This document shows positions 1 to 64,000 of a stretch of DNA of 64,000 nucleotides, in pieces. The notes under the pieces are model-generated. The model was not told the origin of the DNA. It was given only the letters and a program-made list of their open reading frames with translations, and searched no databases. Origin of the DNA: Eubacteriales bacterium (GTDB lineage: Bacteria > Bacillota > Clostridia > Oscillospirales > Oscillospiraceae); the NCBI GenBank assembly GCA_030536255.1, contig JAUNQI010000002.1:62001-126000 (forward strand), written 5' to 3'. The position numbers and the translations under genes are program-made. Position 1 is the stretch's first letter, and each line of letters starts with the position of its first letter.

Positions 1-51
1 CTAAGGAACTGATGATTTTGCCTGTGTAATAATACCTGATAAGAAGAAAAC

Positions 52-96
52 AGGAAAAATACAGCGATAAACTCAGGATCAGGAGTTTATCGCTGT
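52..96 (-). terminator. Intrinsic terminator of the lipoprotein gene
   Basis: Perfect 14-bp inverted repeat (61-74 against 83-96) with an 8-nt loop. Read on the minus strand it is followed by a T-rich run at 60-52. It lies about 60 nt beyond the stop of the minus-strand lipoprotein gene. Confidence 0.8.
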
Positions 97-157
97 AAAA
101 CTTTCGTGGGAAAAGGACCCAGCAATATTTAACGGGTATGATATGACAGAATTTTCA

Positions 158-880
158 TCAGCCGATATTTAATGAACAGGATGCGCTGCCGAGAACTTTT
201 CGATTCAGAAAGTCATTATAAATTTCAACGGATACGTCCACGGGATCACTGGAAGAGGTAAGATATCCGTAGACGCACTTAATGGACTGTCCGGATTTGA
301 CCGCTTTTGTGAAATTGTATCCCAATCCGTCAAACGTAGACTGATCCATGACGACGCCATCGCCTTCCAGCACTTTCCCGTTCTGGGTGACCCGGATATT
401 TGCAACATGAGAGAAAGGCGTTTCCTCAGGATTATTATTTGTGAACTTAAATGCCACGACAACAACGTCAGCACCGGTATAATCCTGATCTTTCTTTGCT
501 GACAGAACTTCTATGGAGTATCCGCCGCCTTCCGCCACGCATCCGGACGAGGCATCTGCTGCCGGCTTAGATCCTGTATCCTGAACTGCGGGAGATTGAG
601 CGGGGATCTCCGCCGGAGCAGAGTTCTGAAGGGGAACAGGAGTAACGATGGGAAGAGGAGCACTCTTTTCAGACGGCAACTCTTCCAGCTGAGAAGTGAG
701 AACCCCGGCGGCCTCCTGTGCTGAAGGAACAGCGGACGGGATTTCGGGAGCGGAAGCCTGTTCTGAAGGAACGGCTGGCTGGGGAGTAACCGAAACAACG
801 GTCATATTTTTAGAGCTGCCGCAGGAAGCAAAGCAGAAAAACACGGCGATGATACAAAAAACAGAAAGTATTCTTTTCAT
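158..880 (-). CDS. Secreted lipoprotein with DUF5067/DUF4352-like immunoglobulin-type domain
   Basis: A 240-residue predicted lipoprotein. The start at 880 is chosen because an AAGGAG box lies just upstream (about 895-900) and the product opens with a signal peptide ending in a lipobox F-A-S-C (Cys20); the reading frame stays open further upstream but shows no plausible gene. A Pro/Ser/Ala/Glu-rich low-complexity linker (about residues 30-115) leads to a compact beta-rich domain (about 120-240) with a 'VVVVAFKFTNNN' strand, typical of DUF5067/DUF4352 proteins. The family is extracytoplasmic and of unknown function. It is divergent from the carboxypeptidase gene. Lipoprotein call is firm; domain family is from pattern recognition. 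Confidence 0.8.
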   Translation of the reverse strand: MKRILSVFCIIAVFFCFASCGSSKNMTVVSVTPQPAVPSEQASAPEIPSAVPSAQEAAGVLTSQLEELPSEKSAPLPIVTPVPLQNSAPAEIPAQSPAVQDTGSKPAADASSGCVAEGGGYSIEVLSAKKDQDYTGADVVVVAFKFTNNNPEETPFSHVANIRVTQNGKVLEGDGVVMDQSTFDGLGYNFTKAVKSGQSIKCVYGYLTSSSDPVDVSVEIYNDFLNRKVLGSASCSLNIG

Positions 881-957
881 TATAATAATATATTCTCCTT
901 TGTGCAGATGAAGTTTGGTCTGTATGGTAATACGCAGAAGAAAGAGGTTTGTTACAT

Positions 958-986
958 TTGACTTTGCAGAAGGATAAATGTATAAT
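958..986 (+). promoter_or_regulatory. Sigma-A promoter for the D,D-carboxypeptidase gene
   Basis: TTGACT at 958-963 and TATAAT at 981-986 with a 17-nt spacer. The predicted transcription start near 993 gives a leader of about 44 nt before the ATG at 1037. Confidence 0.8.
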
Positions 987-1036
987 CGTACGAAAATATT
1001 GTGCATTATTGTATTATTCATAATAAAGGATGTCAA

Positions 1037-2836
1037 ATGAAAAAAACAGGAATAATTACAGCTGTATTGACTGTTTGTCTGATCTTCTCCATCTGTGCTC
1101 CGGCAGCTTCGGCAGTTGATGCTCCGAGGCTGAAAAGCTCGGATGCATATCTGGTAGTTGATATGAAAACCGGAACAGAGCTGATAGAACTGAACCCGGA
1201 TATGCAGCACTCAATAGCGAGTCTTACAAAAATAATGACCTGTCTTCTGGCGGTTGAAGCCGTTGAAAACGGTACGGTAAGTCTTGAAGATATGGTGACT
1301 GCACAGGACGACTGTTTACAGGGTCTTGACGTATCCAGCTCGAATGCGGGAATCACTCCGGGTGAAACGATGTCCTTCAAGGATCTGCTTTACTGTGCAC
1401 TCGTTCATTCCGCCAATGACGCCTGCAATGTTATCGCTACTCATATTTCAGGCAGCATCGGCGAATTCGTGAGAAAAATGAACGCGCGTGCCGCGGAGCT
1501 CGGATGTGAAAACACGCAATTTGTCGATACAGACGGAATGCTGAACAGAAGTGAGGGACATTACTCATCTCCGAGAGATCTTTACAAAATAACCAGCGAA
1601 GCGCTGAAGCATCCGCTGTTTGCCCAGATTTGCGGAACAGCGGATTATACTGTTTCCGCAACCAATAAGAGGGAGGCGTTTGAGGTCCATAATTCAAACG
1701 CGCTCATGTCCACAAAGGGTATTTACGGAGACCAGTATATCTATTCCGGGGTTTCCGGAGTAAAAACCGGATTTACGAAGCCTGCCGGGTACTGCCTTAT
1801 TTCCGTATGCACGAGGAACAACGAATCCGTAATGTGCATTGTGCTCGGCTGCAACGGTCCGCTTACCTATACGTTTGCGGGAGAATATCAGAACTTTCAG
1901 GACTCCATAACGCTTTATGACTGGGCATTTGCAAACTTTGAGAGCCGCACGGTATTTCTTGCCGGGGAACCGCTCAAAAGGGTCAGCGTTCAGTTCGCGA
2001 AGGACAACGGAACGGTTGCTCTGTGTCCGGATGAAAGTCTGAATCTTTTCCTTTCCAAAGAGATAACCGACAAGGATATTGTTGTTGATATTCATCCGGA
2101 TGAAGGGAAGCTGGTTGCTCCGATTCTCGAAGGTCAGGAGCTCGGTTATGCCGATGTATATATTGCAGGGGAAAAGAGAACAACGGTAAGAATGGTTGCC
2201 GATGCTTCCGTGGAGATGGAGAAGAGCGAGCTGATAAAGGCCAGAATAAAGGAATTCTTCTCATCAACCGGATTTAAGATCGCAGTTGCAGTAATTATTT
2301 CCGTGATCGTTTTGTTCTTTGTTTACAGAAGCTATAAAAAGGTTATCAGAAGGAAAAAACTGCAATTCAGGATCCAGGAACGTGACAGAGCAAAGTGGAC
2401 AGAGCAGAATGCCGTATATGCTGCCAGAGAAGACGCCCGCCGCAGGGCAGACCCGGAAGAGATGAGACGGCAGAAGCAGTACAGCCAGAGACAGACTCCT
2501 GTTCAGCAGCAGGTACGCCGAAGAAGCTATGATGAATATGAGCGTACGAATAACGGAAGAACTGCCCCTGCTCAGGCAACTTCTCGGCAGGAGAGAGAAA
2601 ATTCAAATCAGCCGACCCCACAGAGAAAAATCCCAATTGAGCGGGTCGAAGTGCAGAGGGCTGCTCCGGAACGCAGGCCGGTTTCTCAGCGACCGATGGA
2701 AAGGACAGCTCACCCAGATACACGAACGGAGGAAATGCCGAGAAAGAAACCGGTTGTCTATGAAGGCAGGCAGGAGAGAAATCGTGTTCCGGATGAAGAG
2801 TATAATCTGGATGATATCATGAATTCATTCAAATGA
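1037..2836 (+). CDS. Serine-type D-Ala-D-Ala carboxypeptidase (DacF/PBP5 family) with long cytosolic tail
   Basis: A 599-residue penicillin-binding protein that trims the terminal D-alanine from peptidoglycan stem peptides. It has an N-terminal signal peptide (1-27), then the S11 peptidase domain with SxxK at S62-L-T-K65, SxN at S125-A-N127 and KTG at 243-245, followed by a PBP5-C-like region. A transmembrane helix at about 412-431 is followed by 'RRKK' and a 168-residue tail rich in Arg, Gln and Glu. DacA-type enzymes usually end in a short amphipathic anchor, so the predicted cytosolic tail is unusual. The start at 1037 follows an AAAGGA box; a further-upstream in-frame start would lack one. 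The NUDIX and biotin-ligase genes follow closely. Confidence 0.95.
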   Translation: MKKTGIITAVLTVCLIFSICAPAASAVDAPRLKSSDAYLVVDMKTGTELIELNPDMQHSIASLTKIMTCLLAVEAVENGTVSLEDMVTAQDDCLQGLDVSSSNAGITPGETMSFKDLLYCALVHSANDACNVIATHISGSIGEFVRKMNARAAELGCENTQFVDTDGMLNRSEGHYSSPRDLYKITSEALKHPLFAQICGTADYTVSATNKREAFEVHNSNALMSTKGIYGDQYIYSGVSGVKTGFTKPAGYCLISVCTRNNESVMCIVLGCNGPLTYTFAGEYQNFQDSITLYDWAFANFESRTVFLAGEPLKRVSVQFAKDNGTVALCPDESLNLFLSKEITDKDIVVDIHPDEGKLVAPILEGQELGYADVYIAGEKRTTVRMVADASVEMEKSELIKARIKEFFSSTGFKIAVAVIISVIVLFFVYRSYKKVIRRKKLQFRIQERDRAKWTEQNAVYAAREDARRRADPEEMRRQKQYSQRQTPVQQQVRRRSYDEYERTNNGRTAPAQATSRQERENSNQPTPQRKIPIERVEVQRAAPERRPVSQRPMERTAHPDTRTEEMPRKKPVVYEGRQERNRVPDEEYNLDDIMNSFK

Positions 2837-2870
2837 TATATTATATATAGTAGAATAAGAAGGTTCAGCA

Positions 2871-3437
2871 ATGAAATTTGATCTTGATTCAGAAATGAAA
2901 GAGCTCCGCGAAATTAAGCTTTCTTCGGAAGATGTTTTTAAGGGAGTCATCCTAGATGTCAAAAAGGATACCGTTCGCCTGCCGAACGGGAATACCAGCG
3001 GAAGAGAAGTGATCCGCCATGTCGGAGCGGTTTGCGTTATTCCCATAACAGAAAATGGGGAGGTTATCGTAGAGCGTCAGTACAGATATCCCTATGACAC
3101 GGTGATTACAGAGATTCCAGCAGGAAAGCTTGACAGCAAGCAGGAGGACAGACTTTCCGCTGCGAAACGTGAGCTTCGGGAAGAAACCGGACTGACTGCG
3201 GATGAATGGACAAATCTGGGCGGCTTTTATCCGGCAGCGGCTTACAGCGATGAATATATTACAATGTATATGGCAACAAAGCTCCACGAAGGAGCACGGG
3301 AGCTGGATGAGGATGAATTTCTTGACGTTGTGAAGATTCCCATTGAAGAGCTGATTGAAGATGTTATGTGCGGTAATATTCCGGACGCAAAAACACAGAC
3401 GGCAATTCTGAAGGCTGCGAGGATCCTTGGAAAGTAA
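2871..3437 (+). CDS. nudF: NUDIX hydrolase, ADP-ribose pyrophosphatase type
   Basis: 188 residues, the usual size of ADP-ribose pyrophosphatases, which hydrolyse ADP-ribose to AMP and ribose 5-phosphate. The NUDIX box runs from G85 to L108 and ends in the canonical R-E-L-R-E-E-T-G. One residue more than usual lies between the leading Gly and the first Glu. The upstream 'VERQYRYP' strand is typical of the ADP-ribose branch. AGAAGG precedes the ATG. The gene starts 34 nt after the carboxypeptidase and its last codons overlap the biotin-ligase start, so the genes are likely co-transcribed. Exact substrate is inferred from the family. Confidence 0.88.
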   Translation: MKFDLDSEMKELREIKLSSEDVFKGVILDVKKDTVRLPNGNTSGREVIRHVGAVCVIPITENGEVIVERQYRYPYDTVITEIPAGKLDSKQEDRLSAAKRELREETGLTADEWTNLGGFYPAAAYSDEYITMYMATKLHEGARELDEDEFLDVVKIPIEELIEDVMCGNIPDAKTQTAILKAARILGK

Positions 3438-4191
3438 AAGAAAAGCGAAAATAATATATCTCGATTCCGTTGACTCAACGAATACATACCTGAAAAACAT
3501 GGCTTTAAACGGAGCGGAAAACGGGACAGCGGTAATTGCCTTAAAACAGACGGCAGGCCGGGGGAGAACAGGAAATTCGTTTGTAAGCGATGAAGGCGGG
3601 CTTTATTTGTCTGTGCTCATCGATACGCATTGTCTTGAAATTCCGGAAACAACGGCACTTACGTCATGCACGGCGGTTGCAGTGGCGCATGCCCTGAAAG
3701 ACGCTGTCGGTATCACTCCGGGGATCAAATGGGTCAATGATATGATCCTGAATGAAAAAAAGCTCGGGGGGATCCTTGTTGAAGCCGGGAGAATAGCGGA
3801 CGGAAGGATTCCGTATGTTGTAGCGGGAATAGGGATCAATGTGAATCAGGGAAGGTTTCCGGAAACCATAGCCGGAATGGCGGCTTCCATCCGCCGCGAA
3901 ACGGGAGAGAAGTATCCTGTCGATGCAGTATCCGGAGCAATCATTGCTCGGATGGATGAACTGATCACGAATATTTCTTCAAATAATCTCGGCGGTTATC
4001 TCAAAGAATACAGAGAGTTGTGCGTTACGGTCGGAAGAACCGTTGTTTTTGAAAGGAACGGACAGATCATAACCGCCGAAGCAAAAAAAATAACCGAAGA
4101 CTATGGTCTTCTTGTGACGTATCGGGATGGAACGGAAGAGATTCTCCGCTGCGGAGACGTTCATGTCCGGGGACTGGAAGGCTATGTTTGA
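3427..4191 (+). CDS. birA: Biotin--[acetyl-CoA-carboxylase] ligase without DNA-binding domain
   Basis: 254 residues that activate biotin as biotinyl-AMP and attach it to a carboxyl-carrier lysine. The biotin/adenylate loop 'GRGRTGN' is at about 44-50, the catalytic segment reads K-W-V-N-D rather than the common K-W-P-N-D, and a BPL-C SH3-like domain ends the protein. There is no N-terminal winged helix, so this is the monofunctional class that does not repress transcription. The likely start is TTG at 3427, inside the last codons of the NUDIX gene and after a weak GAGG box at about 3419-3422, suggesting translational coupling. Confidence 0.92.
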   Translation: MESKRKAKIIYLDSVDSTNTYLKNMALNGAENGTAVIALKQTAGRGRTGNSFVSDEGGLYLSVLIDTHCLEIPETTALTSCTAVAVAHALKDAVGITPGIKWVNDMILNEKKLGGILVEAGRIADGRIPYVVAGIGINVNQGRFPETIAGMAASIRRETGEKYPVDAVSGAIIARMDELITNISSNNLGGYLKEYRELCVTVGRTVVFERNGQIITAEAKKITEDYGLLVTYRDGTEEILRCGDVHVRGLEGYV

Positions 4192-4218
4192 CCGAAACAA
4201 TTTTACAGAGAGAAAACA

Positions 4219-4263
4219 GCATTATTTTACAGAAAAAAATAAAAAATATCTGTAAAATAATGC
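4219..4263. promoter_or_regulatory. Perfect 14-bp inverted repeat abutting the S10 promoter
   Basis: Arms 4219-4232 and 4250-4263 are exact inverse complements around a 17-nt loop of only A and T. The right arm ends one base before the -35 hexamer at 4264. Arm centres are 31 bp apart, about three helical turns. It could be an operator or an A/T-rich activating element; it is too A/U-rich to be a convincing terminator for birA. Confidence 0.5.
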
Positions 4264-4292
4264 TTGACTTTCCTTTTGGGATTTAGTATAAT
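4264..4292 (+). promoter_or_regulatory. Promoter of the S10-spc-alpha superoperon
   Basis: TTGACT at 4264-4269 and TATAAT at 4287-4292, 17-nt spacer. Predicted start near 4299, 280 nt before rpsJ. Confidence 0.88.
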
Positions 4293-4299
4293 ACTCAAG

Positions 4300-4461
4300 C
4301 CTGCGTGAGTGGGCGAACTATGCGATGAAGCGGGAGATTGCTCGCAAAGCGAGGTAACTTCCGTGGAGTATGTCCGGTATCGGAGTCCTTCCGGTACGCA
4401 ATCGGGCGGCTGGAGATTCATGCGAGCTTCCGAAGGAAGCGTATATCGCAGGAACGTGGAT
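4300..4461 (+). promoter_or_regulatory. Structured S10 leader (putative attenuation sensor)
   Basis: Long-range helix between CCTGCG (4300-4305) and CGCAGG (4447-4452) would enclose the whole leader. Inside are at least two perfect hairpins: CTCGC-AAA-GCGAG (4341-4353) and GCTTCC-GAA-GGAAGC (4426-4440). The element sits exactly between the promoter and the leader terminator, the architecture of a cis-acting attenuator. I see no start codon with a ribosome site inside it. The ligand is unknown; a ribosomal protein such as L4 is a guess by analogy with E. coli. Confidence 0.6.
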
Positions 4462-4490
4462 AAACCGGCCCAAAAGCCGGTTTGTTTTTT
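4462..4490 (+). terminator. Intrinsic terminator inside the S10 leader (attenuator)
   Basis: Perfect 8-bp stem AAACCGGC (4462-4469) / GCCGGTTT (4476-4483) with loop CCAAAA, then GTTTTTT. It lies downstream of the strong promoter and about 90 nt upstream of rpsJ, so it would stop superoperon transcription unless read through. Confidence 0.82.
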
Positions 4491-4581
4491 CGGATCTGGT
4501 CTGATACGCACGGCAGCGTGTATGAAAAACTTCATCCGTACGCACAGTGAAAAACGTACGAAAAAAAGGAGAAACTAAAAC

Positions 4582-4899
4582 ATGGCAGCAACCGCAAAGA
4601 ACATGATTCGTATCCGTCTGAAGGCATACGATCACCAGCTCATCGACAAGGCCGCAGAGACCATCGTTGAGGCAGCAAAACGCACAGACGCAAAGGTCTC
4701 CGGACCGATCCCCCTTCCCACCAAGACTGAGATAGTCACGATCCTTCGCGCAGTTCATAAGTACAAAGACAGCCGTGAGCAGTTCGAGCGCAGAACTCAC
4801 AAGCGCCTTATCGATATTATGAACCCGACCCAGAAAACTGTTGAAGCTCTTATGAGCCTCGAAGTTCCCGCAGGCGTAGAAATCGAAATAAAGCTTTAA
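4582..4899 (+). CDS. rpsJ: 30S ribosomal protein S10
   Basis: 105 residues, standard S10 length; also known in bacteria as NusE, the NusB partner in antitermination. Recognisable segments are '[14 protein letters not shown]' near the N-terminus and the '[16 protein letters not shown]' loop. AAAGGAG (4565-4571) precedes the ATG by 10 nt. First gene of the superoperon, behind the attenuated leader. Confidence 0.99.
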
Positions 4900-5030
4900 T
4901 CGATTATCTACTTAATTAGTATTGACCCGTATTCCGCAGCTTGCGTATGCGGATGGGTTAAGTTGCCAGCCTCCGCCCGTACCCAATGCGCGGCATGCTA
5001 GGTAACCAATAACCGTTAGGAGGAAATAGA
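4900..5030 (+). promoter_or_regulatory. Structured rpsJ-rplC intergenic region
   Basis: A 131-nt gap, whereas neighbouring genes are 0-20 nt apart. Two nested stems can be drawn: ACCC/GGGT (4925-4928, 4955-4958) enclosing TCCGCA/TGCGGA (4933-4938, 4948-4953); and GTTGCC/GGTAAC (4962-4967, 5001-5006) enclosing AGC/GCT and CCGC/GCGG. No start codon, U-tract or clear promoter lies in it. A site for L3- or L4-mediated control is plausible but unproven. Confidence 0.5.
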
Positions 5031-5759
5031 ATGAAGAAAGCCATAATTGGCAAAAAGGTCGGCATGACTCAGATTTTTGACGAAGCCGGCAAAGTCATTC
5101 CTGTAACCGTCATTGAAGCCGGTCCCTGTGTTGTCACGGCAAAGATGACAGAGGAAAAGGAAGGCTACAAAGCAGTACAGCTCGGTTACGAAGAAGTATC
5201 CGAAAAGAAGCTCACCAAGCCTGAGCAGGGCCATCTCAAAAAGGCCGGCGTAGGCATGATGAAACACCTCAAGGAGTTCCGCCTCGCTGAGACCGACAAG
5301 CTCGAAGTCGGCGATGTGATCAAGGCAGACATCTTTGCCGAGGGCGACAAGGTCGACGTTACCGGCACCAGCAAGGGTCATGGTTACGCAGGCGTTGTAA
5401 AGCGCTACGGTCAGGGACGTACTCCTACCAGCCACGGCGGCGGTCCTGTTCACCGTCATGCAGGCTCTATGGGCTCCAGCACGGATCCTTCCCGTATTTT
5501 CCCGGGAAAGAGACAGGCAGGTCATATGGGCGTTGATCAGGTCACTGTTCAGAACCTGGACATCGTCAAGGTTGATGCAGAGCTCAACCTCATCGCTATC
5601 CGCGGCGCCGTTCCCGGCCCGAAGGGAAGCTTGGTTTACATTAAGGATACCGCAAAGGTTCAGCCCGTCAAGAAGGGCGAGGCAGCCGGTATCTCCCTCA
5701 ACCCGCAGAAGGCTTCTGCTCGTGTCAACCCGCAGAAAGCATCCGCAAGAAACAAGTAA
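5031..5759 (+). CDS. rplC: 50S ribosomal protein L3
   Basis: 242 residues; one of the early assembly proteins of 23S rRNA, reaching the peptidyl-transferase centre. The 'GKKVGMTQIF' N-terminus and the 'RQAGHMGVDQVTVQNL' loop are diagnostic. The protein is longer than the common ~210 residues because of a C-terminal tail containing a direct repeat of N-P-Q-K-A-S-A-R. AGGAGG precedes the ATG. Confidence 0.99.
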   Translation: MKKAIIGKKVGMTQIFDEAGKVIPVTVIEAGPCVVTAKMTEEKEGYKAVQLGYEEVSEKKLTKPEQGHLKKAGVGMMKHLKEFRLAETDKLEVGDVIKADIFAEGDKVDVTGTSKGHGYAGVVKRYGQGRTPTSHGGGPVHRHAGSMGSSTDPSRIFPGKRQAGHMGVDQVTVQNLDIVKVDAELNLIAIRGAVPGPKGSLVYIKDTAKVQPVKKGEAAGISLNPQKASARVNPQKASARNK

Positions 5760-5778
5760 AGAAAGGAGAGCAGCATAA

Positions 5779-6402
5779 ATGCCTAAAGCAAAAGTTTTCA
5801 ACATGGCCGGTAAAGAAATCGGCGAGATCGAGCTCTCCGAAGCAATTTTCGGTATTGAGCCGAACAAGAGCGTTCTCCATGATTCCGTTAAGAATCATCT
5901 GGCAAATTGCCGTCAGGGCACACAGAGCGCACTTACCAAGGGCGAAGTTGACTTCACCACCAAAAAGCCCTGGCGTCAGAAGGGCACAGGCCGTGCACGT
6001 GCCGGTTACGCAGGATCTCCTGTGTGGACGCACGGCGGCATAGCTTTTGCTCCCAAGCCGCGTGACTACAGCTACACGCTCAACAAGAAGGTCAGAAGAC
6101 TTGCAATGAAGTCCGCTCTTTCCGCAAAGGCAGCTGAGAACGAGATCGTTGTTATTGACGGCCTTAAGATGGAAGAGATCAAGACCAAGGTCTTCAAGCA
6201 GTTCCTTAACAATGTAGGCATCGAGAAGAAGGCTCTCGTTGTTACTGAAGCTGTTGATGAGAAGGTTGTTAAGTCTGCCCGCAACATCCCCGGTGTTGAG
6301 ACAACGACTGCAACAGTCCTCAGCCCCTACATGATTCTGACAAACGGAGTTATGGTAGTTGACAAGGCCGCTCTTGCAAAGATTGAGGAGGTGTTCGCCT
6401 GA
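5779..6402 (+). CDS. rplD: 50S ribosomal protein L4
   Basis: 207 residues. The extended exit-tunnel loop contains 'KPWRQKGTGRARAG' (about 64-77), the hallmark of L4. In E. coli L4 represses its own operon at the S10 leader; whether it does so here is unknown, but the structured leader makes it a candidate. The stop codon overlaps the rplW start by one base (TGATG). Confidence 0.99.
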   Translation: MPKAKVFNMAGKEIGEIELSEAIFGIEPNKSVLHDSVKNHLANCRQGTQSALTKGEVDFTTKKPWRQKGTGRARAGYAGSPVWTHGGIAFAPKPRDYSYTLNKKVRRLAMKSALSAKAAENEIVVIDGLKMEEIKTKVFKQFLNNVGIEKKALVVTEAVDEKVVKSARNIPGVETTTATVLSPYMILTNGVMVVDKAALAKIEEVFA

Positions 6403-6698
6403 TGAAGACAGCATACGATATAGTTATTCGCCCGATCATCACCGAGCAGTCCATGGAAGATCTGGACATCAAAAAGTATGCATTCGAAGTCGCAAAGAAT
6501 GCAACCAAGATCGAGATAAAGAAAGCTGTTGAGGAAATCTTCGGCGTTACCGTTATCAAGATCACCACTCAGAACATTCACGGTAAGCAGAAGCGTCAGG
6601 GTGCATACCCCGCAGGTAGAACTGCTTCCTGGAAAAAGGCCGTCGTAAAGCTCAGTGCTGACTCCAAGAATATTGAGCTGTTCGAAGGCATGGCATAA
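6402..6698 (+). CDS. rplW: 50S ribosomal protein L23
   Basis: 98 residues; lies at the tunnel exit and docks trigger factor and SRP. The N-terminal 'YDIVIRPIITEQSM' and the 'VIKITTQNIHGKQKRQG' loop identify it. The start ATG shares its A with the rplD stop, indicating coupled translation. Confidence 0.98.
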   Translation: MKTAYDIVIRPIITEQSMEDLDIKKYAFEVAKNATKIEIKKAVEEIFGVTVIKITTQNIHGKQKRQGAYPAGRTASWKKAVVKLSADSKNIELFEGMA

Positions 6699-6711
6699 GG
6701 AGGATTGAAGA

Positions 6712-7548
6712 ATGTCTATTAAAGTTTACAGACCGACTACTCCTGGCCGCAGAGGAATGACAGTCTCCGGCTTTGACGGCGTTGAGAAGCATGTTCGCCC
6801 CGAGAAGGCTCTGACTGAGGTTCTGAAAAAGAACTCCGGCCGCAACAGCTACGGCCGCATCACCGTCCGCCACAAGGGCGGCGGAAACAGACAGAAATAC
6901 CGCGTTATCGATTTCAAGCGCAGCAGAGTTGACGAGGATGCAAAAGTCCTTCGCCTTGAGTATGACCCGAACCGCAGCGCATTCATCGCTCTCTGTGAGT
7001 ATGCAGACGGCGAGCGCACCTACATTCTTGCTCCTGTAGGCCTTGCAGCAGGCGACACAGTCGTTTCCGGTGCAGGCGCAGACATCAAGCCGGGCAATGC
7101 TCTTCCTCTTGCAAACATTCCTGTCGGTACGATCATTCACAACATTGAGCTCTACCCCGGTAAGGGTGCTCAGCTTGTCCGTTCAGCCGGCGTTTCCGCA
7201 CAGCTCATGGCAAAGGAAAACGGAATGGCAACAGTTCGTCTTCCCTCCGGTGAGATGCGCAAGATCCGTCTCAACTGCATGGCAACGATCGGTCAGGTCG
7301 GAAATGTTGACCACGCTAACGTTCACTACGGCAAAGCCGGACGTATCCGCCACATGGGTATTCGCCCGACGGTCCGCGGCTCTGTTATGAACCCGAATGA
7401 CCACCCCCACGGTGGTGGTGAAGGCAAAGCTCCTGTCGGCCGTCCCGGCCCTGTTACTCCTTGGGGTAAGCCTGCACTCGGTTATAAGACCCGCAAGACT
7501 AAGAACCGCACCGATAAGTTCATAGTCAAGCGCCGCAACGCAAAGTAA
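6712..7548 (+). CDS. rplB: 50S ribosomal protein L2
   Basis: 278 residues, standard length; needed for subunit joining and peptidyl transfer. The signature '[20 protein letters not shown]' with the conserved active-site-proximal histidine is intact. AAGGAGG lies ahead of the start, 13 nt after rplW. Confidence 0.99.
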
Positions 7549-7562
7549 GGAGGGAATAGTTA

Positions 7563-7835
7563 ATGAGCAGAAGTATTAAGAAAGGCCCCTTCGCCGCTCC
7601 CGAGCTGCTGAAGAGAGTCGATGAAATGAATAAGACCGGCAACAAGCAGGTCGTAAAGACATGGTCCCGTTCTTCTACCATATTCCCGTCCTTCGTCGGA
7701 CACACGATCGCTGTTCATGACGGCCGCCGTCATGTTCCCGTGTATGTCACTGAAGACATGGTCGGCCACAAGCTCGGCGAGTTTGCTCCGACCCGTACCT
7801 TCCGCGGTCACTCCGGAAGCAAGACCGCAAAGTGA
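7563..7835 (+). CDS. rpsS: 30S ribosomal protein S19
   Basis: 90 residues. '[10 protein letters not shown]' at the start and '[15 protein letters not shown]' near the end are typical. It binds the 30S head near the A-site finger, in complex with S13. Fourteen nt after rplB. Confidence 0.99.
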
Positions 7836-7846
7836 GGAGATAAAAG

Positions 7847-8194
7847 ATGGACGAAAAGAAAATTGCATTTGCTGAGCATAAATATGCCCGCATTTCTCCC
7901 CGCAAGGTCGAGATTATCTGCAACATGATCCGCGGTAAGGACGCAAAGCTTGCTCTCGCTCTGATGGAGAACACTCCTAAGGCTGGCTGCGAGCTCATGA
8001 TTAAGGTTCTTAAGAGCGCCATGGCAAACGCAGAGAACAACTTTGAAATGGATCCCGAGAAGCTTTATGTTTGCACCACTTATGCCGGTGCAGGTCCGAT
8101 CCTCAAGAGAGGCAGACCCAGAGCTCAGGGACGCATGTTCCGCATTAACAAGCGTACAAGCCACATCTACATTGCAGTGGCTGAGAGAGAATAA
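7847..8194 (+). CDS. rplV: 50S ribosomal protein L22
   Basis: 115 residues. The N-terminal 'YARISPRKVEIICNMIRGK' and the tunnel-lining hairpin 'KRGRPRAQGRMFRINKRTSH' identify L22. Eleven nt after rpsS. Confidence 0.99.
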   Translation: MDEKKIAFAEHKYARISPRKVEIICNMIRGKDAKLALALMENTPKAGCELMIKVLKSAMANAENNFEMDPEKLYVCTTYAGAGPILKRGRPRAQGRMFRINKRTSHIYIAVAERE

Positions 8195-8212
8195 GGGAAG
8201 GAGGCAGAATTA

Positions 8213-9082
8213 ATGGGACAGAAAGTTAATCCTCATGGTCTTCGTGTTGGTGTTATCAAGGACTGGGATTCCAGATGGTATGCAAGAGAAGATAAGGTCG
8301 GCGATCTTATCGTAGAAGACTACAATATCCGCAAGTATTTAAAGAAGGCCCTCTATTCCGCCGGTGTTCCCACCATTGAGATAGAGCGTGACTCCGCAAA
8401 GACCCGCATCTATATCCATTGCTCCAGACCCGGTGTTGTCATCGGCAAGGGCGGCGAAGAGATCGCAAAGCTCGAGGCAGAGGTCGGCAAGCTGATCGGT
8501 AAGGAAGTAAAGATCTCCATCGTTGAAGTTCGCACTCCTGACACGGAAGCTCAGCTGGTTGCAGAGAATATTGCTCAGCAGCTCGAGAAGCGTATCGGTT
8601 TCCGCCGTGCAATGAAGAACGCTATGGGACGCGCCATGAGAATGGGCGCACGCGGCATTAAGATCAAATGCGGCGGACGTCTTGGCGGCGCTGAGATCGC
8701 ACGCAGCGAGACCTATCATGAAGGCACCATTCCTCTTCAGACGATCCGTGCTGACATCGACTATGGTTTTGCAGAGGCAGATACCACTTACGGCCGTATC
8801 GGTGTTAAGGTTTGGATCTACAAAGGCGAAGTCCTTTCCCAGACTCTCCGTACAAGCCCCCGTACCATGGATCTGAACAAGCCCCAGGGCGAGCGCAAGA
8901 GAAGAGACGACAGACGCGGCGACCGCCGTCAGGGTGGATTCAACCGTGATAATCGTCAGGGCGGATATAACCGCGGCGGCCAGAATGGCCAGGGCGGTTA
9001 CGGAAGCAGACCGTCTTACCAGAACGGTGAGCGTCGTGCACCCCGTGCAGCAGCTCCCGCACAGGAAGGAGGCAATGACTGA
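8213..9082 (+). CDS. rpsC: 30S ribosomal protein S3 with Arg/Gly/Gln/Asn-rich C-terminal extension
   Basis: 289 residues against a usual 215-235. The normal core is present: KH type-2 domain with '[11 protein letters not shown]' at about 80-90, and the C-terminal domain through about residue 220. The remaining ~65 residues are low complexity with [26 protein letters not shown] and [10 protein letters not shown] segments, like an RNA-binding RGG tail. S3 forms the mRNA entry channel. The stop overlaps the rplP start by one base. Confidence 0.98.
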
Positions 9083-9510
9083 TGTTAATGCCTAAAAGAG
9101 TTAAGTACCGCAGAGTACAGCGCGGCCGTATGAAGGGCAAAGCAACCCGCGGCAACGTTGTTAACTACGGCGAATTCGGCCTTCAGGCTCAGGAGCCCGG
9201 CTGGATTACTTCTAACCAGATCGAAGCAGCACGTATTGCTATGACTCGTTATACCAAGCGTGGCGGCCAGGTTTGGATCAAGATTTTCCCTGATAAGCCC
9301 GTAACGGCAAAGCCCGCCGAGACTCGTATGGGTTCCGGTAAAGGTTCCCCCGAGTACTGGGTATCAGTTGTTAAGCCCGGCAGAGTAATGTTTGAGATCG
9401 CTGGAGTTCCTGAAGAGGACGCCCGCGAGGCTCTTCGTCTCGCCAGCCACAAGCTTCCTATCAAGACCAAGATCGTTATGAAGGAAGCGGCAGAAGGAGA
9501 GGGTGAATAA
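9082..9510 (+). CDS. rplP: 50S ribosomal protein L16
   Basis: 142 residues starting M-L-M-P-K-R, the usual L16 N-terminus, with '[12 protein letters not shown]' in the middle. It organises the A-site tRNA elbow region of the large subunit. The ATG shares one base with the rpsC stop; a second in-frame ATG at 9088 is less likely. Confidence 0.98.
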
Positions 9511-9511
9511 G

Positions 9512-9700
9512 ATGAAGGCAAATGAAATACGCAACATGTCTGTTGAAGAGCTTGAAACCAAGCTCGCAGACCTCAAGAAGGATCTGTTCATGCTTCGTAT
9601 GCAGCATGCTACCAACCATCTTGATAACCCGACCAAGATTTCCGCAACACGTCGTGATATCGCTCGCGTGAAGACCGTTCTGCGCGAGAAGCAGAACTGA
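9512..9700 (+). CDS. rpmC: 50S ribosomal protein L29
   Basis: 62 residues, a small two-helix protein near the tunnel exit. The start at ATG 9512 is preferred over an in-frame GTG at 9503 because AGGAGAGG (9495-9502) is well placed only for the ATG. '[22 protein letters not shown]' is typical. Confidence 0.97.
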
Positions 9701-9715
9701 AGGAGGTAAGTGAAA

Positions 9716-9979
9716 ATGGCAGAAATAAGAACTACTTCCCGCAAGGTCCGCACCGGCAAGGTCGTTTCCGACAAGATGGACAAGACGGTTGTTGTCATTG
9801 TTGAAGACCGCGTTGCCCACAAGACCTACAAGAAGATTATCGGAAGAACCTACCGCCTCAAGGCACATGATGAAAATAACGAGTGCAATGTCGGCGATAT
9901 CGTTCGCGTGATGGAGACCCGCCCTCTTTCCAAGGATAAGAGATGGCGCGTAGTCGAAATCGTAGAGAAAGCAAAGTAA
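9716..9979 (+). CDS. rpsQ: 30S ribosomal protein S17
   Basis: 87 residues, OB-fold. '[13 protein letters not shown]' and '[22 protein letters not shown]' are diagnostic. AAGGAGGT at 9700-9707 is 8 nt from the ATG at 9716, which makes the alternative GTG at 9710 unlikely. Confidence 0.97.
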
Positions 9980-9994
9980 GGAGGCGCTGAGTAA

Positions 9995-10366
9995 ATGATA
10001 CAGGAAGAAACCTATCTGAAGGTAGCAGATAATACCGGCGCTAAAGAGCTTAAAGCAATCCGCATCCTCGGTGGATCAGGCCGTAAATATGCCTCTATCG
10101 GTGATGTCGTTGTCTGCTCAGTTCGTAAAGCAGCCCCCGGCGGCCAGGTAAAGAAGGGTGACGTTGTTCGTGCGGTTATCGTTCGCACCGTTAAGCCCGT
10201 ACGCCGCGCTGATGGCACATACGTCCGCTTTGACGAGAATGCAGCAGTTCTTATCAGCTCTGATGATAAGAACCCCCGCGGAACCCGTATCTTTGGGCCC
10301 GTCGCACGTGAGCTTCGTGACAAGGAATATATGAAGATCCTTTCACTCGCTCCGGAAGTGATCTGA
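9995..10366 (+). CDS. rplN: 50S ribosomal protein L14
   Basis: 123 residues, standard. '[20 protein letters not shown]' at the start and '[13 protein letters not shown]' at the end identify it. It contributes to intersubunit bridges and is the docking site of the silencing factor RsfS. AAGGAGG precedes the ATG. Confidence 0.99.
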
Positions 10367-10378
10367 GGAGGAACCGGA

Positions 10379-10684
10379 ATGAATATTAAGAAAGACGATA
10401 AGGTCGTAGTTCTGTCCGGTAAGGACAAGGGCAAGCAGGGCAAGGTCCTGATTGCAGACCCGAAGGCAGGCAAGGTCGTTGTTGAAGGCGTCAACGTAGC
10501 AACCAAGCATCAGAAGCCCATGAAGCAGGGCGACCAGGGCGGAATCATTAAGGTTGAGACCCCCATTTATGTCAGCAAGGTTCAGCTTGTATGCCCCAAG
10601 TGCGGCAAGAATACCCGCGTAGCACACAAGATTGAAAACGGTAAAAAGACCCGCATCTGCAAGAAGTGCGGAGCTGAGATCTGA
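10379..10684 (+). CDS. rplX: 50S ribosomal protein L24 with C-terminal zinc ribbon
   Basis: 101 residues: a KOW motif ('[17 protein letters not shown]') followed by a four-cysteine C-terminus (C72, C75, C94, C97) expected to bind zinc. L24 initiates large-subunit assembly. Twelve nt after rplN. Confidence 0.98.
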
Positions 10685-10702
10685 GAAAGGAGATAACTTA
10701 CA

Positions 10703-11242
10703 ATGACTACAATGAAGAAAAAGTACGTTGAGGAAGTTGCTCCTGCTCTGATGCAGAAGTTCCAGTACAAGTCCGTTATGCAGATCCCCCGCATTGACAA
10801 GGTCGTTGTATCTGTCGGCTGCGGCGACTGCAAGGACAACGCAAAGGCTCTTGAAGCTGTTATCAAGGACATCTCCGCTATCACCGGTCAGCACGCTGTT
10901 GCTACCGTAGCAAAGAAGTCCGTCGCAAACTTCAAACTCCGTGAAGGCATGAAGGTCGGCGTTAAGGTTACCCTTCGTCAGGATCGCATGTGGGAGTTCA
11001 TTGATCGTCTCTTTAATGTGGCTCTGCCCCGTGTCCGTGACTTCCGCGGCATTTCCGCAGACGCATTTGACGGCCGCGGCAACTACAGCCTTGGTCTGAA
11101 AGAGCAGATCATCTTCCCCGAAATCGAGTATGATAAGATCGAAAAGCTCCGCGGTATGAACATTGCAATTACCACTACAGCACAGACAGATGAAGAAGCA
11201 CGTGAGCTCCTCAAGCTCCTCGGTGCTCCGTTTGTGAACTGA
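10703..11242 (+). CDS. rplE: 50S ribosomal protein L5
   Basis: 179 residues, standard; binds 5S rRNA together with L18. '[18 protein letters not shown]' and '[10 protein letters not shown]' are typical. AAAGGAG (10686-10692) is 10 nt from the ATG; a second in-frame ATG at 10712 is possible. Confidence 0.98.
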
Positions 11243-11256
11243 GAAAGGGGATTATA

Positions 11257-11442
11257 ATGGCTAAGAAATCAATGATTCTCAAGCAGCAGGCACCCGCAAA
11301 GTTCTCCACCAGACAGTATAACCGCTGCAAGATCTGCGGTCGTCCCCATGCTTATCTTCGCAACTACGGCATCTGCCGTATCTGCTTCCGCGAGCTCGCA
11401 TACAAGGGTCAGATTCCCGGCGTTCGCAAAGCAAGCTTCTAA
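11257..11442 (+). CDS. rpsN: 30S ribosomal protein S14, zinc-binding type Z
   Basis: 61 residues, the short zinc form of S14 with C24-x2-C27 and C40-x2-C43. The type-Z protein is used under zinc-replete conditions in Firmicutes that carry both forms. Fourteen nt after rplE. Confidence 0.98.
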
Positions 11443-11587
11443 TTGTATTATTGCCTGCCCGCAATAAAGCGGGCAGGAGATAATAAATCCGCTGGCGAAA
11501 GGCTTTGACCAATCAAGTATTGGCAAAGAACCTCGTCACTGAAACCGCTTAAATGAGCGGTAACTTCTAATAAAAGGAGAAAAACAA
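11443..11587 (+). promoter_or_regulatory. Structured rpsN-rpsH intergenic region
   Basis: 145 nt containing three hairpins: a 9-bp perfect stem CCTGCCCGC/GCGGGCAGG (11454-11462, 11469-11477) extended by TATTAT/ATAATA; CTTTG-CCAAT / ATTGG-CAAAG (11503-11528); and ACCGCT/AGCGGT (11544-11549, 11556-11561). No U-tract follows any of them. Its position just before rpsH makes autogenous S8 control plausible. Confidence 0.5.
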
Positions 11588-11986
11588 ATGCAGATCACAG
11601 ACCCTATTGCCGACATGCTGACCAGAATTCGCAATGCCGGCAGCGCAAAGCACGAGACAGTTGATGTCCCCGCTTCCAAGATGAAGAAAGCTATTGCTGA
11701 GATCCTCCTCAACGAAGGATACATCAAGAACTATCAGATCATCGAAGATGGCACACAGGGCATCATCCGTATCACCCTCAAGTACCTCGCAGGCAAAGAA
11801 AAAGCTATTCAGGGCCTCAAGCGCGTAAGCAAGCCCGGTCTCCGCATTTATGCGGGAGCAGACGATCTTCCCCGCGTTCTGAAGGGACTCGGAATTGCTA
11901 TTATCTCCACATCCAAGGGCGTTATGACCGACAAGGAAGCACGTAAGCAGAATGTCGGCGGCGAAGTCCTTGCGTTCATTTGGTAA
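11588..11986 (+). CDS. rpsH: 30S ribosomal protein S8
   Basis: 132 residues. '[13 protein letters not shown]' at the N-terminus and '[13 protein letters not shown]' near the C-terminus are diagnostic. S8 is a primary 16S rRNA binder and in E. coli represses the spc operon. The gene follows a structured 145-nt gap. Confidence 0.99.
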
Positions 11987-11998
11987 GGAGGTAAGAAA

Positions 11999-12541
11999 AT
12001 GTCCAGAATAGGTTTAAAGCCCATCACGGTTCCGGCAGGAGTCGAAATCAAGGTTGACGAGAACAACCACATCACGGTAAAGGGACCTAAGGGTTCTCTT
12101 GAGCGTACGCTCGTTCCTCAGATGAAGGTTGAAGTCAAAGACGGTACCATCCATGTTTCCCGTCCCGATGATACAAAAGAGAACAAGTCTCTTCATGGTC
12201 TTACCAGAACTCTGGTAAACAACATGGTCGTCGGTGTAACTGAAGGCTTTGAAAAGAAGCTCGAGGTTAACGGTGTAGGTTACCGTGCATCCAAGGAAGG
12301 AAACAAGCTGGTTCTCAACATCGGTTATTCTCATCCCGTTGAGATGCCCGAGACCGCTGACATCCAGATTGATGTTCCCGATGCAAACCACATCACAGTA
12401 AAGGGAATCGACAAGCAGAAGGTTGGCCAGTTTGCAGCAGAAGTTCGTGGTAAGAGACCTCCTGAACCCTACAAGGGCAAGGGAATCAAGTATGATTACG
12501 AAGTGATCCGCCGCAAAGAAGGCAAGACCGGTGCTAAGTAA
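11999..12541 (+). CDS. rplF: 50S ribosomal protein L6
   Basis: 180 residues, two similar RNA-binding domains. '[12 protein letters not shown]' start and '[16 protein letters not shown]' near the end are typical. Located near the sarcin-ricin loop. Twelve nt after rpsH. Confidence 0.99.
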
Positions 12542-12557
12542 ACGGAGGTATGCCTGA

Positions 12558-12917
12558 ATGATTAAAAGACCCGATACAAAAGGACAGCGCATTAAGCGCC
12601 ATGTCAGAGTCCGCGGAAAGATCTCCGGCACTGCTGACAGACCCCGTCTCTGCGTATTCCGCAGCGAAAGCAATATTTATGCACAGATCATTGATGACGT
12701 AGCAGGCAATACCCTCGTTTCAGCTTCTACAGTTGAAAAGGGCTTTGAAGGCAACGGAAGCAACTGCGAAGCAGCAAAGAAAGTCGGCGCTGCAGTAGCA
12801 GAGCGTGCTCTTAAGAAGGGCATTGAGGAAGTTGTATTCGACCGTGGCGGTTACATCTATCACGGAAGAGTAAAGGCACTGGCAGAAGGCGCTCGTGAGA
12901 GTGGCCTGAAATTCTAA
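12558..12917 (+). CDS. rplR: 50S ribosomal protein L18
   Basis: 119 residues; binds 5S rRNA. '[20 protein letters not shown]' and '[23 protein letters not shown]' identify it. ACGGAGG precedes the ATG. Confidence 0.99.
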
Positions 12918-12936
12918 GGAAGGGGGAAAACAGACT

Positions 12937-13464
12937 ATGGCATATAACAATGACAGAAAAGATCGCAGAAACAAGGAAGAAGCTCCTTCCGAGTTCATTG
13001 AGAAAGTTGTTTCCCTCAACCGTGTCAGCAAGACCGTTAAGGGCGGCCGTGTAGCAAAGTTCGCAGCTCTCTGCGTAGTCGGTGACGGCAAAGGCCGTGT
13101 CGGCTTCGGCATGGGCAAGGCAAGTGAAGTTTCCGAAGCAATCCGCAAGGGACTTGAAGATGCTAAGAAGAACATCTGCACGATCACTCTTTCAGGAACA
13201 ACGATTCCTCACGAGGTTACCGGAGAATTCGGCGCAGGCCGCGTGCTTCTTAAGCCCGCTCCCGAAGGCACCGGCGTTATCGCCGGCGGCGCTGTCCGTG
13301 CTGTTGTAGAAGCAGCCGGAATCAAGAATATCCGTACAAAGTGCCTCCGTACCAACAATCCTGCAAACGTTGTTGCAGCAACAATGGAAGGCCTCAAGTC
13401 TCTCCGCGATGCAGCTCAGGTTGCAGCAGTCAGAGGCAAGACTCCTGAAGAGATTCAGGGTTAA
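12937..13464 (+). CDS. rpsE: 30S ribosomal protein S5
   Basis: 175 residues with an N-terminal double-stranded-RNA-binding fold and a C-terminal S5 fold. '[24 protein letters not shown]' is typical. It lines the mRNA entrance and affects fidelity. Confidence 0.99.
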
Positions 13465-13476
13465 GGAGGACGAACA

Positions 13477-13671
13477 ATGGCTAAGAACAACGAAAAGAAT
13501 CTGAGAATAAAGCTCGTCAAGAGCCTGAACGGCAGACTTGACAGCCATATTGCTACAGCATATTCTCTCGGACTGCACAAGATCGGAAATGAAACCGTAC
13601 AGCCCGACAATCCTCAGACCCAGGGAAAGATAGCGAAGATTGGCTATCTCCTCTCGGTAACAGAAGAATAA
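13477..13671 (+). CDS. rpmD: 50S ribosomal protein L30
   Basis: 64 residues, single L30 fold with 'LRIKLVKSLNGR' and 'KIGYLLSVTE'. AAGGAGG precedes the start, 12 nt after rpsE. Confidence 0.97.
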   Translation: MAKNNEKNLRIKLVKSLNGRLDSHIATAYSLGLHKIGNETVQPDNPQTQGKIAKIGYLLSVTEE

Positions 13672-13685
13672 GGAGGGAGTAGACA

Positions 13686-14126
13686 ATGTATATTAATGAT
13701 CTTTCTCCGGTTCCCGGCTCCACTCATGTAGACAAGCGTAAAGGCAGAGGCCATGCAACTGGTAATGGCAAGACTGCCGGACGCGGCCACAAGGGACAGA
13801 AAGCCCGCAGCGGCGGCGGTACCCGTATAGGTTTTGAAGGCGGCCAGATGCCCCTGGCACGTCGTATCCCGAAGAGAGGCTTCAACAACATTTTCGCAAA
13901 GCCCCTGGAGTCCGTTAATGTTTCTGTTCTCGATAAGTTCAGCGATGGCGAAGTCGTTGACGCACAGGCATTGCTTCAGAAGGGTATCCTCTCCAAGTGC
14001 ACTTACGGCGTTAAGATTCTTGGCAACGGCGAAATTACCAAGAAGCTCACAGTAAAAGCTGCTGCCTTCTCCGAAACCGCGAAACAGAAGATTGAAGCGG
14101 CTGGTGGAAAGGCAGAGGTGGTATAA
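13686..14126 (+). CDS. rplO: 50S ribosomal protein L15
   Basis: 146 residues. The Gly/Arg-rich N-terminal extension 'GRGHATGNGKTAGRGHKGQKARSG' is typical of L15. The stop codon abuts the GTG start of secY directly. Confidence 0.99.
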   Translation: MYINDLSPVPGSTHVDKRKGRGHATGNGKTAGRGHKGQKARSGGGTRIGFEGGQMPLARRIPKRGFNNIFAKPLESVNVSVLDKFSDGEVVDAQALLQKGILSKCTYGVKILGNGEITKKLTVKAAAFSETAKQKIEAAGGKAEVV

Positions 14127-15404
14127 GTGCTTCAGACCTTAAAGAATGCATGGAGAGTTGAAGAGATCCGCAAAAAGATTCTCTTTACTCTGATTATACT
14201 TCTTCTTTACCGTATCGGTAATGCAATTCCTGTTCCTTATGTTAATACTGAATCTCTTCAGTCCTATTTCAATGCTCTTCAGAACACCGTTCTCGGTCTT
14301 CTGAATGTTATGTCCGGCGGTGCATTCTCTCAGGCAACGATTTTTGCACTGAGCATCCAGCCGTACATTAACGCATCGATCATTATTCAGCTCCTCTGCA
14401 TTGCCATTCCCGCACTTGAGAGAATGAGCAAGGACGAGGGCGAAGAGGGCAAGAAGAAGATCGCAGCTATCACCCGTTACTCCACCGTCGGCATTGGCCT
14501 TCTTCAGGGCTTTGCTTACTTCATGCTCATCAAGAACAATGGTCTTCTTGTAGCTGAAGCAAAGAGCAGCGTGTGGGCAGCAATCGTTATTGTCCTTACA
14601 TTCACATCAGGTTCCGCACTGATTATGTGGCTCGGCGAGCAGATTACCGAATACGGTATCGGCAACGGTATTTCAATGATCCTTTTTGCGAGCATTATTT
14701 CCCGTTTCCCGACAAGCATTATCAGCACGATCCGCAACGTTGTAACCGGAAGCCTTTCCTGGTGGGTTGCAGTTCTGATGTATCTCGGCGCACTGGCAAT
14801 CATTATTCTTATTGTATTTGTCAATGATGCCGAACGCAGGGTTCCTGTTCAGTACTCCAAGAGAGTTGTCGGACGCAAGATGTACGGCGGTCAGAGCACT
14901 CACCTCCCCATGAAGGTGAACATGTCCGGTGTTATGCCTGTCATTTTCGCTCAGTCCATCGCATCCCTTCCCGCAACAATCGCCGCATTTACCGGTCATT
15001 CCGATAGCGGCTGGGCACAGACTGACTCGATCCTCTACGCAATCATTTACTTCCTGCTGATCATCTTCTTCGCATACTTCTACTCCACGATCCAGTTCAA
15101 CCCAATCGAAGTAGCAAACAATCTGAAGAAGAACGGCGGATACATCCCCGGCTTCCGTCCCGGCAAGCCGACAAGCGAGTTCATCCAGAAGGTTCTGAAC
15201 AAGATCACTCTGTTCGGTGCTCTCTATCTGGGTATTATCGCAACAACACCTATCCTTATTCAGCACTTCAGCTCTACCGCTTCTCTTACCGGACTTTCCC
15301 TTGGCGGAACTTCCATTATCATCGTAGTCGGTGTGGCACTTGAGACGATCCGTGCAATCGAAGCACAGCTTCTCATGCGTAACTACAAGGGCTTCCTTGA
15401 TTGA
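14127..15404 (+). CDS. secY: Preprotein translocase subunit SecY
   Basis: 425 residues, a 10-helix membrane protein forming the SecYEG channel. 'GNAIPVPYVN' before the first periplasmic loop and 'VNDAERRVPVQY' in the large cytosolic loop are hallmark segments. Translation starts at GTG 14127, immediately after the rplO stop, with a poor ribosome site, so coupling to rplO is likely. Standard place in the spc block. Confidence 0.98.
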   Translation: MLQTLKNAWRVEEIRKKILFTLIILLLYRIGNAIPVPYVNTESLQSYFNALQNTVLGLLNVMSGGAFSQATIFALSIQPYINASIIIQLLCIAIPALERMSKDEGEEGKKKIAAITRYSTVGIGLLQGFAYFMLIKNNGLLVAEAKSSVWAAIVIVLTFTSGSALIMWLGEQITEYGIGNGISMILFASIISRFPTSIISTIRNVVTGSLSWWVAVLMYLGALAIIILIVFVNDAERRVPVQYSKRVVGRKMYGGQSTHLPMKVNMSGVMPVIFAQSIASLPATIAAFTGHSDSGWAQTDSILYAIIYFLLIIFFAYFYSTIQFNPIEVANNLKKNGGYIPGFRPGKPTSEFIQKVLNKITLFGALYLGIIATTPILIQHFSSTASLTGLSLGGTSIIIVVGVALETIRAIEAQLLMRNYKGFLD

Positions 15405-15421
15405 TCATAAGAGGTAAGGCA

Positions 15422-16054
15422 ATGAGGTTGATACTTTTAGGCGCTCCAGGTGCCGGTAAAGGTACTCAGGCTGAAATACTGAGCAAAGAATTAAATATTC
15501 CTACCATATCCACAGGAAATATCCTGAGAGCAGCAATGAAGGAAGGAACTCCTACCGGACTTAAGGCTAAGGAATATGTCAATGCCGGAAAGCTCGTTCC
15601 TGATGATGTCATCATCGGCATCATCAAGGAACGCCTCGCAGAGGATGACTGCAAAAACGGTTATATCCTTGACGGTGTTCCAAGAACGATCCCTCAGGCA
15701 CAGGCTATGGAAGAGCTTGGAATTGTTATTGACAAGGCACTTTCCATTGAAGTGGAAGACCAGACGATCATTGACAGAATGTCCGGGCGCAGAACCTGCA
15801 AGAACTGCAGCAGAACCTTCCATATGATCTTCAATCCTCCGATAAAAGAAGGCGTCTGTGATGTATGCGGCGGAGAGCTTGATATCCGCAAGGATGATAT
15901 GCCCGAAACCGTAAAAGCTAGACTGGACGTTTATCATAAGGAGACCGAGCCCTTGAAAGGCTTTTATGAGAATCTCGGAAAGCTCGTAAAGGTTGACAAT
16001 CAGCCCGGAATTGAAGAAACAACAGTTGAAATAAGGAAAGCTCTGGAGATCTGA
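15422..16054 (+). CDS. adk: Adenylate kinase with zinc-binding lid
   Basis: 210 residues; interconverts ATP+AMP and 2 ADP. The P-loop is G7-A-P-G-A-G-K13-G-T. The LID domain has four cysteines C126, C129, C146, C149, the zinc form common in Gram-positives. The ATG at 15422 follows AAGAGG (15409-15414); an earlier in-frame TTG at 15401 overlaps secY and lacks a ribosome site. Confidence 0.98.
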   Translation: MRLILLGAPGAGKGTQAEILSKELNIPTISTGNILRAAMKEGTPTGLKAKEYVNAGKLVPDDVIIGIIKERLAEDDCKNGYILDGVPRTIPQAQAMEELGIVIDKALSIEVEDQTIIDRMSGRRTCKNCSRTFHMIFNPPIKEGVCDVCGGELDIRKDDMPETVKARLDVYHKETEPLKGFYENLGKLVKVDNQPGIEETTVEIRKALEI

Positions 16055-16056
16055 AT

Positions 16057-16836
16057 ATGTCAGATTGCATATACATCAAATCGCCCAGAGAAATCGAACT
16101 GATGCGTCAGGCCGGAAAAGTTACTGCCGGAGCCCGCTCCATAGCGAGGCAGGCAATAACTGCCGGCGTGAGCACAAAGCAGATAGACAAACTTGTACAT
16201 GATTATATCGTGAAAAGCGGTGCAATACCTACTTTCCTGGGTTATGACGGATTTCCGGCAAGCACATGCATTTCAATTAACGAAGAAGTCATACATGGTA
16301 TTCCCGGAAAAAGAACAGTCAAAAACGGTGATATAGTTTCAATCGATGTTGGAGCAACACTGAACGGCTTCGTTGGGGACTGTGCAGGGACGTATCCCTG
16401 TGGAGAAGTAACCGAAGATGCGAAAAAACTGATAGAAGTTACAAGACAAAGCTTCTTTGAAGGAATTAAGTTCGCAAAGCTCGGTTACAGACTGTCAGAC
16501 ATTGGTGCGGCGATACAGGATTACGTGGAAAGCCACGGATATTCGGTGGTACGCGACTTTGTAGGACACGGTGTCGGACGCGAGATGCACGAGGCACCGG
16601 AGGTTCCGAACTTCAAACCCGACAGAAAGATCGGCCACAGAGGCGATCCAAGGCTTCAGGCGGGTATGACAATCGCTGTTGAACCCATGGTGATCATGGG
16701 GGACTGGGAAATTGATGTTCTTGAAAATGACTGGACGGTAGTTTCCAGTGACGGCACGTTAGCCGCACATTATGAAAACACGATCGCCATTACAGACGGA
16801 GAACCGGAAATACTGACAATGGCAGACGACATATGA
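16057..16836 (+). CDS. map: Type I methionine aminopeptidase
   Basis: 259 residues; removes the initiator methionine from nascent proteins. The five metal ligands are present: D97, D108, H170, E208 and E239. Two nt after adk, in the usual Firmicutes order. Confidence 0.98.
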   Translation: MSDCIYIKSPREIELMRQAGKVTAGARSIARQAITAGVSTKQIDKLVHDYIVKSGAIPTFLGYDGFPASTCISINEEVIHGIPGKRTVKNGDIVSIDVGATLNGFVGDCAGTYPCGEVTEDAKKLIEVTRQSFFEGIKFAKLGYRLSDIGAAIQDYVESHGYSVVRDFVGHGVGREMHEAPEVPNFKPDRKIGHRGDPRLQAGMTIAVEPMVIMGDWEIDVLENDWTVVSSDGTLAAHYENTIAITDGEPEILTMADDI

Positions 16837-16866
16837 GTTTAAATCAACTGTATGGAGGATTAAATC

Positions 16867-17085
16867 TTGGCTAAAGACGATGTAATCGAACTCGAAGGTA
16901 CGGTAGTTGAATCTCTGCCGAACACGATGTTCCAGGTAGATATCGGCAATGGGCACATAATTCTGGCGCATATTTCCGGAAAGCTCCGGATGAATTTTAT
17001 TAGAATTCTGCCAGGCGACAAAGTCACGGTTCAGATGTCACCCTATGATGTGACCCGTGGACGAATTGTCTGGAGAAGCAAGTAA
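16867..17085 (+). CDS. infA: Translation initiation factor IF-1
   Basis: 72 residues, single S1/OB domain. '[20 protein letters not shown]' and 'GRIVWR' are canonical. Initiated at TTG, with GGAGG (16854-16858) 8 nt upstream. Thirty nt after map. Confidence 0.98.
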
Positions 17086-17104
17086 CATAGGGAGGTTACA
17101 AAAA

Positions 17105-17218
17105 GTGAAAGTAAGACCTTCAGTAAAACCCATGTGCGAGAAGTGCAAGATAATCAAGCGCAAAGGCAAAGTCATGGTTATCTGCGAGAATCCCAAGCAC
17201 AAACAGCGTCAGGGCTGA
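17105..17218 (+). CDS. rpmJ: 50S ribosomal protein L36
   Basis: A 37-residue gene starting [11 protein letters not shown] with zinc ligands C11, C14, C27 and H32. It initiates at GTG 17105 after GGGAGG (about 17090-17095). Length and cysteine pattern match the C+ (zinc) form. It is easily missed because of its size and start codon. Confidence 0.97.
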
Positions 17219-17327
17219 TAAATCCCTGTCCGAAAAAATTCAAACCGTATAGCCCCGAAGGGCTCCCTCCGGCGGGAACAAGTCCACGGAGTTATTCATA
17301 CGGGAAAAAACGAAAGGAAATAAAATT
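17219..17327 (+). promoter_or_regulatory. Structured rpmJ-rpsM intergenic region
   Basis: A 109-nt gap that folds as a three-way junction: closing helix CCGTAT/ATACGG (17245-17250, 17298-17303), hairpin AGCCC-CGAA-GGGCT (17251-17264) and CTCCG/CGGAG (17267-17271, 17287-17291). It sits at the head of the alpha block (rpsM, rpsK, rpsD, rpoA, rplQ), the place where S4 represses in E. coli. The ligand here is inferred from position only. Confidence 0.55.
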
Positions 17328-17696
17328 ATGGCACGTATAGCCGGCGTTGACCTGCCCAAGGACAAGAGAATAGAAATTGGTCTCACTTATGTCTATGGTA
17401 TCGGCAGAACCAGCGCAACAAAGATTCTGGAAATGACCGGAATCAACCCTGATACCAGAGTCAAGGACCTCACCGAAGAGGAAGAATCCAAACTGCGTGA
17501 ATGCATTGATCACAACTACATCGTTGAAGGTGACCTTCGCCGTCAGACAGCACTTGATATTAAGCGTCTTACTGAAATCGGCTGCTACCGTGGTCTCCGT
17601 CATCGTCGCGGACTTCCTGTTCGCGGCCAGAGAAGCAAGACCAATGCACGTACCCGCAAGGGACCGAAACGCACAATAGCAAATAAGAAGAAGTAA
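17328..17696 (+). CDS. rpsM: 30S ribosomal protein S13
   Basis: 122 residues. '[26 protein letters not shown]' and '[22 protein letters not shown]' identify it. It forms bridge B1 contacts with the large subunit. First gene of the alpha block. Confidence 0.99.
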
Positions 17697-17711
17697 GGAG
17701 GGATATGAATA

Positions 17712-18110
17712 ATGGCAGCAAATACTAAGAAAAAAGTTAGAACTCGCAGAAGAGAACGCAAGAACATTGAAAAGGGCCAGGTTCATATCAGCTCTTCCTT
17801 CAATAACACCATGGTAACCGTTACCGATACTCAGGGTAACGCACTTTCATGGGCATCCGCCGGTGGCCTCGGCTTCCGCGGAAGTAAGAAGTCTACCCCC
17901 TTTGCAGCATCCGAAGCAGCAGAGACTGCTGCAAGAGCTGCTATGGAGCATGGTCTCAAGACTGTTGAAGTCTTCGTAAAGGGACCCGGCTCAGGACGTG
18001 AAGCTGCTATCCGCGCACTGCAGACAGCAGGTCTTGAAGTAACGATGATCAAGGATTGCACTCCCATTGCTCATAATGGATGCCGTCCTCCGAAACGTCG
18101 TCGCGTTTGA
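17712..18110 (+). CDS. rpsK: 30S ribosomal protein S11
   Basis: 132 residues. '[20 protein letters not shown]' and the C-terminal '[12 protein letters not shown]' are diagnostic. Platform protein near the mRNA exit. Fifteen nt after rpsM. Confidence 0.99.
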
Positions 18111-18129
18111 TTGAAGGAGGTAAACAATA

Positions 18130-18756
18130 ATGGCAAGATATACAGATGCAGTTTGCCGCCAGTGCCGCAGAGAGGGCCAGAAGCTCTTCCTCAAGGGCGA
18201 CAGATGCTATACCGACAAATGCGCAATGACCAACAGAGCATATGCTCCCGGTCAGCATGGTCAGGGCCGCAGCAAGAATTCCGAGTACGGCCAGCAGCTT
18301 CGTGAGAAGCAGAAGGCAAAGAGATTCTATGGTGTTCTCGAGAGCCAGTTCAGAAGCTACTTCGAAATGGCAGAGCGCCGTCCCGGCCAGACCGGTGAGA
18401 ATCTTCTCTCCATTCTTGAAAGCCGCCTTGATAACGTCGTTTACCGCCTCGGTTATGCCATGAGCCGTGCAGAAGCACGTCAGATGGTCAGCCACGGACA
18501 TATTACAGTAAACGGCCGCAAGGTCAATATCCCCAGCTACCAGGTAAAACCCGGAATGATTATTGCACTGAAGGAAAGCAGCCGCGGTATTGAAAAGATT
18601 AAAGCCAACATTGAAGCCAACGCATTCCGTCCGGCTCCCAAGTGGCTTGAGTATGATCAGGTGAACAATCTTGCGAAGGTTGTAGCTGTTCCTGGAAGAG
18701 ACGACATCGATCTCCCCATCGAGGAACACCTCATCGTCGAGTTGTACTCCAAATAA
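18130..18756 (+). CDS. rpsD: 30S ribosomal protein S4, zinc form
   Basis: 208 residues. Cysteines C9, C12, C26 and C31 form the N-terminal zinc site; an S4 RNA-binding domain spans about 97-160. S4 is a primary 16S binder and the classic autoregulator of alpha operons. Nineteen nt after rpsK. Confidence 0.99.
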
Positions 18757-18834
18757 TAAACCCTCATTCCGCAAACCATATCCACAGCACGCGTTTATTC
18801 AACGCGAAATTAATAAGGAGGGTAAATCATTTAA
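18757..18834 (+). promoter_or_regulatory. rpsD-rpoA spacer with small hairpin
   Basis: 78 nt with one perfect stem CGCGTT/AACGCG (18790-18795, 18801-18806), 5-nt loop, just upstream of AAGGAGGG (18815-18822). It has no U-tract. It may tune relative rpoA expression or protect an mRNA end. Confidence 0.35.
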
Positions 18835-19803
18835 ATGGTCGAAACGAACAAGATCAATTTCGATATGCCGCATGTTGAATGCTTTGACCCGCTCGCAGAC
18901 AGCTCTTACGGAAAGTTTGTCGTTGAACCGCTTGAACGCGGCTACGGCACAACTCTTGGAAACTCTCTCAGAAGAGTGCTTCTTTCTTCCCTCCCCGGAT
19001 ATGCTGCAACAAGCATAAAGATAGAAGGAATTCAGCATGAATTCTCAACGATCCCCGGAGTAAAAGAGGATGTCACCGAGATAGTGCTTAATGTGAAAAG
19101 CATTATCGCAAAACTTCACTGTGACGGACCGAAAACCGTTACTATTGAAGCTGTAGGAGAAGGCGTAGTTACCGCAGGCGACATCAAAGCCGATGCAGAT
19201 GTTGATATCATCAATCCGGAGCTTCCGATTGCAACTCTCGGCCCCAACGGTTCCCTGAAAATGGAGATCGTGTTTGAAAAAGGCAGAGGATACATCTCAG
19301 CAGAGAAGAACAAATCTGCAGCGATGCCTATCGGAACAATTCCGGTAGATTCCATCTACACCCCTGTCCTTAAGGTCAATTACACGGTTGAAAACACCCG
19401 TGTAGGAAACCAGACAGACTTCGACAAGCTCACAATCGAAGTATGGACGGATAAAACCATAACGGCGAAGGAAGCACTTTCTTATGGTGCAAGAATTCTC
19501 CGTGACCATTTTAAGATCTTCACAGATCTGTCTGAGATAGAAGAAGGCAGCAGCCCGACAGTTATTCAGACTGTTGAACAGCAGCCGGATACGATGCTTA
19601 ACATGACAATTGAAGAGCTTGATCTCTCTGTCAGAAGCTTCAACTGTCTCAAACGTGCAAATATCAATACCGTAGCAGACCTTGTATCAAAAACAGAAGA
19701 TGAGATGATTAAGGTCCGTAACCTCGGCCGTAAGTCACTTGAAGAAGTCAAGCAGAAGCTTGCTCAGATGGGACTTAACCTGGCAAACGAGGAAAATCAG
19801 TAA
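18835..19803 (+). CDS. rpoA: DNA-directed RNA polymerase subunit alpha
   Basis: 322 residues. The N-terminal dimerisation domain contains '[30 protein letters not shown]'. The C-terminal domain (about 250-315) has '[22 protein letters not shown]' and '[14 protein letters not shown]', the DNA UP-element-binding helices. AAGGAGGG lies 12 nt before the ATG. Confidence 0.99.
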
Positions 19804-19829
19804 AAGCTTCCATAAGGAGGAAATGCAAT

Positions 19830-20171
19830 ATGCCCGGAACAAGAAAACTCGGCAAGACAACAGCACAGCGCAAGGCAATGCTTCGTCAGCAGGTCACAGA
19901 TTTTCTGGACAAAGGCCGTATGGAGACAACCGTAACACGCTGCAAGGAAATCGCTCCTCTCGCTGAGAAGATGATTACTCTCGGAAAGGCAAAGGATCTT
20001 GATTCCTATCGCCAGGCTCTTGAGTTCATCACTCGCGAAGATGTTGCCAAGAAGGTTTTCGATGAAGTAGCTCCGAAGTATGCAGACCGCAACGGTGGTT
20101 ACACCCGCATTACTCGCGTTGGTGTTCGCCGCGGCGATGCAGCAGAAACAGCTGTCATCGAGCTCGTATAA
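19830..20171 (+). CDS. rplQ: 50S ribosomal protein L17
   Basis: 113 residues. '[26 protein letters not shown]' is typical of L17. Last gene of the superoperon; a strong terminator follows 18 nt later. Confidence 0.99.
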
Positions 20172-20189
20172 ACCTGATTCAATGTTTAA

Positions 20190-20222
20190 CCCCCGTCTGA
20201 TTTTTCAGGCGGGGGATTTTTA
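20190..20222 (+). terminator. Terminator of the ribosomal superoperon
   Basis: 11-bp stem CCCCCGTCTGA / TCAGGCGGGGG (20190-20200, 20205-20215) with one G-U pair and a TTTT loop, followed by ATTTTTA. Confidence 0.93.
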
Positions 20223-20337
20223 ATAATGAAGTGTAAAATAATAGACGGCCATCTTGCAAAATTGTAATGTTTCATATAAAATTTAAATATAGAAACAGTC
20301 GGAAAAAGCAAGAATGATAGAAAACAGGTAATCTGAA

Positions 20338-21519
20338 ATGATGAAGATCAGCTGTGAAAAAGAAAATAAGGATGAGATTGTACTGTCTGTGAGCGGAAGA
20401 ATCGATACGCTGTCTGCAGATGAATTCGGTAAGACCATCCGAACTTTCCATGAAAAAGAGCCGGATGCGAAAATCATTCTGGATTATAATAAAGTAGAAA
20501 TCGTCAGTTGCAGCGCGCTGAGAGAGATGCTCAGTTTAATAAAACAGGGAATAAACTTTAGCCTGAATAACGTAAATGCGGATGTATATGCTATACTGCA
20601 GCTGTCCGGATACCTGAACTATTTAGAAATTGAAAGAAAGAAAAAGAATATCAAGCTTGAGGAATGTGAGCTCATTGGTAAAGGCGCAAACGCTGAGGTA
20701 TACAGACTGAACGATGAGCAGGTAATTAAAATATTTAAACGATCTCCCGACATCGATAAGATCATCCGGGAAAGGCTGCTTTCAAAAAAAGCTCTCAGGG
20801 CAGGAGTACCGTCTGCTATCTCCTTTGAATTGACAGAGGTGAACGGGGATCCCGGACTGATCTTTGAACTGATAAAAGCCCGGTCTTTTGCCTTCCAGAT
20901 CGGAAAGGATCCTGAAGCGATCGATAAATATATAGATGACTATGTGAATGCCATAAAAACAATACATGCGATCAATGCTGAAAAGGATTTTGACTATCCG
21001 CTTCAGGCGGCGGGAGAGATTTTCAGCTCCTATGTGGATTATCTTGCGGATTATCTGGATGGACAACTGATTGCAGATCTCAGAAAATTTATTGAGAGCC
21101 TGCCGGAGAGTACGATGCTTCTTCACGGAGATATTCAACCGGGGAATCTGATGATAACAAAGCAGGAAATGCTGTTTATTGATATGGATTCGCTTGCTAA
21201 GGGTCCGGAAATATTTGATCTCGGATACCTGTATCGTACGCTGATACTTTTCTGGCAAGTGAGATCTCAGGATTATTTCCTCCGGTTTAATGAGGAATGC
21301 AGCTGGAAGCTTTGGAATGGTTTCATCCAAAGGTATTATGCGGGAGAAAACGAAGAAACTGTTAAAATGAAGCTGAAACAGATAAAGATCATCGGCCTGG
21401 TGAGCATTTGCAGGAAGTTTCTGAAAAGAAATGAAGATGAGAAAACTGTCAACATCTTTATTGAGCAGCTGCAGAATTCCGTATCGGATTATTTGAATGA
21501 AATAGAAGAGAAAGGATGA
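20338..21519 (+). CDS. STAS domain fused to an aminoglycoside-phosphotransferase-like kinase
   Basis: 393 residues in two parts. Residues about 1-100 are a STAS/anti-sigma-antagonist-like domain with the 'VSCSALREML' segment where such proteins carry the switch serine (S57/S59). Residues about 110-385 are an APH/choline-kinase-like fold: glycine loop G-K-G-A-N-A-E (114-120), ATP lysine K131, catalytic H263-G-D265 with N270, and metal aspartate D282. The substrate is unknown. The start could be either of two adjacent ATGs (20338 or 20341), with a weak ribosome site. A membrane peptidase gene follows 4 nt later, so the two are likely co-transcribed. Confidence 0.75.
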   Translation: MMKISCEKENKDEIVLSVSGRIDTLSADEFGKTIRTFHEKEPDAKIILDYNKVEIVSCSALREMLSLIKQGINFSLNNVNADVYAILQLSGYLNYLEIERKKKNIKLEECELIGKGANAEVYRLNDEQVIKIFKRSPDIDKIIRERLLSKKALRAGVPSAISFELTEVNGDPGLIFELIKARSFAFQIGKDPEAIDKYIDDYVNAIKTIHAINAEKDFDYPLQAAGEIFSSYVDYLADYLDGQLIADLRKFIESLPESTMLLHGDIQPGNLMITKQEMLFIDMDSLAKGPEIFDLGYLYRTLILFWQVRSQDYFLRFNEECSWKLWNGFIQRYYAGENEETVKMKLKQIKIIGLVSICRKFLKRNEDEKTVNIFIEQLQNSVSDYLNEIEEKG

Positions 21520-21523
21520 TAAT

Positions 21524-22237
21524 ATGTACGGTTACGGGTATAGCGATGGATTGTATTTTGCGCTTCTTGCAGCGATGCTGCTGTCTTTTTATGCTTCCTG
21601 GAAGGTAAAGCATACTTATAAAAAATACGGGGATATGAGAAGTGCGAGAGGTATAACAGGAGCTCAGGCTGCCAGAATTATTCTCTCACGAAACGGACTG
21701 AGCGGAATCCCAATCAATCAGATACAGGGAACGCTTTCGGATAATTACGATCCGAGAAACAACACGCTGAACCTTTCTTCAGACGTAATTAACGGAACTT
21801 CCCCTGTCGCGATAGGTATAGCTTGTCATGAAGTGGGTCATGCGATTCAGAATGCGGAAAATTATCTTCCTGCAAAGATCCGTTCATCTGTTGTCCCGGT
21901 AGCACAGATCGGGACGAATATCGCTTTTCCGCTCATTATCGCGGGACTTCTGCTTTCCCGGCTTTCCGCAGGGCTGTATCAGCTTGTTTATTTGGGAATC
22001 ATCTGTTTTGGGCTGAGTACGCTGTTTCATCTTGTTACGCTTCCGCTGGAATTCAATGCGAGTTCACGGGCGATAAAGAATATCGAGGAAGCGAACATTC
22101 TTGAAGGAGAAGAAATCGGGCCTGCGAAAAAAGTTCTGACAGCAGCTGCACTGACGTATGTTGCAGCACTGGCGGTTTCCGTTCTGCAGCTTCTCCGGTT
22201 TATCGCCATATATGGCGGAGGGAACAGAAGAAGATAA
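21524..22237 (+). CDS. Zinc membrane metallopeptidase, YugP/DUF-type
   Basis: 237 residues with a zinc-binding H102-E-V-G-H106 motif, an N-terminal membrane helix (about 9-27), and further hydrophobic segments at about 130-175 and 210-228. This matches the YugP-like putative neutral zinc metallopeptidase family of Firmicutes, whose substrates are unknown. GAAAGGATG lies just before the ATG. It sits between the STAS-kinase and the PgeF-type gene, all on the same strand. Confidence 0.85.
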   Translation: MYGYGYSDGLYFALLAAMLLSFYASWKVKHTYKKYGDMRSARGITGAQAARIILSRNGLSGIPINQIQGTLSDNYDPRNNTLNLSSDVINGTSPVAIGIACHEVGHAIQNAENYLPAKIRSSVVPVAQIGTNIAFPLIIAGLLLSRLSAGLYQLVYLGIICFGLSTLFHLVTLPLEFNASSRAIKNIEEANILEGEEIGPAKKVLTAAALTYVAALAVSVLQLLRFIAIYGGGNRRR

Positions 22238-22249
22238 GGCAGGAAGCTG

Positions 22250-23017
22250 ATGGATTATTACAATATCCCTGAGTTCGATGCAACCGGACTTGTTACAACT
22301 GTATATACTTCCGAGGGCCGCGGCTGCTGGCTCAGTAATAATCCTGAAGGGTGGGAGAATTACCGTGAGGTGCTTGCTCATTTCGGGCTCGGAGAGGAGA
22401 ATATTACCGCAACTTTTCAGCGTCATTCGGATTCAGTTCAGATCGTTACGCGAAAAGAGGCACGGAGACATGTATTTTATCGTCCGGACCCCATGGTGAT
22501 TGCTGACGGCATTATTACGGCGGAACCGGGGCTGATGATCAGCTCCATGGAATCAGACTGCACTCCCGTCTATCTTCTTGACCCCGTGCGCAAAGTAATC
22601 GGAATGATCCACAGCGGATGGAAAGGGACAGCGTCTCTTATTTCCGTAAGGGCTGTTCAGCTGATGGAAAAGGAGTTTTCCTGCCGGGCGGAGGATATAA
22701 TGGTGGCTTTCGGACCTTGCATCTGCCGGGACTGCTACGAAGTCGGTGAGGATATTATTCCTCCGTTTGCGGAGAATTTCAGCGAAGAGGAAATTCATTC
22801 ATTTTTCATTCCGAAGGATAACGGGAAATATCTTCTGGATGTAAACAAGGCGATTTCAATCTCGCTGATGAAAGAGGGAGTAAAGGAAGCAAATATCTAT
22901 TCCTGCGGACAATGCACCTATCATGGCGGGAAATTCTATTCTCATCGCCGGCAGCTGAAAGCGGGACTTTCCGGAAAGGACAATATGTTTACAGGAATAA
23001 TGCTGAATATTTCCTGA
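22250..23017 (+). CDS. pgeF: PgeF/YfiH-type multicopper-oxidase-fold protein (purine nucleoside phosphorylase / peptidoglycan editing factor)
   Basis: 255 residues. The metal triad of the family is present: H59 (in Q-R-H-S), C104 (in S-D-C-T-P-V) and H121 (in H-S-G-W-K-G-T). Members act as purine nucleoside phosphorylase/adenosine deaminase in vitro and, in E. coli, keep L-Ser out of peptidoglycan precursors. Which role applies here is not visible. Twelve nt after the membrane peptidase; a terminator follows. Confidence 0.88.
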   Translation: MDYYNIPEFDATGLVTTVYTSEGRGCWLSNNPEGWENYREVLAHFGLGEENITATFQRHSDSVQIVTRKEARRHVFYRPDPMVIADGIITAEPGLMISSMESDCTPVYLLDPVRKVIGMIHSGWKGTASLISVRAVQLMEKEFSCRAEDIMVAFGPCICRDCYEVGEDIIPPFAENFSEEEIHSFFIPKDNGKYLLDVNKAISISLMKEGVKEANIYSCGQCTYHGGKFYSHRRQLKAGLSGKDNMFTGIMLNIS

Positions 23018-23044
23018 ACAATTTTTAAATAAGGATATTAATTA

Positions 23045-23071
23045 AAGCCGGTCCCTCGGGATCGGCTTTTT
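23045..23071 (+). terminator. Terminator after the pgeF-type gene
   Basis: AAGCCGGTCCC / GGGATCGGCTT stem (one G-U pair), tight loop, then TTTTT. It lies between convergent genes. Confidence 0.88.
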
Positions 23072-23080
23072 CATATGATT

Positions 23081-23875
23081 TCACAGAGAACGCAGAAGGA
23101 AATCGGATATATCTTGCTTTAATTCATTCCTCATCGTATTGAAGCAGTGATCTGTCTCATATTCCTTATATAAGAATGTGTCTGTTGAACCATGCTTCCG
23201 TATTTCCCCTGCCAGACGGTCACCGTGCACAGACTTTTCACAGGTTTCGTCATTGAGGCAGGTTATAAGGAATGTCGGTTTTTCAGAGAGCGGTTTTACA
23301 TAGGTGTTCAGGTCGTATTTCTCAGGCTCAGCAAGGAGCTCGGAAACAAAGACTTCCCGCCGGAAATTCCTGAGCCAGGCAGCATCTTTACCGCCAACAA
23401 AAAGATCATTCAGAAAGCTTTCTCCTTTTCCGGTAACAATGGGTTCGGAAGCGGCTTTTAAGTTGAAGGGAGCAAGGATGACTCCGCCTTTTACTGCCTG
23501 AAAAGATGAGGTTGCGTAGGAGGCAATAAGGCCGCCGAGGCTGTGCCCAATGACAAAGATATTCTCAGTGTCGAACCAGCCTTCTTCGTTTCTTTGCAAA
23601 TATTCAATTACAGTTTCCGTATCTTCAAAGCAGTTCCTTACGGAATAGTCGCCTTCACTGCCCCAGCTTCCGCTATAGTGGAAAGTAACGGTACAGAAGC
23701 CGTGTTCTCTGAGGTATATGGCGAGATCCAGGAGCTTTTCGTTGCCGGGTATGCCGTGACATATAATGACTGCAGGCTTTGGATATTCCCCGCCCGGAAG
23801 GTAATGCTGAGCTAAAAGTGTTCCGCGTTTTCCCGGAATCAGGATCCCGCAGGAGGAAGGAAATTTATATTCCAT
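23081..23875 (-). CDS. Alpha/beta hydrolase (esterase/acylhydrolase-like)
   Basis: 264 residues. The nucleophile elbow is G-H-S-L-G-G, the oxyanion-hole segment is H-G-I-P-G, and a likely catalytic histidine is in 'ETDHCFN' near the C-terminus. The fold resembles serine aminopeptidase S33/dienelactone-hydrolase-like enzymes; there is no signal peptide, so it is cytosolic. The substrate cannot be told from the sequence. It is convergent with the pgeF-type gene and downstream of the nitroreductase-like gene on the same strand. Confidence 0.82.
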   Translation of the reverse strand: MEYKFPSSCGILIPGKRGTLLAQHYLPGGEYPKPAVIICHGIPGNEKLLDLAIYLREHGFCTVTFHYSGSWGSEGDYSVRNCFEDTETVIEYLQRNEEGWFDTENIFVIGHSLGGLIASYATSSFQAVKGGVILAPFNLKAASEPIVTGKGESFLNDLFVGGKDAAWLRNFRREVFVSELLAEPEKYDLNTYVKPLSEKPTFLITCLNDETCEKSVHGDRLAGEIRKHGSTDTFLYKEYETDHCFNTMRNELKQDISDFLLRSL

Positions 23876-23925
23876 AAAGAATGTTCCTTTCGTCAGACTG
23901 AATCATCGTTATACGCTTCAGATTT

Positions 23926-24687
23926 TCAAACTAATTTATAGACGGCAGCTTTGGTCAGTTCTCTGTCTCCGCCGTCATCCGAAAACAGTTCTCTTTCATA
24001 TGCAAGACCGTTCTTCTGCATGCAGATCTCTAAGATACAAAGATAGATCCCGATATCGATACGGTTGAAATATGATACCGCTGCGGCCGGCATAATACCT
24101 CTCTTGCCGGGTTTCTTAAATCTGAAAACTGTTAATTCGTTGTTCTTGTTTTCAACATACCACGGCTGCGTGTTGCATGCGCTCGGAGAAAAGCGGCTGA
24201 TATTTGCGATCCCGGGATCCTCACCGGACCAAATCTCCTGAAGGTCCTTTCTTTTGGCCTTGAACATATCTTTTCTGAACAGGGTATCATCATTTACCTT
24301 GTGGATTGCAATCATGATGACAAAATCCATTCCGTTATATTTTGCCTCATCCGGTTTCCCGATGCCGAACCAAAGGCTGCCAATATGATGCTTCACCAGC
24401 CAGAGATCAAGCTGCTCGCCGATATATCCTGCATTCATCAGATAGTTTTCTTTTTTCTCGCTGTAGATCAGAATGCAATATTCCGCATCTCTTTTGAAAT
24501 TGACCTTTTCTGCCGGAACGATTCTTATCGCGGTTTTAATATCCGGATACAAACAACTGAAACGCGGAAACGAATTCCGGATATCATCTAGTTCGCTTTG
24601 CGATATCGTGTCATGCCCGACACCTCTGAACAGATGAAACGACTTCCTTTTGAAAATCATTTCATAATATTCAGCCATTTCATTCAT
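23926..24687 (-). CDS. Nitroreductase-fold protein (putative TM1586-type)
   Basis: 253 residues resembling the 'putative TM nitroreductase' family, a duplicated FMN-binding nitroreductase-like fold. Supporting segments are 'IFKRKSFHLFRG' near the N-terminus (the family's R-S-x-R-x-F region), 'EQLDLWLVKHHIGSLWFG' and 'FSPSACNTQPWYV', the last being a typical flavin-contact motif. The electron acceptor is unknown. It begins after a GGAGAAC-like box; a possible promoter lies about 170 nt upstream. Confidence 0.7.
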   Translation of the reverse strand: MNEMAEYYEMIFKRKSFHLFRGVGHDTISQSELDDIRNSFPRFSCLYPDIKTAIRIVPAEKVNFKRDAEYCILIYSEKKENYLMNAGYIGEQLDLWLVKHHIGSLWFGIGKPDEAKYNGMDFVIMIAIHKVNDDTLFRKDMFKAKRKDLQEIWSGEDPGIANISRFSPSACNTQPWYVENKNNELTVFRFKKPGKRGIMPAAAVSYFNRIDIGIYLCILEICMQKNGLAYERELFSDDGGDRELTKAAVYKLV

Positions 24688-25114
24688 GATTGTTCTCCTT
24701 CAACATTTTCATTTCACTATTATCTTCTGCATTCAGACTATAATGATTTAAAATTAATATCAAGAGGGATACTCAAAAAAGCAAAAATTATGAAGCGTTT
24801 TTAATTCGCTCTCTCTGCCGATAAACATTACAGTACATCCATCATAGACTGCTCGCATTATAGCATAGCATTATCAAAGAAGTCGACTATGATTCGGTGA
24901 ATTGTGGTTGACTTTTTTGACAATGCGTTCTCTGACAGGTTTCGGCAAAATAAAATCATAAGCAAATATACAAATTCAGACACTTGTTTACTGGCTTTTC
25001 CGTTGGCGAAAACGGGGGAGATTCCCCGACTGCGGACGGGCCACCTCGCGGCTCTGACATGCCACCGGCATGTCATTCACTCCCGCTCGGCTTAAATCCC
25101 ACAAATAATCTATG
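24688..25114. other. Repeat-rich non-coding spacer
   Basis: No convincing gene on either strand. It holds a 20-bp imperfect inverted repeat (24868-24887 against 24907-24926, 17 of 20 paired), a perfect palindrome GACATGCC-ACC-GGCATGTC (25056-25074) and a GGGGGA/TCCCC hairpin near 25014-25027. A minus-strand -10 (TATAAT, 24862-24857) with a weak -35 (TCGACT, 24886-24881) could serve the nitroreductase gene. Local composition (GC-rich around 25010-25085) differs from the flanks. It may be an interspersed repeat or a mobile-element relic beside a tRNA gene. Confidence 0.4.
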
Positions 25115-25152
25115 AAAAAAGGAAGATACTTGTTTGAGTACCTTCCTTTTTT
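25115..25152 (-). terminator. Terminator of tRNA-Ser
   Basis: 16-bp stem (25115-25130 against 25137-25152) with one mismatch and a TGTTTG loop; A6 and T6 tracts at the two ends make it usable in both directions. It begins immediately downstream of the tRNA 3' end. Confidence 0.85.
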
Positions 25153-25153
25153 A

Positions 25154-25245
25154 TGGCGGAAACGGTGGGATTCGAACCCACGGACCCTGTTAGGGGCTTA
25201 CCCGATTTCGAGTCGGGGCCGTTATGACCACTTCGATACGTTTCC
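25154..25245 (-). tRNA. tRNA-Ser (anticodon CGA)
   Basis: 92 nt on the minus strand. The 7-bp acceptor stem GGAAACG/CGTTTCC is complete; the anticodon stem CCCGA/TCGGG encloses the loop CTCGAAA, giving anticodon CGA, which reads UCG. A long variable arm (class II) and a T-arm GTGGG-TTCGAAT-CCCAC are present. The 3' CCA is encoded. Confidence 0.97.
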
Positions 25246-25258
25246 ATATAGCTGAATT

Positions 25259-25287
25259 ATTATACCCGATTCTTCCTGTAAATTCAA
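25259..25287 (-). promoter_or_regulatory. Promoter of tRNA-Ser
   Basis: On the minus strand TTGAAT (25287-25282) and TATAAT (25264-25259) are separated by 17 nt. The start would fall about 7 nt before the mature 5' end. Confidence 0.75.
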
Positions 25288-25411
25288 GAGAAAGAAAAAT
25301 TGTAGAAGAAAAATATAATTTGTTGAGTAATTTATATACAAACTCGTAACAAATTTTGAGGCCGGTCGTATTATAATACAGAAAAAAGAAAAACAGGAGG
25401 TATTAACAGAT

Positions 25412-26059
25412 ATGCCGAAGACATTATACAGTCTTATGCTGAATGATGAGGTGGTTAGGGAAGTTGATCTTCTTGCGCACAGACTGGGAACCAACCGATC
25501 GAATCTTATCAATGAAATACTGGCGGAGTATGTAAACTATACGACCCCTGAAAAGCGAATCAATGATGTCCTTTCCGCAATTCAGGAGCTTATGCAGCCG
25601 TCTGAGGATCTGATTCCCTTCTTTGCTCCCCATACATATTCTATGTCCCTGAAAAGCTCCCTGGATTATAAGTACCGCCCGACGATTAAGTACGAGGTGG
25701 AGTTGAATAAGGGTTATGAGGAAAACATCGGAACGATAACCGTTCTTTTCCGAACGCAGTCTCCGATGCTAATCGAGAGCATGACGGAATTTTTCAGACT
25801 GTGGGTAGAAATCGAGCAAGCGCATCTGACGCCGCTGCTCGGAGTAAAGACGGAATACGCGCTGTATGACGGAAGATTTTCCAGAAGCCTTGCGCGACCG
25901 GACAGAGACTGCACAAGCAATGAGCTCGCCTCAGCGCTGGCGGAATATATCCGTCTTTTTGATAAACTGCTGAAGGGCTGGCTTTCCGGCAGATATGATG
26001 CGCATGCGGTAGAGGCCGCATATTATTCATTTATCAGAAATTCAAAGGTACGCTTCTGA
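25412..26059 (+). CDS. Ribbon-helix-helix protein of unknown function
   Basis: 215 residues. The first ~45 read as a ribbon-helix-helix: strand 'LYSLML' then helices through 'EVDLLAHRLGTNRSNLINEILAEYV', typical of CopG/Arc-type DNA-binding dimers. The rest (about 60-215) is a mixed alpha/beta region I do not recognise. AGGAGG precedes the ATG, with an isolated TATAAT at 25372-25377. clpB starts 24 nt downstream on the same strand, so the protein may regulate, or simply be transcribed with, the chaperone. No HrcA (CIRCE) or CtsR site was seen. Confidence 0.65.
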   Translation: MPKTLYSLMLNDEVVREVDLLAHRLGTNRSNLINEILAEYVNYTTPEKRINDVLSAIQELMQPSEDLIPFFAPHTYSMSLKSSLDYKYRPTIKYEVELNKGYEENIGTITVLFRTQSPMLIESMTEFFRLWVEIEQAHLTPLLGVKTEYALYDGRFSRSLARPDRDCTSNELASALAEYIRLFDKLLKGWLSGRYDAHAVEAAYYSFIRNSKVRF

Positions 26060-26083
26060 TGGAGGAAAGGAGAAAACCGAATA

Positions 26084-28681
26084 ATGAATGCACAGAATTT
26101 TACACAGAAATCGATTGAATCGCTGAATACAGCTCAGGCTATGGCGGATGAAAACAGAAATAATTATGTTCAGCCCGAGCATATCCTTTACGCGCTTATT
26201 GATCAGGACGGGGGCCTGATCCCGTCTCTGCTCGGAAAGATGGGCGTTGACTGCAATATGATGCTCTCCGAGCTGGATACCGTGATTTCCGGCTTCCCGA
26301 AGGTAGGACAGAATGCAGATCTATACCTTTCTACGGAGGCAAACAGAGTACTCATGGCAGCTGAAAAAGCGGCAAAGTCCATGGGAGACGAGTATGTTTC
26401 TGTTGAGCACATCATGATTGGGATTTTTGCCGCGCCGACGGCGTCAATCAAACGTATTTTTGACAGCCACGGAATTACGAAGGCAAGATTTTCCGAGGAG
26501 CTTACAAAGGTTAAGAGACCCGTTACGGGAGACAATCCGGAGAGCACCTATGATGCGCTCGAGAAATACGGCACAGATCTTGTAAAACGCGCAAGAGAAA
26601 ATGATCTGGATCCCGTTATCGGCCGGGATACGGAGATACGGAACGTGATCCGTATCCTGTCCAGAAAAACAAAGAATAATCCGGTGCTGATCGGCGAACC
26701 GGGCGTTGGAAAAACAGCGATTGCCGAGGGGCTTGCCCAGAGAATCGTCCACGGGGACGTACCGGAAGGACTGAAGGATAAGTCCGTGTTCTCTCTGGAT
26801 ATGGGAGCTCTGATCGCTGGGGCAAAGTACCGCGGAGAATTCGAGGAAAGACTGAAAGCCGTTCTCGATGAGATCAAAAAGAGCGAAGGGAATATCCTTC
26901 TGTTCATTGATGAGCTTCATACTATTGTGGGTGCGGGAAAAACAGAGGGAAGCATGGACGCGGGCAATCTTCTCAAGCCGATGCTGGCAAGGGGAGAGCT
27001 GCACTGTATCGGAGCTACTACGCTTGACGAGTACAGAAAGTACATTGAAAAAGATGCCGCTCTGGAACGCAGATTCCAACCGGTACTGGTGGATGAACCG
27101 ACGGTTGAGGATACCATCTCCATTCTGCGCGGCCTGAAAGACCGGTATGAAAGCTTTCACGGAGTAAGGATCCACGACAGTGCGCTCGTTTCCGCAGCCG
27201 TCCTTTCCGACAGATATATCAGCGACAGATATCTTCCGGACAAGGCAATAGACCTTGTTGATGAGGCATGCGCAATGATCCGGACAGAGATCGACTCCAT
27301 GCCCGCGGAGCTGGACGATATTCGCAGAGAGAAAATGAGGCTGGAAATCGAAGAGGTGGCGCTGAAGAAGGAGGATGACAAGCTTTCGCAGGAGCGGCTG
27401 GAAAAGCTCCGCGAGGAACTGGCAGACCTGAATGACCGGTATAACGCTATGAAATCCCGCTGGGAGGAAGAGAAGAACAGCGTGGCCGAGGTCAAAAACC
27501 TGAAGATCAAGCTGGATCAGATGAATGCGGATATTGAGAATGCGCAGCTGAACTATGAATATGAAAAAGCAGCAAAGCTCCGGTACTCGGATCTTCCACT
27601 GCTTGAAAAACAGCTTGCCGAGGCGGAGAAGAAAGCGGATCAGCGTTCGTCCTCCGACTCCATGGTCCATGATACGGTAACGGAGCAGGAGATTTCCTCG
27701 ATTGTAGCCAAGTGGACCGGGATTCCGGTAAGCAAGCTGATGGAAAGTGAGAGAGAAAAGCTGCTGCATCTGGACAGTCAGCTTCATAAGCGCCTGATCG
27801 GGCAGGATGAGGCGGTTCAGAAGGTATGCGAAGCGATCCTCCGCTCGCGTGCGGGAATTGCCGACACAAACAGGCCGGTCGGTTCTTTCCTGTTCCTCGG
27901 GCCTACCGGCGTAGGAAAGACCGAGCTTGCAAAATCTCTTGCTGAGTGCCTCTTTGACGATGAGCACAACATGGTAAGAATAGATATGACGGAGTACATG
28001 GAGAAATTTTCTGTTTCCCGTCTGATCGGAGCGCCTCCGGGATATGTAGGCTATGATGAGGGCGGTCAGCTTACGGAGGCTGTGCGCCGGAAGCCGTACA
28101 GCGTTGTGCTGTTTGATGAGGTCGAGAAAGCGCATCCGGATGTCTTCAATATTCTCCTTCAGATTCTGGATGATGGACGTATTACGGATTCTCAGGGAAG
28201 AACCGTTGACTTCAGGAATACGATCATTATTCTTACTTCCAATCTGGGGAGCCAGTATCTTCTGGAGGGAATCGATGAGAAAGGGAACATCAGTGAAGAG
28301 GCAGGTTCCGCCGTAATGGCGGAGCTGAAAAGATCGTTCCGGCCGGAATTCCTCAACAGACTCGACGAGATCATTATGTTCCGTCCGCTGACAAAGGAAA
28401 ATCTAAGCGGGATCATTGACAACATGGTTTCTTCCCTTCGGAAAAGACTAGGCGAAAAGCAGCTCTCTCTGGAGCTTACGGAGAACGCAAAAACGCTTGC
28501 AATTGACAGAGGCTTTGATCCGCTTTACGGGGCAAGACCGCTGCGCAGATATCTGCAGAGCAATATTGAAACATTGATCGCAAGAACTGTTCTTTCCGGA
28601 AATATCTCTGCCGGCAGTACGCTTCTGGTCGATGCGGAAAACGGAAATTTTGTTTGCTCTGTAAAAGAACAGCAGAACTGA
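26084..28681 (+). CDS. clpB: ATP-dependent disaggregase ClpB
   Basis: 865 residues, full length. The N-domain (1-145) is followed by the first AAA+ domain with G204-E-P-G-V-G-K-T and '[13 protein letters not shown]', the coiled-coil middle domain (about 405-530, rich in charged heptads) that distinguishes ClpB from ClpA/ClpC, and the second AAA+ domain with G-P-T-G-V-G-K-T at about residue 606. It works with DnaK to resolve aggregates. GGAGGAAAGGAG lies upstream of the ATG. Confidence 0.97.
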
Positions 28682-28785
28682 TTCGGGAGAAATTCAATTG
28701 CGAAAATACTTAATGCATTTCCCGAAAAACTGATGTATAATTAAATATCTACAAATAATTAATTGTTTTTACGGAGGAAATAAAA

Positions 28786-29325
28786 ATGGCAAACCAGTAT
28801 GCAGGAACCCAGACCGAAAAGAATCTTCTCGCTGCTTTTGCAGGAGAATCTCAGGCAAGAAATAAGTACACATATTTTGCATCCAAGGCAAAGAAGGATG
28901 GTTTTGAGCAGATCGCTGATCTTTTCCTCAAGACTGCCGACAATGAGAAAGAGCATGCAAAAATGTGGTTCAAGGAACTCGAAGGTATCGGCGATACAGC
29001 CGCAAATCTTGCAGCAGCTGCTGACGGCGAGAATTATGAGTGGACGGACATGTACGAAGGCTTTGCAAAGACTGCAGAGGAAGAGGGCTTTAAGACTCTC
29101 GCTGTGAAGTTCCGCCTTGTTGCTGCCATTGAAAAGCATCATGAGGAAAGATACCGCGCTCTGCTCCATAATGTGGAAGCTCAGGAAGTCTTCGCAAAGA
29201 GCGAAGTCAAGGTTTGGGAATGCCGCAACTGCGGTCATATCGTTGTTGGTGTGAAGGCTCCTCAGATTTGCCCGACCTGCGCACATCCTCAGAGCTATTT
29301 TGAAGTAAGCGCTCAGAATTACTAA
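28786..29325 (+). CDS. rbr: Rubrerythrin
   Basis: 179 residues: a four-helix di-iron domain with paired E-x2-H motifs ('EKEHAKMW', 'EKHHEERY') and a C-terminal rubredoxin-like FeS(Cys)4 site ('CRNCG...CPTC'). It reduces hydrogen peroxide in anaerobes. ACGGAGG precedes the ATG and a TATAAT is at 28736-28741, without a clear -35. The usage of abundant codons suggests strong expression. Confidence 0.96.
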
Positions 29326-29328
29326 TTA

Positions 29329-29646
29329 ATGAAAAAATCAGAGAGACTGCCCTGGCCGAAAAATGAAGCCGGGGAACCGGAAGAGGCGGCATTCCTCTGC
29401 AACCTGATGGGGTTGGATCTGGATGACAATATCCGGATCAATATGCTGGAAGCGTATGGGATCCCATGCTTCTGCACCTATCCCGGAGACGGAACATTTG
29501 CAAAGATCGTACTTGGCATGAGCGGAGAGGGAACAAATATTTTTGTTCCGGCCAGCAGGCTCGAGGAAGCAAAGGCCCTGTGCGAAGATGCGATCATCGA
29601 AGATCCGGAAGAAGAGGAAACGCAGGGAATTTCGGTTTCAGATTAA
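29329..29646 (+). CDS. DUF2007-like putative signal-transducing protein
   Basis: 105 residues. The central part, 'NIRINMLEAYGIPCF' followed by 'IFVPASRLEEAKALCEDA', has the alternating helix/strand pattern of the DUF2007 family (small single-domain, PII-like fold of unknown role). It starts 3 nt after rubrerythrin and is probably co-transcribed. A long perfect hairpin begins right after its stop. Confidence 0.7.
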   Translation: MKKSERLPWPKNEAGEPEEAAFLCNLMGLDLDDNIRINMLEAYGIPCFCTYPGDGTFAKIVLGMSGEGTNIFVPASRLEEAKALCEDAIIEDPEEEETQGISVSD

Positions 29647-29694
29647 TAAGAAGTTAACGGGAAAAGCGAAAAAGCTTTTCCCGTTAACTTCTTA
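29647..29694. terminator. Bidirectional terminator-like hairpin with a 21-bp perfect stem
   Basis: 29647-29667 pairs perfectly with 29674-29694 around a GAAAAA loop. It sits between convergent genes, directly after one stop codon and 26 nt from the other. The lower stem is U/A-rich but no classic U-tract follows. Confidence 0.7.
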
Positions 29695-29720
29695 TTCAGA
29701 TAGTATAGTGAACCGGACAG

Positions 29721-30215
29721 TCATAAAGCATTGCCAAAATATTCGCTTTCGCCCTGTAGGCCTTCAAAGCCTCTCTGGCGGAGAACCTCATATACGGCAA
29801 TTGCGACAGAGTTTGATAGATTGAGAGAACGAAGGGTTTCCCGCATGGGAAGCCGGACACATCTGTCGAGATTTTTCAGAAGGAAATCTTCCGGGAGACC
29901 CTTTGTCTCTTTCCCGAAAATCAGCCATACCTCTTCGGGATAAGCTACCTCGGAATATACATGAGGAGCTTTCGTTGTATAGCAGAAGAAGTCGATCCCG
30001 GGATGCTTGGAGAAGAAATCCTCCATATTGTCATAATAGAAAACGTCCAGCTTGTCCCAATAGTCAAGGCCGGCTCTTTTGAGGGTGCAGTCATCTGTTC
30101 TGAAGCCCAGAGGCCGGATCAGATGAAGAGCAGCTCCGGTTGCTGCGCAGGTGCGGGCAATATTTCCGGTATTCTGCGGTATTTCTGGTTCGTGAAGAAC
30201 GATATTGATTTTCAT
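29721..30215 (-). CDS. trmL: tRNA (cytidine/uridine-34-2'-O)-methyltransferase
   Basis: 164 residues, a minimal SPOUT methyltransferase. 'NIVLHEPEIPQNTGNIARTC', 'LIFGKETKGLPE' and 'LRSLNLSNSVAIAVYEVLRQ' are the three SPOUT motifs forming the SAM-binding knot. It methylates the wobble base of tRNA-Leu isoacceptors in known members. Last gene of the pgm-ylmH-trmL group. Confidence 0.95.
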   Translation of the reverse strand: MKINIVLHEPEIPQNTGNIARTCAATGAALHLIRPLGFRTDDCTLKRAGLDYWDKLDVFYYDNMEDFFSKHPGIDFFCYTTKAPHVYSEVAYPEEVWLIFGKETKGLPEDFLLKNLDRCVRLPMRETLRSLNLSNSVAIAVYEVLRQRGFEGLQGESEYFGNAL

Positions 30216-30241
30216 TTGATTTGTTTGCCTTTCGTATCCGA

Positions 30242-30994
30242 TCAGAGATATTTTTCCGCAGAAATAAAAAGTCTGTCTTTTCTGGATTTACCGCCAATTT
30301 CAACAACGCGCCCTTTTCCTTTTCCCCGTATGGAAATAACCGCGCCGCTGTCAACGGGGGCATCAGCTTTTTCGCAGATCTTATAATTCAGGGTTACCGC
30401 TCCGAGCCGGATCAGCTCTGCAGCCTGAGTACGCGATATTCCGAAGATATTACTTGCCACCGCATCCAGACGCATGCTTTTTACAGTAAAACTGAGGGCT
30501 TTTACTTTTTTCTCCTGTCCGGGAACGGCGTCAGGAGAAACTTCTGTGACTTTGACTCCGCACCGCCCAACCTTTTCCAGTTCGTTGAGCAGCAAAACGG
30601 AAACGGAAGAAATGCAGAAGACATAGGCGGTGCTTCCGGAGATGAAGATATCTCCGATCCGGTCACGCTCAATTCCGAGGCCGAGAATGGCACCGAGATA
30701 GTCCTTATGAGCCGGTTCTCCAAAATAGCTCTGAATTTTCAGTACTTTGATGTACCCGGTGAAGTCAAAAGACTCCTCATCCTCATAATATGGAAGGAAA
30801 AAAGCGGCTTTCCGTTCACAGTCATCGGCTCCGCCGAACAGTACTGTTTTTATGTCTGTTCCCGGAAATGCCATTGTGCTGAGCTCATACTGCTCTGCAG
30901 GTGTCAGAAACACTGTGCAGGTTACGGAGGACGTTCTGTCACAGCGTTCGGCGAGGTCATTTATTCGTTTTTTAAATCCGTCTGTTTCGTTCAT
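30242..30994 (-). CDS. ylmH: YlmH-family S4-domain RNA-binding protein
   Basis: 250 residues: an N-terminal YlmH-like region with an RRM-like fold ending near residue 160, and a C-terminal S4 RNA-binding domain ('RLDAVASNIFGISRTQAAELIRLGAVTLNY'). YlmH is usually next to cell-division genes but has recently been linked to rescue of obstructed large subunits. Here it lies between pgm and trmL (44 and 26 nt gaps). Confidence 0.85.
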   Translation of the reverse strand: MNETDGFKKRINDLAERCDRTSSVTCTVFLTPAEQYELSTMAFPGTDIKTVLFGGADDCERKAAFFLPYYEDEESFDFTGYIKVLKIQSYFGEPAHKDYLGAILGLGIERDRIGDIFISGSTAYVFCISSVSVLLLNELEKVGRCGVKVTEVSPDAVPGQEKKVKALSFTVKSMRLDAVASNIFGISRTQAAELIRLGAVTLNYKICEKADAPVDSGAVISIRGKGKGRVVEIGGKSRKDRLFISAEKYL

Positions 30995-31038
30995 GGTAAA
31001 AGAGCTGATTGTTGATATTTCAGGCGGGGATTCTCGTT

Positions 31039-32460
31039 TCAGATCTCGTAATAATCCCGTACTGCCTGGCAGAGACGTTCCGCTTCGGAATATTGATCCT
31101 CGGGGAATTCACAGAAAATTCTCAGCAGCGGTTCTGTTCCGGAGAATCGGATCAGGATCCATCCGTCTTCAAACTGCACCTTGCATCCGTCTTCGTAGGA
31201 TTCCGAGATGATCTTCAGTCCGAAATCGGGAATGTCGTGCTGAGCGTATATCCTGTTGATCAGACCCTGTTTGCGGTCTTCGTGGAAGGTGACATTGCAT
31301 TCACAGGTCTTGTATGAGCCGAAGCGGTCGCTTACTTCCTTCATGAGGAGAGAAGGCTTTTTTCCGGTTTTTGCAATTGTTTCCACCAGAAGAGACGCGG
31401 CATAGATCGCGTCTTTTCCGTTGATATGGCCCATAACCGTAAGACCTCCGGAGCTCTCTCCGCCGATGTATGCTCCGGTTTCGGCCATTTTTGCGGAAAT
31501 GTGCTTGAAGCCGACAGGAACCTCATAGCAGGTCTGTCCGTATGCTTGGGCAATTTTGTTAAGAAGGGTCGTTGTTGCCAGATTCTTTACAACGGGAGTG
31601 CGCATACCCTTGTATTCAAGGAAATAATAGTAAAGAATACAAAGTATTTCGTTGGCTGTGATGTATCTTCCTTCGTCATCAATAAGTCCTATTCGGTCGG
31701 CATCTCCGTCAGTGGCAATACCCATGTCAAATTTATAATCCGTTACATAGTTCTGAAGCGTACGCACGGTGGACTCATCAGGCGAAGGCATTTTGCCGGC
31801 AAAAAGCGTATCATGCTCGGCGTGAAGCATATGGATATCACAGCGTGCCGTTGAAAAAATAGTATTGAGAGAACGCATGGATACGCCGTAAAGAGGATCA
31901 ATGGCAATGCGGAGATGCGCGTTTCTGATAGCAAAGACATCGATCTTTCCGAGGATCGCATCGAGATATTCGTCAATGGGATTGAAAAATACGATGAGAC
32001 CTTCCTCTTTGAGCTCTTCTATACTTCTTACTGGAGCAGTAGTATCGTTCTCGGAAATATTACGTATTCTTTGCTCAAGGTCGCCGGTGACGGTTTCATT
32101 GGCATCACGGCCTTCCTCTGTAATCACCTTGATCCCGTTATAGAGAGAAGGGTTATGGCTTGCGGTGACCATCATTCCGTATTTGAGATGGTGTACCATT
32201 GTATAATACATGATCAGGGGAGTGGGAGATGATTCTCCGACAAGCATGGCCTTTATCCCGTTACTGGCAAGAACCTCACCGATCCAGATCATCGCCTCTC
32301 TGGACAGGAATCTTCTGTCGTATCCGACGATGACCGGAAGCTGGTCCACTTTTTCATCCTTTATTCTCTGAGCCACGGCTTTTGCTACGAGTTGAATATT
32401 AGCCTTCGTAAATTCATCTCCGATAATGGCTCTCCAGCCACCTGTTCCGAAATGTATCAT
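31039..32460 (-). CDS. Phosphoglucomutase/phosphomannomutase family protein
   Basis: 473 residues of the alpha-D-phosphohexomutase family. The phosphoserine S101 lies in T-A-S-H-N-P, the Mg site is D-G-D-A-D-R, the sugar-selectivity loop is G-G-E-S-S-G-G, and the phosphate loop is R-F-S-G-T-E-P near the C-terminus. G-E-S-S-G in the sugar loop fits glucose/mannose specificity, but the exact substrate is not certain. The start at 32460 is chosen because GGAGGG lies 5 nt upstream; an in-frame ATG further upstream lacks this. Confidence 0.92.
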   Translation of the reverse strand: MIHFGTGGWRAIIGDEFTKANIQLVAKAVAQRIKDEKVDQLPVIVGYDRRFLSREAMIWIGEVLASNGIKAMLVGESSPTPLIMYYTMVHHLKYGMMVTASHNPSLYNGIKVITEEGRDANETVTGDLEQRIRNISENDTTAPVRSIEELKEEGLIVFFNPIDEYLDAILGKIDVFAIRNAHLRIAIDPLYGVSMRSLNTIFSTARCDIHMLHAEHDTLFAGKMPSPDESTVRTLQNYVTDYKFDMGIATDGDADRIGLIDDEGRYITANEILCILYYYFLEYKGMRTPVVKNLATTTLLNKIAQAYGQTCYEVPVGFKHISAKMAETGAYIGGESSGGLTVMGHINGKDAIYAASLLVETIAKTGKKPSLLMKEVSDRFGSYKTCECNVTFHEDRKQGLINRIYAQHDIPDFGLKIISESYEDGCKVQFEDGWILIRFSGTEPLLRIFCEFPEDQYSEAERLCQAVRDYYEI

Positions 32461-32485
32461 AATGTCCCTCCGTGAGTTTTTATCT

Positions 32486-32514
32486 ATTCTACTATCCTGT
32501 ATTTCCCTTGTCAA
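32486..32514 (-). promoter_or_regulatory. Promoter of the pgm-ylmH-trmL group
   Basis: On the minus strand TTGACA (32514-32509) and TAGAAT (32491-32486), 17-nt spacer. Divergent from the galactokinase-like gene. Confidence 0.8.
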
Positions 32515-32546
32515 TTTATCTGAGGGAAACTTTTTCTTGCGTTGAC

Positions 32547-32575
32547 TTTGCTCCCTTTTGGGGTTATTCTATAAT
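32547..32575 (+). promoter_or_regulatory. Probable promoter of the galactokinase-like gene
   Basis: Consensus TATAAT at 32570-32575; the hexamer at the 17-nt distance is a weak TTTGCT (32547-32552), while a better TTGACT (32542-32547) is 22 nt away. The -10 is convincing, the -35 is not, suggesting a regulated promoter. Confidence 0.45.
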
Positions 32576-32619
32576 AGCTTAGTATCAACAAAAATACTTT
32601 CCAGGGGAGATATTCGCAG

Positions 32620-33699
32620 ATGAAAAAAATAATATTTACACCCGGCAGAACCGAGCTTGCCGGAAATCATACGGACCATCAGAAAGGCAGAATTCTTGCC
32701 GCAGGCGTTGAGCTCGGTCTGACTGTGGTGTGCGAGCCTACTGACGATAATATTGCTCATATTGAGTCAGTCGGTCATAAAACATATGATATTCCGCTTT
32801 CAAAGCTTGATCCGACGCCGGAGGAATACGGAACAAGCAAATCTCTTGCCAGAGGAATGCTCGGCGTTTTTAAGGATCTCGGGCTGAATATCGGCGGATT
32901 TGATGCGCTGATCACAAGCACGCTCCCCGTAGGATCCGGAATGAGCTCATCTGCAGCGTTTTCTGTTCTGATAGGGAAAATTCTCAGTGAGCTGTATAAT
33001 GACGGAAAGGTCGATCCGGTTGTTATTGCGCGTGCCGCTCAGGAGTCGGAGAACCGTTATTTCGGAAAACCCTGCGGACTGATGGATCAGCTTGCCTGTT
33101 CCCTTGGCCACTGCGTGTATGTGGATTTCCTCACGAATGAAATCACTCCGATCAATGCCAGATTTGAGGATATGGGTCTGACGATGTGCCTCACGGATAC
33201 CGGAGGAAGCCATGCCGGTCTGGATTCTTCGTATGCCAGAATTCCGGCGGATATGGTATATATCGCAAATCTATTTGACAAGGGCGTTCTTGGTGATGTG
33301 GATCCGAAAGCATTTTATGCAAAAGGCTGGTCAAAAGAGGACAGACCTGTACGTCGTGCGATGCACTTCTTTGGAGAGAACGAGCGTGTTCCCAAAATGC
33401 GTGACGCTCTTATCAAAGGAAACGGCGAGGAATATATGCGGCTGATGAATGAGTCCGGCCGCTCTTCTGAGGAATTGCTGAATAATATCGTTACAAGTGC
33501 CAGCGGAGATACAAAGCTGGCGGAAGGCCTTGAGTTCAGCAGAGGTCTGCTGGAAGGCAAGGGAGCATGGAGAGTCCATGGCGGCGGATTTGCCGGATGT
33601 GTTCAGGCTCTGATGCCTATCGATTATTATGAGACCTATAAGACGGAAATGGAAAAGAAATTCGGGTCAGGCTCCTGCCTGAAGATCACGCTGGCCTGA
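32620..33699 (+). CDS. Galactokinase-like GHMP kinase
   Basis: 359 residues, shorter than typical galactokinases (about 385-390). The N-terminal sugar signature reads P-G-R10-T-E-L-A-G-N16-H17-T-D19-H, where galactokinases normally have G-E-H-T-D-Y; the Glu that contacts the sugar is Asn here. The GHMP ATP motif P-V-G-S-G-M-S-S-S-A-A is at 103-113. 'NRYFGKPCGLMDQLACSLG' and the C-terminal 'WRVHGGGFAGCVQAL' are galactokinase hallmarks. It would phosphorylate galactose or a related sugar at O1. Peptidase T follows 11 nt later. Confidence 0.8.
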   Translation: MKKIIFTPGRTELAGNHTDHQKGRILAAGVELGLTVVCEPTDDNIAHIESVGHKTYDIPLSKLDPTPEEYGTSKSLARGMLGVFKDLGLNIGGFDALITSTLPVGSGMSSSAAFSVLIGKILSELYNDGKVDPVVIARAAQESENRYFGKPCGLMDQLACSLGHCVYVDFLTNEITPINARFEDMGLTMCLTDTGGSHAGLDSSYARIPADMVYIANLFDKGVLGDVDPKAFYAKGWSKEDRPVRRAMHFFGENERVPKMRDALIKGNGEEYMRLMNESGRSSEELLNNIVTSASGDTKLAEGLEFSRGLLEGKGAWRVHGGGFAGCVQALMPIDYYETYKTEMEKKFGSGSCLKITLA

Positions 33700-33710
33700 T
33701 TGGAAATACT

Positions 33711-34925
33711 ATGGAGACAGTAAAAGAAAAATTCCTCAGATATGTTTCGTTTGACACGGAGTCGACGGAGGCAGATTCTGTTCCCAGCACAGATAAGCAG
33801 TTTCTTCTTGCAAAGCAGCTGAAAAAAGAGCTGGAGGAAATGGGTGCTTCAAAGGTTCGGATGGATGAAGAGCATGCGTACGTTTATGCTTTGATTCCTG
33901 CTACGGATCCCGGTAAAGAGGGGACTCTTGGCTTTATTGCCCATATGGATACCGCTCCTGCAATGTCCGGGGCCGGTGTGAAGCCGAGATGCGTTGCCGA
34001 ATATGACGGGAATGATATCTGCCTGAATGAGGAGAAGAACATCGTCTTGTCAGTCAGAGATTTTCCCGAGCTGAAGAAGCATACCGGCAAAGAGCTGATC
34101 GTAACGGACGGAACTACTCTGCTCGGTGCTGACGATAAAGCGGGCGTGGCCGAGATCATGTATATGGCAGAGGTTCTTCTTGCTCATAAAGAGCTGAAGC
34201 ACGGCAATATTGCCATTGCGTTTACGCCGGACGAAGAAGTGGGAAGAGGAACGGATTTCTTTGACATAAAGGGTTTCGGCGCGGACGCTGCATATACGGT
34301 TGACGGCGGAGCACTGGGAGAAATCGAGTATGAGACTTTTAACGCTGCTTTCGCCAGAGTTACTTTTCATGGGAAAAGCGTGCATCCGGGAGATGCAAAG
34401 AATAAAATGATCAATGCGCTTCGGCTTGCTGCAGAGCTGGATACCATGCTTCCGGAACAGGAACGGCCGGAGCATACGGAGGGGTATGAAGGGTTTTACC
34501 ATCTGGATGCCCTGAACGGCAGCGTGGAGTCTGCGGTAGCGGATTATATCCTCCGCGATCATGACAGAGCAAAGCTTGAGTCAAGAAAATCTCTCTTTAC
34601 GGCCTGCTGTGATCTCCTTAACAAGAAGTACGGAGAAAAGACGGTTGAGGCGGTTATCACGGACGAATATTACAACATGAGGGACGCCTTGACGGAGCAT
34701 ATGTACCTGATAGATAATGCGCTGGAAGCTTTGCGAGAGCTCGGCATTCAGGCTTCCACTCCCCCCGTAAGAGGCGGAACCGATGGCTGCAAGCTGAGCT
34801 ATGAAGGGCTGCCGTGCCCGAACCTCTGTACCGGCGGATATAATTATCATGGGAAGTATGAATACGCAGTAGTTGAAGAGATGAACGCCTGTGCGGAGCT
34901 TCTGATAAAGCTTGCATGCGGGTAA
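33711..34925 (+). CDS. pepT: Peptidase T (tripeptide aminopeptidase)
   Basis: 404 residues, M20 family. Zinc ligands are visible in H78-M-D80, 'GADDKAGVA' and the catalytic 'DEEVGRG'; a dimerisation domain interrupts the catalytic domain at about 205-310. It removes N-terminal residues from tripeptides in the cytosol. Immediately downstream of the galactokinase-like gene; a terminator follows. Confidence 0.95.
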   Translation: METVKEKFLRYVSFDTESTEADSVPSTDKQFLLAKQLKKELEEMGASKVRMDEEHAYVYALIPATDPGKEGTLGFIAHMDTAPAMSGAGVKPRCVAEYDGNDICLNEEKNIVLSVRDFPELKKHTGKELIVTDGTTLLGADDKAGVAEIMYMAEVLLAHKELKHGNIAIAFTPDEEVGRGTDFFDIKGFGADAAYTVDGGALGEIEYETFNAAFARVTFHGKSVHPGDAKNKMINALRLAAELDTMLPEQERPEHTEGYEGFYHLDALNGSVESAVADYILRDHDRAKLESRKSLFTACCDLLNKKYGEKTVEAVITDEYYNMRDALTEHMYLIDNALEALRELGIQASTPPVRGGTDGCKLSYEGLPCPNLCTGGYNYHGKYEYAVVEEMNACAELLIKLACG

Positions 34926-34939
34926 AATTAGAACAGATA

Positions 34940-34977
34940 AAAACAGCAGTTCTCGGAAAAGAGAGCTGCTGTTTTTA
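34940..34977 (+). terminator. Terminator of the galK-like/pepT unit
   Basis: 15-bp stem (34940-34954 against 34961-34975, one G-U pair), GGAAAA loop, followed by T5. Confidence 0.9.
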
Positions 34978-35006
34978 TTGAAAAAGAGAAATACTGATGC
35001 TATACT
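34978..35006 (+). promoter_or_regulatory. Promoter of the + strand repeat-protein pair
   Basis: TTGAAA (34978-34983) and TATACT (35001-35006), 17-nt spacer, beginning directly after the preceding terminator. Confidence 0.75.
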
Positions 35007-35036
35007 ATATTCTGTATAAATGTCGGAGGCATCAAA

Positions 35037-36923
35037 ATGAAGGTAAAACGAAAAATACCATATATAATAATAATTCTGCTCGTCCTGATTTATCTCGCAG
35101 CGATTTTTATAGCGGGTTTTTCAAATCCGATTGGGCTGATCGATACGGTTGAAGTGCTTTCCGGAAATGCCAAGGTACGTCTTTCAAGCGGGAAATATCC
35201 GGTTGAAACAGCTGATCTGGCTGTAGTAATTACGCCGGAGGATGTTGCCGCTCTGGATGGATTTACCAGCCTCCGGAATGCCGACTTTTCCGGAAGTACC
35301 TGCTACAGTGAGATCATGCAGTGGCAGGCGCTCCATCCTGAAGTTGCGGTAAGATATACTGTGGATCTTCCGAACGGAAAGTCCGTTACAAACAATACGG
35401 CTGAGGTAGATTTTACAGGGCTTTCTCATGAGAATGTTCAGCCAACGCTGGAAAAGCTTCAGTATCTTCCGAATCTGGTAAGTATTGATCTCGGGTCTTC
35501 TTCCCAGTCTGCTTCTCCCGTTACAAATGAAGATATTTCTCTTATCAAAGCGAGCTATCCGAATGCACTGGTGTCCTATTCCGTTGATCTTCTCGGGAAA
35601 ACCTATTCGATTTACGATGATTACGCGGATCTTGCCGGTCTTACGTCCTCCGGAGTTCAGGATGCGATAAACAAGCTTTCTTATCTTCCGAATCTCAGCA
35701 GGATCAGTATTGCGACCAATGCCACCACCGATGGTAGCCTGACGTGGGGAGATCTTACGACGATAACATCCGCTCTTCCCAATGCAGTTCTGGATTATAA
35801 TTTCCAGGTTTGCGGAGTCAGCGCTACTATGGCGGATACGAGCCTTGATCTTTCCTCCATTACTCATGCCGATGTGGATTCTGTTCTGGCAGTTATTCCG
35901 GGGATGAACCAGCTCAGCTGGCTGAATATCGGCGGAGATTATAATGATCTTTCCAGGGATGATATCGACAGGCTCTATGCTGCCTGCCCGAATGCTGTCT
36001 TCTCCTATTCGACCTCCCTGTGGGGAAAGGTTATCAATTATGCAGATGAGGCTCTTGATTTCAATCATATTTCCATGAATGATCAGGGTGCTGCCGTTAA
36101 GAATCTGCTTCCGTATATGAGAAACTGCAAAACGCTGGATATGGATTCCTGTGATGTTGACAATGATCACATGGCAGCCATAAGGGATGAATTCCCGAAT
36201 ATTGATGTTATCTGGAGAATCTGGTTTGCCGGATACTCTGTCAGAACGAACGTTGAAACGATCCTCGCGTCGAAAGCATCCAAGTACGGCGTAGTAACGA
36301 ATAATGAAGGCGCAAAGCTGAAATACTGCACGAAGGTTAAGAATCTTGACCTCGGGCATAATCAGGATCTGTCAGACTGCTCCTTCGTGGCGTATATGCC
36401 GGAACTGGAAGTCTGTATTCTGGGCATGAACAACATCGACAGCATTGAGGCATTCAGGAACTGCCCGAATATCGAATATTTTGAGTGCAACACCAATAAA
36501 GTGTCTGATCTGAGTCCTCTTTCGGAGGCTTATAACCTGCATCATCTGAACATCGGCGGAGATCCCGGCATTTCAGATATTTCTCCGCTGTATAATCTGA
36601 CTCAGCTTCAGAGACTGTATGTAGGAAATGATCCTATTCCTCAGGAACAGAAAGAAGAACTGAAGTCCCGTGTCGCCGCATCGGGTAATCCTAAATTCGA
36701 ACTGAATGACGATGTTCCTGCTGACGGACCGACCGAGGGTATGTGGAGATATGATAACGTTGCTCCCGGCGATGACAACTGGAAGCATATGCAGGAATAC
36801 GGATGGGCGGAAATGGTGCGTCATCCGAGATATGAAGAAGTAAGGCAGATATTCAACTATGATGCCGGTCTCGGTGCATACTCTACGCCGGAGAATGACC
36901 CGCTGTACTATCCGCACGACTGA
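35037..36923 (+). CDS. Membrane-anchored tandem-repeat and leucine-rich-repeat surface protein
   Basis: 628 residues. One N-terminal transmembrane helix (about 8-28) anchors the protein outside the membrane. Five tandem copies of a ~70-residue unit follow (about 47-112, 113-185, 186-258, 259-328, 329-397). Each starts near x-G-K, has an L-D-L/I-D-L strand and ends in P-N-A/V-x-x-x-Y-x-x-x-L or, in the last copy, W-R-I-W-F. The last copy carries the family's near-invariant 'LDMDSC' block. Internalin-like leucine-rich repeats occupy about 427-530, and a C-terminal region ends in N-D-P-L-Y-Y-P-H-D. The stop overlaps the next paralogue's start (TGATG). Function unknown; peptide or glycan binding at the surface is a guess. 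Confidence 0.75.
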   Translation: MKVKRKIPYIIIILLVLIYLAAIFIAGFSNPIGLIDTVEVLSGNAKVRLSSGKYPVETADLAVVITPEDVAALDGFTSLRNADFSGSTCYSEIMQWQALHPEVAVRYTVDLPNGKSVTNNTAEVDFTGLSHENVQPTLEKLQYLPNLVSIDLGSSSQSASPVTNEDISLIKASYPNALVSYSVDLLGKTYSIYDDYADLAGLTSSGVQDAINKLSYLPNLSRISIATNATTDGSLTWGDLTTITSALPNAVLDYNFQVCGVSATMADTSLDLSSITHADVDSVLAVIPGMNQLSWLNIGGDYNDLSRDDIDRLYAACPNAVFSYSTSLWGKVINYADEALDFNHISMNDQGAAVKNLLPYMRNCKTLDMDSCDVDNDHMAAIRDEFPNIDVIWRIWFAGYSVRTNVETILASKASKYGVVTNNEGAKLKYCTKVKNLDLGHNQDLSDCSFVAYMPELEVCILGMNNIDSIEAFRNCPNIEYFECNTNKVSDLSPLSEAYNLHHLNIGGDPGISDISPLYNLTQLQRLYVGNDPIPQEQKEELKSRVAASGNPKFELNDDVPADGPTEGMWRYDNVAPGDDNWKHMQEYGWAEMVRHPRYEEVRQIFNYDAGLGAYSTPENDPLYYPHD

Positions 36924-38167
36924 TGAAAAAGAGAATTCATTTAATACTTTTTGTCTTTGCCGCTGTTTTCCTTTTGTCGGGCTGCATCGGCGCATCGGCG
37001 GGCTCGCATGAGCCTGTTCCTGAGCCAACAGTTATCCCTACCCCGGAGCCTACTCCGGAACCGACGCCGGAGCCTTTTGCTGACGGTTTTGATCTCTGCG
37101 GAAAGCATTATGATACAAATACCCGGACGATCGATCTGAGAGGTTATACTGCGGAAGATACGGAGCTTCTTCTGGAGGTCAAGCCTTATCTGACTTCTCT
37201 TTCTCATATAGAGCTTGGAGATGACACCCGCTTTCCTCTGACCTGGGAAGAGATCCGGGAACTGGAAGAAGCATTCCCGGGAGTAAAAGTTCATTATCAG
37301 TTTACGATCTATGATAAGATGTTTTCTCTCCAGGATGAAAAGCTGGATCTGAATCACAGAACGATCGATGATCAGGGTGAGCTGATCAGGAAGATTATTC
37401 CATGTATGCCCGCGCTGAAATACGTGGATCTGGATACCTGTGGAATAGATAATGAGCATTGCGCGGCGATTAGGGATGAGTTTCCGAATGTAGAGGTCGT
37501 CTGGAGAATATGGTTCGGGAGCGGAGGAAGATATACGGCCAGAACCGACGTGGAGCGTATCCTTGCTTCCAAGCCGTCTGCATTTGGCGCGCTTACCGCT
37601 GAAAATACCCATGACCTGATGTATTGCACAAAGGTGAGATATTTGGATCTGGGCCACAATGATGCGCTTGGAGCAATAGATTTCTGCGCGTATATGCCGG
37701 ATCTGGAAGTGGCTATTATTGCGATGACCTTTAAGGTAAAGGATCTCACTCCACTGCAGAATTGCACAAAGCTTGAGTTCCTTGAGCTGCAGTCAAATGA
37801 TATAACGGACGTTTCTCCTCTCGCAGGATTAAAAGATCTCCAGTATCTGAATCTGGTACAGAATTTTGAACTTGAGGATATTACTCCTCTCTTCGGGCTC
37901 AGAAAGTTGAAGAAGCTGTATCTCGGCTGCACGGATCCGGTACCGAAGGTGCAGGTGGATGCCTTTAAGGCGCTGATGCCAAAATGCGCGGTAAATACAA
38001 TTTCCTTTGATCCGCATGAAGGTGACTGGCGCTATGACTTCAGCAGAGAGTCACATTTAAGTGAGCGCTATGAGCTTCTCAAAGAACAGTTTGGTTATAA
38101 CGGAGATGCTTCTCCCTACAGCATACCGATGAATGACCCGCTGTATTACCCTCATGATGAGGATTGA
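36923..38167 (+). CDS. Lipoprotein paralogue with two ~70-residue repeats plus leucine-rich repeats
   Basis: 414 residues. Signal peptide with lipobox L-S-G-C (Cys21), then a Pro/Glu/Thr linker (about 30-52). Two copies of the repeat unit (about 59-129 and 130-198); the second has 'YVDLDTCGIDNEH' and ends W-R-I-W-F. Leucine-rich repeats span about 225-330 ('LDLGHN', 'DVSPLAGLKDLQYLNL'). The C-terminus again ends N-D-P-L-Y-Y-P-H-D. It shares its start base with the upstream paralogue's stop, so the two are translationally coupled. Function unknown. Confidence 0.78.
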   Translation: MKKRIHLILFVFAAVFLLSGCIGASAGSHEPVPEPTVIPTPEPTPEPTPEPFADGFDLCGKHYDTNTRTIDLRGYTAEDTELLLEVKPYLTSLSHIELGDDTRFPLTWEEIRELEEAFPGVKVHYQFTIYDKMFSLQDEKLDLNHRTIDDQGELIRKIIPCMPALKYVDLDTCGIDNEHCAAIRDEFPNVEVVWRIWFGSGGRYTARTDVERILASKPSAFGALTAENTHDLMYCTKVRYLDLGHNDALGAIDFCAYMPDLEVAIIAMTFKVKDLTPLQNCTKLEFLELQSNDITDVSPLAGLKDLQYLNLVQNFELEDITPLFGLRKLKKLYLGCTDPVPKVQVDAFKALMPKCAVNTISFDPHEGDWRYDFSRESHLSERYELLKEQFGYNGDASPYSIPMNDPLYYPHDED

Positions 38168-38209
38168 TTTTCATTGTTTTTATTTTTTCTCTAACGGAGG
38201 ATATACCAT

Positions 38210-39190
38210 ATGACGAATAATCTCAGACCAGAATCCATGCAGCGTATTACTTCCAGAGCGCTTGCCGAAAGCTTTATTGCAGAGCAGATCCCTCTTCTGC
38301 AGGAACAGATCGGGGACAGCAAGGTACTTCTTGCTCTCTCCGGAGGAGTTGATTCTTCTGTTGTAGCAGCTCTTCTGATCAAGGCAGTGGGCGATCAGCT
38401 GACTTGTGTTCATGTAAATCACGGTCTGCTTCGTAAGGGCGAGCCTGAGCAGGTTGTTGACGTGTTCCGCAATCAGATGGGAGCCAACCTTGTTTATGTT
38501 GATGCAGTTGACAGATTTCTGGATAAACTGGCTGGAGTAGCCGATCCCGAACAGAAACGTAAGATTATTGGCAAAGAATTTATAGACGTTTTTGCCGAAG
38601 AGGCAAAAAAGCTGGACGGAATAAACTTCCTGGCACAGGGAACGATTTATCCCGACATCCTTGAGAGTGACGGCGTTAAGAGCCATCATAATGTCGGAGG
38701 CCTTCCGGAAGAGCTTAATTTTGAGCTGGTAGAGCCGGTTCGTCTGCTTTATAAGGATGAAGTCCGTCAGGTCGGACTTGCTCTGGGTCTTCCTGAGAAT
38801 ATGGTATATCGTCAGCCGTTCCCCGGCCCGGGACTCGGAGTCCGCTGTGTCGGTGCAATTACCAGAGACCGTCTGGAAGCAGTAAGAGAGAGTGATTCAA
38901 TCCTGCGTGAAGAGTTCGCGGCTGCAGGGCTTCAGGGGAAAGTATGGCAGTACTTCACGGTTGTTCCTCCGTTTACTTCTACCGGTATTAAAAACGGGAA
39001 ACGTACGGATGACTGGCTCGTTATTATCCGTGCGGTCAACAGTGTTGACGCAACCTCCGCTACGATCGAGCCGCTGCCCTATGAGCTCCTTTACAAGATC
39101 CGTGACAGAATTTTGGCTGAGGTTTCCGGTGTAAACCGTGTGCTTTATGATCTCAGTGACAAGCCTGTTGCAACGATCGAGTACGAATAA
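38210..39190 (+). CDS. guaA: GMP synthase ATP-pyrophosphatase subunit (no glutamine amidotransferase domain)
   Basis: 326 residues covering only the synthetase half of GuaA. The PP-loop S44-G-G-V-D-S49, 'GTIYPDILES', 'KSHHNVGG', 'RQPFPGPGLGVR' and the C-terminal dimerisation motif 'KPVATIEYE' are all intact. Bacterial GuaA is normally ~510-520 residues with an N-terminal class-I glutaminase; archaeal enzymes are split. No amidotransferase gene lies in the window, and the frame upstream offers no missing domain. The enzyme converts XMP to GMP with ATP and ammonia, delivered by a separate subunit or free. ACGGAGG precedes the ATG, 42 nt after the lipoprotein gene, with no terminator between. 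Confidence 0.93.
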   Translation: MTNNLRPESMQRITSRALAESFIAEQIPLLQEQIGDSKVLLALSGGVDSSVVAALLIKAVGDQLTCVHVNHGLLRKGEPEQVVDVFRNQMGANLVYVDAVDRFLDKLAGVADPEQKRKIIGKEFIDVFAEEAKKLDGINFLAQGTIYPDILESDGVKSHHNVGGLPEELNFELVEPVRLLYKDEVRQVGLALGLPENMVYRQPFPGPGLGVRCVGAITRDRLEAVRESDSILREEFAAAGLQGKVWQYFTVVPPFTSTGIKNGKRTDDWLVIIRAVNSVDATSATIEPLPYELLYKIRDRILAEVSGVNRVLYDLSDKPVATIEYE

Positions 39191-39216
39191 TTTCAGAGAG
39201 TCATTATTCATAATGA

Positions 39217-39262
39217 AAAGAGCTAACTGATCTTGATGGGGTCAGTTAGCTCTTTCTGATTT
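39217..39262 (+). terminator. Terminator after guaA
   Basis: 14-bp perfect stem (39217-39230 against 39242-39255), 11-nt loop, followed by a T-rich run. Confidence 0.88.
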
Positions 39263-39343
39263 TCTTTTTCTGCGAGGGAAAAGATTGTCCCTTCAATATG
39301 GCAATCTTATGTCTTTATACAGGTCAGAGCAAAAACAGGGAGT

Positions 39344-39371
39344 TTGACTTCTTATTGAGTTATGATATAAT
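39344..39371 (+). promoter_or_regulatory. Promoter of the DUF6020-GT2 pair
   Basis: TTGACT (39344-39349) and TATAAT (39366-39371), 16-nt spacer. Confidence 0.75.
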
Positions 39372-39416
39372 AAAATGCTAACAATAAATCTGATATAAGA
39401 ATTGACAGGTCTGTAA

Positions 39417-41198
39417 ATGAGAGAAAACAGATTGAACAATGATAAAAAACTGTTCTTTCAGACTGCCTTAATCTTCGCATGGCTGGCAGTTCTGAAGGAT
39501 TCGGATGCCTATTATTCTCCGTATCTGATCATGGGTCTGGCGGGAATTGTGTTTGCTGTTTTGAGAAACAGCAAAACGCAACGCTTTTTCTCAGGAGAAA
39601 AAAGATCAGTACGCATTTTCGGCGTTCTGCTGAGTGTCCTGTTTTCCCTTGCTGTTGCTGCGGCAAATTATTCTCTTTTTACAGAGCCGTTGATTTCCTC
39701 TTCTCTCGGGGAAATAACCGGTGCAGTGTATGGAATTGTATTGCTGTTGATCTGTCTGGCAGGCGGATATACAGTTTGCGGCAGTATTCTGAGCTTCCTC
39801 TGTGAGTGCGGAGAAAACGAAGCTTCGAATCTTTTTGGCACAGAACGGAAGGGTTCTTCTGTTCGGATCTTTTTTATTACAGCTGTCATTATTGCAGCTA
39901 TAGACTGCTGTGTCCTGTTTCTGGGAAAATATCCGGGTCTTCTTACGGAGGACAGTATTTCTCAGATCGATCAGCTTATGAGCGGAACTTATTCGAACCA
40001 TCATCCGTATTATCATACTATGATCATAAAGCTTTGCATGAAGCTTGGATTTGCTGTCTTTAAAAATTATAATGCTGCAGTAGCTGTATATTGTGTTTTC
40101 CAGATCATCGTTGTGGCCTGCACCTTCGGATATGCTGTTTCTACACTTAACAGAATGGGCCTTTCAACAAAATATATATTGATATGTATCCTATGGTATG
40201 CACTTCTTCCATGTCATATTCTGTACAGTATTACAGTATGGAAAGACATTTTGTTTGGAGCGACGGTTACGGTTTTCCTCATAACAGCTTTCAGAATACT
40301 GAAGGGGATCGGAAGCTGCAGTATCCCGACCTGGATCCTTCTGGTTGTTTCGGGAATCGGGGCCTGCCTTTTGAGGACGAACGGATGGATTACGTTCTTT
40401 GCAGCCTTCCCGTTCTTCTGCCTTCTGTTTTTCAAAAAGAACAGGAAACTGTGCGGCGCTTTTCTCGGGATTCTTGCTGTTTCGTTTATCCTGAAGAACC
40501 CTGTCCTTGATGCAATCGGAGTGAGTCGAACCGATACAATAGAGTCTCTGTCAATTCCGGCTCAGCAGATCGCTCGTGTCATCAAGGAATGCAAGGATGA
40601 TCTTACGGATGAGCAGAGAGAGGCTCTGGATAAGATCGTTGATGTTAACCATGTATATTTGTGGTACAGTGAATTTATATCAAATCCCGTGAAAGATCTG
40701 GTACGGCTTACCGGGGATCAGGAGTATCTCCGTTCGCATATGAAGGATTATCTCAGATATTATATCGAGATAGGACTTGCCCATCCAAAGCAGTATTTTG
40801 AAGCATGGGTGGAAGAGACAAAGGGATACTGGAACAGCGGATATGATTACTGGATCGTATCGGATATGGTTTCGGAAAACTCCTACGGAATAACGCGTAC
40901 GGTGAGATCTCCGCTGATCGCATCGCTGACGGATCAGTATGTAAATCTTTTCGGGGGAAGCGAGCTTCTCCGCCCGCTCCAGAGCATTGGATTTTACGTC
41001 TGGATAATGATTTTCCTTGCATATGCAGCATTTGTTCAGGGACGAAAAGAAGCAGGCTTCCTGTTTATTCCGTTAATAATTTACGTGGCTTCTCTGCTGG
41101 CGGCAACGCCGGTGTTTGCGGAATTCAGATATACATATTTGATCTTCTGCATCTTTCCTTTCCTCGTTTTTTCACCGTTTTATAAAGGAGAAAGCTGA
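39417..41198 (+). CDS. DUF6020-like multi-pass membrane protein (GT-C-type candidate)
   Basis: 593 residues with roughly 11-13 hydrophobic segments and a ~150-residue extracytoplasmic region (about 365-510). After the fifth or so helix comes 'KYPGLLTEDSISQ' and 'NHHPYYHT', a charged first-loop motif like that of GT-C glycosyltransferases and DUF6020 proteins. These enzymes transfer sugars from a polyprenyl-phosphate donor outside the membrane. A GT2 gene starts 2 nt after its stop, consistent with a donor-synthase/transferase pair. The catalytic role is inferred. Confidence 0.65.
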   Translation: MRENRLNNDKKLFFQTALIFAWLAVLKDSDAYYSPYLIMGLAGIVFAVLRNSKTQRFFSGEKRSVRIFGVLLSVLFSLAVAAANYSLFTEPLISSSLGEITGAVYGIVLLLICLAGGYTVCGSILSFLCECGENEASNLFGTERKGSSVRIFFITAVIIAAIDCCVLFLGKYPGLLTEDSISQIDQLMSGTYSNHHPYYHTMIIKLCMKLGFAVFKNYNAAVAVYCVFQIIVVACTFGYAVSTLNRMGLSTKYILICILWYALLPCHILYSITVWKDILFGATVTVFLITAFRILKGIGSCSIPTWILLVVSGIGACLLRTNGWITFFAAFPFFCLLFFKKNRKLCGAFLGILAVSFILKNPVLDAIGVSRTDTIESLSIPAQQIARVIKECKDDLTDEQREALDKIVDVNHVYLWYSEFISNPVKDLVRLTGDQEYLRSHMKDYLRYYIEIGLAHPKQYFEAWVEETKGYWNSGYDYWIVSDMVSENSYGITRTVRSPLIASLTDQYVNLFGGSELLRPLQSIGFYVWIMIFLAYAAFVQGRKEAGFLFIPLIIYVASLLAATPVFAEFRYTYLIFCIFPFLVFSPFYKGES

Positions 41199-41200
41199 AA

Positions 41201-42151
41201 ATGGATAAAATAGCAGTTCTTATTCCGTGTTATAATGAGGCGAAGACAATAGAAAAAGTGGTTACAGATTTCCGGAAAGCTCTCCCGGAGGCTGTTGTCT
41301 ATGTCTATGATAATAATTCTACTGACGGGACTGCAGCTGTTGCTGAGGCCGCCGGCGCCGTTGTAAGGCATGAATACAAGCAAGGTAAGGGCAATGTGAT
41401 CCGCAGAATGTTCCGGGAAATCGACGCCGAGGCGTATATCATGGCTGACGGGGATGACACTTATCCGGCGGATGCCGCTCCGGAGCTGGTTCGCCCGGTA
41501 CTGGAGAAAAATGCAGACATGGTTGTGGGTGACAGACTCTCTTCCACGTATTTTACGGAGAACAAGAGACCATTTCATAATTTCGGAAATGTTCTTGTCA
41601 GAAAGAGCATCAATGTTCTCTTCAAAAATAATATCAAGGATATTATGACCGGATACCGGGCGTTCAGCTATGAGTTTGTAAAGACGTTCCCGGTTCTTTC
41701 CAAAGGGTTCGAGATTGAAACGGAAATGAGCATACATGCCATCGACAAGAATATGCTTGTTGAAAACGTTGTGATAGAATATCGGGACAGACCCGAAGGC
41801 AGCGAATCCAAGCTGAATACCTACTCTGATGGATTCAAGGTTCTGAAGACGATCCTGAAGCTGTATAAAAACTATAAGCCGATGGGATTTTTCGGGATCA
41901 TAGCGCTGGTTCTTGCTGTCGTTGCAATCGGTTTCTTTATTCCGATTGCTGTTAAATTTATCCGGACTGGATATGTTCCGAACTTTCCGACTCTTATCGT
42001 GTGCTGCTTTACCATGCTTGCGGCAATTCAGTCCCTGTTCGCGGGAATGACGCTGCAGACAATGCTTCATAAGAACCGGCAGGATTTTGAAATGAATCTC
42101 CAGCAGGTTTCAGAATGGAAGAAAGCAAAAACGAAAAGCCTTCAGGATTAA
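41201..42151 (+). CDS. Membrane GT2 glycosyltransferase (polyprenyl-phosphate sugar synthase-like)
   Basis: 316 residues. The GT-A domain (about 1-215) has 'VLIPCYNEAKTIEKVV', an N-N-S-T-D-G-T nucleotide-binding segment and the metal motif D83-G-D-D86. Two transmembrane helices fill most of the last ~90 residues. This is the layout of dolichol/undecaprenyl-phosphate hexose synthases. It would load a sugar onto a lipid carrier for the upstream membrane transferase. The sugar is unknown. The terminator stem overlaps its last codons. Confidence 0.85.
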   Translation: MDKIAVLIPCYNEAKTIEKVVTDFRKALPEAVVYVYDNNSTDGTAAVAEAAGAVVRHEYKQGKGNVIRRMFREIDAEAYIMADGDDTYPADAAPELVRPVLEKNADMVVGDRLSSTYFTENKRPFHNFGNVLVRKSINVLFKNNIKDIMTGYRAFSYEFVKTFPVLSKGFEIETEMSIHAIDKNMLVENVVIEYRDRPEGSESKLNTYSDGFKVLKTILKLYKNYKPMGFFGIIALVLAVVAIGFFIPIAVKFIRTGYVPNFPTLIVCCFTMLAAIQSLFAGMTLQTMLHKNRQDFEMNLQQVSEWKKAKTKSLQD

Positions 42152-42170
42152 TTTCCTGAAGGCTTTTCGT
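42131..42170. terminator. Bidirectional terminator between convergent genes
   Basis: Perfect 17-bp stem (42131-42147 against 42154-42170) with loop TTAATT. It contains the 3' end of the GT2 coding region and ends 3 nt before the stop of the minus-strand repeat protein. Confidence 0.85.
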
Positions 42171-42172
42171 TA

Positions 42173-43537
42173 TCAGCTTATTGATGCCTGTTCTGCGTTA
42201 TGAGCAGGCTTTCCGTAAAACCATTCAACCTGATCACCGACGACCGGCTGACCGTGAGGAGTGGTGGTATACGGATCATTCTGCGAGAAATTATATGCGG
42301 AATTGTTCGGAGCACGGTAATGGAAGATATCACACATCTCCTGATAGCGAGGGACTCTGTTTTCCGGAGAATTTCCGATTCCGACATCAATGAATCTCCA
42401 GTGTTCTCCGACGCTGTTTTCCGTTGTGTTTACTTCACAGTTCGGGTGGTTTGCCTTGAACTGTTCAATCTGTTCATCCGGGACGTAGTAGCTTGTTCCG
42501 GCGATATACAGGCGCTCAAGCTTCGGAAGAACATCGGCAGGAATAATTGCCGAGATATCGCTTACGTTGTAGCAGGAACAGAGCATAAGATCCGTGAGAT
42601 TTTCCAGCTCGGCAATCGGAGAAATATCCGACATGGAGCTTCCGAAAAGCTCAAGATAACGAAGCTTTTTGCAATAAACCAGATCGGAGATATCCCGAAG
42701 GTAGTTTTCATAGGTAATAAAGACCTCAAGATTCGGCATATATCTCAGAAACAGCGTGGAACGCATGTTGCTGTTATGCCCGAGATCGAGATTTACAACA
42801 TCGGTGCAGTAGGTAAGAGGAATACAGCTTTCATCATTTGTTATTCCGGCGTAATCACCCGTACCGGAGAGTGAAGCGAGAATCGTTTTCACATCTGTGC
42901 GGACGCTGTAGTTCATAGTACCGAAAAATACGCGCCATACAACTTTTATGTTGGGGAAAGCGTCCCGGATCTGAACCATATGCTCATCATCAACGCCGCA
43001 GGAATCCATATCAAGATATGTGCATTTCTTCATGCAGGGGAGCGCTGCCATAACAGCTTCTCCGTTGTCATCAACATGGATCATGCGCAGATCAATATAA
43101 TCGGTATCCAGTGTCATCGGTTCGCCGTAAAGACTGAAGCTGTAATGGATGTCCGCCTGCGGGGCGGCTTCCTGAAGCTTTGCAATATTATCCCAGGAAA
43201 TTTTAGTAGTCGTTTCATCGCCTAACTCTATGGAGTTCAGGAAAGCCATGTGCGGAGCTGCAGCGCAGAACAGAGAGAAATCATCCGACGTTATTCCAGT
43301 GAGATCGAGATGCGTATCATCGATCGTATAGTGCCTGCCGCAGAGATCAAAACCGTCCGGAAACGGTCTGGGGGTAGGAGTAGGAGTCGGAACAGGGGTG
43401 GGATCAGGGGTTGGAATGGGTGTAGGTTCCGGTGTCGGAGCTGGTTTCATGAGTGCCGGAAAGCTGCACCCGGATAATATCAGTAATGCGGCAAAGAGAA
43501 TGCAGATCAGAGAAATACTGCGGTAAGATTTATTCAT
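42173..43537 (-). CDS. Lipoprotein paralogue with two ~70-residue repeats plus leucine-rich repeats
   Basis: 454 residues. Lipobox L-S-G-C (Cys24), then a Pro-Thr-rich linker (33-58). Repeat units at about 66-136 and 137-204; the second contains 'YLDMDSCGVDDEHM' and ends W-R-V-F-F. Leucine-rich repeats follow at about 235-350. The C-terminus has N-D-P-Y-T-T-T-P-H-G, a variant of the N-D-P-L-Y-Y-P-H ending of the + strand pair. It starts 32 nt after the next paralogue with no terminator, so the two form an operon. Function unknown. Confidence 0.78.
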   Translation of the reverse strand: MNKSYRSISLICILFAALLILSGCSFPALMKPAPTPEPTPIPTPDPTPVPTPTPTPRPFPDGFDLCGRHYTIDDTHLDLTGITSDDFSLFCAAAPHMAFLNSIELGDETTTKISWDNIAKLQEAAPQADIHYSFSLYGEPMTLDTDYIDLRMIHVDDNGEAVMAALPCMKKCTYLDMDSCGVDDEHMVQIRDAFPNIKVVWRVFFGTMNYSVRTDVKTILASLSGTGDYAGITNDESCIPLTYCTDVVNLDLGHNSNMRSTLFLRYMPNLEVFITYENYLRDISDLVYCKKLRYLELFGSSMSDISPIAELENLTDLMLCSCYNVSDISAIIPADVLPKLERLYIAGTSYYVPDEQIEQFKANHPNCEVNTTENSVGEHWRFIDVGIGNSPENRVPRYQEMCDIFHYRAPNNSAYNFSQNDPYTTTPHGQPVVGDQVEWFYGKPAHNAEQASIS

Positions 43538-43569
43538 ATTGTGCCTCTTGTCATATTTTTACAGCGGGA

Positions 43570-44946
43570 TCAGCCGAAATTATCATAACGTCCGGGAACT
43601 TCCTGCCCGTGAGGAGTTAACCAGTACGGATCATATTTTGCAAAACTATAACACATCGGATTATAGTCATAACCGAAGATTTCCCGGATCTCTTCATACT
43701 GCGGCCAGAGGACATTGGGAATGCCGGTAGATTCCGGGTGATTGATCTCTTTGTATCTCCACTCATAGGCAACGTCATTATCCGTATCGTTGACGACACA
43801 GTTCGGATGATTCTTTTGAAATTCTTCGATCTGAGAATGAGGAACGTCGGTAGTGGTTCCTACCCAGAGCCGATTCAGCTTCGGCATTACGTCAGCCGGA
43901 ACAAGGCAGGACATATCCGTGAGATTCGGCAGACCGCTGATCATCAGATCAGTCATATTTTCAAGCTCAGCAAGCGGAGTTATATCACTGAGCGGGTTCC
44001 AGAACAGCTCAAGATAACGGAGCTTTTTGCAGTTGGTAAGTGGAGTCAGGTCAAGAAGATGGTCTCTTGAAAGAATGAGGACTTCAAGATCCGGCATGTA
44101 TTCACAGAAGAACAGCGTGCGCAGATTATTATTATGTCCCAGATCAAGATATTTCATATCCGTGCAGTACTGGAGCCCCCAGACATCCTCCGGATCTCTG
44201 GGTCCCTCGCCCCAGTCGCCTCCGGAGAGGGAAGCAAGGCAGGTAGTGGCATCCGTCCGGAGACTGTACGTCATTCCTGCACCGAATTCAATACGCCAGA
44301 CAACTTTTACATCCGGAAATGCATCGCGGATTTCGACCATTCTGTCAGATCCGACTCCGCAGGAATCCATATCGAGGAATGTGCAGTTATGCATACAGGG
44401 AAGGACCTTTTCAACATTGGCTCCATCGTCATCTACCGGGATCTTCCGGAGGTCGAGCTTTTCATCCTTCAGGTTGAATTCATTGTATCCGTAGAGCCCA
44501 AAAGAATAATCAAGAGAAGCTGAAGGGGCGGCATCAGCAATTTTTCGGATCAGATCCCAATCAACCGGCGTTTCTATTTCATCGCCGAGCTTTATGGCTT
44601 TCAGATTCTTAGCATAGGGAAGAGCGGGGAGCACGTCTTTTGCCTGTTCGGCTGTAACGCCGGTCATATCCAGCGAGGATACGGTTATGTCATAATGCTT
44701 TCCGAGAAAATCAAAGCCCTCCGCAAATGGTTCCGGCGTCGGAGTAGGTGCGGGGGTAGGAGTGGGCGTGGGTTCCGGTGTCGGTTCGGGCGTGGGTTCC
44801 GGCGTCGGAGAAGCAAAGAGAGAAAGCGGATTCCCGAACAGGACAGAACCTCCCTGAGCAATGACCGCAGAGTCGCGCTGTCCGACGATAAAAACGCAGA
44901 GTGCGACGAGAACCAGAAGCAGAATAACAGAGCCGATTTTCTTCAT
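43570..44946 (-). CDS. Signal-anchored paralogue with two ~70-residue repeats plus leucine-rich repeats
   Basis: 458 residues. An N-terminal hydrophobic segment (about 5-22) without a proper lipobox suggests a signal anchor or cleaved signal peptide rather than a lipoprotein. A long Pro-Thr-Glu linker (47-73) precedes repeat units at about 81-151 and 152-221; the second has 'FLDMDSCGVGSD' and ends W-R-I-E-F. Leucine-rich repeats span about 245-365. The C-terminus has Y-D-P-Y-W-L-T-P-H-G. First gene of the two-gene minus-strand operon, behind a good promoter. Confidence 0.77.
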   Translation of the reverse strand: MKKIGSVILLLVLVALCVFIVGQRDSAVIAQGGSVLFGNPLSLFASPTPEPTPEPTPEPTPTPTPAPTPTPEPFAEGFDFLGKHYDITVSSLDMTGVTAEQAKDVLPALPYAKNLKAIKLGDEIETPVDWDLIRKIADAAPSASLDYSFGLYGYNEFNLKDEKLDLRKIPVDDDGANVEKVLPCMHNCTFLDMDSCGVGSDRMVEIRDAFPDVKVVWRIEFGAGMTYSLRTDATTCLASLSGGDWGEGPRDPEDVWGLQYCTDMKYLDLGHNNNLRTLFFCEYMPDLEVLILSRDHLLDLTPLTNCKKLRYLELFWNPLSDITPLAELENMTDLMISGLPNLTDMSCLVPADVMPKLNRLWVGTTTDVPHSQIEEFQKNHPNCVVNDTDNDVAYEWRYKEINHPESTGIPNVLWPQYEEIREIFGYDYNPMCYSFAKYDPYWLTPHGQEVPGRYDNFG

Positions 44947-45012
44947 TTACTTTCATTCTCCCTGTAAAAAAGCTGAAATACCGAAAAAATGGTATTAATG
45001 ACTGAATAATTT
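44947..45012. other. Untranslated leader of the minus-strand pair
   Basis: Leader DNA between the minus-strand start at 44946 and its promoter. It holds a GGGAGAA-type ribosome site on the minus strand and no other feature I can support. Confidence 0.4.
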
Positions 45013-45041
45013 ATTATAAGCGCAGCAGCAGGATTTATCAA
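45013..45041 (-). promoter_or_regulatory. Promoter of the - strand repeat-protein pair
   Basis: On the minus strand TTGATA (45041-45036) and TATAAT (45018-45013), 17-nt spacer. Confidence 0.78.
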
Positions 45042-45166
45042 GGGCACAGAGCTGAAAGAGAATAATAATTTTGAAGTTTGACAGTTATTCATTACAAATA
45101 CAGAGAGTAAAAAAGGTCCTGATAAGGGGAAAATCCAGGAGGTATTCCATGGGATAATTATAGTAC

Positions 45167-45196
45167 TTGCGGTTATGCTGGATTAGGAGTTATAAT
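45167..45196 (+). promoter_or_regulatory. Promoter of the thioredoxin-reductase-like gene
   Basis: TTGCGG (45167-45172) and TATAAT (45191-45196), 18-nt spacer; start near 45203, 60 nt before the ATG. I see nothing else in 45042-45166 on either strand. Confidence 0.6.
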
Positions 45197-45262
45197 CTTT
45201 TCGGTTATAAGAATGAGCGGCTGCAGCTCAGAATTTATTACGAGTCTGAGAGGATCAGAAAT

Positions 45263-46171
45263 ATGGTTGATATAGCTGTTGTAGGCGGAGGCCCTGCCGG
45301 TCTTACCTCCGCGGTATATTCACGAAGAGCCGGGAAATCAGTTCTGGTTATTGAGAAAGCGGCCTTTGGCGGGCAGATCACCTGGAGTCCCAGAGTTGAA
45401 AATTTCCCGGGAACGGTCTCTGTTTCCGGAACAGAGCTGGGAGACCGTCTCCTTGAGCAGGCTATGGAACAGGGCGCGGATGTTGAGCTGGAAGAGATCA
45501 TCTCGGTGATTCCGCCTGAAAATGGGGGATGCTTTACGCTCAAAGCAGCATCCGGAGCTTCCTTTGAAGCAAAATCTGTTATTATTGCAACCGGAGCAAA
45601 GCCAAGAAAAACGGGGCTTGAGAATGAAGATAAACTTATCGGCAGCGGAGTATGCTTCTGCGCCGTATGTGACGGAGCCTTTTACAGCGGAAAGCCCGTT
45701 GCGGTTTACGGAGGAGGAAATTCCGCTCTTCAGGATGCACTGCTTCTTTCAGAAAAGTGCAGCATGGTTTATCTGATTCACAGAAGGGATTCTTTCCGCG
45801 GAGAAGCAAAGCTTGTAGAAGCGTTGAAGGAGAAAGACAATGTTCGGTTTGTTCTGAATTCCGTAATAGAAGAACTGGTCGGGGATGAAGAGCTCACCGG
45901 AATAGTTGTTAATGAAGACGGACAGAAGCATCTTATTGAGATTGACGGTCTTTTTGTTGCGATCGGTCATATGCCGGATAACGGCATCATTTCCGGAATA
46001 GCGGAACTCAACGAGAAAGGATATGCGATTTCTGATGAAAAATGCACAACGGTGATTCCGGGTCTGTTCGTAGCTGGAGACTGTCGCACGAAGCCGGTCC
46101 GTCAGGTTGCTACTGCCTGTGCTGACGGAGCAGTAGCAGCTCTGGCAGCCTGTTCCTGGCTTGACGCGTGA
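45263..46171 (+). CDS. trxB: Thioredoxin-reductase-like flavoprotein
   Basis: 302 residues. FAD motif G-G-G-P-A-G (8-13), redox-active C133-A-V-C136, second dinucleotide motif 'VYGGGNSALQDA', and the C-terminal FAD loop 'GLFVAGDCR'. C-A-V-C differs from the common C-A-T-C, so ferredoxin- or NADPH-linked variants of the family remain possible. The ATG at 45263 follows GAGAGGA; the frame is open further upstream but through the promoter. It stands alone, ended by a bidirectional terminator. Confidence 0.9.
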   Translation: MVDIAVVGGGPAGLTSAVYSRRAGKSVLVIEKAAFGGQITWSPRVENFPGTVSVSGTELGDRLLEQAMEQGADVELEEIISVIPPENGGCFTLKAASGASFEAKSVIIATGAKPRKTGLENEDKLIGSGVCFCAVCDGAFYSGKPVAVYGGGNSALQDALLLSEKCSMVYLIHRRDSFRGEAKLVEALKEKDNVRFVLNSVIEELVGDEELTGIVVNEDGQKHLIEIDGLFVAIGHMPDNGIISGIAELNEKGYAISDEKCTTVIPGLFVAGDCRTKPVRQVATACADGAVAALAACSWLDA

Positions 46172-46211
46172 TCCTTTCCTCCCTATATATCCTTTTCATA
46201 TAATCTTTCAT

Positions 46212-46260
46212 AAAAAAGCAGAAACCCAGCTGTTTTCCAAAGATGGGTTTCTGCTTTTTT
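46212..46260. terminator. Bidirectional terminator
   Basis: Perfect 17-bp stem (46212-46228 against 46244-46260) with A6 and T6 at its base. It lies between the convergent trxB-like and HTH-AbrB genes. Confidence 0.88.
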
Positions 46261-46344
46261 CATGTTTTATAATGTTCTGCCTGAATTCAGTTTTATTCTG
46301 TCATGATTCCTTTAAAGCCAAAATAAGAGAAAAAAGAGGTGTTG

Positions 46345-46782
46345 TCAGTCATTCTCGTTTTCTGTCGCTGCGAGCTCTATGATCTGTTGCATCTTTTGTT
46401 CAAACTTTCCCGCCGGAATCAGAGCGACTCCGTCGTCATCGCTCAGCACGATCATTCTGGTGCCACCTGCAAGATTGAATTTTTCTCTTACTCCTTTGGG
46501 AATTACAATCTGACCTCTGTCGTTGATTATAACACTGCCCCATATATTTTTCCCTTGCGGAGCAAGCGTTGTACCGCTGCCCTGTGCTGAGTCTGAATTT
46601 GCCAGACTGTCAAGCGTGACTCCGTATACGGAAGCAAGCAGCCGGCATTTTTCAATATCCGGTACGGTAGCTCCCGTCTCCCATTTTGCATATGCCTGAC
46701 GGGAAATATTGATTTTTTCCGCGATTTCTTCCTGAGAAAAACCATGCAGACTTCTGAGCATGACCAGATTTTCTTTTAACAT
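46345..46782 (-). CDS. HTH (Xre) - SpoVT/AbrB fusion regulator
   Basis: 145 residues. An Xre-type helix-turn-helix (about 5-60, 'FSQEEIAEKINISRQAYAKWETG') is joined to an AbrB swapped-hairpin domain (about 80-125, 'VIINDRGQIVIPKGVREKF'). Two DNA-binding folds in one chain suggest a dimer that reads composite sites. It is the last gene of the ABC operon (13 nt after the permease) and probably controls it; dyad sites lie at the operon promoter. Confidence 0.88.
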   Translation of the reverse strand: MLKENLVMLRSLHGFSQEEIAEKINISRQAYAKWETGATVPDIEKCRLLASVYGVTLDSLANSDSAQGSGTTLAPQGKNIWGSVIINDRGQIVIPKGVREKFNLAGGTRMIVLSDDDGVALIPAGKFEQKMQQIIELAATENEND

Positions 46783-46795
46783 GATATGTTATCCT

Positions 46796-47449
46796 TTATA
46801 AATCTATTCTTTCAAATCTCCGGCAGGATCGTCTGCACGAAATATATGTCAGCAATATATAGATTACAATTCCGGAGACCAGAAGGGATATCTGCAGGAT
46901 CAGGTGCTCAGTTCCGAAGGCATTCAGTGATTCGAGTCCCGGGAAATGATGAAGCATTTCTCCGATTCCGATTGTCAGAAAGGAAAGAACGATGTAGGTG
47001 ACAAACGGAGAACCGAATTTATAGGCGGTTTTGAAAAATCCGCCGACAAATACATCATTAAATAATCCGAAGATAAGGAATGCCAGTCCGAGCGAAAAAC
47101 AGTTTGCATTCATCAATGCATTGTTTCTGTACAGAGCCGCTTCAGAGAGAACTGTCATTCTGATGATCACTGCAATTCCCATCATAAGCAGTCCGCACAG
47201 CTCAATGAAGCATACAAAGAGATACTTTCCCTTCACAACATCCCTTTTAGCGATGGGGAGTAAAGCGGAAAACAGGATATCATTGGTTTCTCTCGCATTC
47301 TGAAAGCTTTGGAATATCCCCAGCGTTACAAAGAAAACGCCGCATAGGATCGGATAACCCGGAAGAAAAAACATCAGGCCGAACAGAGTGAACAGATAAG
47401 AAAGAACGGAAGCGCTGAGCTTCATTTCTTTTATCATGAGATTACGCAT
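46796..47449 (-). CDS. ABC-2 type transporter permease
   Basis: 217 residues with six predicted membrane helices and a cytosolic N-terminus ('MRNLMIKEMKLSAS'). The start at 47449 follows a GGTGAG box that overlaps the end of the ATPase gene; an earlier in-frame start would lie inside that gene. It pairs with the upstream ATPase as an exporter of the YtrB/BcrA type; the cargo is not visible. Confidence 0.8.
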   Translation of the reverse strand: MRNLMIKEMKLSASVLSYLFTLFGLMFFLPGYPILCGVFFVTLGIFQSFQNARETNDILFSALLPIAKRDVVKGKYLFVCFIELCGLLMMGIAVIIRMTVLSEAALYRNNALMNANCFSLGLAFLIFGLFNDVFVGGFFKTAYKFGSPFVTYIVLSFLTIGIGEMLHHFPGLESLNAFGTEHLILQISLLVSGIVIYILLTYISCRRSCRRFERIDL

Positions 47450-47450
47450 T

Positions 47451-48164
47451 TTACTCACCCCCTTCCAGACGGAGAACGGTTTCTTCCAGATTTTCGCCTT
47501 CTTTGGATAATTGTCTTTTAAACTCAGCCTTGGGAAGAGAAGAAACGATCTTTCCCTTCGATATATATACGATGTGGTCTGCACATTTTTCAAGATCGGA
47601 GACGATGTGTGTTGAAAAGAAAATGGACGTACCTTCTTCCTTTAGCTTTTCAAACAGGCAAAGCAGCTCATCCCGGGAAAAAGGATCCAGTCCGCTTGTG
47701 GGTTCATCCAGAATCAGAACCCTTGCCTGATGAGAAAGGGCAATCAGAAGATTGTATTTGACTTTCATCCCTTCGGATAATTCCAAAGCAGTTTTATTTT
47801 CGTCGAGCCCAAACAGGTCAAGATATCTGTGATAAGCTTCTTCGTCCCAGGTATCATAGCACTTTTTTACGATGCCGATAGTATCTTTTATCCGCTTTCT
47901 CGGATACCATGTAACGGATCCGGTAGAATATCCCAAAAGCTTTTTGATCTCGGCTTCGTTCTCTTTCAGCGGCTTTCCGAAATAAGAGATCTTTCCGCTG
48001 TCCGGATGAATCAGATTCAGCATGGATTTGATCGTGGTTGTTTTTCCTGCACCGTTTCTTCCGATAAATCCGGTGATTTCGCCTTCGTTGATATCAAATG
48101 TTACGTCTTCCAGATGAAATGAGGGATAGCTTTTATTCAGATTTCTGATCTCCACAATATTCAT
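47451..48164 (-). CDS. ABC transporter ATP-binding protein (BcrA/YtrB type)
   Basis: 237 residues. Walker A G35-R-N-G-A-G-K-T-T, Walker B 'VLILDEPTSGLD' and the H-loop 'FFSTH' are intact. The ABC signature is L-S-E-G-M instead of L-S-G-G-Q, as seen in some antibiotic-export ATPases. First gene of the minus-strand operon with the permease and the HTH-AbrB regulator. Confidence 0.92.
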   Translation of the reverse strand: MNIVEIRNLNKSYPSFHLEDVTFDINEGEITGFIGRNGAGKTTTIKSMLNLIHPDSGKISYFGKPLKENEAEIKKLLGYSTGSVTWYPRKRIKDTIGIVKKCYDTWDEEAYHRYLDLFGLDENKTALELSEGMKVKYNLLIALSHQARVLILDEPTSGLDPFSRDELLCLFEKLKEEGTSIFFSTHIVSDLEKCADHIVYISKGKIVSSLPKAEFKRQLSKEGENLEETVLRLEGGE

Positions 48165-48183
48165 ATATACCTCGGAAAATTTG

Positions 48184-48268
48184 AAGTATTTATACTTTAA
48201 TAGTCTATCACGATGTTTTCAACCAACTACACATAACGAATTTGTTTGTTTTTTGTTATGTTTAGTTG
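48184..48268. promoter_or_regulatory. ABC operon promoter with two dyad elements
   Basis: On the minus strand TTGGTT (48226-48221) and TATTAA (48202-48197), 18-nt spacer. Just downstream is a perfect palindrome AAGTAT-TT-ATACTT (48184-48197). Upstream, arms 48224-48237 and 48255-48268 pair 13 of 14 around a 17-nt loop, and the near arm overlaps the -35. Both look like operators, probably for the operon's own regulator. Confidence 0.5.
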
Positions 48269-48342
48269 CGTGACGTTCAGCTCGTGAAACTTATTTCCGT
48301 TGGATATACTCCTGCTCGGCGTCCGGCGGTAAGTGTGAAGAA

Positions 48343-49179
48343 CTATTTTTTGATATTTCGAGGGGAAACACCCAGATTCTTCTTGAAAGCTCTGTAAAAA
48401 GAAGAGTAATCATCAAACCCGTTTAATCTTGCAGCCTCCGCGGCGTCAGTACCTTCCCTGATCAGCCTTGACGCATTCAGCAGCCTTCTCTGAAGAATAT
48501 AGGAATGAACGGTAGTTCCTGTAGCTTCAGAGAAAAGTCTCATAAAATGAGATTTACTCAAAAAAAGTCTGGATGACAGCTGTTCCACTGAAAGCTCAGA
48601 ACCGAGGTGTTCATTAATATAGGAAAGAGTTTCCTCAATTTTGCTGCCATGCTTTAGGGAGAGAGATTCCGGATGAACATCTGTTTCTTCAGACAGCAGG
48701 ATCAGGAGCTGAATAATATAAGTCTCCTTCATAGCTTTAACACTGCTTTCTGAACCGAAAGAAACGGTTTCATATTTTTCCAGAAGACTGAAAATATCTG
48801 TTCTGCGTTCTTCCGGGATAGAGATCCTTCTTTTTCCGCTTTTGTCCGCATGCTCGAAGCAGATCGTCAGATCCGATTCGGGAAAAACGGAGGAATAATA
48901 CTTTTCATCCAGATAAATGATAATTCGGTTATAGGGAACGGATTTATCGATGATTGCTTTATGGATCGTATGATGCCGGATCATCAAAATGTCCCGGGGC
49001 ATCAGAGTATAAATTTCATTTTCTACTGCATAGTCGACTTTTCCGGAAAGAAGGATCACTATTTTGTCAAATTCATGAAAATGAAAGTCCCTCTCTTGCC
49101 CGGCAGTATCACGAAGATGAAAAAAGTGATGGCGTTCCTGAAGATAGCCTTCCCGTTTAATATCTGATTCCTGCTTCAT
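48343..49179 (-). CDS. AraC-family transcriptional regulator
   Basis: 278 residues. An N-terminal cupin-like sensing domain (about 15-140, with 'RDFHFHEFDKIVILLSGKVDY') precedes two helix-turn-helices (about 185-278, ending 'AARLNGFDDYSSFYRAFKKNLGVSPR'). It is divergent from the symporter gene with overlapping promoters, so it likely senses a small molecule and controls the symporter. Confidence 0.92.
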   Translation of the reverse strand: MKQESDIKREGYLQERHHFFHLRDTAGQERDFHFHEFDKIVILLSGKVDYAVENEIYTLMPRDILMIRHHTIHKAIIDKSVPYNRIIIYLDEKYYSSVFPESDLTICFEHADKSGKRRISIPEERRTDIFSLLEKYETVSFGSESSVKAMKETYIIQLLILLSEETDVHPESLSLKHGSKIEETLSYINEHLGSELSVEQLSSRLFLSKSHFMRLFSEATGTTVHSYILQRRLLNASRLIREGTDAAEAARLNGFDDYSSFYRAFKKNLGVSPRNIKK

Positions 49180-49225
49180 GGTTAACCTCTGATATTTTTT
49201 GCAATGTTTATGGAAGAATACACAA

Positions 49226-49254
49226 TTTACTTTGCATTATAGAGCATATATACT
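49226..49254 (+). promoter_or_regulatory. Promoter of the symporter gene
   Basis: TTTACT (49226-49231) and TATACT (49249-49254), 17-nt spacer; start near 49261. Confidence 0.65.
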
Positions 49255-49265
49255 GATTATGTCAA
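49236..49265 (-). promoter_or_regulatory. Promoter of the araC-type gene
   Basis: On the minus strand TTGACA (49265-49260) and TATAAT (49241-49236), 18-nt spacer. It overlaps the symporter promoter almost completely. Confidence 0.78.
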
Positions 49266-49320
49266 TCAACCTCAGTAGAATTGTTCATTTAATATGGTTC
49301 AATGAAATATGGGAGGCAAT

Positions 49321-50571
49321 ATGAAAACGAAACGTAATTTCTTAAAAGACAACTGGTTCCTTCTCACGATGGTACTGGGAATGGTAGCCGGCGCAATTAC
49401 CGGTGCTGTATGGCCCGGAGCAACCTGTCTTGAACCGCTCGGAACCGTATTTATCAACATGATGTTCTGCGTCGTGGTTCCGATGGTTTTCTTCTCTATT
49501 TCCAGCGCTGTTGCGAATATGACCAGTGTAAAAAAGGCAGGAAAGCTTCTCGGTGTTACTCTTGTAACGTTCCTCTGCACAGCAGGAATCGCGGCAATTA
49601 TCATGTATGTTATCGTCCGTCTGATCCCGACTGTCCCGGCAGGCTTTGAAGCGATTGAAGAGGCTGAGGCTACGGAAATCAGCGTTCCGACGTTGATCAT
49701 CAATTTCTTCACCAAGCCGGACTTCACTGAGCTGTTCAGCCGCAAAGCAATCCTTCCTCTGATCGTAGCTGCGATCCTCTTTGGCTTTGGCGTTCAGATG
49801 AACGGAGGTCAGGAATCCATGACGGCAAAGCTGCTTTCGGATATTACGAACGCTCTGATGAAGACAATGCGTATCATCACGTTCTACGCTCCGATCGGCT
49901 TCTTTGGCTTCTTTGCATATCTTGTAGCTACCTATGGCCCGTCTCTTATCGGTGCGTATGGAAAGACGCTGATTATCTACTATGTTGTTGCATTTGTATA
50001 TATGTTTGTATTTGCTCCGATTTATGCCAATTTCGGCGGCGGAAAAGGTGCCTCGAAAGTTATGTTCAGCCATCTGTTCGCTCCTGCGGCCGTTTCGTTC
50101 GGTACCTGCTCTTCCGTAGCTACGATTCCTACGAATATGGAAGCCTGTGAGGATACCGGCGTTTCAAAGGATGTCAGTGATATTGTTATCCCGCTCGGAG
50201 CAACGATGCATATGGACGGTTCTGCCATGAGCGCTATCATCAAGGTCGCGTTCCTGTTTGGTCTGTTCGGTCAGGATTTCAATACGGGCCGTGCAATACT
50301 TGCCATCATAGTTGCGGTGTTCTCGTCTGTGGCGATGAGCGGAATTCCGGGCGGCGGTGGAACGGGAGAAATGGTTCTCTGCTCGATTTTCTTCCCTGAG
50401 CAGATCGCAGTGGCTCTCCCAATCGCATGGGCTCTCGGCGACCTTGTTGATCCTCCTGCCACCATGGTAAATGCGGCGATGGACTATGTTTCAACATTTA
50501 TCGTGTCAAAGTATGTTGACGGTAAAGACTGGCTTACCAAGGCCATGAACAAAAAGAAGGACCAGCAGTAA
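49321..50571 (+). CDS. Dicarboxylate/amino acid:cation symporter (DAACS family)
   Basis: 416 residues, multi-pass. Hairpin-1 segment 'SFGTCSSVATIPTNME', the ion/substrate motif 'GATMHMDGSA' and hairpin-2 'IPGGGGTGE' mark the glutamate/aspartate/C4-dicarboxylate transporter fold. GGGAGG lies 4 nt before the ATG at 49321, preferred over an in-frame ATG at 49309. The next gene, dapF, starts directly after the stop, so transport and amino-acid metabolism are co-expressed. The exact substrate is uncertain. Confidence 0.9.
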   Translation: MKTKRNFLKDNWFLLTMVLGMVAGAITGAVWPGATCLEPLGTVFINMMFCVVVPMVFFSISSAVANMTSVKKAGKLLGVTLVTFLCTAGIAAIIMYVIVRLIPTVPAGFEAIEEAEATEISVPTLIINFFTKPDFTELFSRKAILPLIVAAILFGFGVQMNGGQESMTAKLLSDITNALMKTMRIITFYAPIGFFGFFAYLVATYGPSLIGAYGKTLIIYYVVAFVYMFVFAPIYANFGGGKGASKVMFSHLFAPAAVSFGTCSSVATIPTNMEACEDTGVSKDVSDIVIPLGATMHMDGSAMSAIIKVAFLFGLFGQDFNTGRAILAIIVAVFSSVAMSGIPGGGGTGEMVLCSIFFPEQIAVALPIAWALGDLVDPPATMVNAAMDYVSTFIVSKYVDGKDWLTKAMNKKKDQQ

Positions 50572-51378
50572 ATGAAATATACGAGAATGCACGGAGCCGG
50601 AAACAGCTTTGTGATAATCGATAATATGGACGGCGGGCTTGAAAAAGCCCGCCTGAGTTTGCTTGCAAAGAATTTATGCGCAGAGTATAATTCAGACGGT
50701 ATCCTTGTTACCGTTCCTGATGACTGCGGGGATGCGGATTTCGGAATGCTGTATTATAATGCGGACGGCTCTCTCGGAGAAATGTGCGGAAATGGAGCGA
50801 GATGTATCGCAAGATACGGCTATGAGCATGGTCTTGCCGGTGATCCGGAGCTGATCCGGATCCGTGCTACTGCGGGTATTGTGCTGGGCAGAAGAATTTC
50901 TGAGGAGCTGTATGAAGTGCGGCTGAATGATCCGTCTGTTGCTGAGCCTGTTCGAATGGCAAAGGCATGCGGAAGAGAGTTTGCCTGTTCCTATGTTGAG
51001 CTGGGAAATCCGGGAATACCTCATGCTGTGCTGCTTGCAGATGAGGATGATTTTTCTGATATGAATGCGCTGAAGGAGCGGGGAAGAGAGCTCAGATATA
51101 ATGCTGTATTTCCTAAGGGAGCCAATATAACATTTGCTGTAAAAACAGGTACGAACAGCGTTAAGGCAATTACGTATGAACGCGGAGTAGAAGATTTTAC
51201 TCTTGCCTGCGGCACCGGATGCGGAGCAACTGCCATTTCTCTGGCAATGTGGGGCATGATTCCGGAAAACAGAGTGGAAATTGATATGCCGGGAGGCCAT
51301 CTTTCCGTTACATTTGATTTTGACGGAGGAAAGTATTCAAATCTTTTGCTGACCGGTCCTACGGCATATGTTGATTAA
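50572..51378 (+). CDS. dapF: Diaminopimelate epimerase
   Basis: 268 residues. The catalytic cysteines are C72 in M-C-G-N-G-A-R-C and C213 in L-A-C-G-T-G-C-G. It converts LL- to meso-diaminopimelate for lysine and peptidoglycan. The ATG abuts the symporter stop codon. Confidence 0.96.
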   Translation: MKYTRMHGAGNSFVIIDNMDGGLEKARLSLLAKNLCAEYNSDGILVTVPDDCGDADFGMLYYNADGSLGEMCGNGARCIARYGYEHGLAGDPELIRIRATAGIVLGRRISEELYEVRLNDPSVAEPVRMAKACGREFACSYVELGNPGIPHAVLLADEDDFSDMNALKERGRELRYNAVFPKGANITFAVKTGTNSVKAITYERGVEDFTLACGTGCGATAISLAMWGMIPENRVEIDMPGGHLSVTFDFDGGKYSNLLLTGPTAYVD

Positions 51379-51408
51379 TTGACTATAAGTGATAAAAGGT
51401 TAAACCGA

Positions 51409-52707
51409 ATGAATGACACATCCGAAAAAAAAGAAAGAGCCGTGCTTGCCGGTCTGTGTGCTGCAAGCATGGATGAGCATGAACGATCAGACGATGTGAG
51501 TATGGAAGAGCTTGCCGCACTCGTTGAAACCGCAGGAGGGGAAACTGCGGCGATCGTTATGCAGAATCTTCCGAGTCCGAATCCAAGAAGCTTTATCGGT
51601 GACGGAAAGGTCATGGAGATGAAGCAGCTGATTCGGGACAACGGATGCGATCTTGCGGTTTTTGACAATGAGCTTTCACCCTCGCAGATGCGGATCCTCG
51701 GAGAAGAGCTGGGCGTAAAGGTGCTTGATCGTTCCGGACTTATTCTTGATATCTTTGCACAGCGAGCGCAGACGAAAGAAGGACAGCTTCAGGTTGAGCT
51801 TGCACAGTATAAATATCTTCTGCCCCGTCTTACCGGAATGTGGACGCATCTTGTGAGACAGACGGCATCCGGCGGTTCTTCTCCGATCGGGACCAGAGGA
51901 CCCGGAGAAACACAGCTTGAAACAGACCGCCGTCATATCCGCCGGAAAATTCAGAAACTTGAAGAAGAGCTTGCTGCCGTTAGAAAGGTCAGAGAAACGC
52001 AGCGCCGGAAAAGGGAAAAGAACGCTATGCCGGTAATTTCTCTGATCGGATATACAAATGCCGGAAAGAGCACTCTGCTCAACTGCCTTACAGATTCGGA
52101 TATTCCGGCAAATAACCGGTTATTTGATACGTTGGATACCACTACACGGCGCCTGAAGATTGATGAAACACAGGAAGTGTTGATCAGCGATACCGTTGGT
52201 TTTATCCGGAAGCTTCCTACCCATCTGATAGAGGCTTTTAAGGCAACTCTTGAGGAATTGAAGTATGCGGATGTGCTTCTTCATGTGATAGATATTTCAA
52301 ACCCGGAATGGGAAGAGCAGGTCCGGGTAGTTGACGAGATCGTCCGCCAGCTTGGTGCGGAAAAGACTCCGTGTATTAGGGTGTTTAATAAATGTGACCG
52401 GTATTTTGGGATCCTTCCTCACGGGGAAAATATGCTGTGCATTTCAGCGGAAACCGGAGAAGGTACAGAAGACCTTGTTGCTCTCCTGGCGAAGATGCTG
52501 GATAAGGGAAAACAGAAGGTTTCTCTTGTTATACCCTATTCGGATGCCGGATTGATCGATCTGCTCAACAGAGAAGCCGTTATAGAGAAGCAGGAATACA
52601 CTGAGACCGGAATCACAGTTGAAGCAACGGTTCCCCGGGATGTTTTCGGAAGAGTGAAGAAATACATCCCCGGCTGGGAAGACCCTGTGGAGGAGTGGGA
52701 AAAATGA
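51409..52707 (+). CDS. hflX: Ribosome-associated GTPase HflX
   Basis: 432 residues. The N-terminal HflX domain has 'NPRSFIGDGKVMEMK' and 'RSGLILDIFAQRAQTKEGQLQVELAQYKYLLPRL' (shown in pieces), then the G domain with G-Y-T-N-A-G-K-S-T, 'DTVGFIRKLP' and N-K-C-D. It splits stalled 70S ribosomes. ATG 51409 follows an AAAGG box; an in-frame TTG at 51379 lacks one. Confidence 0.95.
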   Translation: MNDTSEKKERAVLAGLCAASMDEHERSDDVSMEELAALVETAGGETAAIVMQNLPSPNPRSFIGDGKVMEMKQLIRDNGCDLAVFDNELSPSQMRILGEELGVKVLDRSGLILDIFAQRAQTKEGQLQVELAQYKYLLPRLTGMWTHLVRQTASGGSSPIGTRGPGETQLETDRRHIRRKIQKLEEELAAVRKVRETQRRKREKNAMPVISLIGYTNAGKSTLLNCLTDSDIPANNRLFDTLDTTTRRLKIDETQEVLISDTVGFIRKLPTHLIEAFKATLEELKYADVLLHVIDISNPEWEEQVRVVDEIVRQLGAEKTPCIRVFNKCDRYFGILPHGENMLCISAETGEGTEDLVALLAKMLDKGKQKVSLVIPYSDAGLIDLLNREAVIEKQEYTETGITVEATVPRDVFGRVKKYIPGWEDPVEEWEK

Positions 52708-53303
52708 GCGGATATATTGTTCCTGCCGAAGAGGGTTCAAGTGAATATATTGAAAAACGCTCTTCTTTTCTCGGGAAAGTTTGCAGAGTTGAATCAGAGG
52801 ATGAGGCCAAAGCTTTTATAGCTTCTGTAAAAAAACAACACCGAGATGCCAGACATAACTGCTGGTGTTATATTATCCGGGGGGGAATCGAACGCTATTC
52901 TGACGACGGGGAGCCTCAGGGAACTGCCGGTCTTCCGATGCTTGAAATCTTACGCAGAGAAGGAATCACGAATGTCGTCTGCGTTGTAACCAGATATTTC
53001 GGCGGAATTCTGCTCGGAACAGGTGGCCTGTTCAGGGCATATAGTAAAGCGGCAAAGGATGCTCTGGATGCAGCGGGCAGGGAGAAGATTGTTCCCCGGG
53101 CACTGTTCTATGTCCCATGCCCGTATCCGATTTTTGAAAAGGTTAAAACCGGGATTTCCGAGCTGTCCGGGATTGTGGAAAACGCGGATTACGGGGAGCT
53201 CGTGAACCTGACGGTATCAGTACCGGAGGAGGGATCCGACGGATTTGCTGAGAAGATTTATGATCTGAGCAACGGTACGATTTCTCCTGAAAGAGTTTTA
53301 TAG
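52704..53303 (+). CDS. YigZ/IMPACT family protein
   Basis: 199 residues. The UPF0029 N-domain contains 'RDARHNCWCYIIRGG' and 'SDDGEPQGTAGLPML', and 'VTRYFGGILLGTGGLFRAYSKAA' is the family hallmark. The molecular role in bacteria is unclear. The ATG overlaps the hflX stop (ATGA), preceded by AGGAG; a terminator follows about 70 nt later. Confidence 0.93.
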   Translation: MSGYIVPAEEGSSEYIEKRSSFLGKVCRVESEDEAKAFIASVKKQHRDARHNCWCYIIRGGIERYSDDGEPQGTAGLPMLEILRREGITNVVCVVTRYFGGILLGTGGLFRAYSKAAKDALDAAGREKIVPRALFYVPCPYPIFEKVKTGISELSGIVENADYGELVNLTVSVPEEGSDGFAEKIYDLSNGTISPERVL

Positions 53304-53374
53304 AAAAATTGAGGTCAAATAATCTTTAAAAAATCCGGTAAAAATAAAAATGAATTTTCAAAATCAGTTCGTAT

Positions 53375-53410
53375 AAGAGTTATGTGTCAAAAAACGCATG
53401 ACTCTTTTTT
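53375..53410 (+). terminator. Terminator after yigZ
   Basis: 13-bp stem (53375-53387 against 53394-53406) with two G-U pairs, CAAAAA loop, ending in T6. Confidence 0.85.
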
Positions 53411-53437
53411 ATTCTGATAAGACAGAAGGTGAACCGG

Positions 53438-54442
53438 ATGGCGTCTCTCCGCGAAGAACGGGAAGCTTTAGAACATATAATGATCGGATCTTACGGGGTA
53501 ACGGCAGATGCGTCAAAGGGCAGGCTGGTTCCGGAAGAAGAGGATGAGATACGAACCTGCTTTCAGCGGGATGTTGACCGGATCACACATTCCAAGGCGT
53601 TCCGCAGACTGAAGCATAAGACTCAGGTATTTCTGCAGCCAGAGGGGGATCATTACCGCACGCGTCTGACGCATACTCTGGAGGTCAGCCGTCTTGCCAG
53701 AACCGTAGCACGGGCGCTGCGCTTGAACGAAGATCTGGTTGAGGCTGCGGCTCTCGGTCATGATCTCGGGCATACTCCTTTCGGCCATGCCGGCGAACGT
53801 GCTTTGGCAAAGCTTGTTCCCGGAGGATTCCGGCATTACGAACAGAGTCTGCGTGTCGTGGATTATCTTGAAAGAAACGGACACGGGCTGAACCTTAGTT
53901 ATGAAACCAGAATGGGCATTCTGAATCATACCTATGGATCACCGGAAGATACACGAGAGGCAACGATTGTCCGCATGTGTGACAGAATTGCGTATATCAA
54001 CCATGATCTTGATGATTCTGTCCGGGCGGGAATAATAACCAGCTCGGATATTCCCGAAAGAATACGGGAAGAATGCGGAGAAACAAACAGCCAGAGGATC
54101 AATACATTTATTAAAGATATCATAGAAAACAGCAAGGAAGGGGAAATAGCTTTTTCTCCTGCCATAAAAGATACCTATGATTTCTTCCATTCATATATGT
54201 ATTCCGATATCTATGTGAATCCCAAAGCAAAAAGCGAAGAAAGAAAAGTAGACGGGATTATCGAAAAGCTGTATTCGGTATATGTTTCCGACCCCGGAAA
54301 GCTTCCAGAGGAATATGCTGCAGTTGCCCTTCTTGAAGGTGAGGAAAGAGCAGCATGTGACTATATTTCCGGTATGACGGACAGCTACGCTATGGAAAAA
54401 TACAGTGAGCTTTTTATCCCGTTTGCCTGGACAGTGAAGTAG
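53438..54442 (+). CDS. dgt: dGTP triphosphohydrolase-like HD-domain protein
   Basis: 334 residues. 'RLTHTLEVSRLARTVARAL' and 'LGHDLGHTPFGHAGE' give the H...HD...D metal site of dNTP triphosphohydrolases. The ATG at 53438 follows AAGGTG; an in-frame GTG at 53429 overlaps that box. In Clostridia this gene commonly precedes dnaG and rpoD, as here. Confidence 0.92.
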   Translation: MASLREEREALEHIMIGSYGVTADASKGRLVPEEEDEIRTCFQRDVDRITHSKAFRRLKHKTQVFLQPEGDHYRTRLTHTLEVSRLARTVARALRLNEDLVEAAALGHDLGHTPFGHAGERALAKLVPGGFRHYEQSLRVVDYLERNGHGLNLSYETRMGILNHTYGSPEDTREATIVRMCDRIAYINHDLDDSVRAGIITSSDIPERIREECGETNSQRINTFIKDIIENSKEGEIAFSPAIKDTYDFFHSYMYSDIYVNPKAKSEERKVDGIIEKLYSVYVSDPGKLPEEYAAVALLEGEERAACDYISGMTDSYAMEKYSELFIPFAWTVK

Positions 54443-54444
54443 TT

Positions 54445-56190
54445 ATGCCGATATATCCGGATTCATTTAAAACTGAAGTAGCGGAAAAGAACAGCATAGA
54501 GGATGTTATTTCCGAATATGTAGTTCTGAGCAAAAGAAGCGGGACGAATCGGTTTGGCCTGTGTCCCTTCCATAATGAAAAGACGCCGAGCTTTTCTGTT
54601 TCTCCTTCGCGGCAGTTCTTTCATTGCTTCGGATGCGGAAAAGGCGGAGATGTTGTCACCTTTATCATGGAGATAGAGGGTCTTACGTATCCCGAAGCTC
54701 TGGAGTTTCTGGCAAGAAGGGCTAATATTCCGATTCCGGTGGCGGATAATGATGCAGAGACGAAGAAACGCGCAAGGATGTACGCCCTTAATAAAGACGC
54801 TGCCCGTTATTTTTATGAAAAGCTTCGTTCCCCGGAAGGTGAAGCCGGGAGAAGATATATCGCATCCAGAAAGATTTCTGCGGCAACGGCGACGAATTTC
54901 GGGCTTGGATATGCTCCGGACAGCTGGACGTCTCTTTATGACGCAATGCGCGCAAAGGGGTATTCCGAACTGGAAATGCTGGATGCTGATTTGATCCGGA
55001 AAGGGAAAAACGGAGGGTTTTATGATACCTTCCGGAACAGGCTGGTGTTTCCCGTGATAGATACAACGGGAAAGGTTATCGGTTTTTCCGGGAGAATTCT
55101 GGGTGATGGAGAACCGAAATATCTGAATACCAAGGAAACGCTTGTCTTTAATAAAGGGCGGAATCTTTTCGGCCTGAATCTCGCAAAGAAAAGCAAAGCC
55201 GGATATATTATTCTGGTCGAGGGAAACGTTGACGTGGTAAGCCTCCATCAGGCTGGATTTGACAGTGCGGTTGCCTCACTCGGAACCTCCTTTACCGACG
55301 AGCAGGCGAGGCTTATTTCCAGATATACGGATGAGGTGGTTCTGGCATATGACAGTGACGGGGCCGGACTTAAGGCTGCGCAGCGCGGAATAGGGATCCT
55401 GGAAAAACTGAATGTTAAAGTTAAAGTACTGCGATGGGAAGGCGCAAAAGATCCGGATGACTTTATCAAGCTGAAAGGTCCGGGGGCATTCAGAAACCTT
55501 ATTGAGAATTCTGAGTCACAGATCGATTACCGGCTGCTGAATATAAAAAATAAGTACGATCTTTCAATTGCCGAGCAAAAAGTGGACTATCTTAAGGAGT
55601 GTACCCGCCTTGTGGCGGAATTTCCTGGAAATGTTGAGCGGCAGGTATATGCCATCCGAGTGGCTGAAATCGCCGGAGTGGGGCAGGAAGCAGTTATCAA
55701 AGAAGTGGAAGACCAGCGGAAACGTCTTCTGAGAGGTGCAAGGGCTCGTACTGAAAGAGAAATAAGACCGGAAAAGCTTGCCCAGCCTGCAGAAAGAGAT
55801 CTGAGATACGATAATCCCGAATCTGCTGTAGCGGAAGAGGGGGTCGTAAGACTTCTGTTTCTGGAACCGTCTTTAGCGGGCAAAACGAGAGAGAAGCTGG
55901 AAAGCGATGATTTTACTTCAGAGGCGCTGAAGCATCTCTATACAGTGATTTTGTCCCGTATCGATGAGCACAGGGCACTTTCTCTCTCCCTTCTCGGAGA
56001 TGAGCTCTCCGGGGCAGAGATGAGCCTGCTTGTTAATGTTATCAGTAAACCGGAAACGCTTTCTTCAGCGTCCGATACGATTGATGACTATATATTAAAA
56101 ATTAAGGAACGCAACGGCAGAGATAGTTCTTTTTCCGATCTGAAGGGCCTTGCGGATAAGATGAAAAACAAAGGAAAGGGTTATAAATAA
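54445..56190 (+). CDS. dnaG: DNA primase
   Basis: 581 residues. The zinc ribbon has C40, H43, C61 and C64. The TOPRIM core contains 'VEGNVDVVSLHQAGFDSAVA' and 'LAYDSDGAG'. The C-terminal ~150 residues form the helicase-binding domain. It starts 2 nt after dgt and is followed without a gap by rpoD. Confidence 0.97.
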   Translation: MPIYPDSFKTEVAEKNSIEDVISEYVVLSKRSGTNRFGLCPFHNEKTPSFSVSPSRQFFHCFGCGKGGDVVTFIMEIEGLTYPEALEFLARRANIPIPVADNDAETKKRARMYALNKDAARYFYEKLRSPEGEAGRRYIASRKISAATATNFGLGYAPDSWTSLYDAMRAKGYSELEMLDADLIRKGKNGGFYDTFRNRLVFPVIDTTGKVIGFSGRILGDGEPKYLNTKETLVFNKGRNLFGLNLAKKSKAGYIILVEGNVDVVSLHQAGFDSAVASLGTSFTDEQARLISRYTDEVVLAYDSDGAGLKAAQRGIGILEKLNVKVKVLRWEGAKDPDDFIKLKGPGAFRNLIENSESQIDYRLLNIKNKYDLSIAEQKVDYLKECTRLVAEFPGNVERQVYAIRVAEIAGVGQEAVIKEVEDQRKRLLRGARARTEREIRPEKLAQPAERDLRYDNPESAVAEEGVVRLLFLEPSLAGKTREKLESDDFTSEALKHLYTVILSRIDEHRALSLSLLGDELSGAEMSLLVNVISKPETLSSASDTIDDYILKIKERNGRDSSFSDLKGLADKMKNKGKGYK

Positions 56191-57492
56191 ATGAGCACAA
56201 AAAAGAAAAACGAACTTGAGAATGAAGAGATTATGGAAGATTCCATTGATTTTCTCGAGGATATGGATCCGACAGATGAAGATCTTGAGGCTGTTGCGGA
56301 TGCTCTTCTTGCAGTAGAAGAGGCAGAGGAAAAAGAGCGGAAGAAAGCAGAAAAAGATAGAGCCGGAGTATCTGAGAGTGTTCAGGAGCAATTGGATTCT
56401 CTGATAAAAAAAGGAAAGAAAAAAGGGAAACTGACGGCAGGGGAACTGAAGCTCCTTGACAAGCTCGGACTTTCCGAAGAGAAGCTTGACAAGTTTTATG
56501 AGGATCTGGAAGCAAACGGAATCGATGTGGATATTCCGGATGTTGATCTCCTTCCTCCTCTGGATGATGATCTTTTCCTTCCTGACAGCGAAGACTTTGC
56601 GGATATCGAAGAGGTCACGGAAGAAGAGCTGAATGCCGACCCGGAGGCTCTTGCTGATACTTTTTCCACGGATGATCCTGTCCGTATGTATCTGAAGGAA
56701 ATCGGAAAAGTGCCTCTTCTTACTGCGGATGAGGAAGTTGTTCTTGCACAGCGTATGGCAGAAGGAAACGAAGAAGCAAAGCATCGCATGACAGAGGCAA
56801 ACCTCAGACTTGTCGTTTCTATTGCTAAGCGCTATGTCGGCCGCGGAATGCTGTTTCTTGACCTTATTCAGGAGGGAAATCTCGGTCTGATCAAGGCAGT
56901 CGAAAAATTTGACTATACAAAGGGTTATAAGTTCTCAACATATGCAACCTGGTGGATCCGTCAGGCAATCACACGTGCCATTGCTGATCAGGCCCGTACA
57001 ATCAGGATCCCTGTTCATATGGTTGAAACGATCAATAAAACGATCCGGGTTTCCCGTCAGCTGCTTCAGGAGCTGGGACATGATCCCTCCGCTGAGGAAA
57101 TAGCTGCGGAAATGGATATGCCGGTCGATAAGGTTCGGGATATCCTGAAGATTGCCCAGGAACCGGTTTCTCTTGAAACGCCGATCGGTGAAGAAGAGGA
57201 CTCACATCTCGGAGACTTTATTCCCGATGAGGATGCTTCCGAACCGTCTGAAGCAGCATCGTTCTCCCTGCTCAGAGAGCAGCTGGAAGAGGTTCTGGAT
57301 ACGCTTGCTCCGCGTGAGAAGAAGGTCCTTGAGCTTCGTTTCGGAATTGTTGACGGAAGAACACGTACACTTGAAGAGGTCGGCAAGGAATTTAATGTTA
57401 CCCGTGAGAGGATCCGTCAGATCGAAGCAAAGGCTCTTCGCAAGCTTCGTCATCCTTCCCGCTCAAAGAAACTGAAGGATTTCCTGAACTGA
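56191..57492 (+). CDS. rpoD: Principal RNA polymerase sigma factor (SigA/RpoD)
   Basis: 433 residues. An acidic N-terminal region 1.1-like stretch (to about 150) is followed by region 1.2 '[21 protein letters not shown]', region 2 '[20 protein letters not shown]', region 3 and region 4.2 '[20 protein letters not shown]'. Its promoter class matches the TTGACA/TATAAT sites seen in this window. The ATG abuts the dnaG stop. Confidence 0.98.
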
Positions 57493-57575
57493 CAGATTGC
57501 GCAGTCTTTGTAGGGGAAAGCCGTTTTTCTCAAATTTTTTAAAAAACTTCGGCTTAACTACATTAAAAATTGTTC

Positions 57576-57604
57576 TTGCATTGAAGCGGAAGCTGTGCTA
57601 TTAT
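57576..57604 (+). promoter_or_regulatory. Promoter of rpmE
   Basis: TTGCAT (57576-57581) and TATTAT (57599-57604), 17-nt spacer. The ~62-nt leader that follows contains a small GCCTT/AAGGC stem that could be an L31 autoregulatory site. Confidence 0.65.
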
Positions 57605-57673
57605 TATCAAGCGCTTTGTAACTATGCCTTTTCTGGCACAATCAAGGCAGCTGAATGTAGGAGTGTTATTGAA

Positions 57674-57874
57674 ATGAAACAGGGAATTCATCCTAATTAC
57701 AAGCCCACCACCATTAAGTGTGCATGCGGTGCCGTTTATGAGACCGGAAGCACGAAAGAGAACATCACCGTTGAAATCTGCGCAAAGTGCCATCCGTTCT
57801 ATACCGGTCGTCAGAAGCTGGTCGACACCAGCGGCCGTGTTGATAAGTTCAACAAAAAGTACGGCATCAAGTAA
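57674..57874 (+). CDS. rpmE: 50S ribosomal protein L31, zinc form
   Basis: 66 residues with zinc ligands C16, C18, C36 and C39 and the '[13 protein letters not shown]' signature. The ATG at 57674 follows TAGGAG (57658-57663); the frame is open further upstream, but that stretch carries the promoter. Zinc-type L31 is the form exchanged under zinc limitation. Monocistronic. Confidence 0.97.
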
Positions 57875-57887
57875 TAAGGGCCTATAT

Positions 57888-57918
57888 AAAAAAGAGACGC
57901 GTCTGCGTCTCTTTTTTT
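57888..57918 (+). terminator. Terminator of rpmE
   Basis: 13-bp perfect stem AAAAAAGAGACGC / GCGTCTCTTTTTT (57888-57900, 57905-57917) with loop GTCT and T7. Confidence 0.93.
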
Positions 57919-57964
57919 ATTCTGTTTTACGGACAGCCTGATTTCTGTCAGGACAAAATGGCAG

Positions 57965-57990
57965 AAAAAAAGCCGCCTCTGTATGGCGAC
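57965..57990 (-). terminator. Terminator of the candidate ncRNA
   Basis: On the minus strand GTCGCC (57990-57985) and GGCGGC (57977-57972) pair with one G-U, loop ATACAGA, followed by T7 (57971-57965). Confidence 0.75.
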
Positions 57991-58181
57991 AAAATCCGAA
58001 TGTTTGATACGAAATCTAAATAACGAAATAGCCCTTGACCGGAACGTCTTTCACCCGCACCGATCAAGGGCTATTTCTCAGAAATTTTTGTATCAAGCAT
58101 CCTGGTTACCTCTCTTTCATCAAGACTCTATCCCGGGAGCATTTAACCCAGAATATCTATTAACAATCCTCCGTCGGATGC
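57965..58181 (-). ncRNA. Candidate structured non-coding RNA (~217 nt)
   Basis: No coding gene fits this 435-nt gap, but the minus strand has a complete transcription unit. A promoter TAGACT-17-TATTAT (58214-58186) lies upstream. A closing helix ATCCGA/TCGGAT (58179-58174 with 57999-57994) joins the two ends. A long hairpin has an outer stem TTGATAC/GTATCAA and a perfect 14-bp inner stem (58077-58064 with 58038-58025). A terminator GTCGCC/GGCGGC plus T7 ends it. An alternative GCATCC/GGATGC helix in the 5' half could switch with the closing helix. Size and end-to-end closure resemble 6S or raiA-type RNAs, but I cannot assign a family. Confidence 0.6.
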
Positions 58182-58185
58182 AATT

Positions 58186-58214
58186 ATAATATCATCTGAC
58201 ACATAAGAAGTCTA
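58186..58214 (-). promoter_or_regulatory. Promoter of the candidate ncRNA
   Basis: On the minus strand TAGACT (58214-58209) and TATTAT (58191-58186), 17-nt spacer; an overlapping TATAAT register exists at 58188-58183. Confidence 0.5.
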
Positions 58215-58278
58215 TATGCATAATTACTGAAAAAATGATGCTGATTTTGTCTAAAATGCTGATATTCCGGAATCATTA

Positions 58279-58307
58279 TTGACAAATCATAAAGAAAGAT
58301 ATACTAT
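58279..58307 (+). promoter_or_regulatory. Orphan + strand promoter facing addA
   Basis: TTGACA (58279-58284) and TACTAT (58302-58307), 17-nt spacer. The only thing downstream within 50 nt is an intrinsic terminator; no + strand gene follows. Confidence 0.55.
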
Positions 58308-58319
58308 TAAAATGTTGTG

Positions 58320-58362
58320 GCGATTCCGAAAACAATTTTTGTTTTCGGAATCGCTGTTTTTT
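58320..58362. terminator. Terminator at the addA 3' end
   Basis: Perfect 15-bp stem (58320-58334 against 58340-58354) with a 5-nt loop. The T-tract (TGTTTTTT) is on the + strand, while the minus side lacks a good one. It lies directly after the addA stop and 13 nt after the orphan promoter's -10. Confidence 0.75.
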
Positions 58363-61300
58363 ACGCTCTTCGGATCTCTGTGGATATTTCTCTTCTGGCT
58401 GACAGAAAATACAGAACTGCCTCTTTAACGGGTTTGCAGAGGATCCGCTCCAAGGCATCTGCATATGCCTTTATCTGAGAAGAATAAAGCTCAGTTTTGC
58501 ATGCCAGGTCTTCTTCGGAAGATATCTGATCGGTCTTGTAATCAACAATGACAAGGCCATCAGACTCTTCAAAGCAGCAGTCAACTACTCCCTGCAGGAG
58601 GATCTGCTCGTTACCCCCTGTCCCGATTATTTTTTCGGCATCACAGAGCAGCGAGAAGCGGAATTCTCTGTAAACCTTGTCCGCATGCGCCATCCGTTTT
58701 CCGATTGAAGATGAGAAGAGCGATACAATAGAATCCGTACTTACGGCATCTTTCTGACGGGCCGACAGAATCCCTTCCGAGTAAAGTCTGTTCAGCTCCT
58801 CCTCAACAGTATCAACTCGAAAACCTTTCTCAAAATTTATGTACTGAAGAACGAGGTGTGTTGCTATTCCTTTTTCTGCGCCTGTGAGATTCGAGGAAAC
58901 CTTCATGAATTCAGGCTTTCGGAAGCTTCCTTTTTGTTTCCCGAATATTTTTATCAGGCTGGAAGCATCCGGATCCTGGTTGTGGGCGAGTGTTTTCAGC
59001 TCGGTTGCAGTTACTTTAGAGGGGAGCAGGGTTATCTCTTCGTACGGATAGACATATTCGAGCTTCTTTCGTATTTCTTCTGCTTCGTCCGGAAAAATTG
59101 AGCCGGATGAAGCTTCCGGATCGTTTTCCCGATTATCGGGTATTTCTGCCGTAGAATCGGACTGGTTGTCACATGAAAAGACATTTACTTTCAGATTTTT
59201 TTCACCGTCAGCAAACGCAGCGGCCAGAAGCCATCCGAGGTACGATCTTGATGCTGAAAGGATCTCGGCTTCCGGTTTTCCACCGGAAGCTGCAACAGCA
59301 GTCCTCCAGTCCAGAATCTCCTTCTCAGGATCTTTGGACGAGGCAGTGATATAAAGATACTCTTTTGGCCTTGTCAGCGCTACGTACAGAAGACGCATTT
59401 CTTCTGACAATGCTTCGCGTTTGATGCGCAAAGCGATGGCTTTTCTTGGGAGCGTGGGACACCGAAGTCTTCGTTCAGGATCCGTGATAAAAGGACCGAG
59501 ACCCAATACCGGATGAACGAGTACAGATTCGGCGGAATCCTGCATATTGAACTGATGTGCGGCATCGCACAGGAAGACAATAGGATACTCCAGACCTTTG
59601 GACTTATGGATGCTGACTATTTTTACTGCTGAACTATCCCCTGCAACAGCCGGGATCTCACTGTCTTTTTCATGCAAACGTTCCAGATGCAGAATGAATC
59701 TGTGAAGCCCATGCTGCCCGTCGTTTTCAAAAGCGGCTCCGATGGTGATAAGACGTTCAAGATTTAAAGCTCTCTGCTCGCCATCCGGCATTGCACTGAC
59801 GATAAGCTGAAGTCTGGTTTCCGTTATAAGCATGCGTACAGTCTGATCAGCGGTCAAATCGGGGAGCTTTGTGCGGAAGCGACGGATCTCGGAAATAAAA
59901 TCGACAGCCTTTTCCTTCAGGGCCTCCGGAACAGATACGGTTTCTGCAGCTGATTGCAGAGCAGACCAGAAATCGCAGCTATAGCCTGATGCACGGATCA
60001 GTGCCAGTTCGTCAGGCGTAAAACCGTAAATGGGAGAAGAAAGAACTGCAATAAGCTCGGCATCTCTGTGGGGATTGTCCATGATTTTCAGAAGAGAAAA
60101 CATGAGGCTGATCTCTCGCGTTTCGAAAAATCCTCCGCCCTGACTCATCATTGCGGGGATTCCGCGCCGGATGAGCTCCTGTCGGTATATCCCTCCGGAG
60201 CTGTTTGCCGTTCTGAGCAGGATTGCAATATCTCCGTATCCTGCGGGACGCATGGTGTCCCCGTCAGAAATTAAGGTTCGTGAACGGATCAGATTTTCAA
60301 TTATTCCGGCTACATAGGACGCTTCGGCAAGCTCACGTTTTCCGGTCTCACTTTTTACAACAGTAAGCTGAGGAACGGGGACAGCGCCGGAATAAGCAGA
60401 TGAGCCGTATATAAGAGAGGCATCGCTATTATAATCTGTATCTCCGAGCGCCTGTGACATACAGCAGGAGAAAACGCTGTTGGCGCATTCGAGGATTTCA
60501 TTTCTGGAACGGAAATTTTCCCTGAGCAGGATTTTTCTCGGCATGCTGCCGGAAGCTTTTTCAAAGCGGGTGAAAGAGTTATATTTTTCATTGAATATTT
60601 CGGGGTCGGCCAGACGAAAACGGTAGATTGCCTGCTTTACGTCACCTACCATAAAAAGGTTGTTTCCGTTATCCGAAACAGCGCGGAATATTGCATCCTG
60701 AACCCTGCTTACGTCCTGATATTCGTCGACCATTATTTCCGTATAGCGTGATGCTATCTCACGGGCCAGTGAACTCGGAACTTCGTTCTCATCCATCAGA
60801 AGAGAGGCAGTTTTATGCTCAAGATCGGAATAGTCCGCATAACCTGCCAGAATTTTGCGTCTCGAAAATTCATTCTGGAAATCGGTTGTCAGAGAGAGCA
60901 GCGCTTTCATTTCAGGAGCGGTTTTTGACAGTTCCTTTTTAAGAATCTCCGTATCGGAAACAAACAGAGAAGATACTTTTTTTATAGCGTCCTTGCAGTT
61001 GTTACGGCGATTTCGGATGATGTCTATTGTTTCCGGATCGTCCGTGTTTCTGGGAAAGGTCAGCCTGCCAAATACCGGAGCGGGACAGTTCACTGCGCTG
61101 TCCCAGCCCATAGAGAGACAACGAGAAAGAGCCCGGATTCCTTCAGCACTTTCAGAAAGATTATCCACCGGTTTCCCGCTTAGTCCGGCTTGATTTACAG
61201 CGAGTCCTATCAAACGGTCCATTTCGGAGATCCAGAAATCGGTAACGGACTTTGCATAATTGATGATCTCTTTTCCCCAAGGTGTTTCCCCGATATCGGA

Positions 61301-61957
61301 TATATCCGAAAACAGCGCGTTTATGCATTTTGATGCCCATTTTTCAGGAAATGCATGACACTGCATTTTATCGTAAAGCTGAAGGACGAGAGCGGAAAGT
61401 CCGGAATCATCCCTACCGGAGCCTACAGAATTTAAGAGCTCCTCAAATCCGGGATAATCGCCCATATGTGCGTAACGATCATCAAGGATATCCGATATGG
61501 TTTCCTCTTTCATTGCCTGACTTCTCTCATCACTCATGATTTTGAAGTCTGGAGAAAGAGCGAGGTCAGGATTATGGCTGTTCTCCCTTAATATGGAGAG
61601 ACAGAAATGATGAATAGTTCCGATCTGTGCATTCCCAATCAGAGCCTGCTGTCTTCGGATATGTCTTTTATAGTCCGGGGAAGCATTCGGATCATTTTCT
61701 GCTGCGGCTGAGGCACGCATCAGCTCGTCCGTTATTCTGCTGCGAAGCTCACCGGCGGCAGCCTGAGTAAAGGTTATGATCACAAAGCGGTCTATGTCTG
61801 TATATCTGATGTGATCAGGTCCGCCCAGAACATACCGCATCAGTCGTTCTGTCAGAACTTTGGTTTTTCCGCTTCCTGCACCGGCGGACACAAGAACCGA
61901 ACAGCCGGAGATCTCAATTGCATCTTTTTGCGCAGCGGTAGGCGTGAATTCACCCAT
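58361..61957 (-). CDS. addA: ATP-dependent helicase/nuclease subunit AddA
   Basis: 1198 residues, full length. UvrD-type helicase with Q-motif (T-A-A-Q10) and Walker A S24-A-G-A-G-S-G-K-T32, motif II 'VDEYQDVSRVQ', motif VI 'LYVALTRPKEYLYI', and a C-terminal RecB-type nuclease domain with 'LVIVDYKTDQIS' as the active site. With AddB it resects double-strand breaks and recognises Chi in Firmicutes. The start overlaps the end of addB by 8 nt. Confidence 0.97.
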   Translation of the reverse strand: MGEFTPTAAQKDAIEISGCSVLVSAGAGSGKTKVLTERLMRYVLGGPDHIRYTDIDRFVIITFTQAAAGELRSRITDELMRASAAAENDPNASPDYKRHIRRQQALIGNAQIGTIHHFCLSILRENSHNPDLALSPDFKIMSDERSQAMKEETISDILDDRYAHMGDYPGFEELLNSVGSGRDDSGLSALVLQLYDKMQCHAFPEKWASKCINALFSDISDIGETPWGKEIINYAKSVTDFWISEMDRLIGLAVNQAGLSGKPVDNLSESAEGIRALSRCLSMGWDSAVNCPAPVFGRLTFPRNTDDPETIDIIRNRRNNCKDAIKKVSSLFVSDTEILKKELSKTAPEMKALLSLTTDFQNEFSRRKILAGYADYSDLEHKTASLLMDENEVPSSLAREIASRYTEIMVDEYQDVSRVQDAIFRAVSDNGNNLFMVGDVKQAIYRFRLADPEIFNEKYNSFTRFEKASGSMPRKILLRENFRSRNEILECANSVFSCCMSQALGDTDYNSDASLIYGSSAYSGAVPVPQLTVVKSETGKRELAEASYVAGIIENLIRSRTLISDGDTMRPAGYGDIAILLRTANSSGGIYRQELIRRGIPAMMSQGGGFFETREISLMFSLLKIMDNPHRDAELIAVLSSPIYGFTPDELALIRASGYSCDFWSALQSAAETVSVPEALKEKAVDFISEIRRFRTKLPDLTADQTVRMLITETRLQLIVSAMPDGEQRALNLERLITIGAAFENDGQHGLHRFILHLERLHEKDSEIPAVAGDSSAVKIVSIHKSKGLEYPIVFLCDAAHQFNMQDSAESVLVHPVLGLGPFITDPERRLRCPTLPRKAIALRIKREALSEEMRLLYVALTRPKEYLYITASSKDPEKEILDWRTAVAASGGKPEAEILSASRSYLGWLLAAAFADGEKNLKVNVFSCDNQSDSTAEIPDNRENDPEASSGSIFPDEAEEIRKKLEYVYPYEEITLLPSKVTATELKTLAHNQDPDASSLIKIFGKQKGSFRKPEFMKVSSNLTGAEKGIATHLVLQYINFEKGFRVDTVEEELNRLYSEGILSARQKDAVSTDSIVSLFSSSIGKRMAHADKVYREFRFSLLCDAEKIIGTGGNEQILLQGVVDCCFEESDGLVIVDYKTDQISSEEDLACKTELYSSQIKAYADALERILCKPVKEAVLYFLSARREISTEIRRA

Positions 61958-64000
61958 TTTGAACCTCCTCTCTGATCATATCCCATACATCAGATGTTTT
62001 TATCGAAAGAAGTCTGCGGAACTCCTCTCCGTTTTCACCGTCGGTAAATCCACAGATCCCTTTCATGTCGCAGTATTTGCAGGCAGTGCTGCTTCCGTAG
62101 TCATACGGATCCGCACTGATCAGACCGGAACAGATCTCTTCCGCCATTTCGCTCAGCCGCTTCTTTACATGTGTATACAGAAGCTCAATCTGCTCTATGG
62201 AAACAGAAGAATCACCAACCGGAAGACCATCCTTAAATTTCAGGGGGGAGTATACTGTCTCCGGTCCGGTTTCCCATGCGTCAGGGACCCCGTCAGAGCA
62301 GAGAACGATACCGCTGCATTTCAGTTTCTTTGCATGTTCGGAAGAAAGTTCCTCGTCGGAAAGATCCAGCTTTTCGGAGGAAATATACTGCCGGGATGCG
62401 GGAACATACATCACGCCTGCGGGAATCAGTGCCGTATCGGTGTCGAGTCCCAGCGCACAGGATGCTTCGTGGCTGCGGGAACAAATGACATAGAGGTAAA
62501 GAATAAGCTGCATGCTCATTCCGTACCAGATATCGGAAAGAGAAAAGGTCTTTTTCCCGGTTTTATAGTCAGCTATCCGGATATAAGTATTTTCTCCGCT
62601 TTCCCAGAGATCGATGCGGTCTGCTATTCCGGAAAGCTTTATTTCCGTTTTCCCATCAGGGGTTTCAAGCGAAATGGGGCTGAAGCCGGAAAAACTGAAT
62701 TCAAAAGCGCCGGGTTCAAATCTGGAATGCCGCAGCTCCCGGGCCATATCAACAGCGATACTAACGGTATCTTCTGCATAGCGGTGGAACAGATAAATAA
62801 AGCGTTCGTTTTTTCCGGAAAAACCGTTAAGATTTTCCTCTTCATACAAAGCAATATATTTTTTTGCGGTTTCTTCAACGAAGCTGTCAGAGACGGAGGG
62901 AAAACCTCCGCTGTTGCGAACTTCTTCTGCAGTATGCTGCAAAACATAGTGAGTAAATGTTCCCAGATCTGACGGAGAAAAATCAAGCTTTTTAAAAGGC
63001 TGGACCTTCAGCCCATATTGGGTAAAATATCCGTATTTGCACGAAAAGAACTTTTCCGCACGGGATGCGCTGATTCCGGGAGTCTTTCCATACAGATTTC
63101 TGATAGATTCAGAAGAAAGCTTACCTCTCGACCGTTCAGCCGCATTTTTTATACTTTCAAGTTTCCCTGGATACTCTGATTCGATATATCTGTAAAGAGT
63201 GTTGGATCTGCTTCCGTTACCGGACAAAGCAAGCTTCATTGCAGGCGTCAAAGCGGCTTCAGAAGCCTCTTCCCGGCTGAAAGGAATGACAGGAGCACCG
63301 AATAGTTTGGAGGCCCTTTCCATAATAAATGACGGGCAAGTCTCATTCCCGTCTTTATCCGTTACAGGACAGGAAATAATCAGCCGTTCTGAAGGGAGAG
63401 AGATACAGTTATAAATCAGAGAGTATTCCCTCCACATTTCATTTTCCTGCTTTTCTCCGATCTGTGTTCCAAGCATTTCAAGATCACTCAGCTCCGTTCT
63501 TGTGAAGAGTGATCCGCCGGAAGAGAAAGAAGGAATTCTATCCGAAGAGGCTCCGAGGACGATCAGATTTTTTATATTCCGTCTTCTCATCCTGTCGAAA
63601 TCTCCCGCAGATACACAGTCAAGAGATATCGGAATTACGCCTACATCATAGGTTGACAGCATATAGATAAACATCTCGGCGAATTTTTCCGAAGAGAGAG
63701 GCATATCGCTGAGAATCATGTAGGCCTGATCGATAGCTGTTATTACAGTATCCCACAATTGACGGTACGCTTCTGCTTCATATCTGCTTCCGGCTCCGGC
63801 AAGCTCATCTGCTCTGCTGTCCAGCTGTCCGGCGACATTCAGGCCTTCCAGAAATCCGTAAAGAGCCATGGCATGTCCGGACGCCGCAGCGGCGGACTGG
63901 GAAGCCTTTTCAAAGGCCAGCAGAGGAGCAGCGATCTGATGCCTGATAAAGTTAATTTTTTTTAGAATTTCATATGTTTCGTCCGTAAAATTTCGGTTGT
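61950..64000 (-). CDS. addB: ATP-dependent nuclease subunit AddB (5' end outside the window)
   Basis: C-terminal ~683 residues; the frame stays open from an internal Met at 63869 to the window edge at 64000, so the true start lies beyond. The RecB-type nuclease motif 'IADYKTGKKTFSLSDIWYGM' and the iron-sulfur cysteines 'CKYCDMKGICGF' near the C-terminus are visible, the latter typical of AddB. The helicase-like N-terminal half with a Walker A is not in view. Translationally coupled to addA by overlap. Confidence 0.95.
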   Translation of the reverse strand, partial: NRNFTDETYEILKKINFIRHQIAAPLLAFEKASQSAAAASGHAMALYGFLEGLNVAGQLDSRADELAGAGSRYEAEAYRQLWDTVITAIDQAYMILSDMPLSSEKFAEMFIYMLSTYDVGVIPISLDCVSAGDFDRMRRRNIKNLIVLGASSDRIPSFSSGGSLFTRTELSDLEMLGTQIGEKQENEMWREYSLIYNCISLPSERLIISCPVTDKDGNETCPSFIMERASKLFGAPVIPFSREEASEAALTPAMKLALSGNGSRSNTLYRYIESEYPGKLESIKNAAERSRGKLSSESIRNLYGKTPGISASRAEKFFSCKYGYFTQYGLKVQPFKKLDFSPSDLGTFTHYVLQHTAEEVRNSGGFPSVSDSFVEETAKKYIALYEEENLNGFSGKNERFIYLFHRYAEDTVSIAVDMARELRHSRFEPGAFEFSFSGFSPISLETPDGKTEIKLSGIADRIDLWESGENTYIRIADYKTGKKTFSLSDIWYGMSMQLILYLYVICSRSHEASCALGLDTDTALIPAGVMYVPASRQYISSEKLDLSDEELSSEHAKKLKCSGIVLCSDGVPDAWETGPETVYSPLKFKDGLPVGDSSVSIEQIELLYTHVKKRLSEMAEEICSGLISADPYDYGSSTACKYCDMKGICGFTDGENGEEFRRLLSIKTSDVWDMIREEVQNG

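Follow-up and report, generated by a model that had tools for sequence, protein, structure and literature searches.

In the rpmE-addA interval of the window (the whole stretch of DNA that was analysed, 64,000 nucleotides), a series of gene-like features runs along the minus strand. A -10-like TATAAT lies at 58183-58188, and a transcript is expected to start near 58176; of the promoter reported in the original prediction of a structured RNA at 57965-58181, the -10 was confirmed and the -35 is weak. A promoter scan lists TAGACT-17-TATTAT overlapping the TATAAT, with 9/12 matches. Following a 5′-UTR hairpin, AUUCUGGG-UUAAAUGCU-CCCGGGAU (58130-58154), the Shine-Dalgarno (SD) region GAAAGAGAGG (58109-58118) stands 8 nt before the ATG (58100-58098) of a nine-codon open reading frame (ORF, 58071-58100), which reads MLDTKISEK and ends in TAG (58073-58071). 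The interval had been described as having no protein frame with a ribosome site, which this ORF contradicts. The stop codon is inside the 5′ foot of a long hairpin of about 18 bp, T1 (58025-58077), with a 5′ arm at 58077-58060 that contains the stop and a 3′ arm at 58042-58025. A linker (57991-58024) leads to a second intrinsic terminator, T2 (57965-57990), in which the hairpin GUCGCC-AUACAGA-GGCGGC (57990-57972) is followed by a T-run (U7 in the RNA). In this copy the U-tract of T1 is weak and T2 is strong. The predicted RNA is about 215 nt long, and 3′ of it lies rpmE, in convergent orientation. On the plus strand, beside the end of addA, a promoter-like TTGACA-17-TACTAT is directly followed by a 19-bp hairpin and a T-run (58279-58357), giving a possible transcript of about 45 nt with little in it besides a terminator.

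The predicted minus-strand RNA is strongly structured, as had been claimed: its folding energy is -77.8 kcal/mol, whereas shuffled sequences average -54.2 (z -5.1, reached by 0/200 shuffles). Both the long hairpin and the intrinsic terminator at the 3′ end were confirmed where they had been placed. The helices on which a two-state switch was proposed did not fare as well. An end-to-end closing helix can form in the window copy, where the linker can pair back with the start-codon region, but across the family this pairing does not exceed that of shuffled linkers. The competing GCATCC/GGATGC helix can likewise form in the window sequence and is not conserved, leaving the switch dependent on non-conserved helices. 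Pairing between the start region and the linker may be a local device of the window copy rather than part of what defines the element.

A covariance scan of the interval against Rfam (6S, raiA and others), suggested with the prediction, found no family at gathering score. The interval matches no Rfam 6S model even in the permissive list, and the raiA model is matched neither in the window nor at the family loci. At gathering score the whole window yields a tRNA and an S10 leader, both outside the interval; the latter is the S10-Clostridia ribosomal protein leader RF03136 at 4317-4401 (+). The miRNA-like Rfam matches at permissive threshold were rejected as hairpin look-alikes far under their cut-offs. 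No description of the element was found in the open-licence literature searched. The original statement that no known family signature is present stands, but its non-coding, 6S- or raiA-like character does not, because a conserved ORF is fused to the hairpin. What lies here is probably a short, stand-alone, terminated RNA gene on the minus strand.

A second copy was found in the window's own genome, and near it, at L002:2063-2114 (+), there is a match to SpF59_sRNA (RF02440). By DNA-only matching 28/60 relatives were positive, nearly always across the segment from the SD to the hairpin. Using a covariance model built from 31 copies, we found the element in 93/102 congeneric genomes, with at most nine matches per genome, a few low-scoring ones being the reverse strand of the same hairpin. 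The model was positive in 74/394 genomes of the order, covering 37/169 sampled genera, and in a scattered 20/391 genomes of the class; in a phylum sample of 398 the window's own genome was the only positive. Named carriers are metagenome-assembled genomes under the labels Oscillospiraceae, Ruminococcaceae or Clostridia, and most come from the guts of ruminants and other animals. The copies make up a widespread family of tiny genes, each standing alone, that is found in gut Clostridia and had not been listed before. Predicted RNA lengths range from roughly 140 to 380 nt across the family.

The near-invariant SD region, together with the ORF, is the best-conserved part of the element. Among the 151 distinct copies compared, every one has Leu at codon 2 (151/151), written with six different codons, and GAT at codon 3; Thr, Ile or Asn stands at codon 4 and AAG or AAA at codon 5. 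Codons 2, 3 and 5 together show 39 synonymous and 0 non-synonymous departures, counts that come from related and partly pattern-selected copies and are not independent events. The peptide consensus is M(M/K/T)LD[ITN]K[SN]xxK, or (M)LD[ITN]K[SN]xxK without the optional residue. Outside the genus there were 51 covariance-model hits, 49 of which score at least 59 bits, and the ORF is intact in 48 of these 49: it has 9-10 codons, one copy with a GTG start, and ends in the hairpin foot. The single exception is frameshifted and has 11 codons. This comparison supports selection on the ORF as an amino-acid sequence, and neutrality is very unlikely because the element is spread over many families. A type I toxin-antitoxin system was considered and rejected: the peptide, MLD[ITN]K..K, is polar and charged and not of the short hydrophobic membrane type.

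T1 also bears marks of selection. Over 31 copies the family hairpin of 17 bp has 99.0% of its cells paired, with compensatory change, both sides altered, at 10 of the 17 pairs, and 0/500 shuffles reach any of five measures. The stop codon takes part in this covariation with its 3′ partner, UAA opposite UUA 65 times and UGA opposite UCA 54 times. Such comparison supports the view that T1 is selected as a base-paired helix. Since at least four T follow it in 123/152 copies, T1 is an intrinsic terminator overlapping the stop codon in most of the family.

T2 begins at a median of about 28 nt past the inner end of the T1 3′ arm. A second terminator is present in 56% of copies, compared with 12.5% after ordinary genes (43/343 ORFs) and a shuffled expectation of 1.6/149. 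It occurs in 32/54 copies followed by a same-strand gene and in 35/62 followed by an opposite-strand gene, a comparison that supports T2 as a part of the element whatever the direction of that gene. T2 is somewhat commoner where the T1 U-tract is weak (p 0.03), which would agree with T2 serving, at least partly, as a backup, and T2 may be a backup only.

The genomic setting of the copies varies. In 51 cases the gene that follows shares the element's strand and in 61 it lies on the other one, and Pfam gave no common neighbour, the adjacent genes being unrelated housekeeping and transport genes. With unrelated neighbours and random orientation, the element does not behave as a cis leader. Conservation at rpmE-addA had been proposed as a check; in the two relatives found with adjacent rpmE and addA a short stretch without the element separates these genes, so that helix preservation holds, with T1 kept and covarying, at the element's other loci but not at this one. 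The closest sequence relative of the window copy, L003, is found between other genes in one of the two syntenic genomes; it is 81% identical over about 130 nt and shares the loop of the window copy's 5′-UTR hairpin. No match was found in plasmid or phage records, and viral contigs gave one. One of the 40 loci scanned with Rfam carries a Gut-1 RNA (RF01706), a member of an orphan family of gut sRNAs, at L212:1810-1884 (+), about 190 nt 3′ of its copy of the element. At five loci (L066, L069, L079, L016 and L006) two copies lie on one strand about 450-900 nt apart. Such paired copies at least sometimes differ in their 5′ regions, which suggests that the 5′ part is exchanged against a constant 3′ module.

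Most copies, as read from their sequence, have both promoter-like and terminator signals, the former 140-260 nt upstream of the SD and clearer in other members than in the window copy. The 5′ regions between are variable, and the largest similarity cluster holds 78/152 copies. A recurring hairpin, YCYC-RCUUAU-GRGR, is found about 75-100 nt upstream of the SD in 62 copies, a count from a loose pattern that includes a few spurious cases. When the variable 5′ region of 30 copies was folded to a consensus, one hairpin alone survived, UCUC-RCUUAU-GAGA; a larger multi-branch model was suggested by eye. Another SD-like site occurs in 47 copies (about 30%) and is followed by a short ORF, usually 2-3 codons long; M-Y-x* is the main form, and the types include MYR*, MYK*, MI* and MF*. 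All seven occurrences of M-Y-x* found in the genus lie upstream of the nine-codon ORF, and none of the seven leads another gene. The window copy has neither this micro-ORF nor the YCYC-RCUUAU-GRGR hairpin typical of other members, and most members lack its own 5′ part. By calculation the SD and start codon are no less accessible than with shuffled 5′ regions; sequestration does not go beyond these controls and so gives no sign of an upstream regulatory switch.

What might such a gene do? Our preferred reading, to which we give a probability of roughly 40%, is a mini-mRNA of dual function whose first terminator responds to translation. The element would be an autonomous mini-gene with its own promoter, a 5′ region that varies and is often structured, and a conserved 3′ module made up of a strong SD, the nine-codon ORF, T1 with the stop codon in its 5′ arm and, mostly, T2. 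In E. coli, a translating ribosome almost fully represses an intrinsic terminator near the stop codon, and terminator activity recovers beyond about 30 bp from the stop (PMC4824070). In the element the stop codon falls within T1 and T2 is well past that distance, a layout that predicts a long RNA ending at T2 if the ORF is translated and, if not, a short RNA ending at T1. A ribosome completing the ORF would cover the foot of T1 and keep it unfolded, so that the polymerase would continue to T2; with the ORF untranslated, T1 would fold and the RNA would be shorter. The outputs would be a nine-residue peptide and two 3′ ends set by translation, with the variable 5′ part, carrying a 2-3 codon micro-ORF in about a third of copies, tuning or sensing. 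We infer both the choice of end by translation and an action of the peptide or the RNA in trans, the latter being assumed because nothing is constant in cis. It could represent a small RNA of a new, translation-sensitive kind. A larger claim, that these are attenuators without a gene, multi-copy stand-alone small RNAs of Clostridia that read translation through the choice of T1 or T2, join short ORFs to interchangeable 5′ sensors and act in trans, is one we regard as doubtful.

The simplest alternative is a gene that does no more than encode a nine-residue peptide: the peptide would be the sole product, T1 and T2 ordinary tandem terminators set compactly at the stop codon, and the 5′ part promoter and UTR. 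Selection on the peptide sequence is what such a gene would show, terminators at or near stop codons are common (PMC4824070), and the excess of T2 where the T1 U-tract is weak also agrees with it. We nevertheless think it somewhat unlikely, as the long 5′ regions, the recurring hairpin and the conserved M-Y-x* micro-ORF exceed the needs of a plain mRNA, and no export or membrane feature is obvious in the peptide.

About 30% of copies combine two short ORFs with strong SDs in a single RNA, which raises another explanation: that the element engages ribosomes or tRNA as a decoy, loading ribosomes for very brief rounds of translation (the minigene effect), and that the peptide matters mainly for ribosome behaviour. 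Minigenes can act through peptidyl-tRNA drop-off. A minigene is reported in axe-txe (PMC8708949). The micro-ORF is found in only a third of copies and is missing from the window copy, and conservation of LD-x-K goes beyond what a decoy needs, making this explanation improbable.

Even less probable is a selfish or drifting MITE-like repeat that carries promoter, ORF and terminators by chance. Its dispersed, non-syntenic copies, 1-9 per genome, and an rpmE-addA interval without the element in both syntenic relatives are what such a repeat would leave behind, but purifying selection acts on ORF and hairpin across many families, no terminal repeats were visible by eye in the copies inspected, and the plasmid, phage and viral records gave the single match already mentioned. 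The original proposal of a structured RNA without coding function, like 6S or raiA, or of a riboregulator with two states would account for the strong fold of the window sequence but can hardly be right, as the coding evidence already contradicts it, no Rfam family is reached at gathering score and the closing helix is not conserved.

By its size, the element appears to be one of the smallest conserved protein-coding genes in bacteria, far under the usual limits of annotation and absent from Rfam, and it is present in nearly every examined species of one mostly ruminant-gut genus. If the two-terminator reading as a dual-function mini-mRNA is true, an attenuator can work as an independent RNA and not as the leader of a gene, and the copies with different 5′ regions are natural experiments on what the module senses.

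Among known systems, leader-peptide attenuators of the trp/his and pyrBI type are alike in that a short ORF has its stop codon in or right beside an intrinsic terminator, which lets a ribosome block that terminator, and in the element, too, a coding-selected short ORF overlaps a terminator hairpin. They differ in having a regulated gene downstream: the element stands alone, with no regulated same-strand gene and no constant gene 3′ of it, and a second terminator closes the unit. Dual-function sRNAs (SgrS/SgrT, SR1/SR1P, RNAIII/hld) resemble it as small, apparently autonomous RNA genes with a short peptide and structure outside the ORF. In contrast to these, the element's peptide is far shorter (9 residues), and the element is multi-copy, has a variable 5′ part and fuses ORF and terminator. 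Minigenes with ORFs of 2-3 codons (lambda bar, axe-txe) are matched by the 5′ M-Y-x* of about 30% of copies, although here the micro-ORF forms part of a larger RNA that carries another conserved ORF as well, and the window copy does without it. Finally, mccA, the gene for the microcin C7 heptapeptide, is among the smallest genes known, and it is similar as a tiny gene with a hairpin directly after its ORF. Unlike mccA, the element has no constant modifying-enzyme gene 3′ of it, its C-terminal residue is usually Lys and not Asn, and it exists in many unlinked copies.
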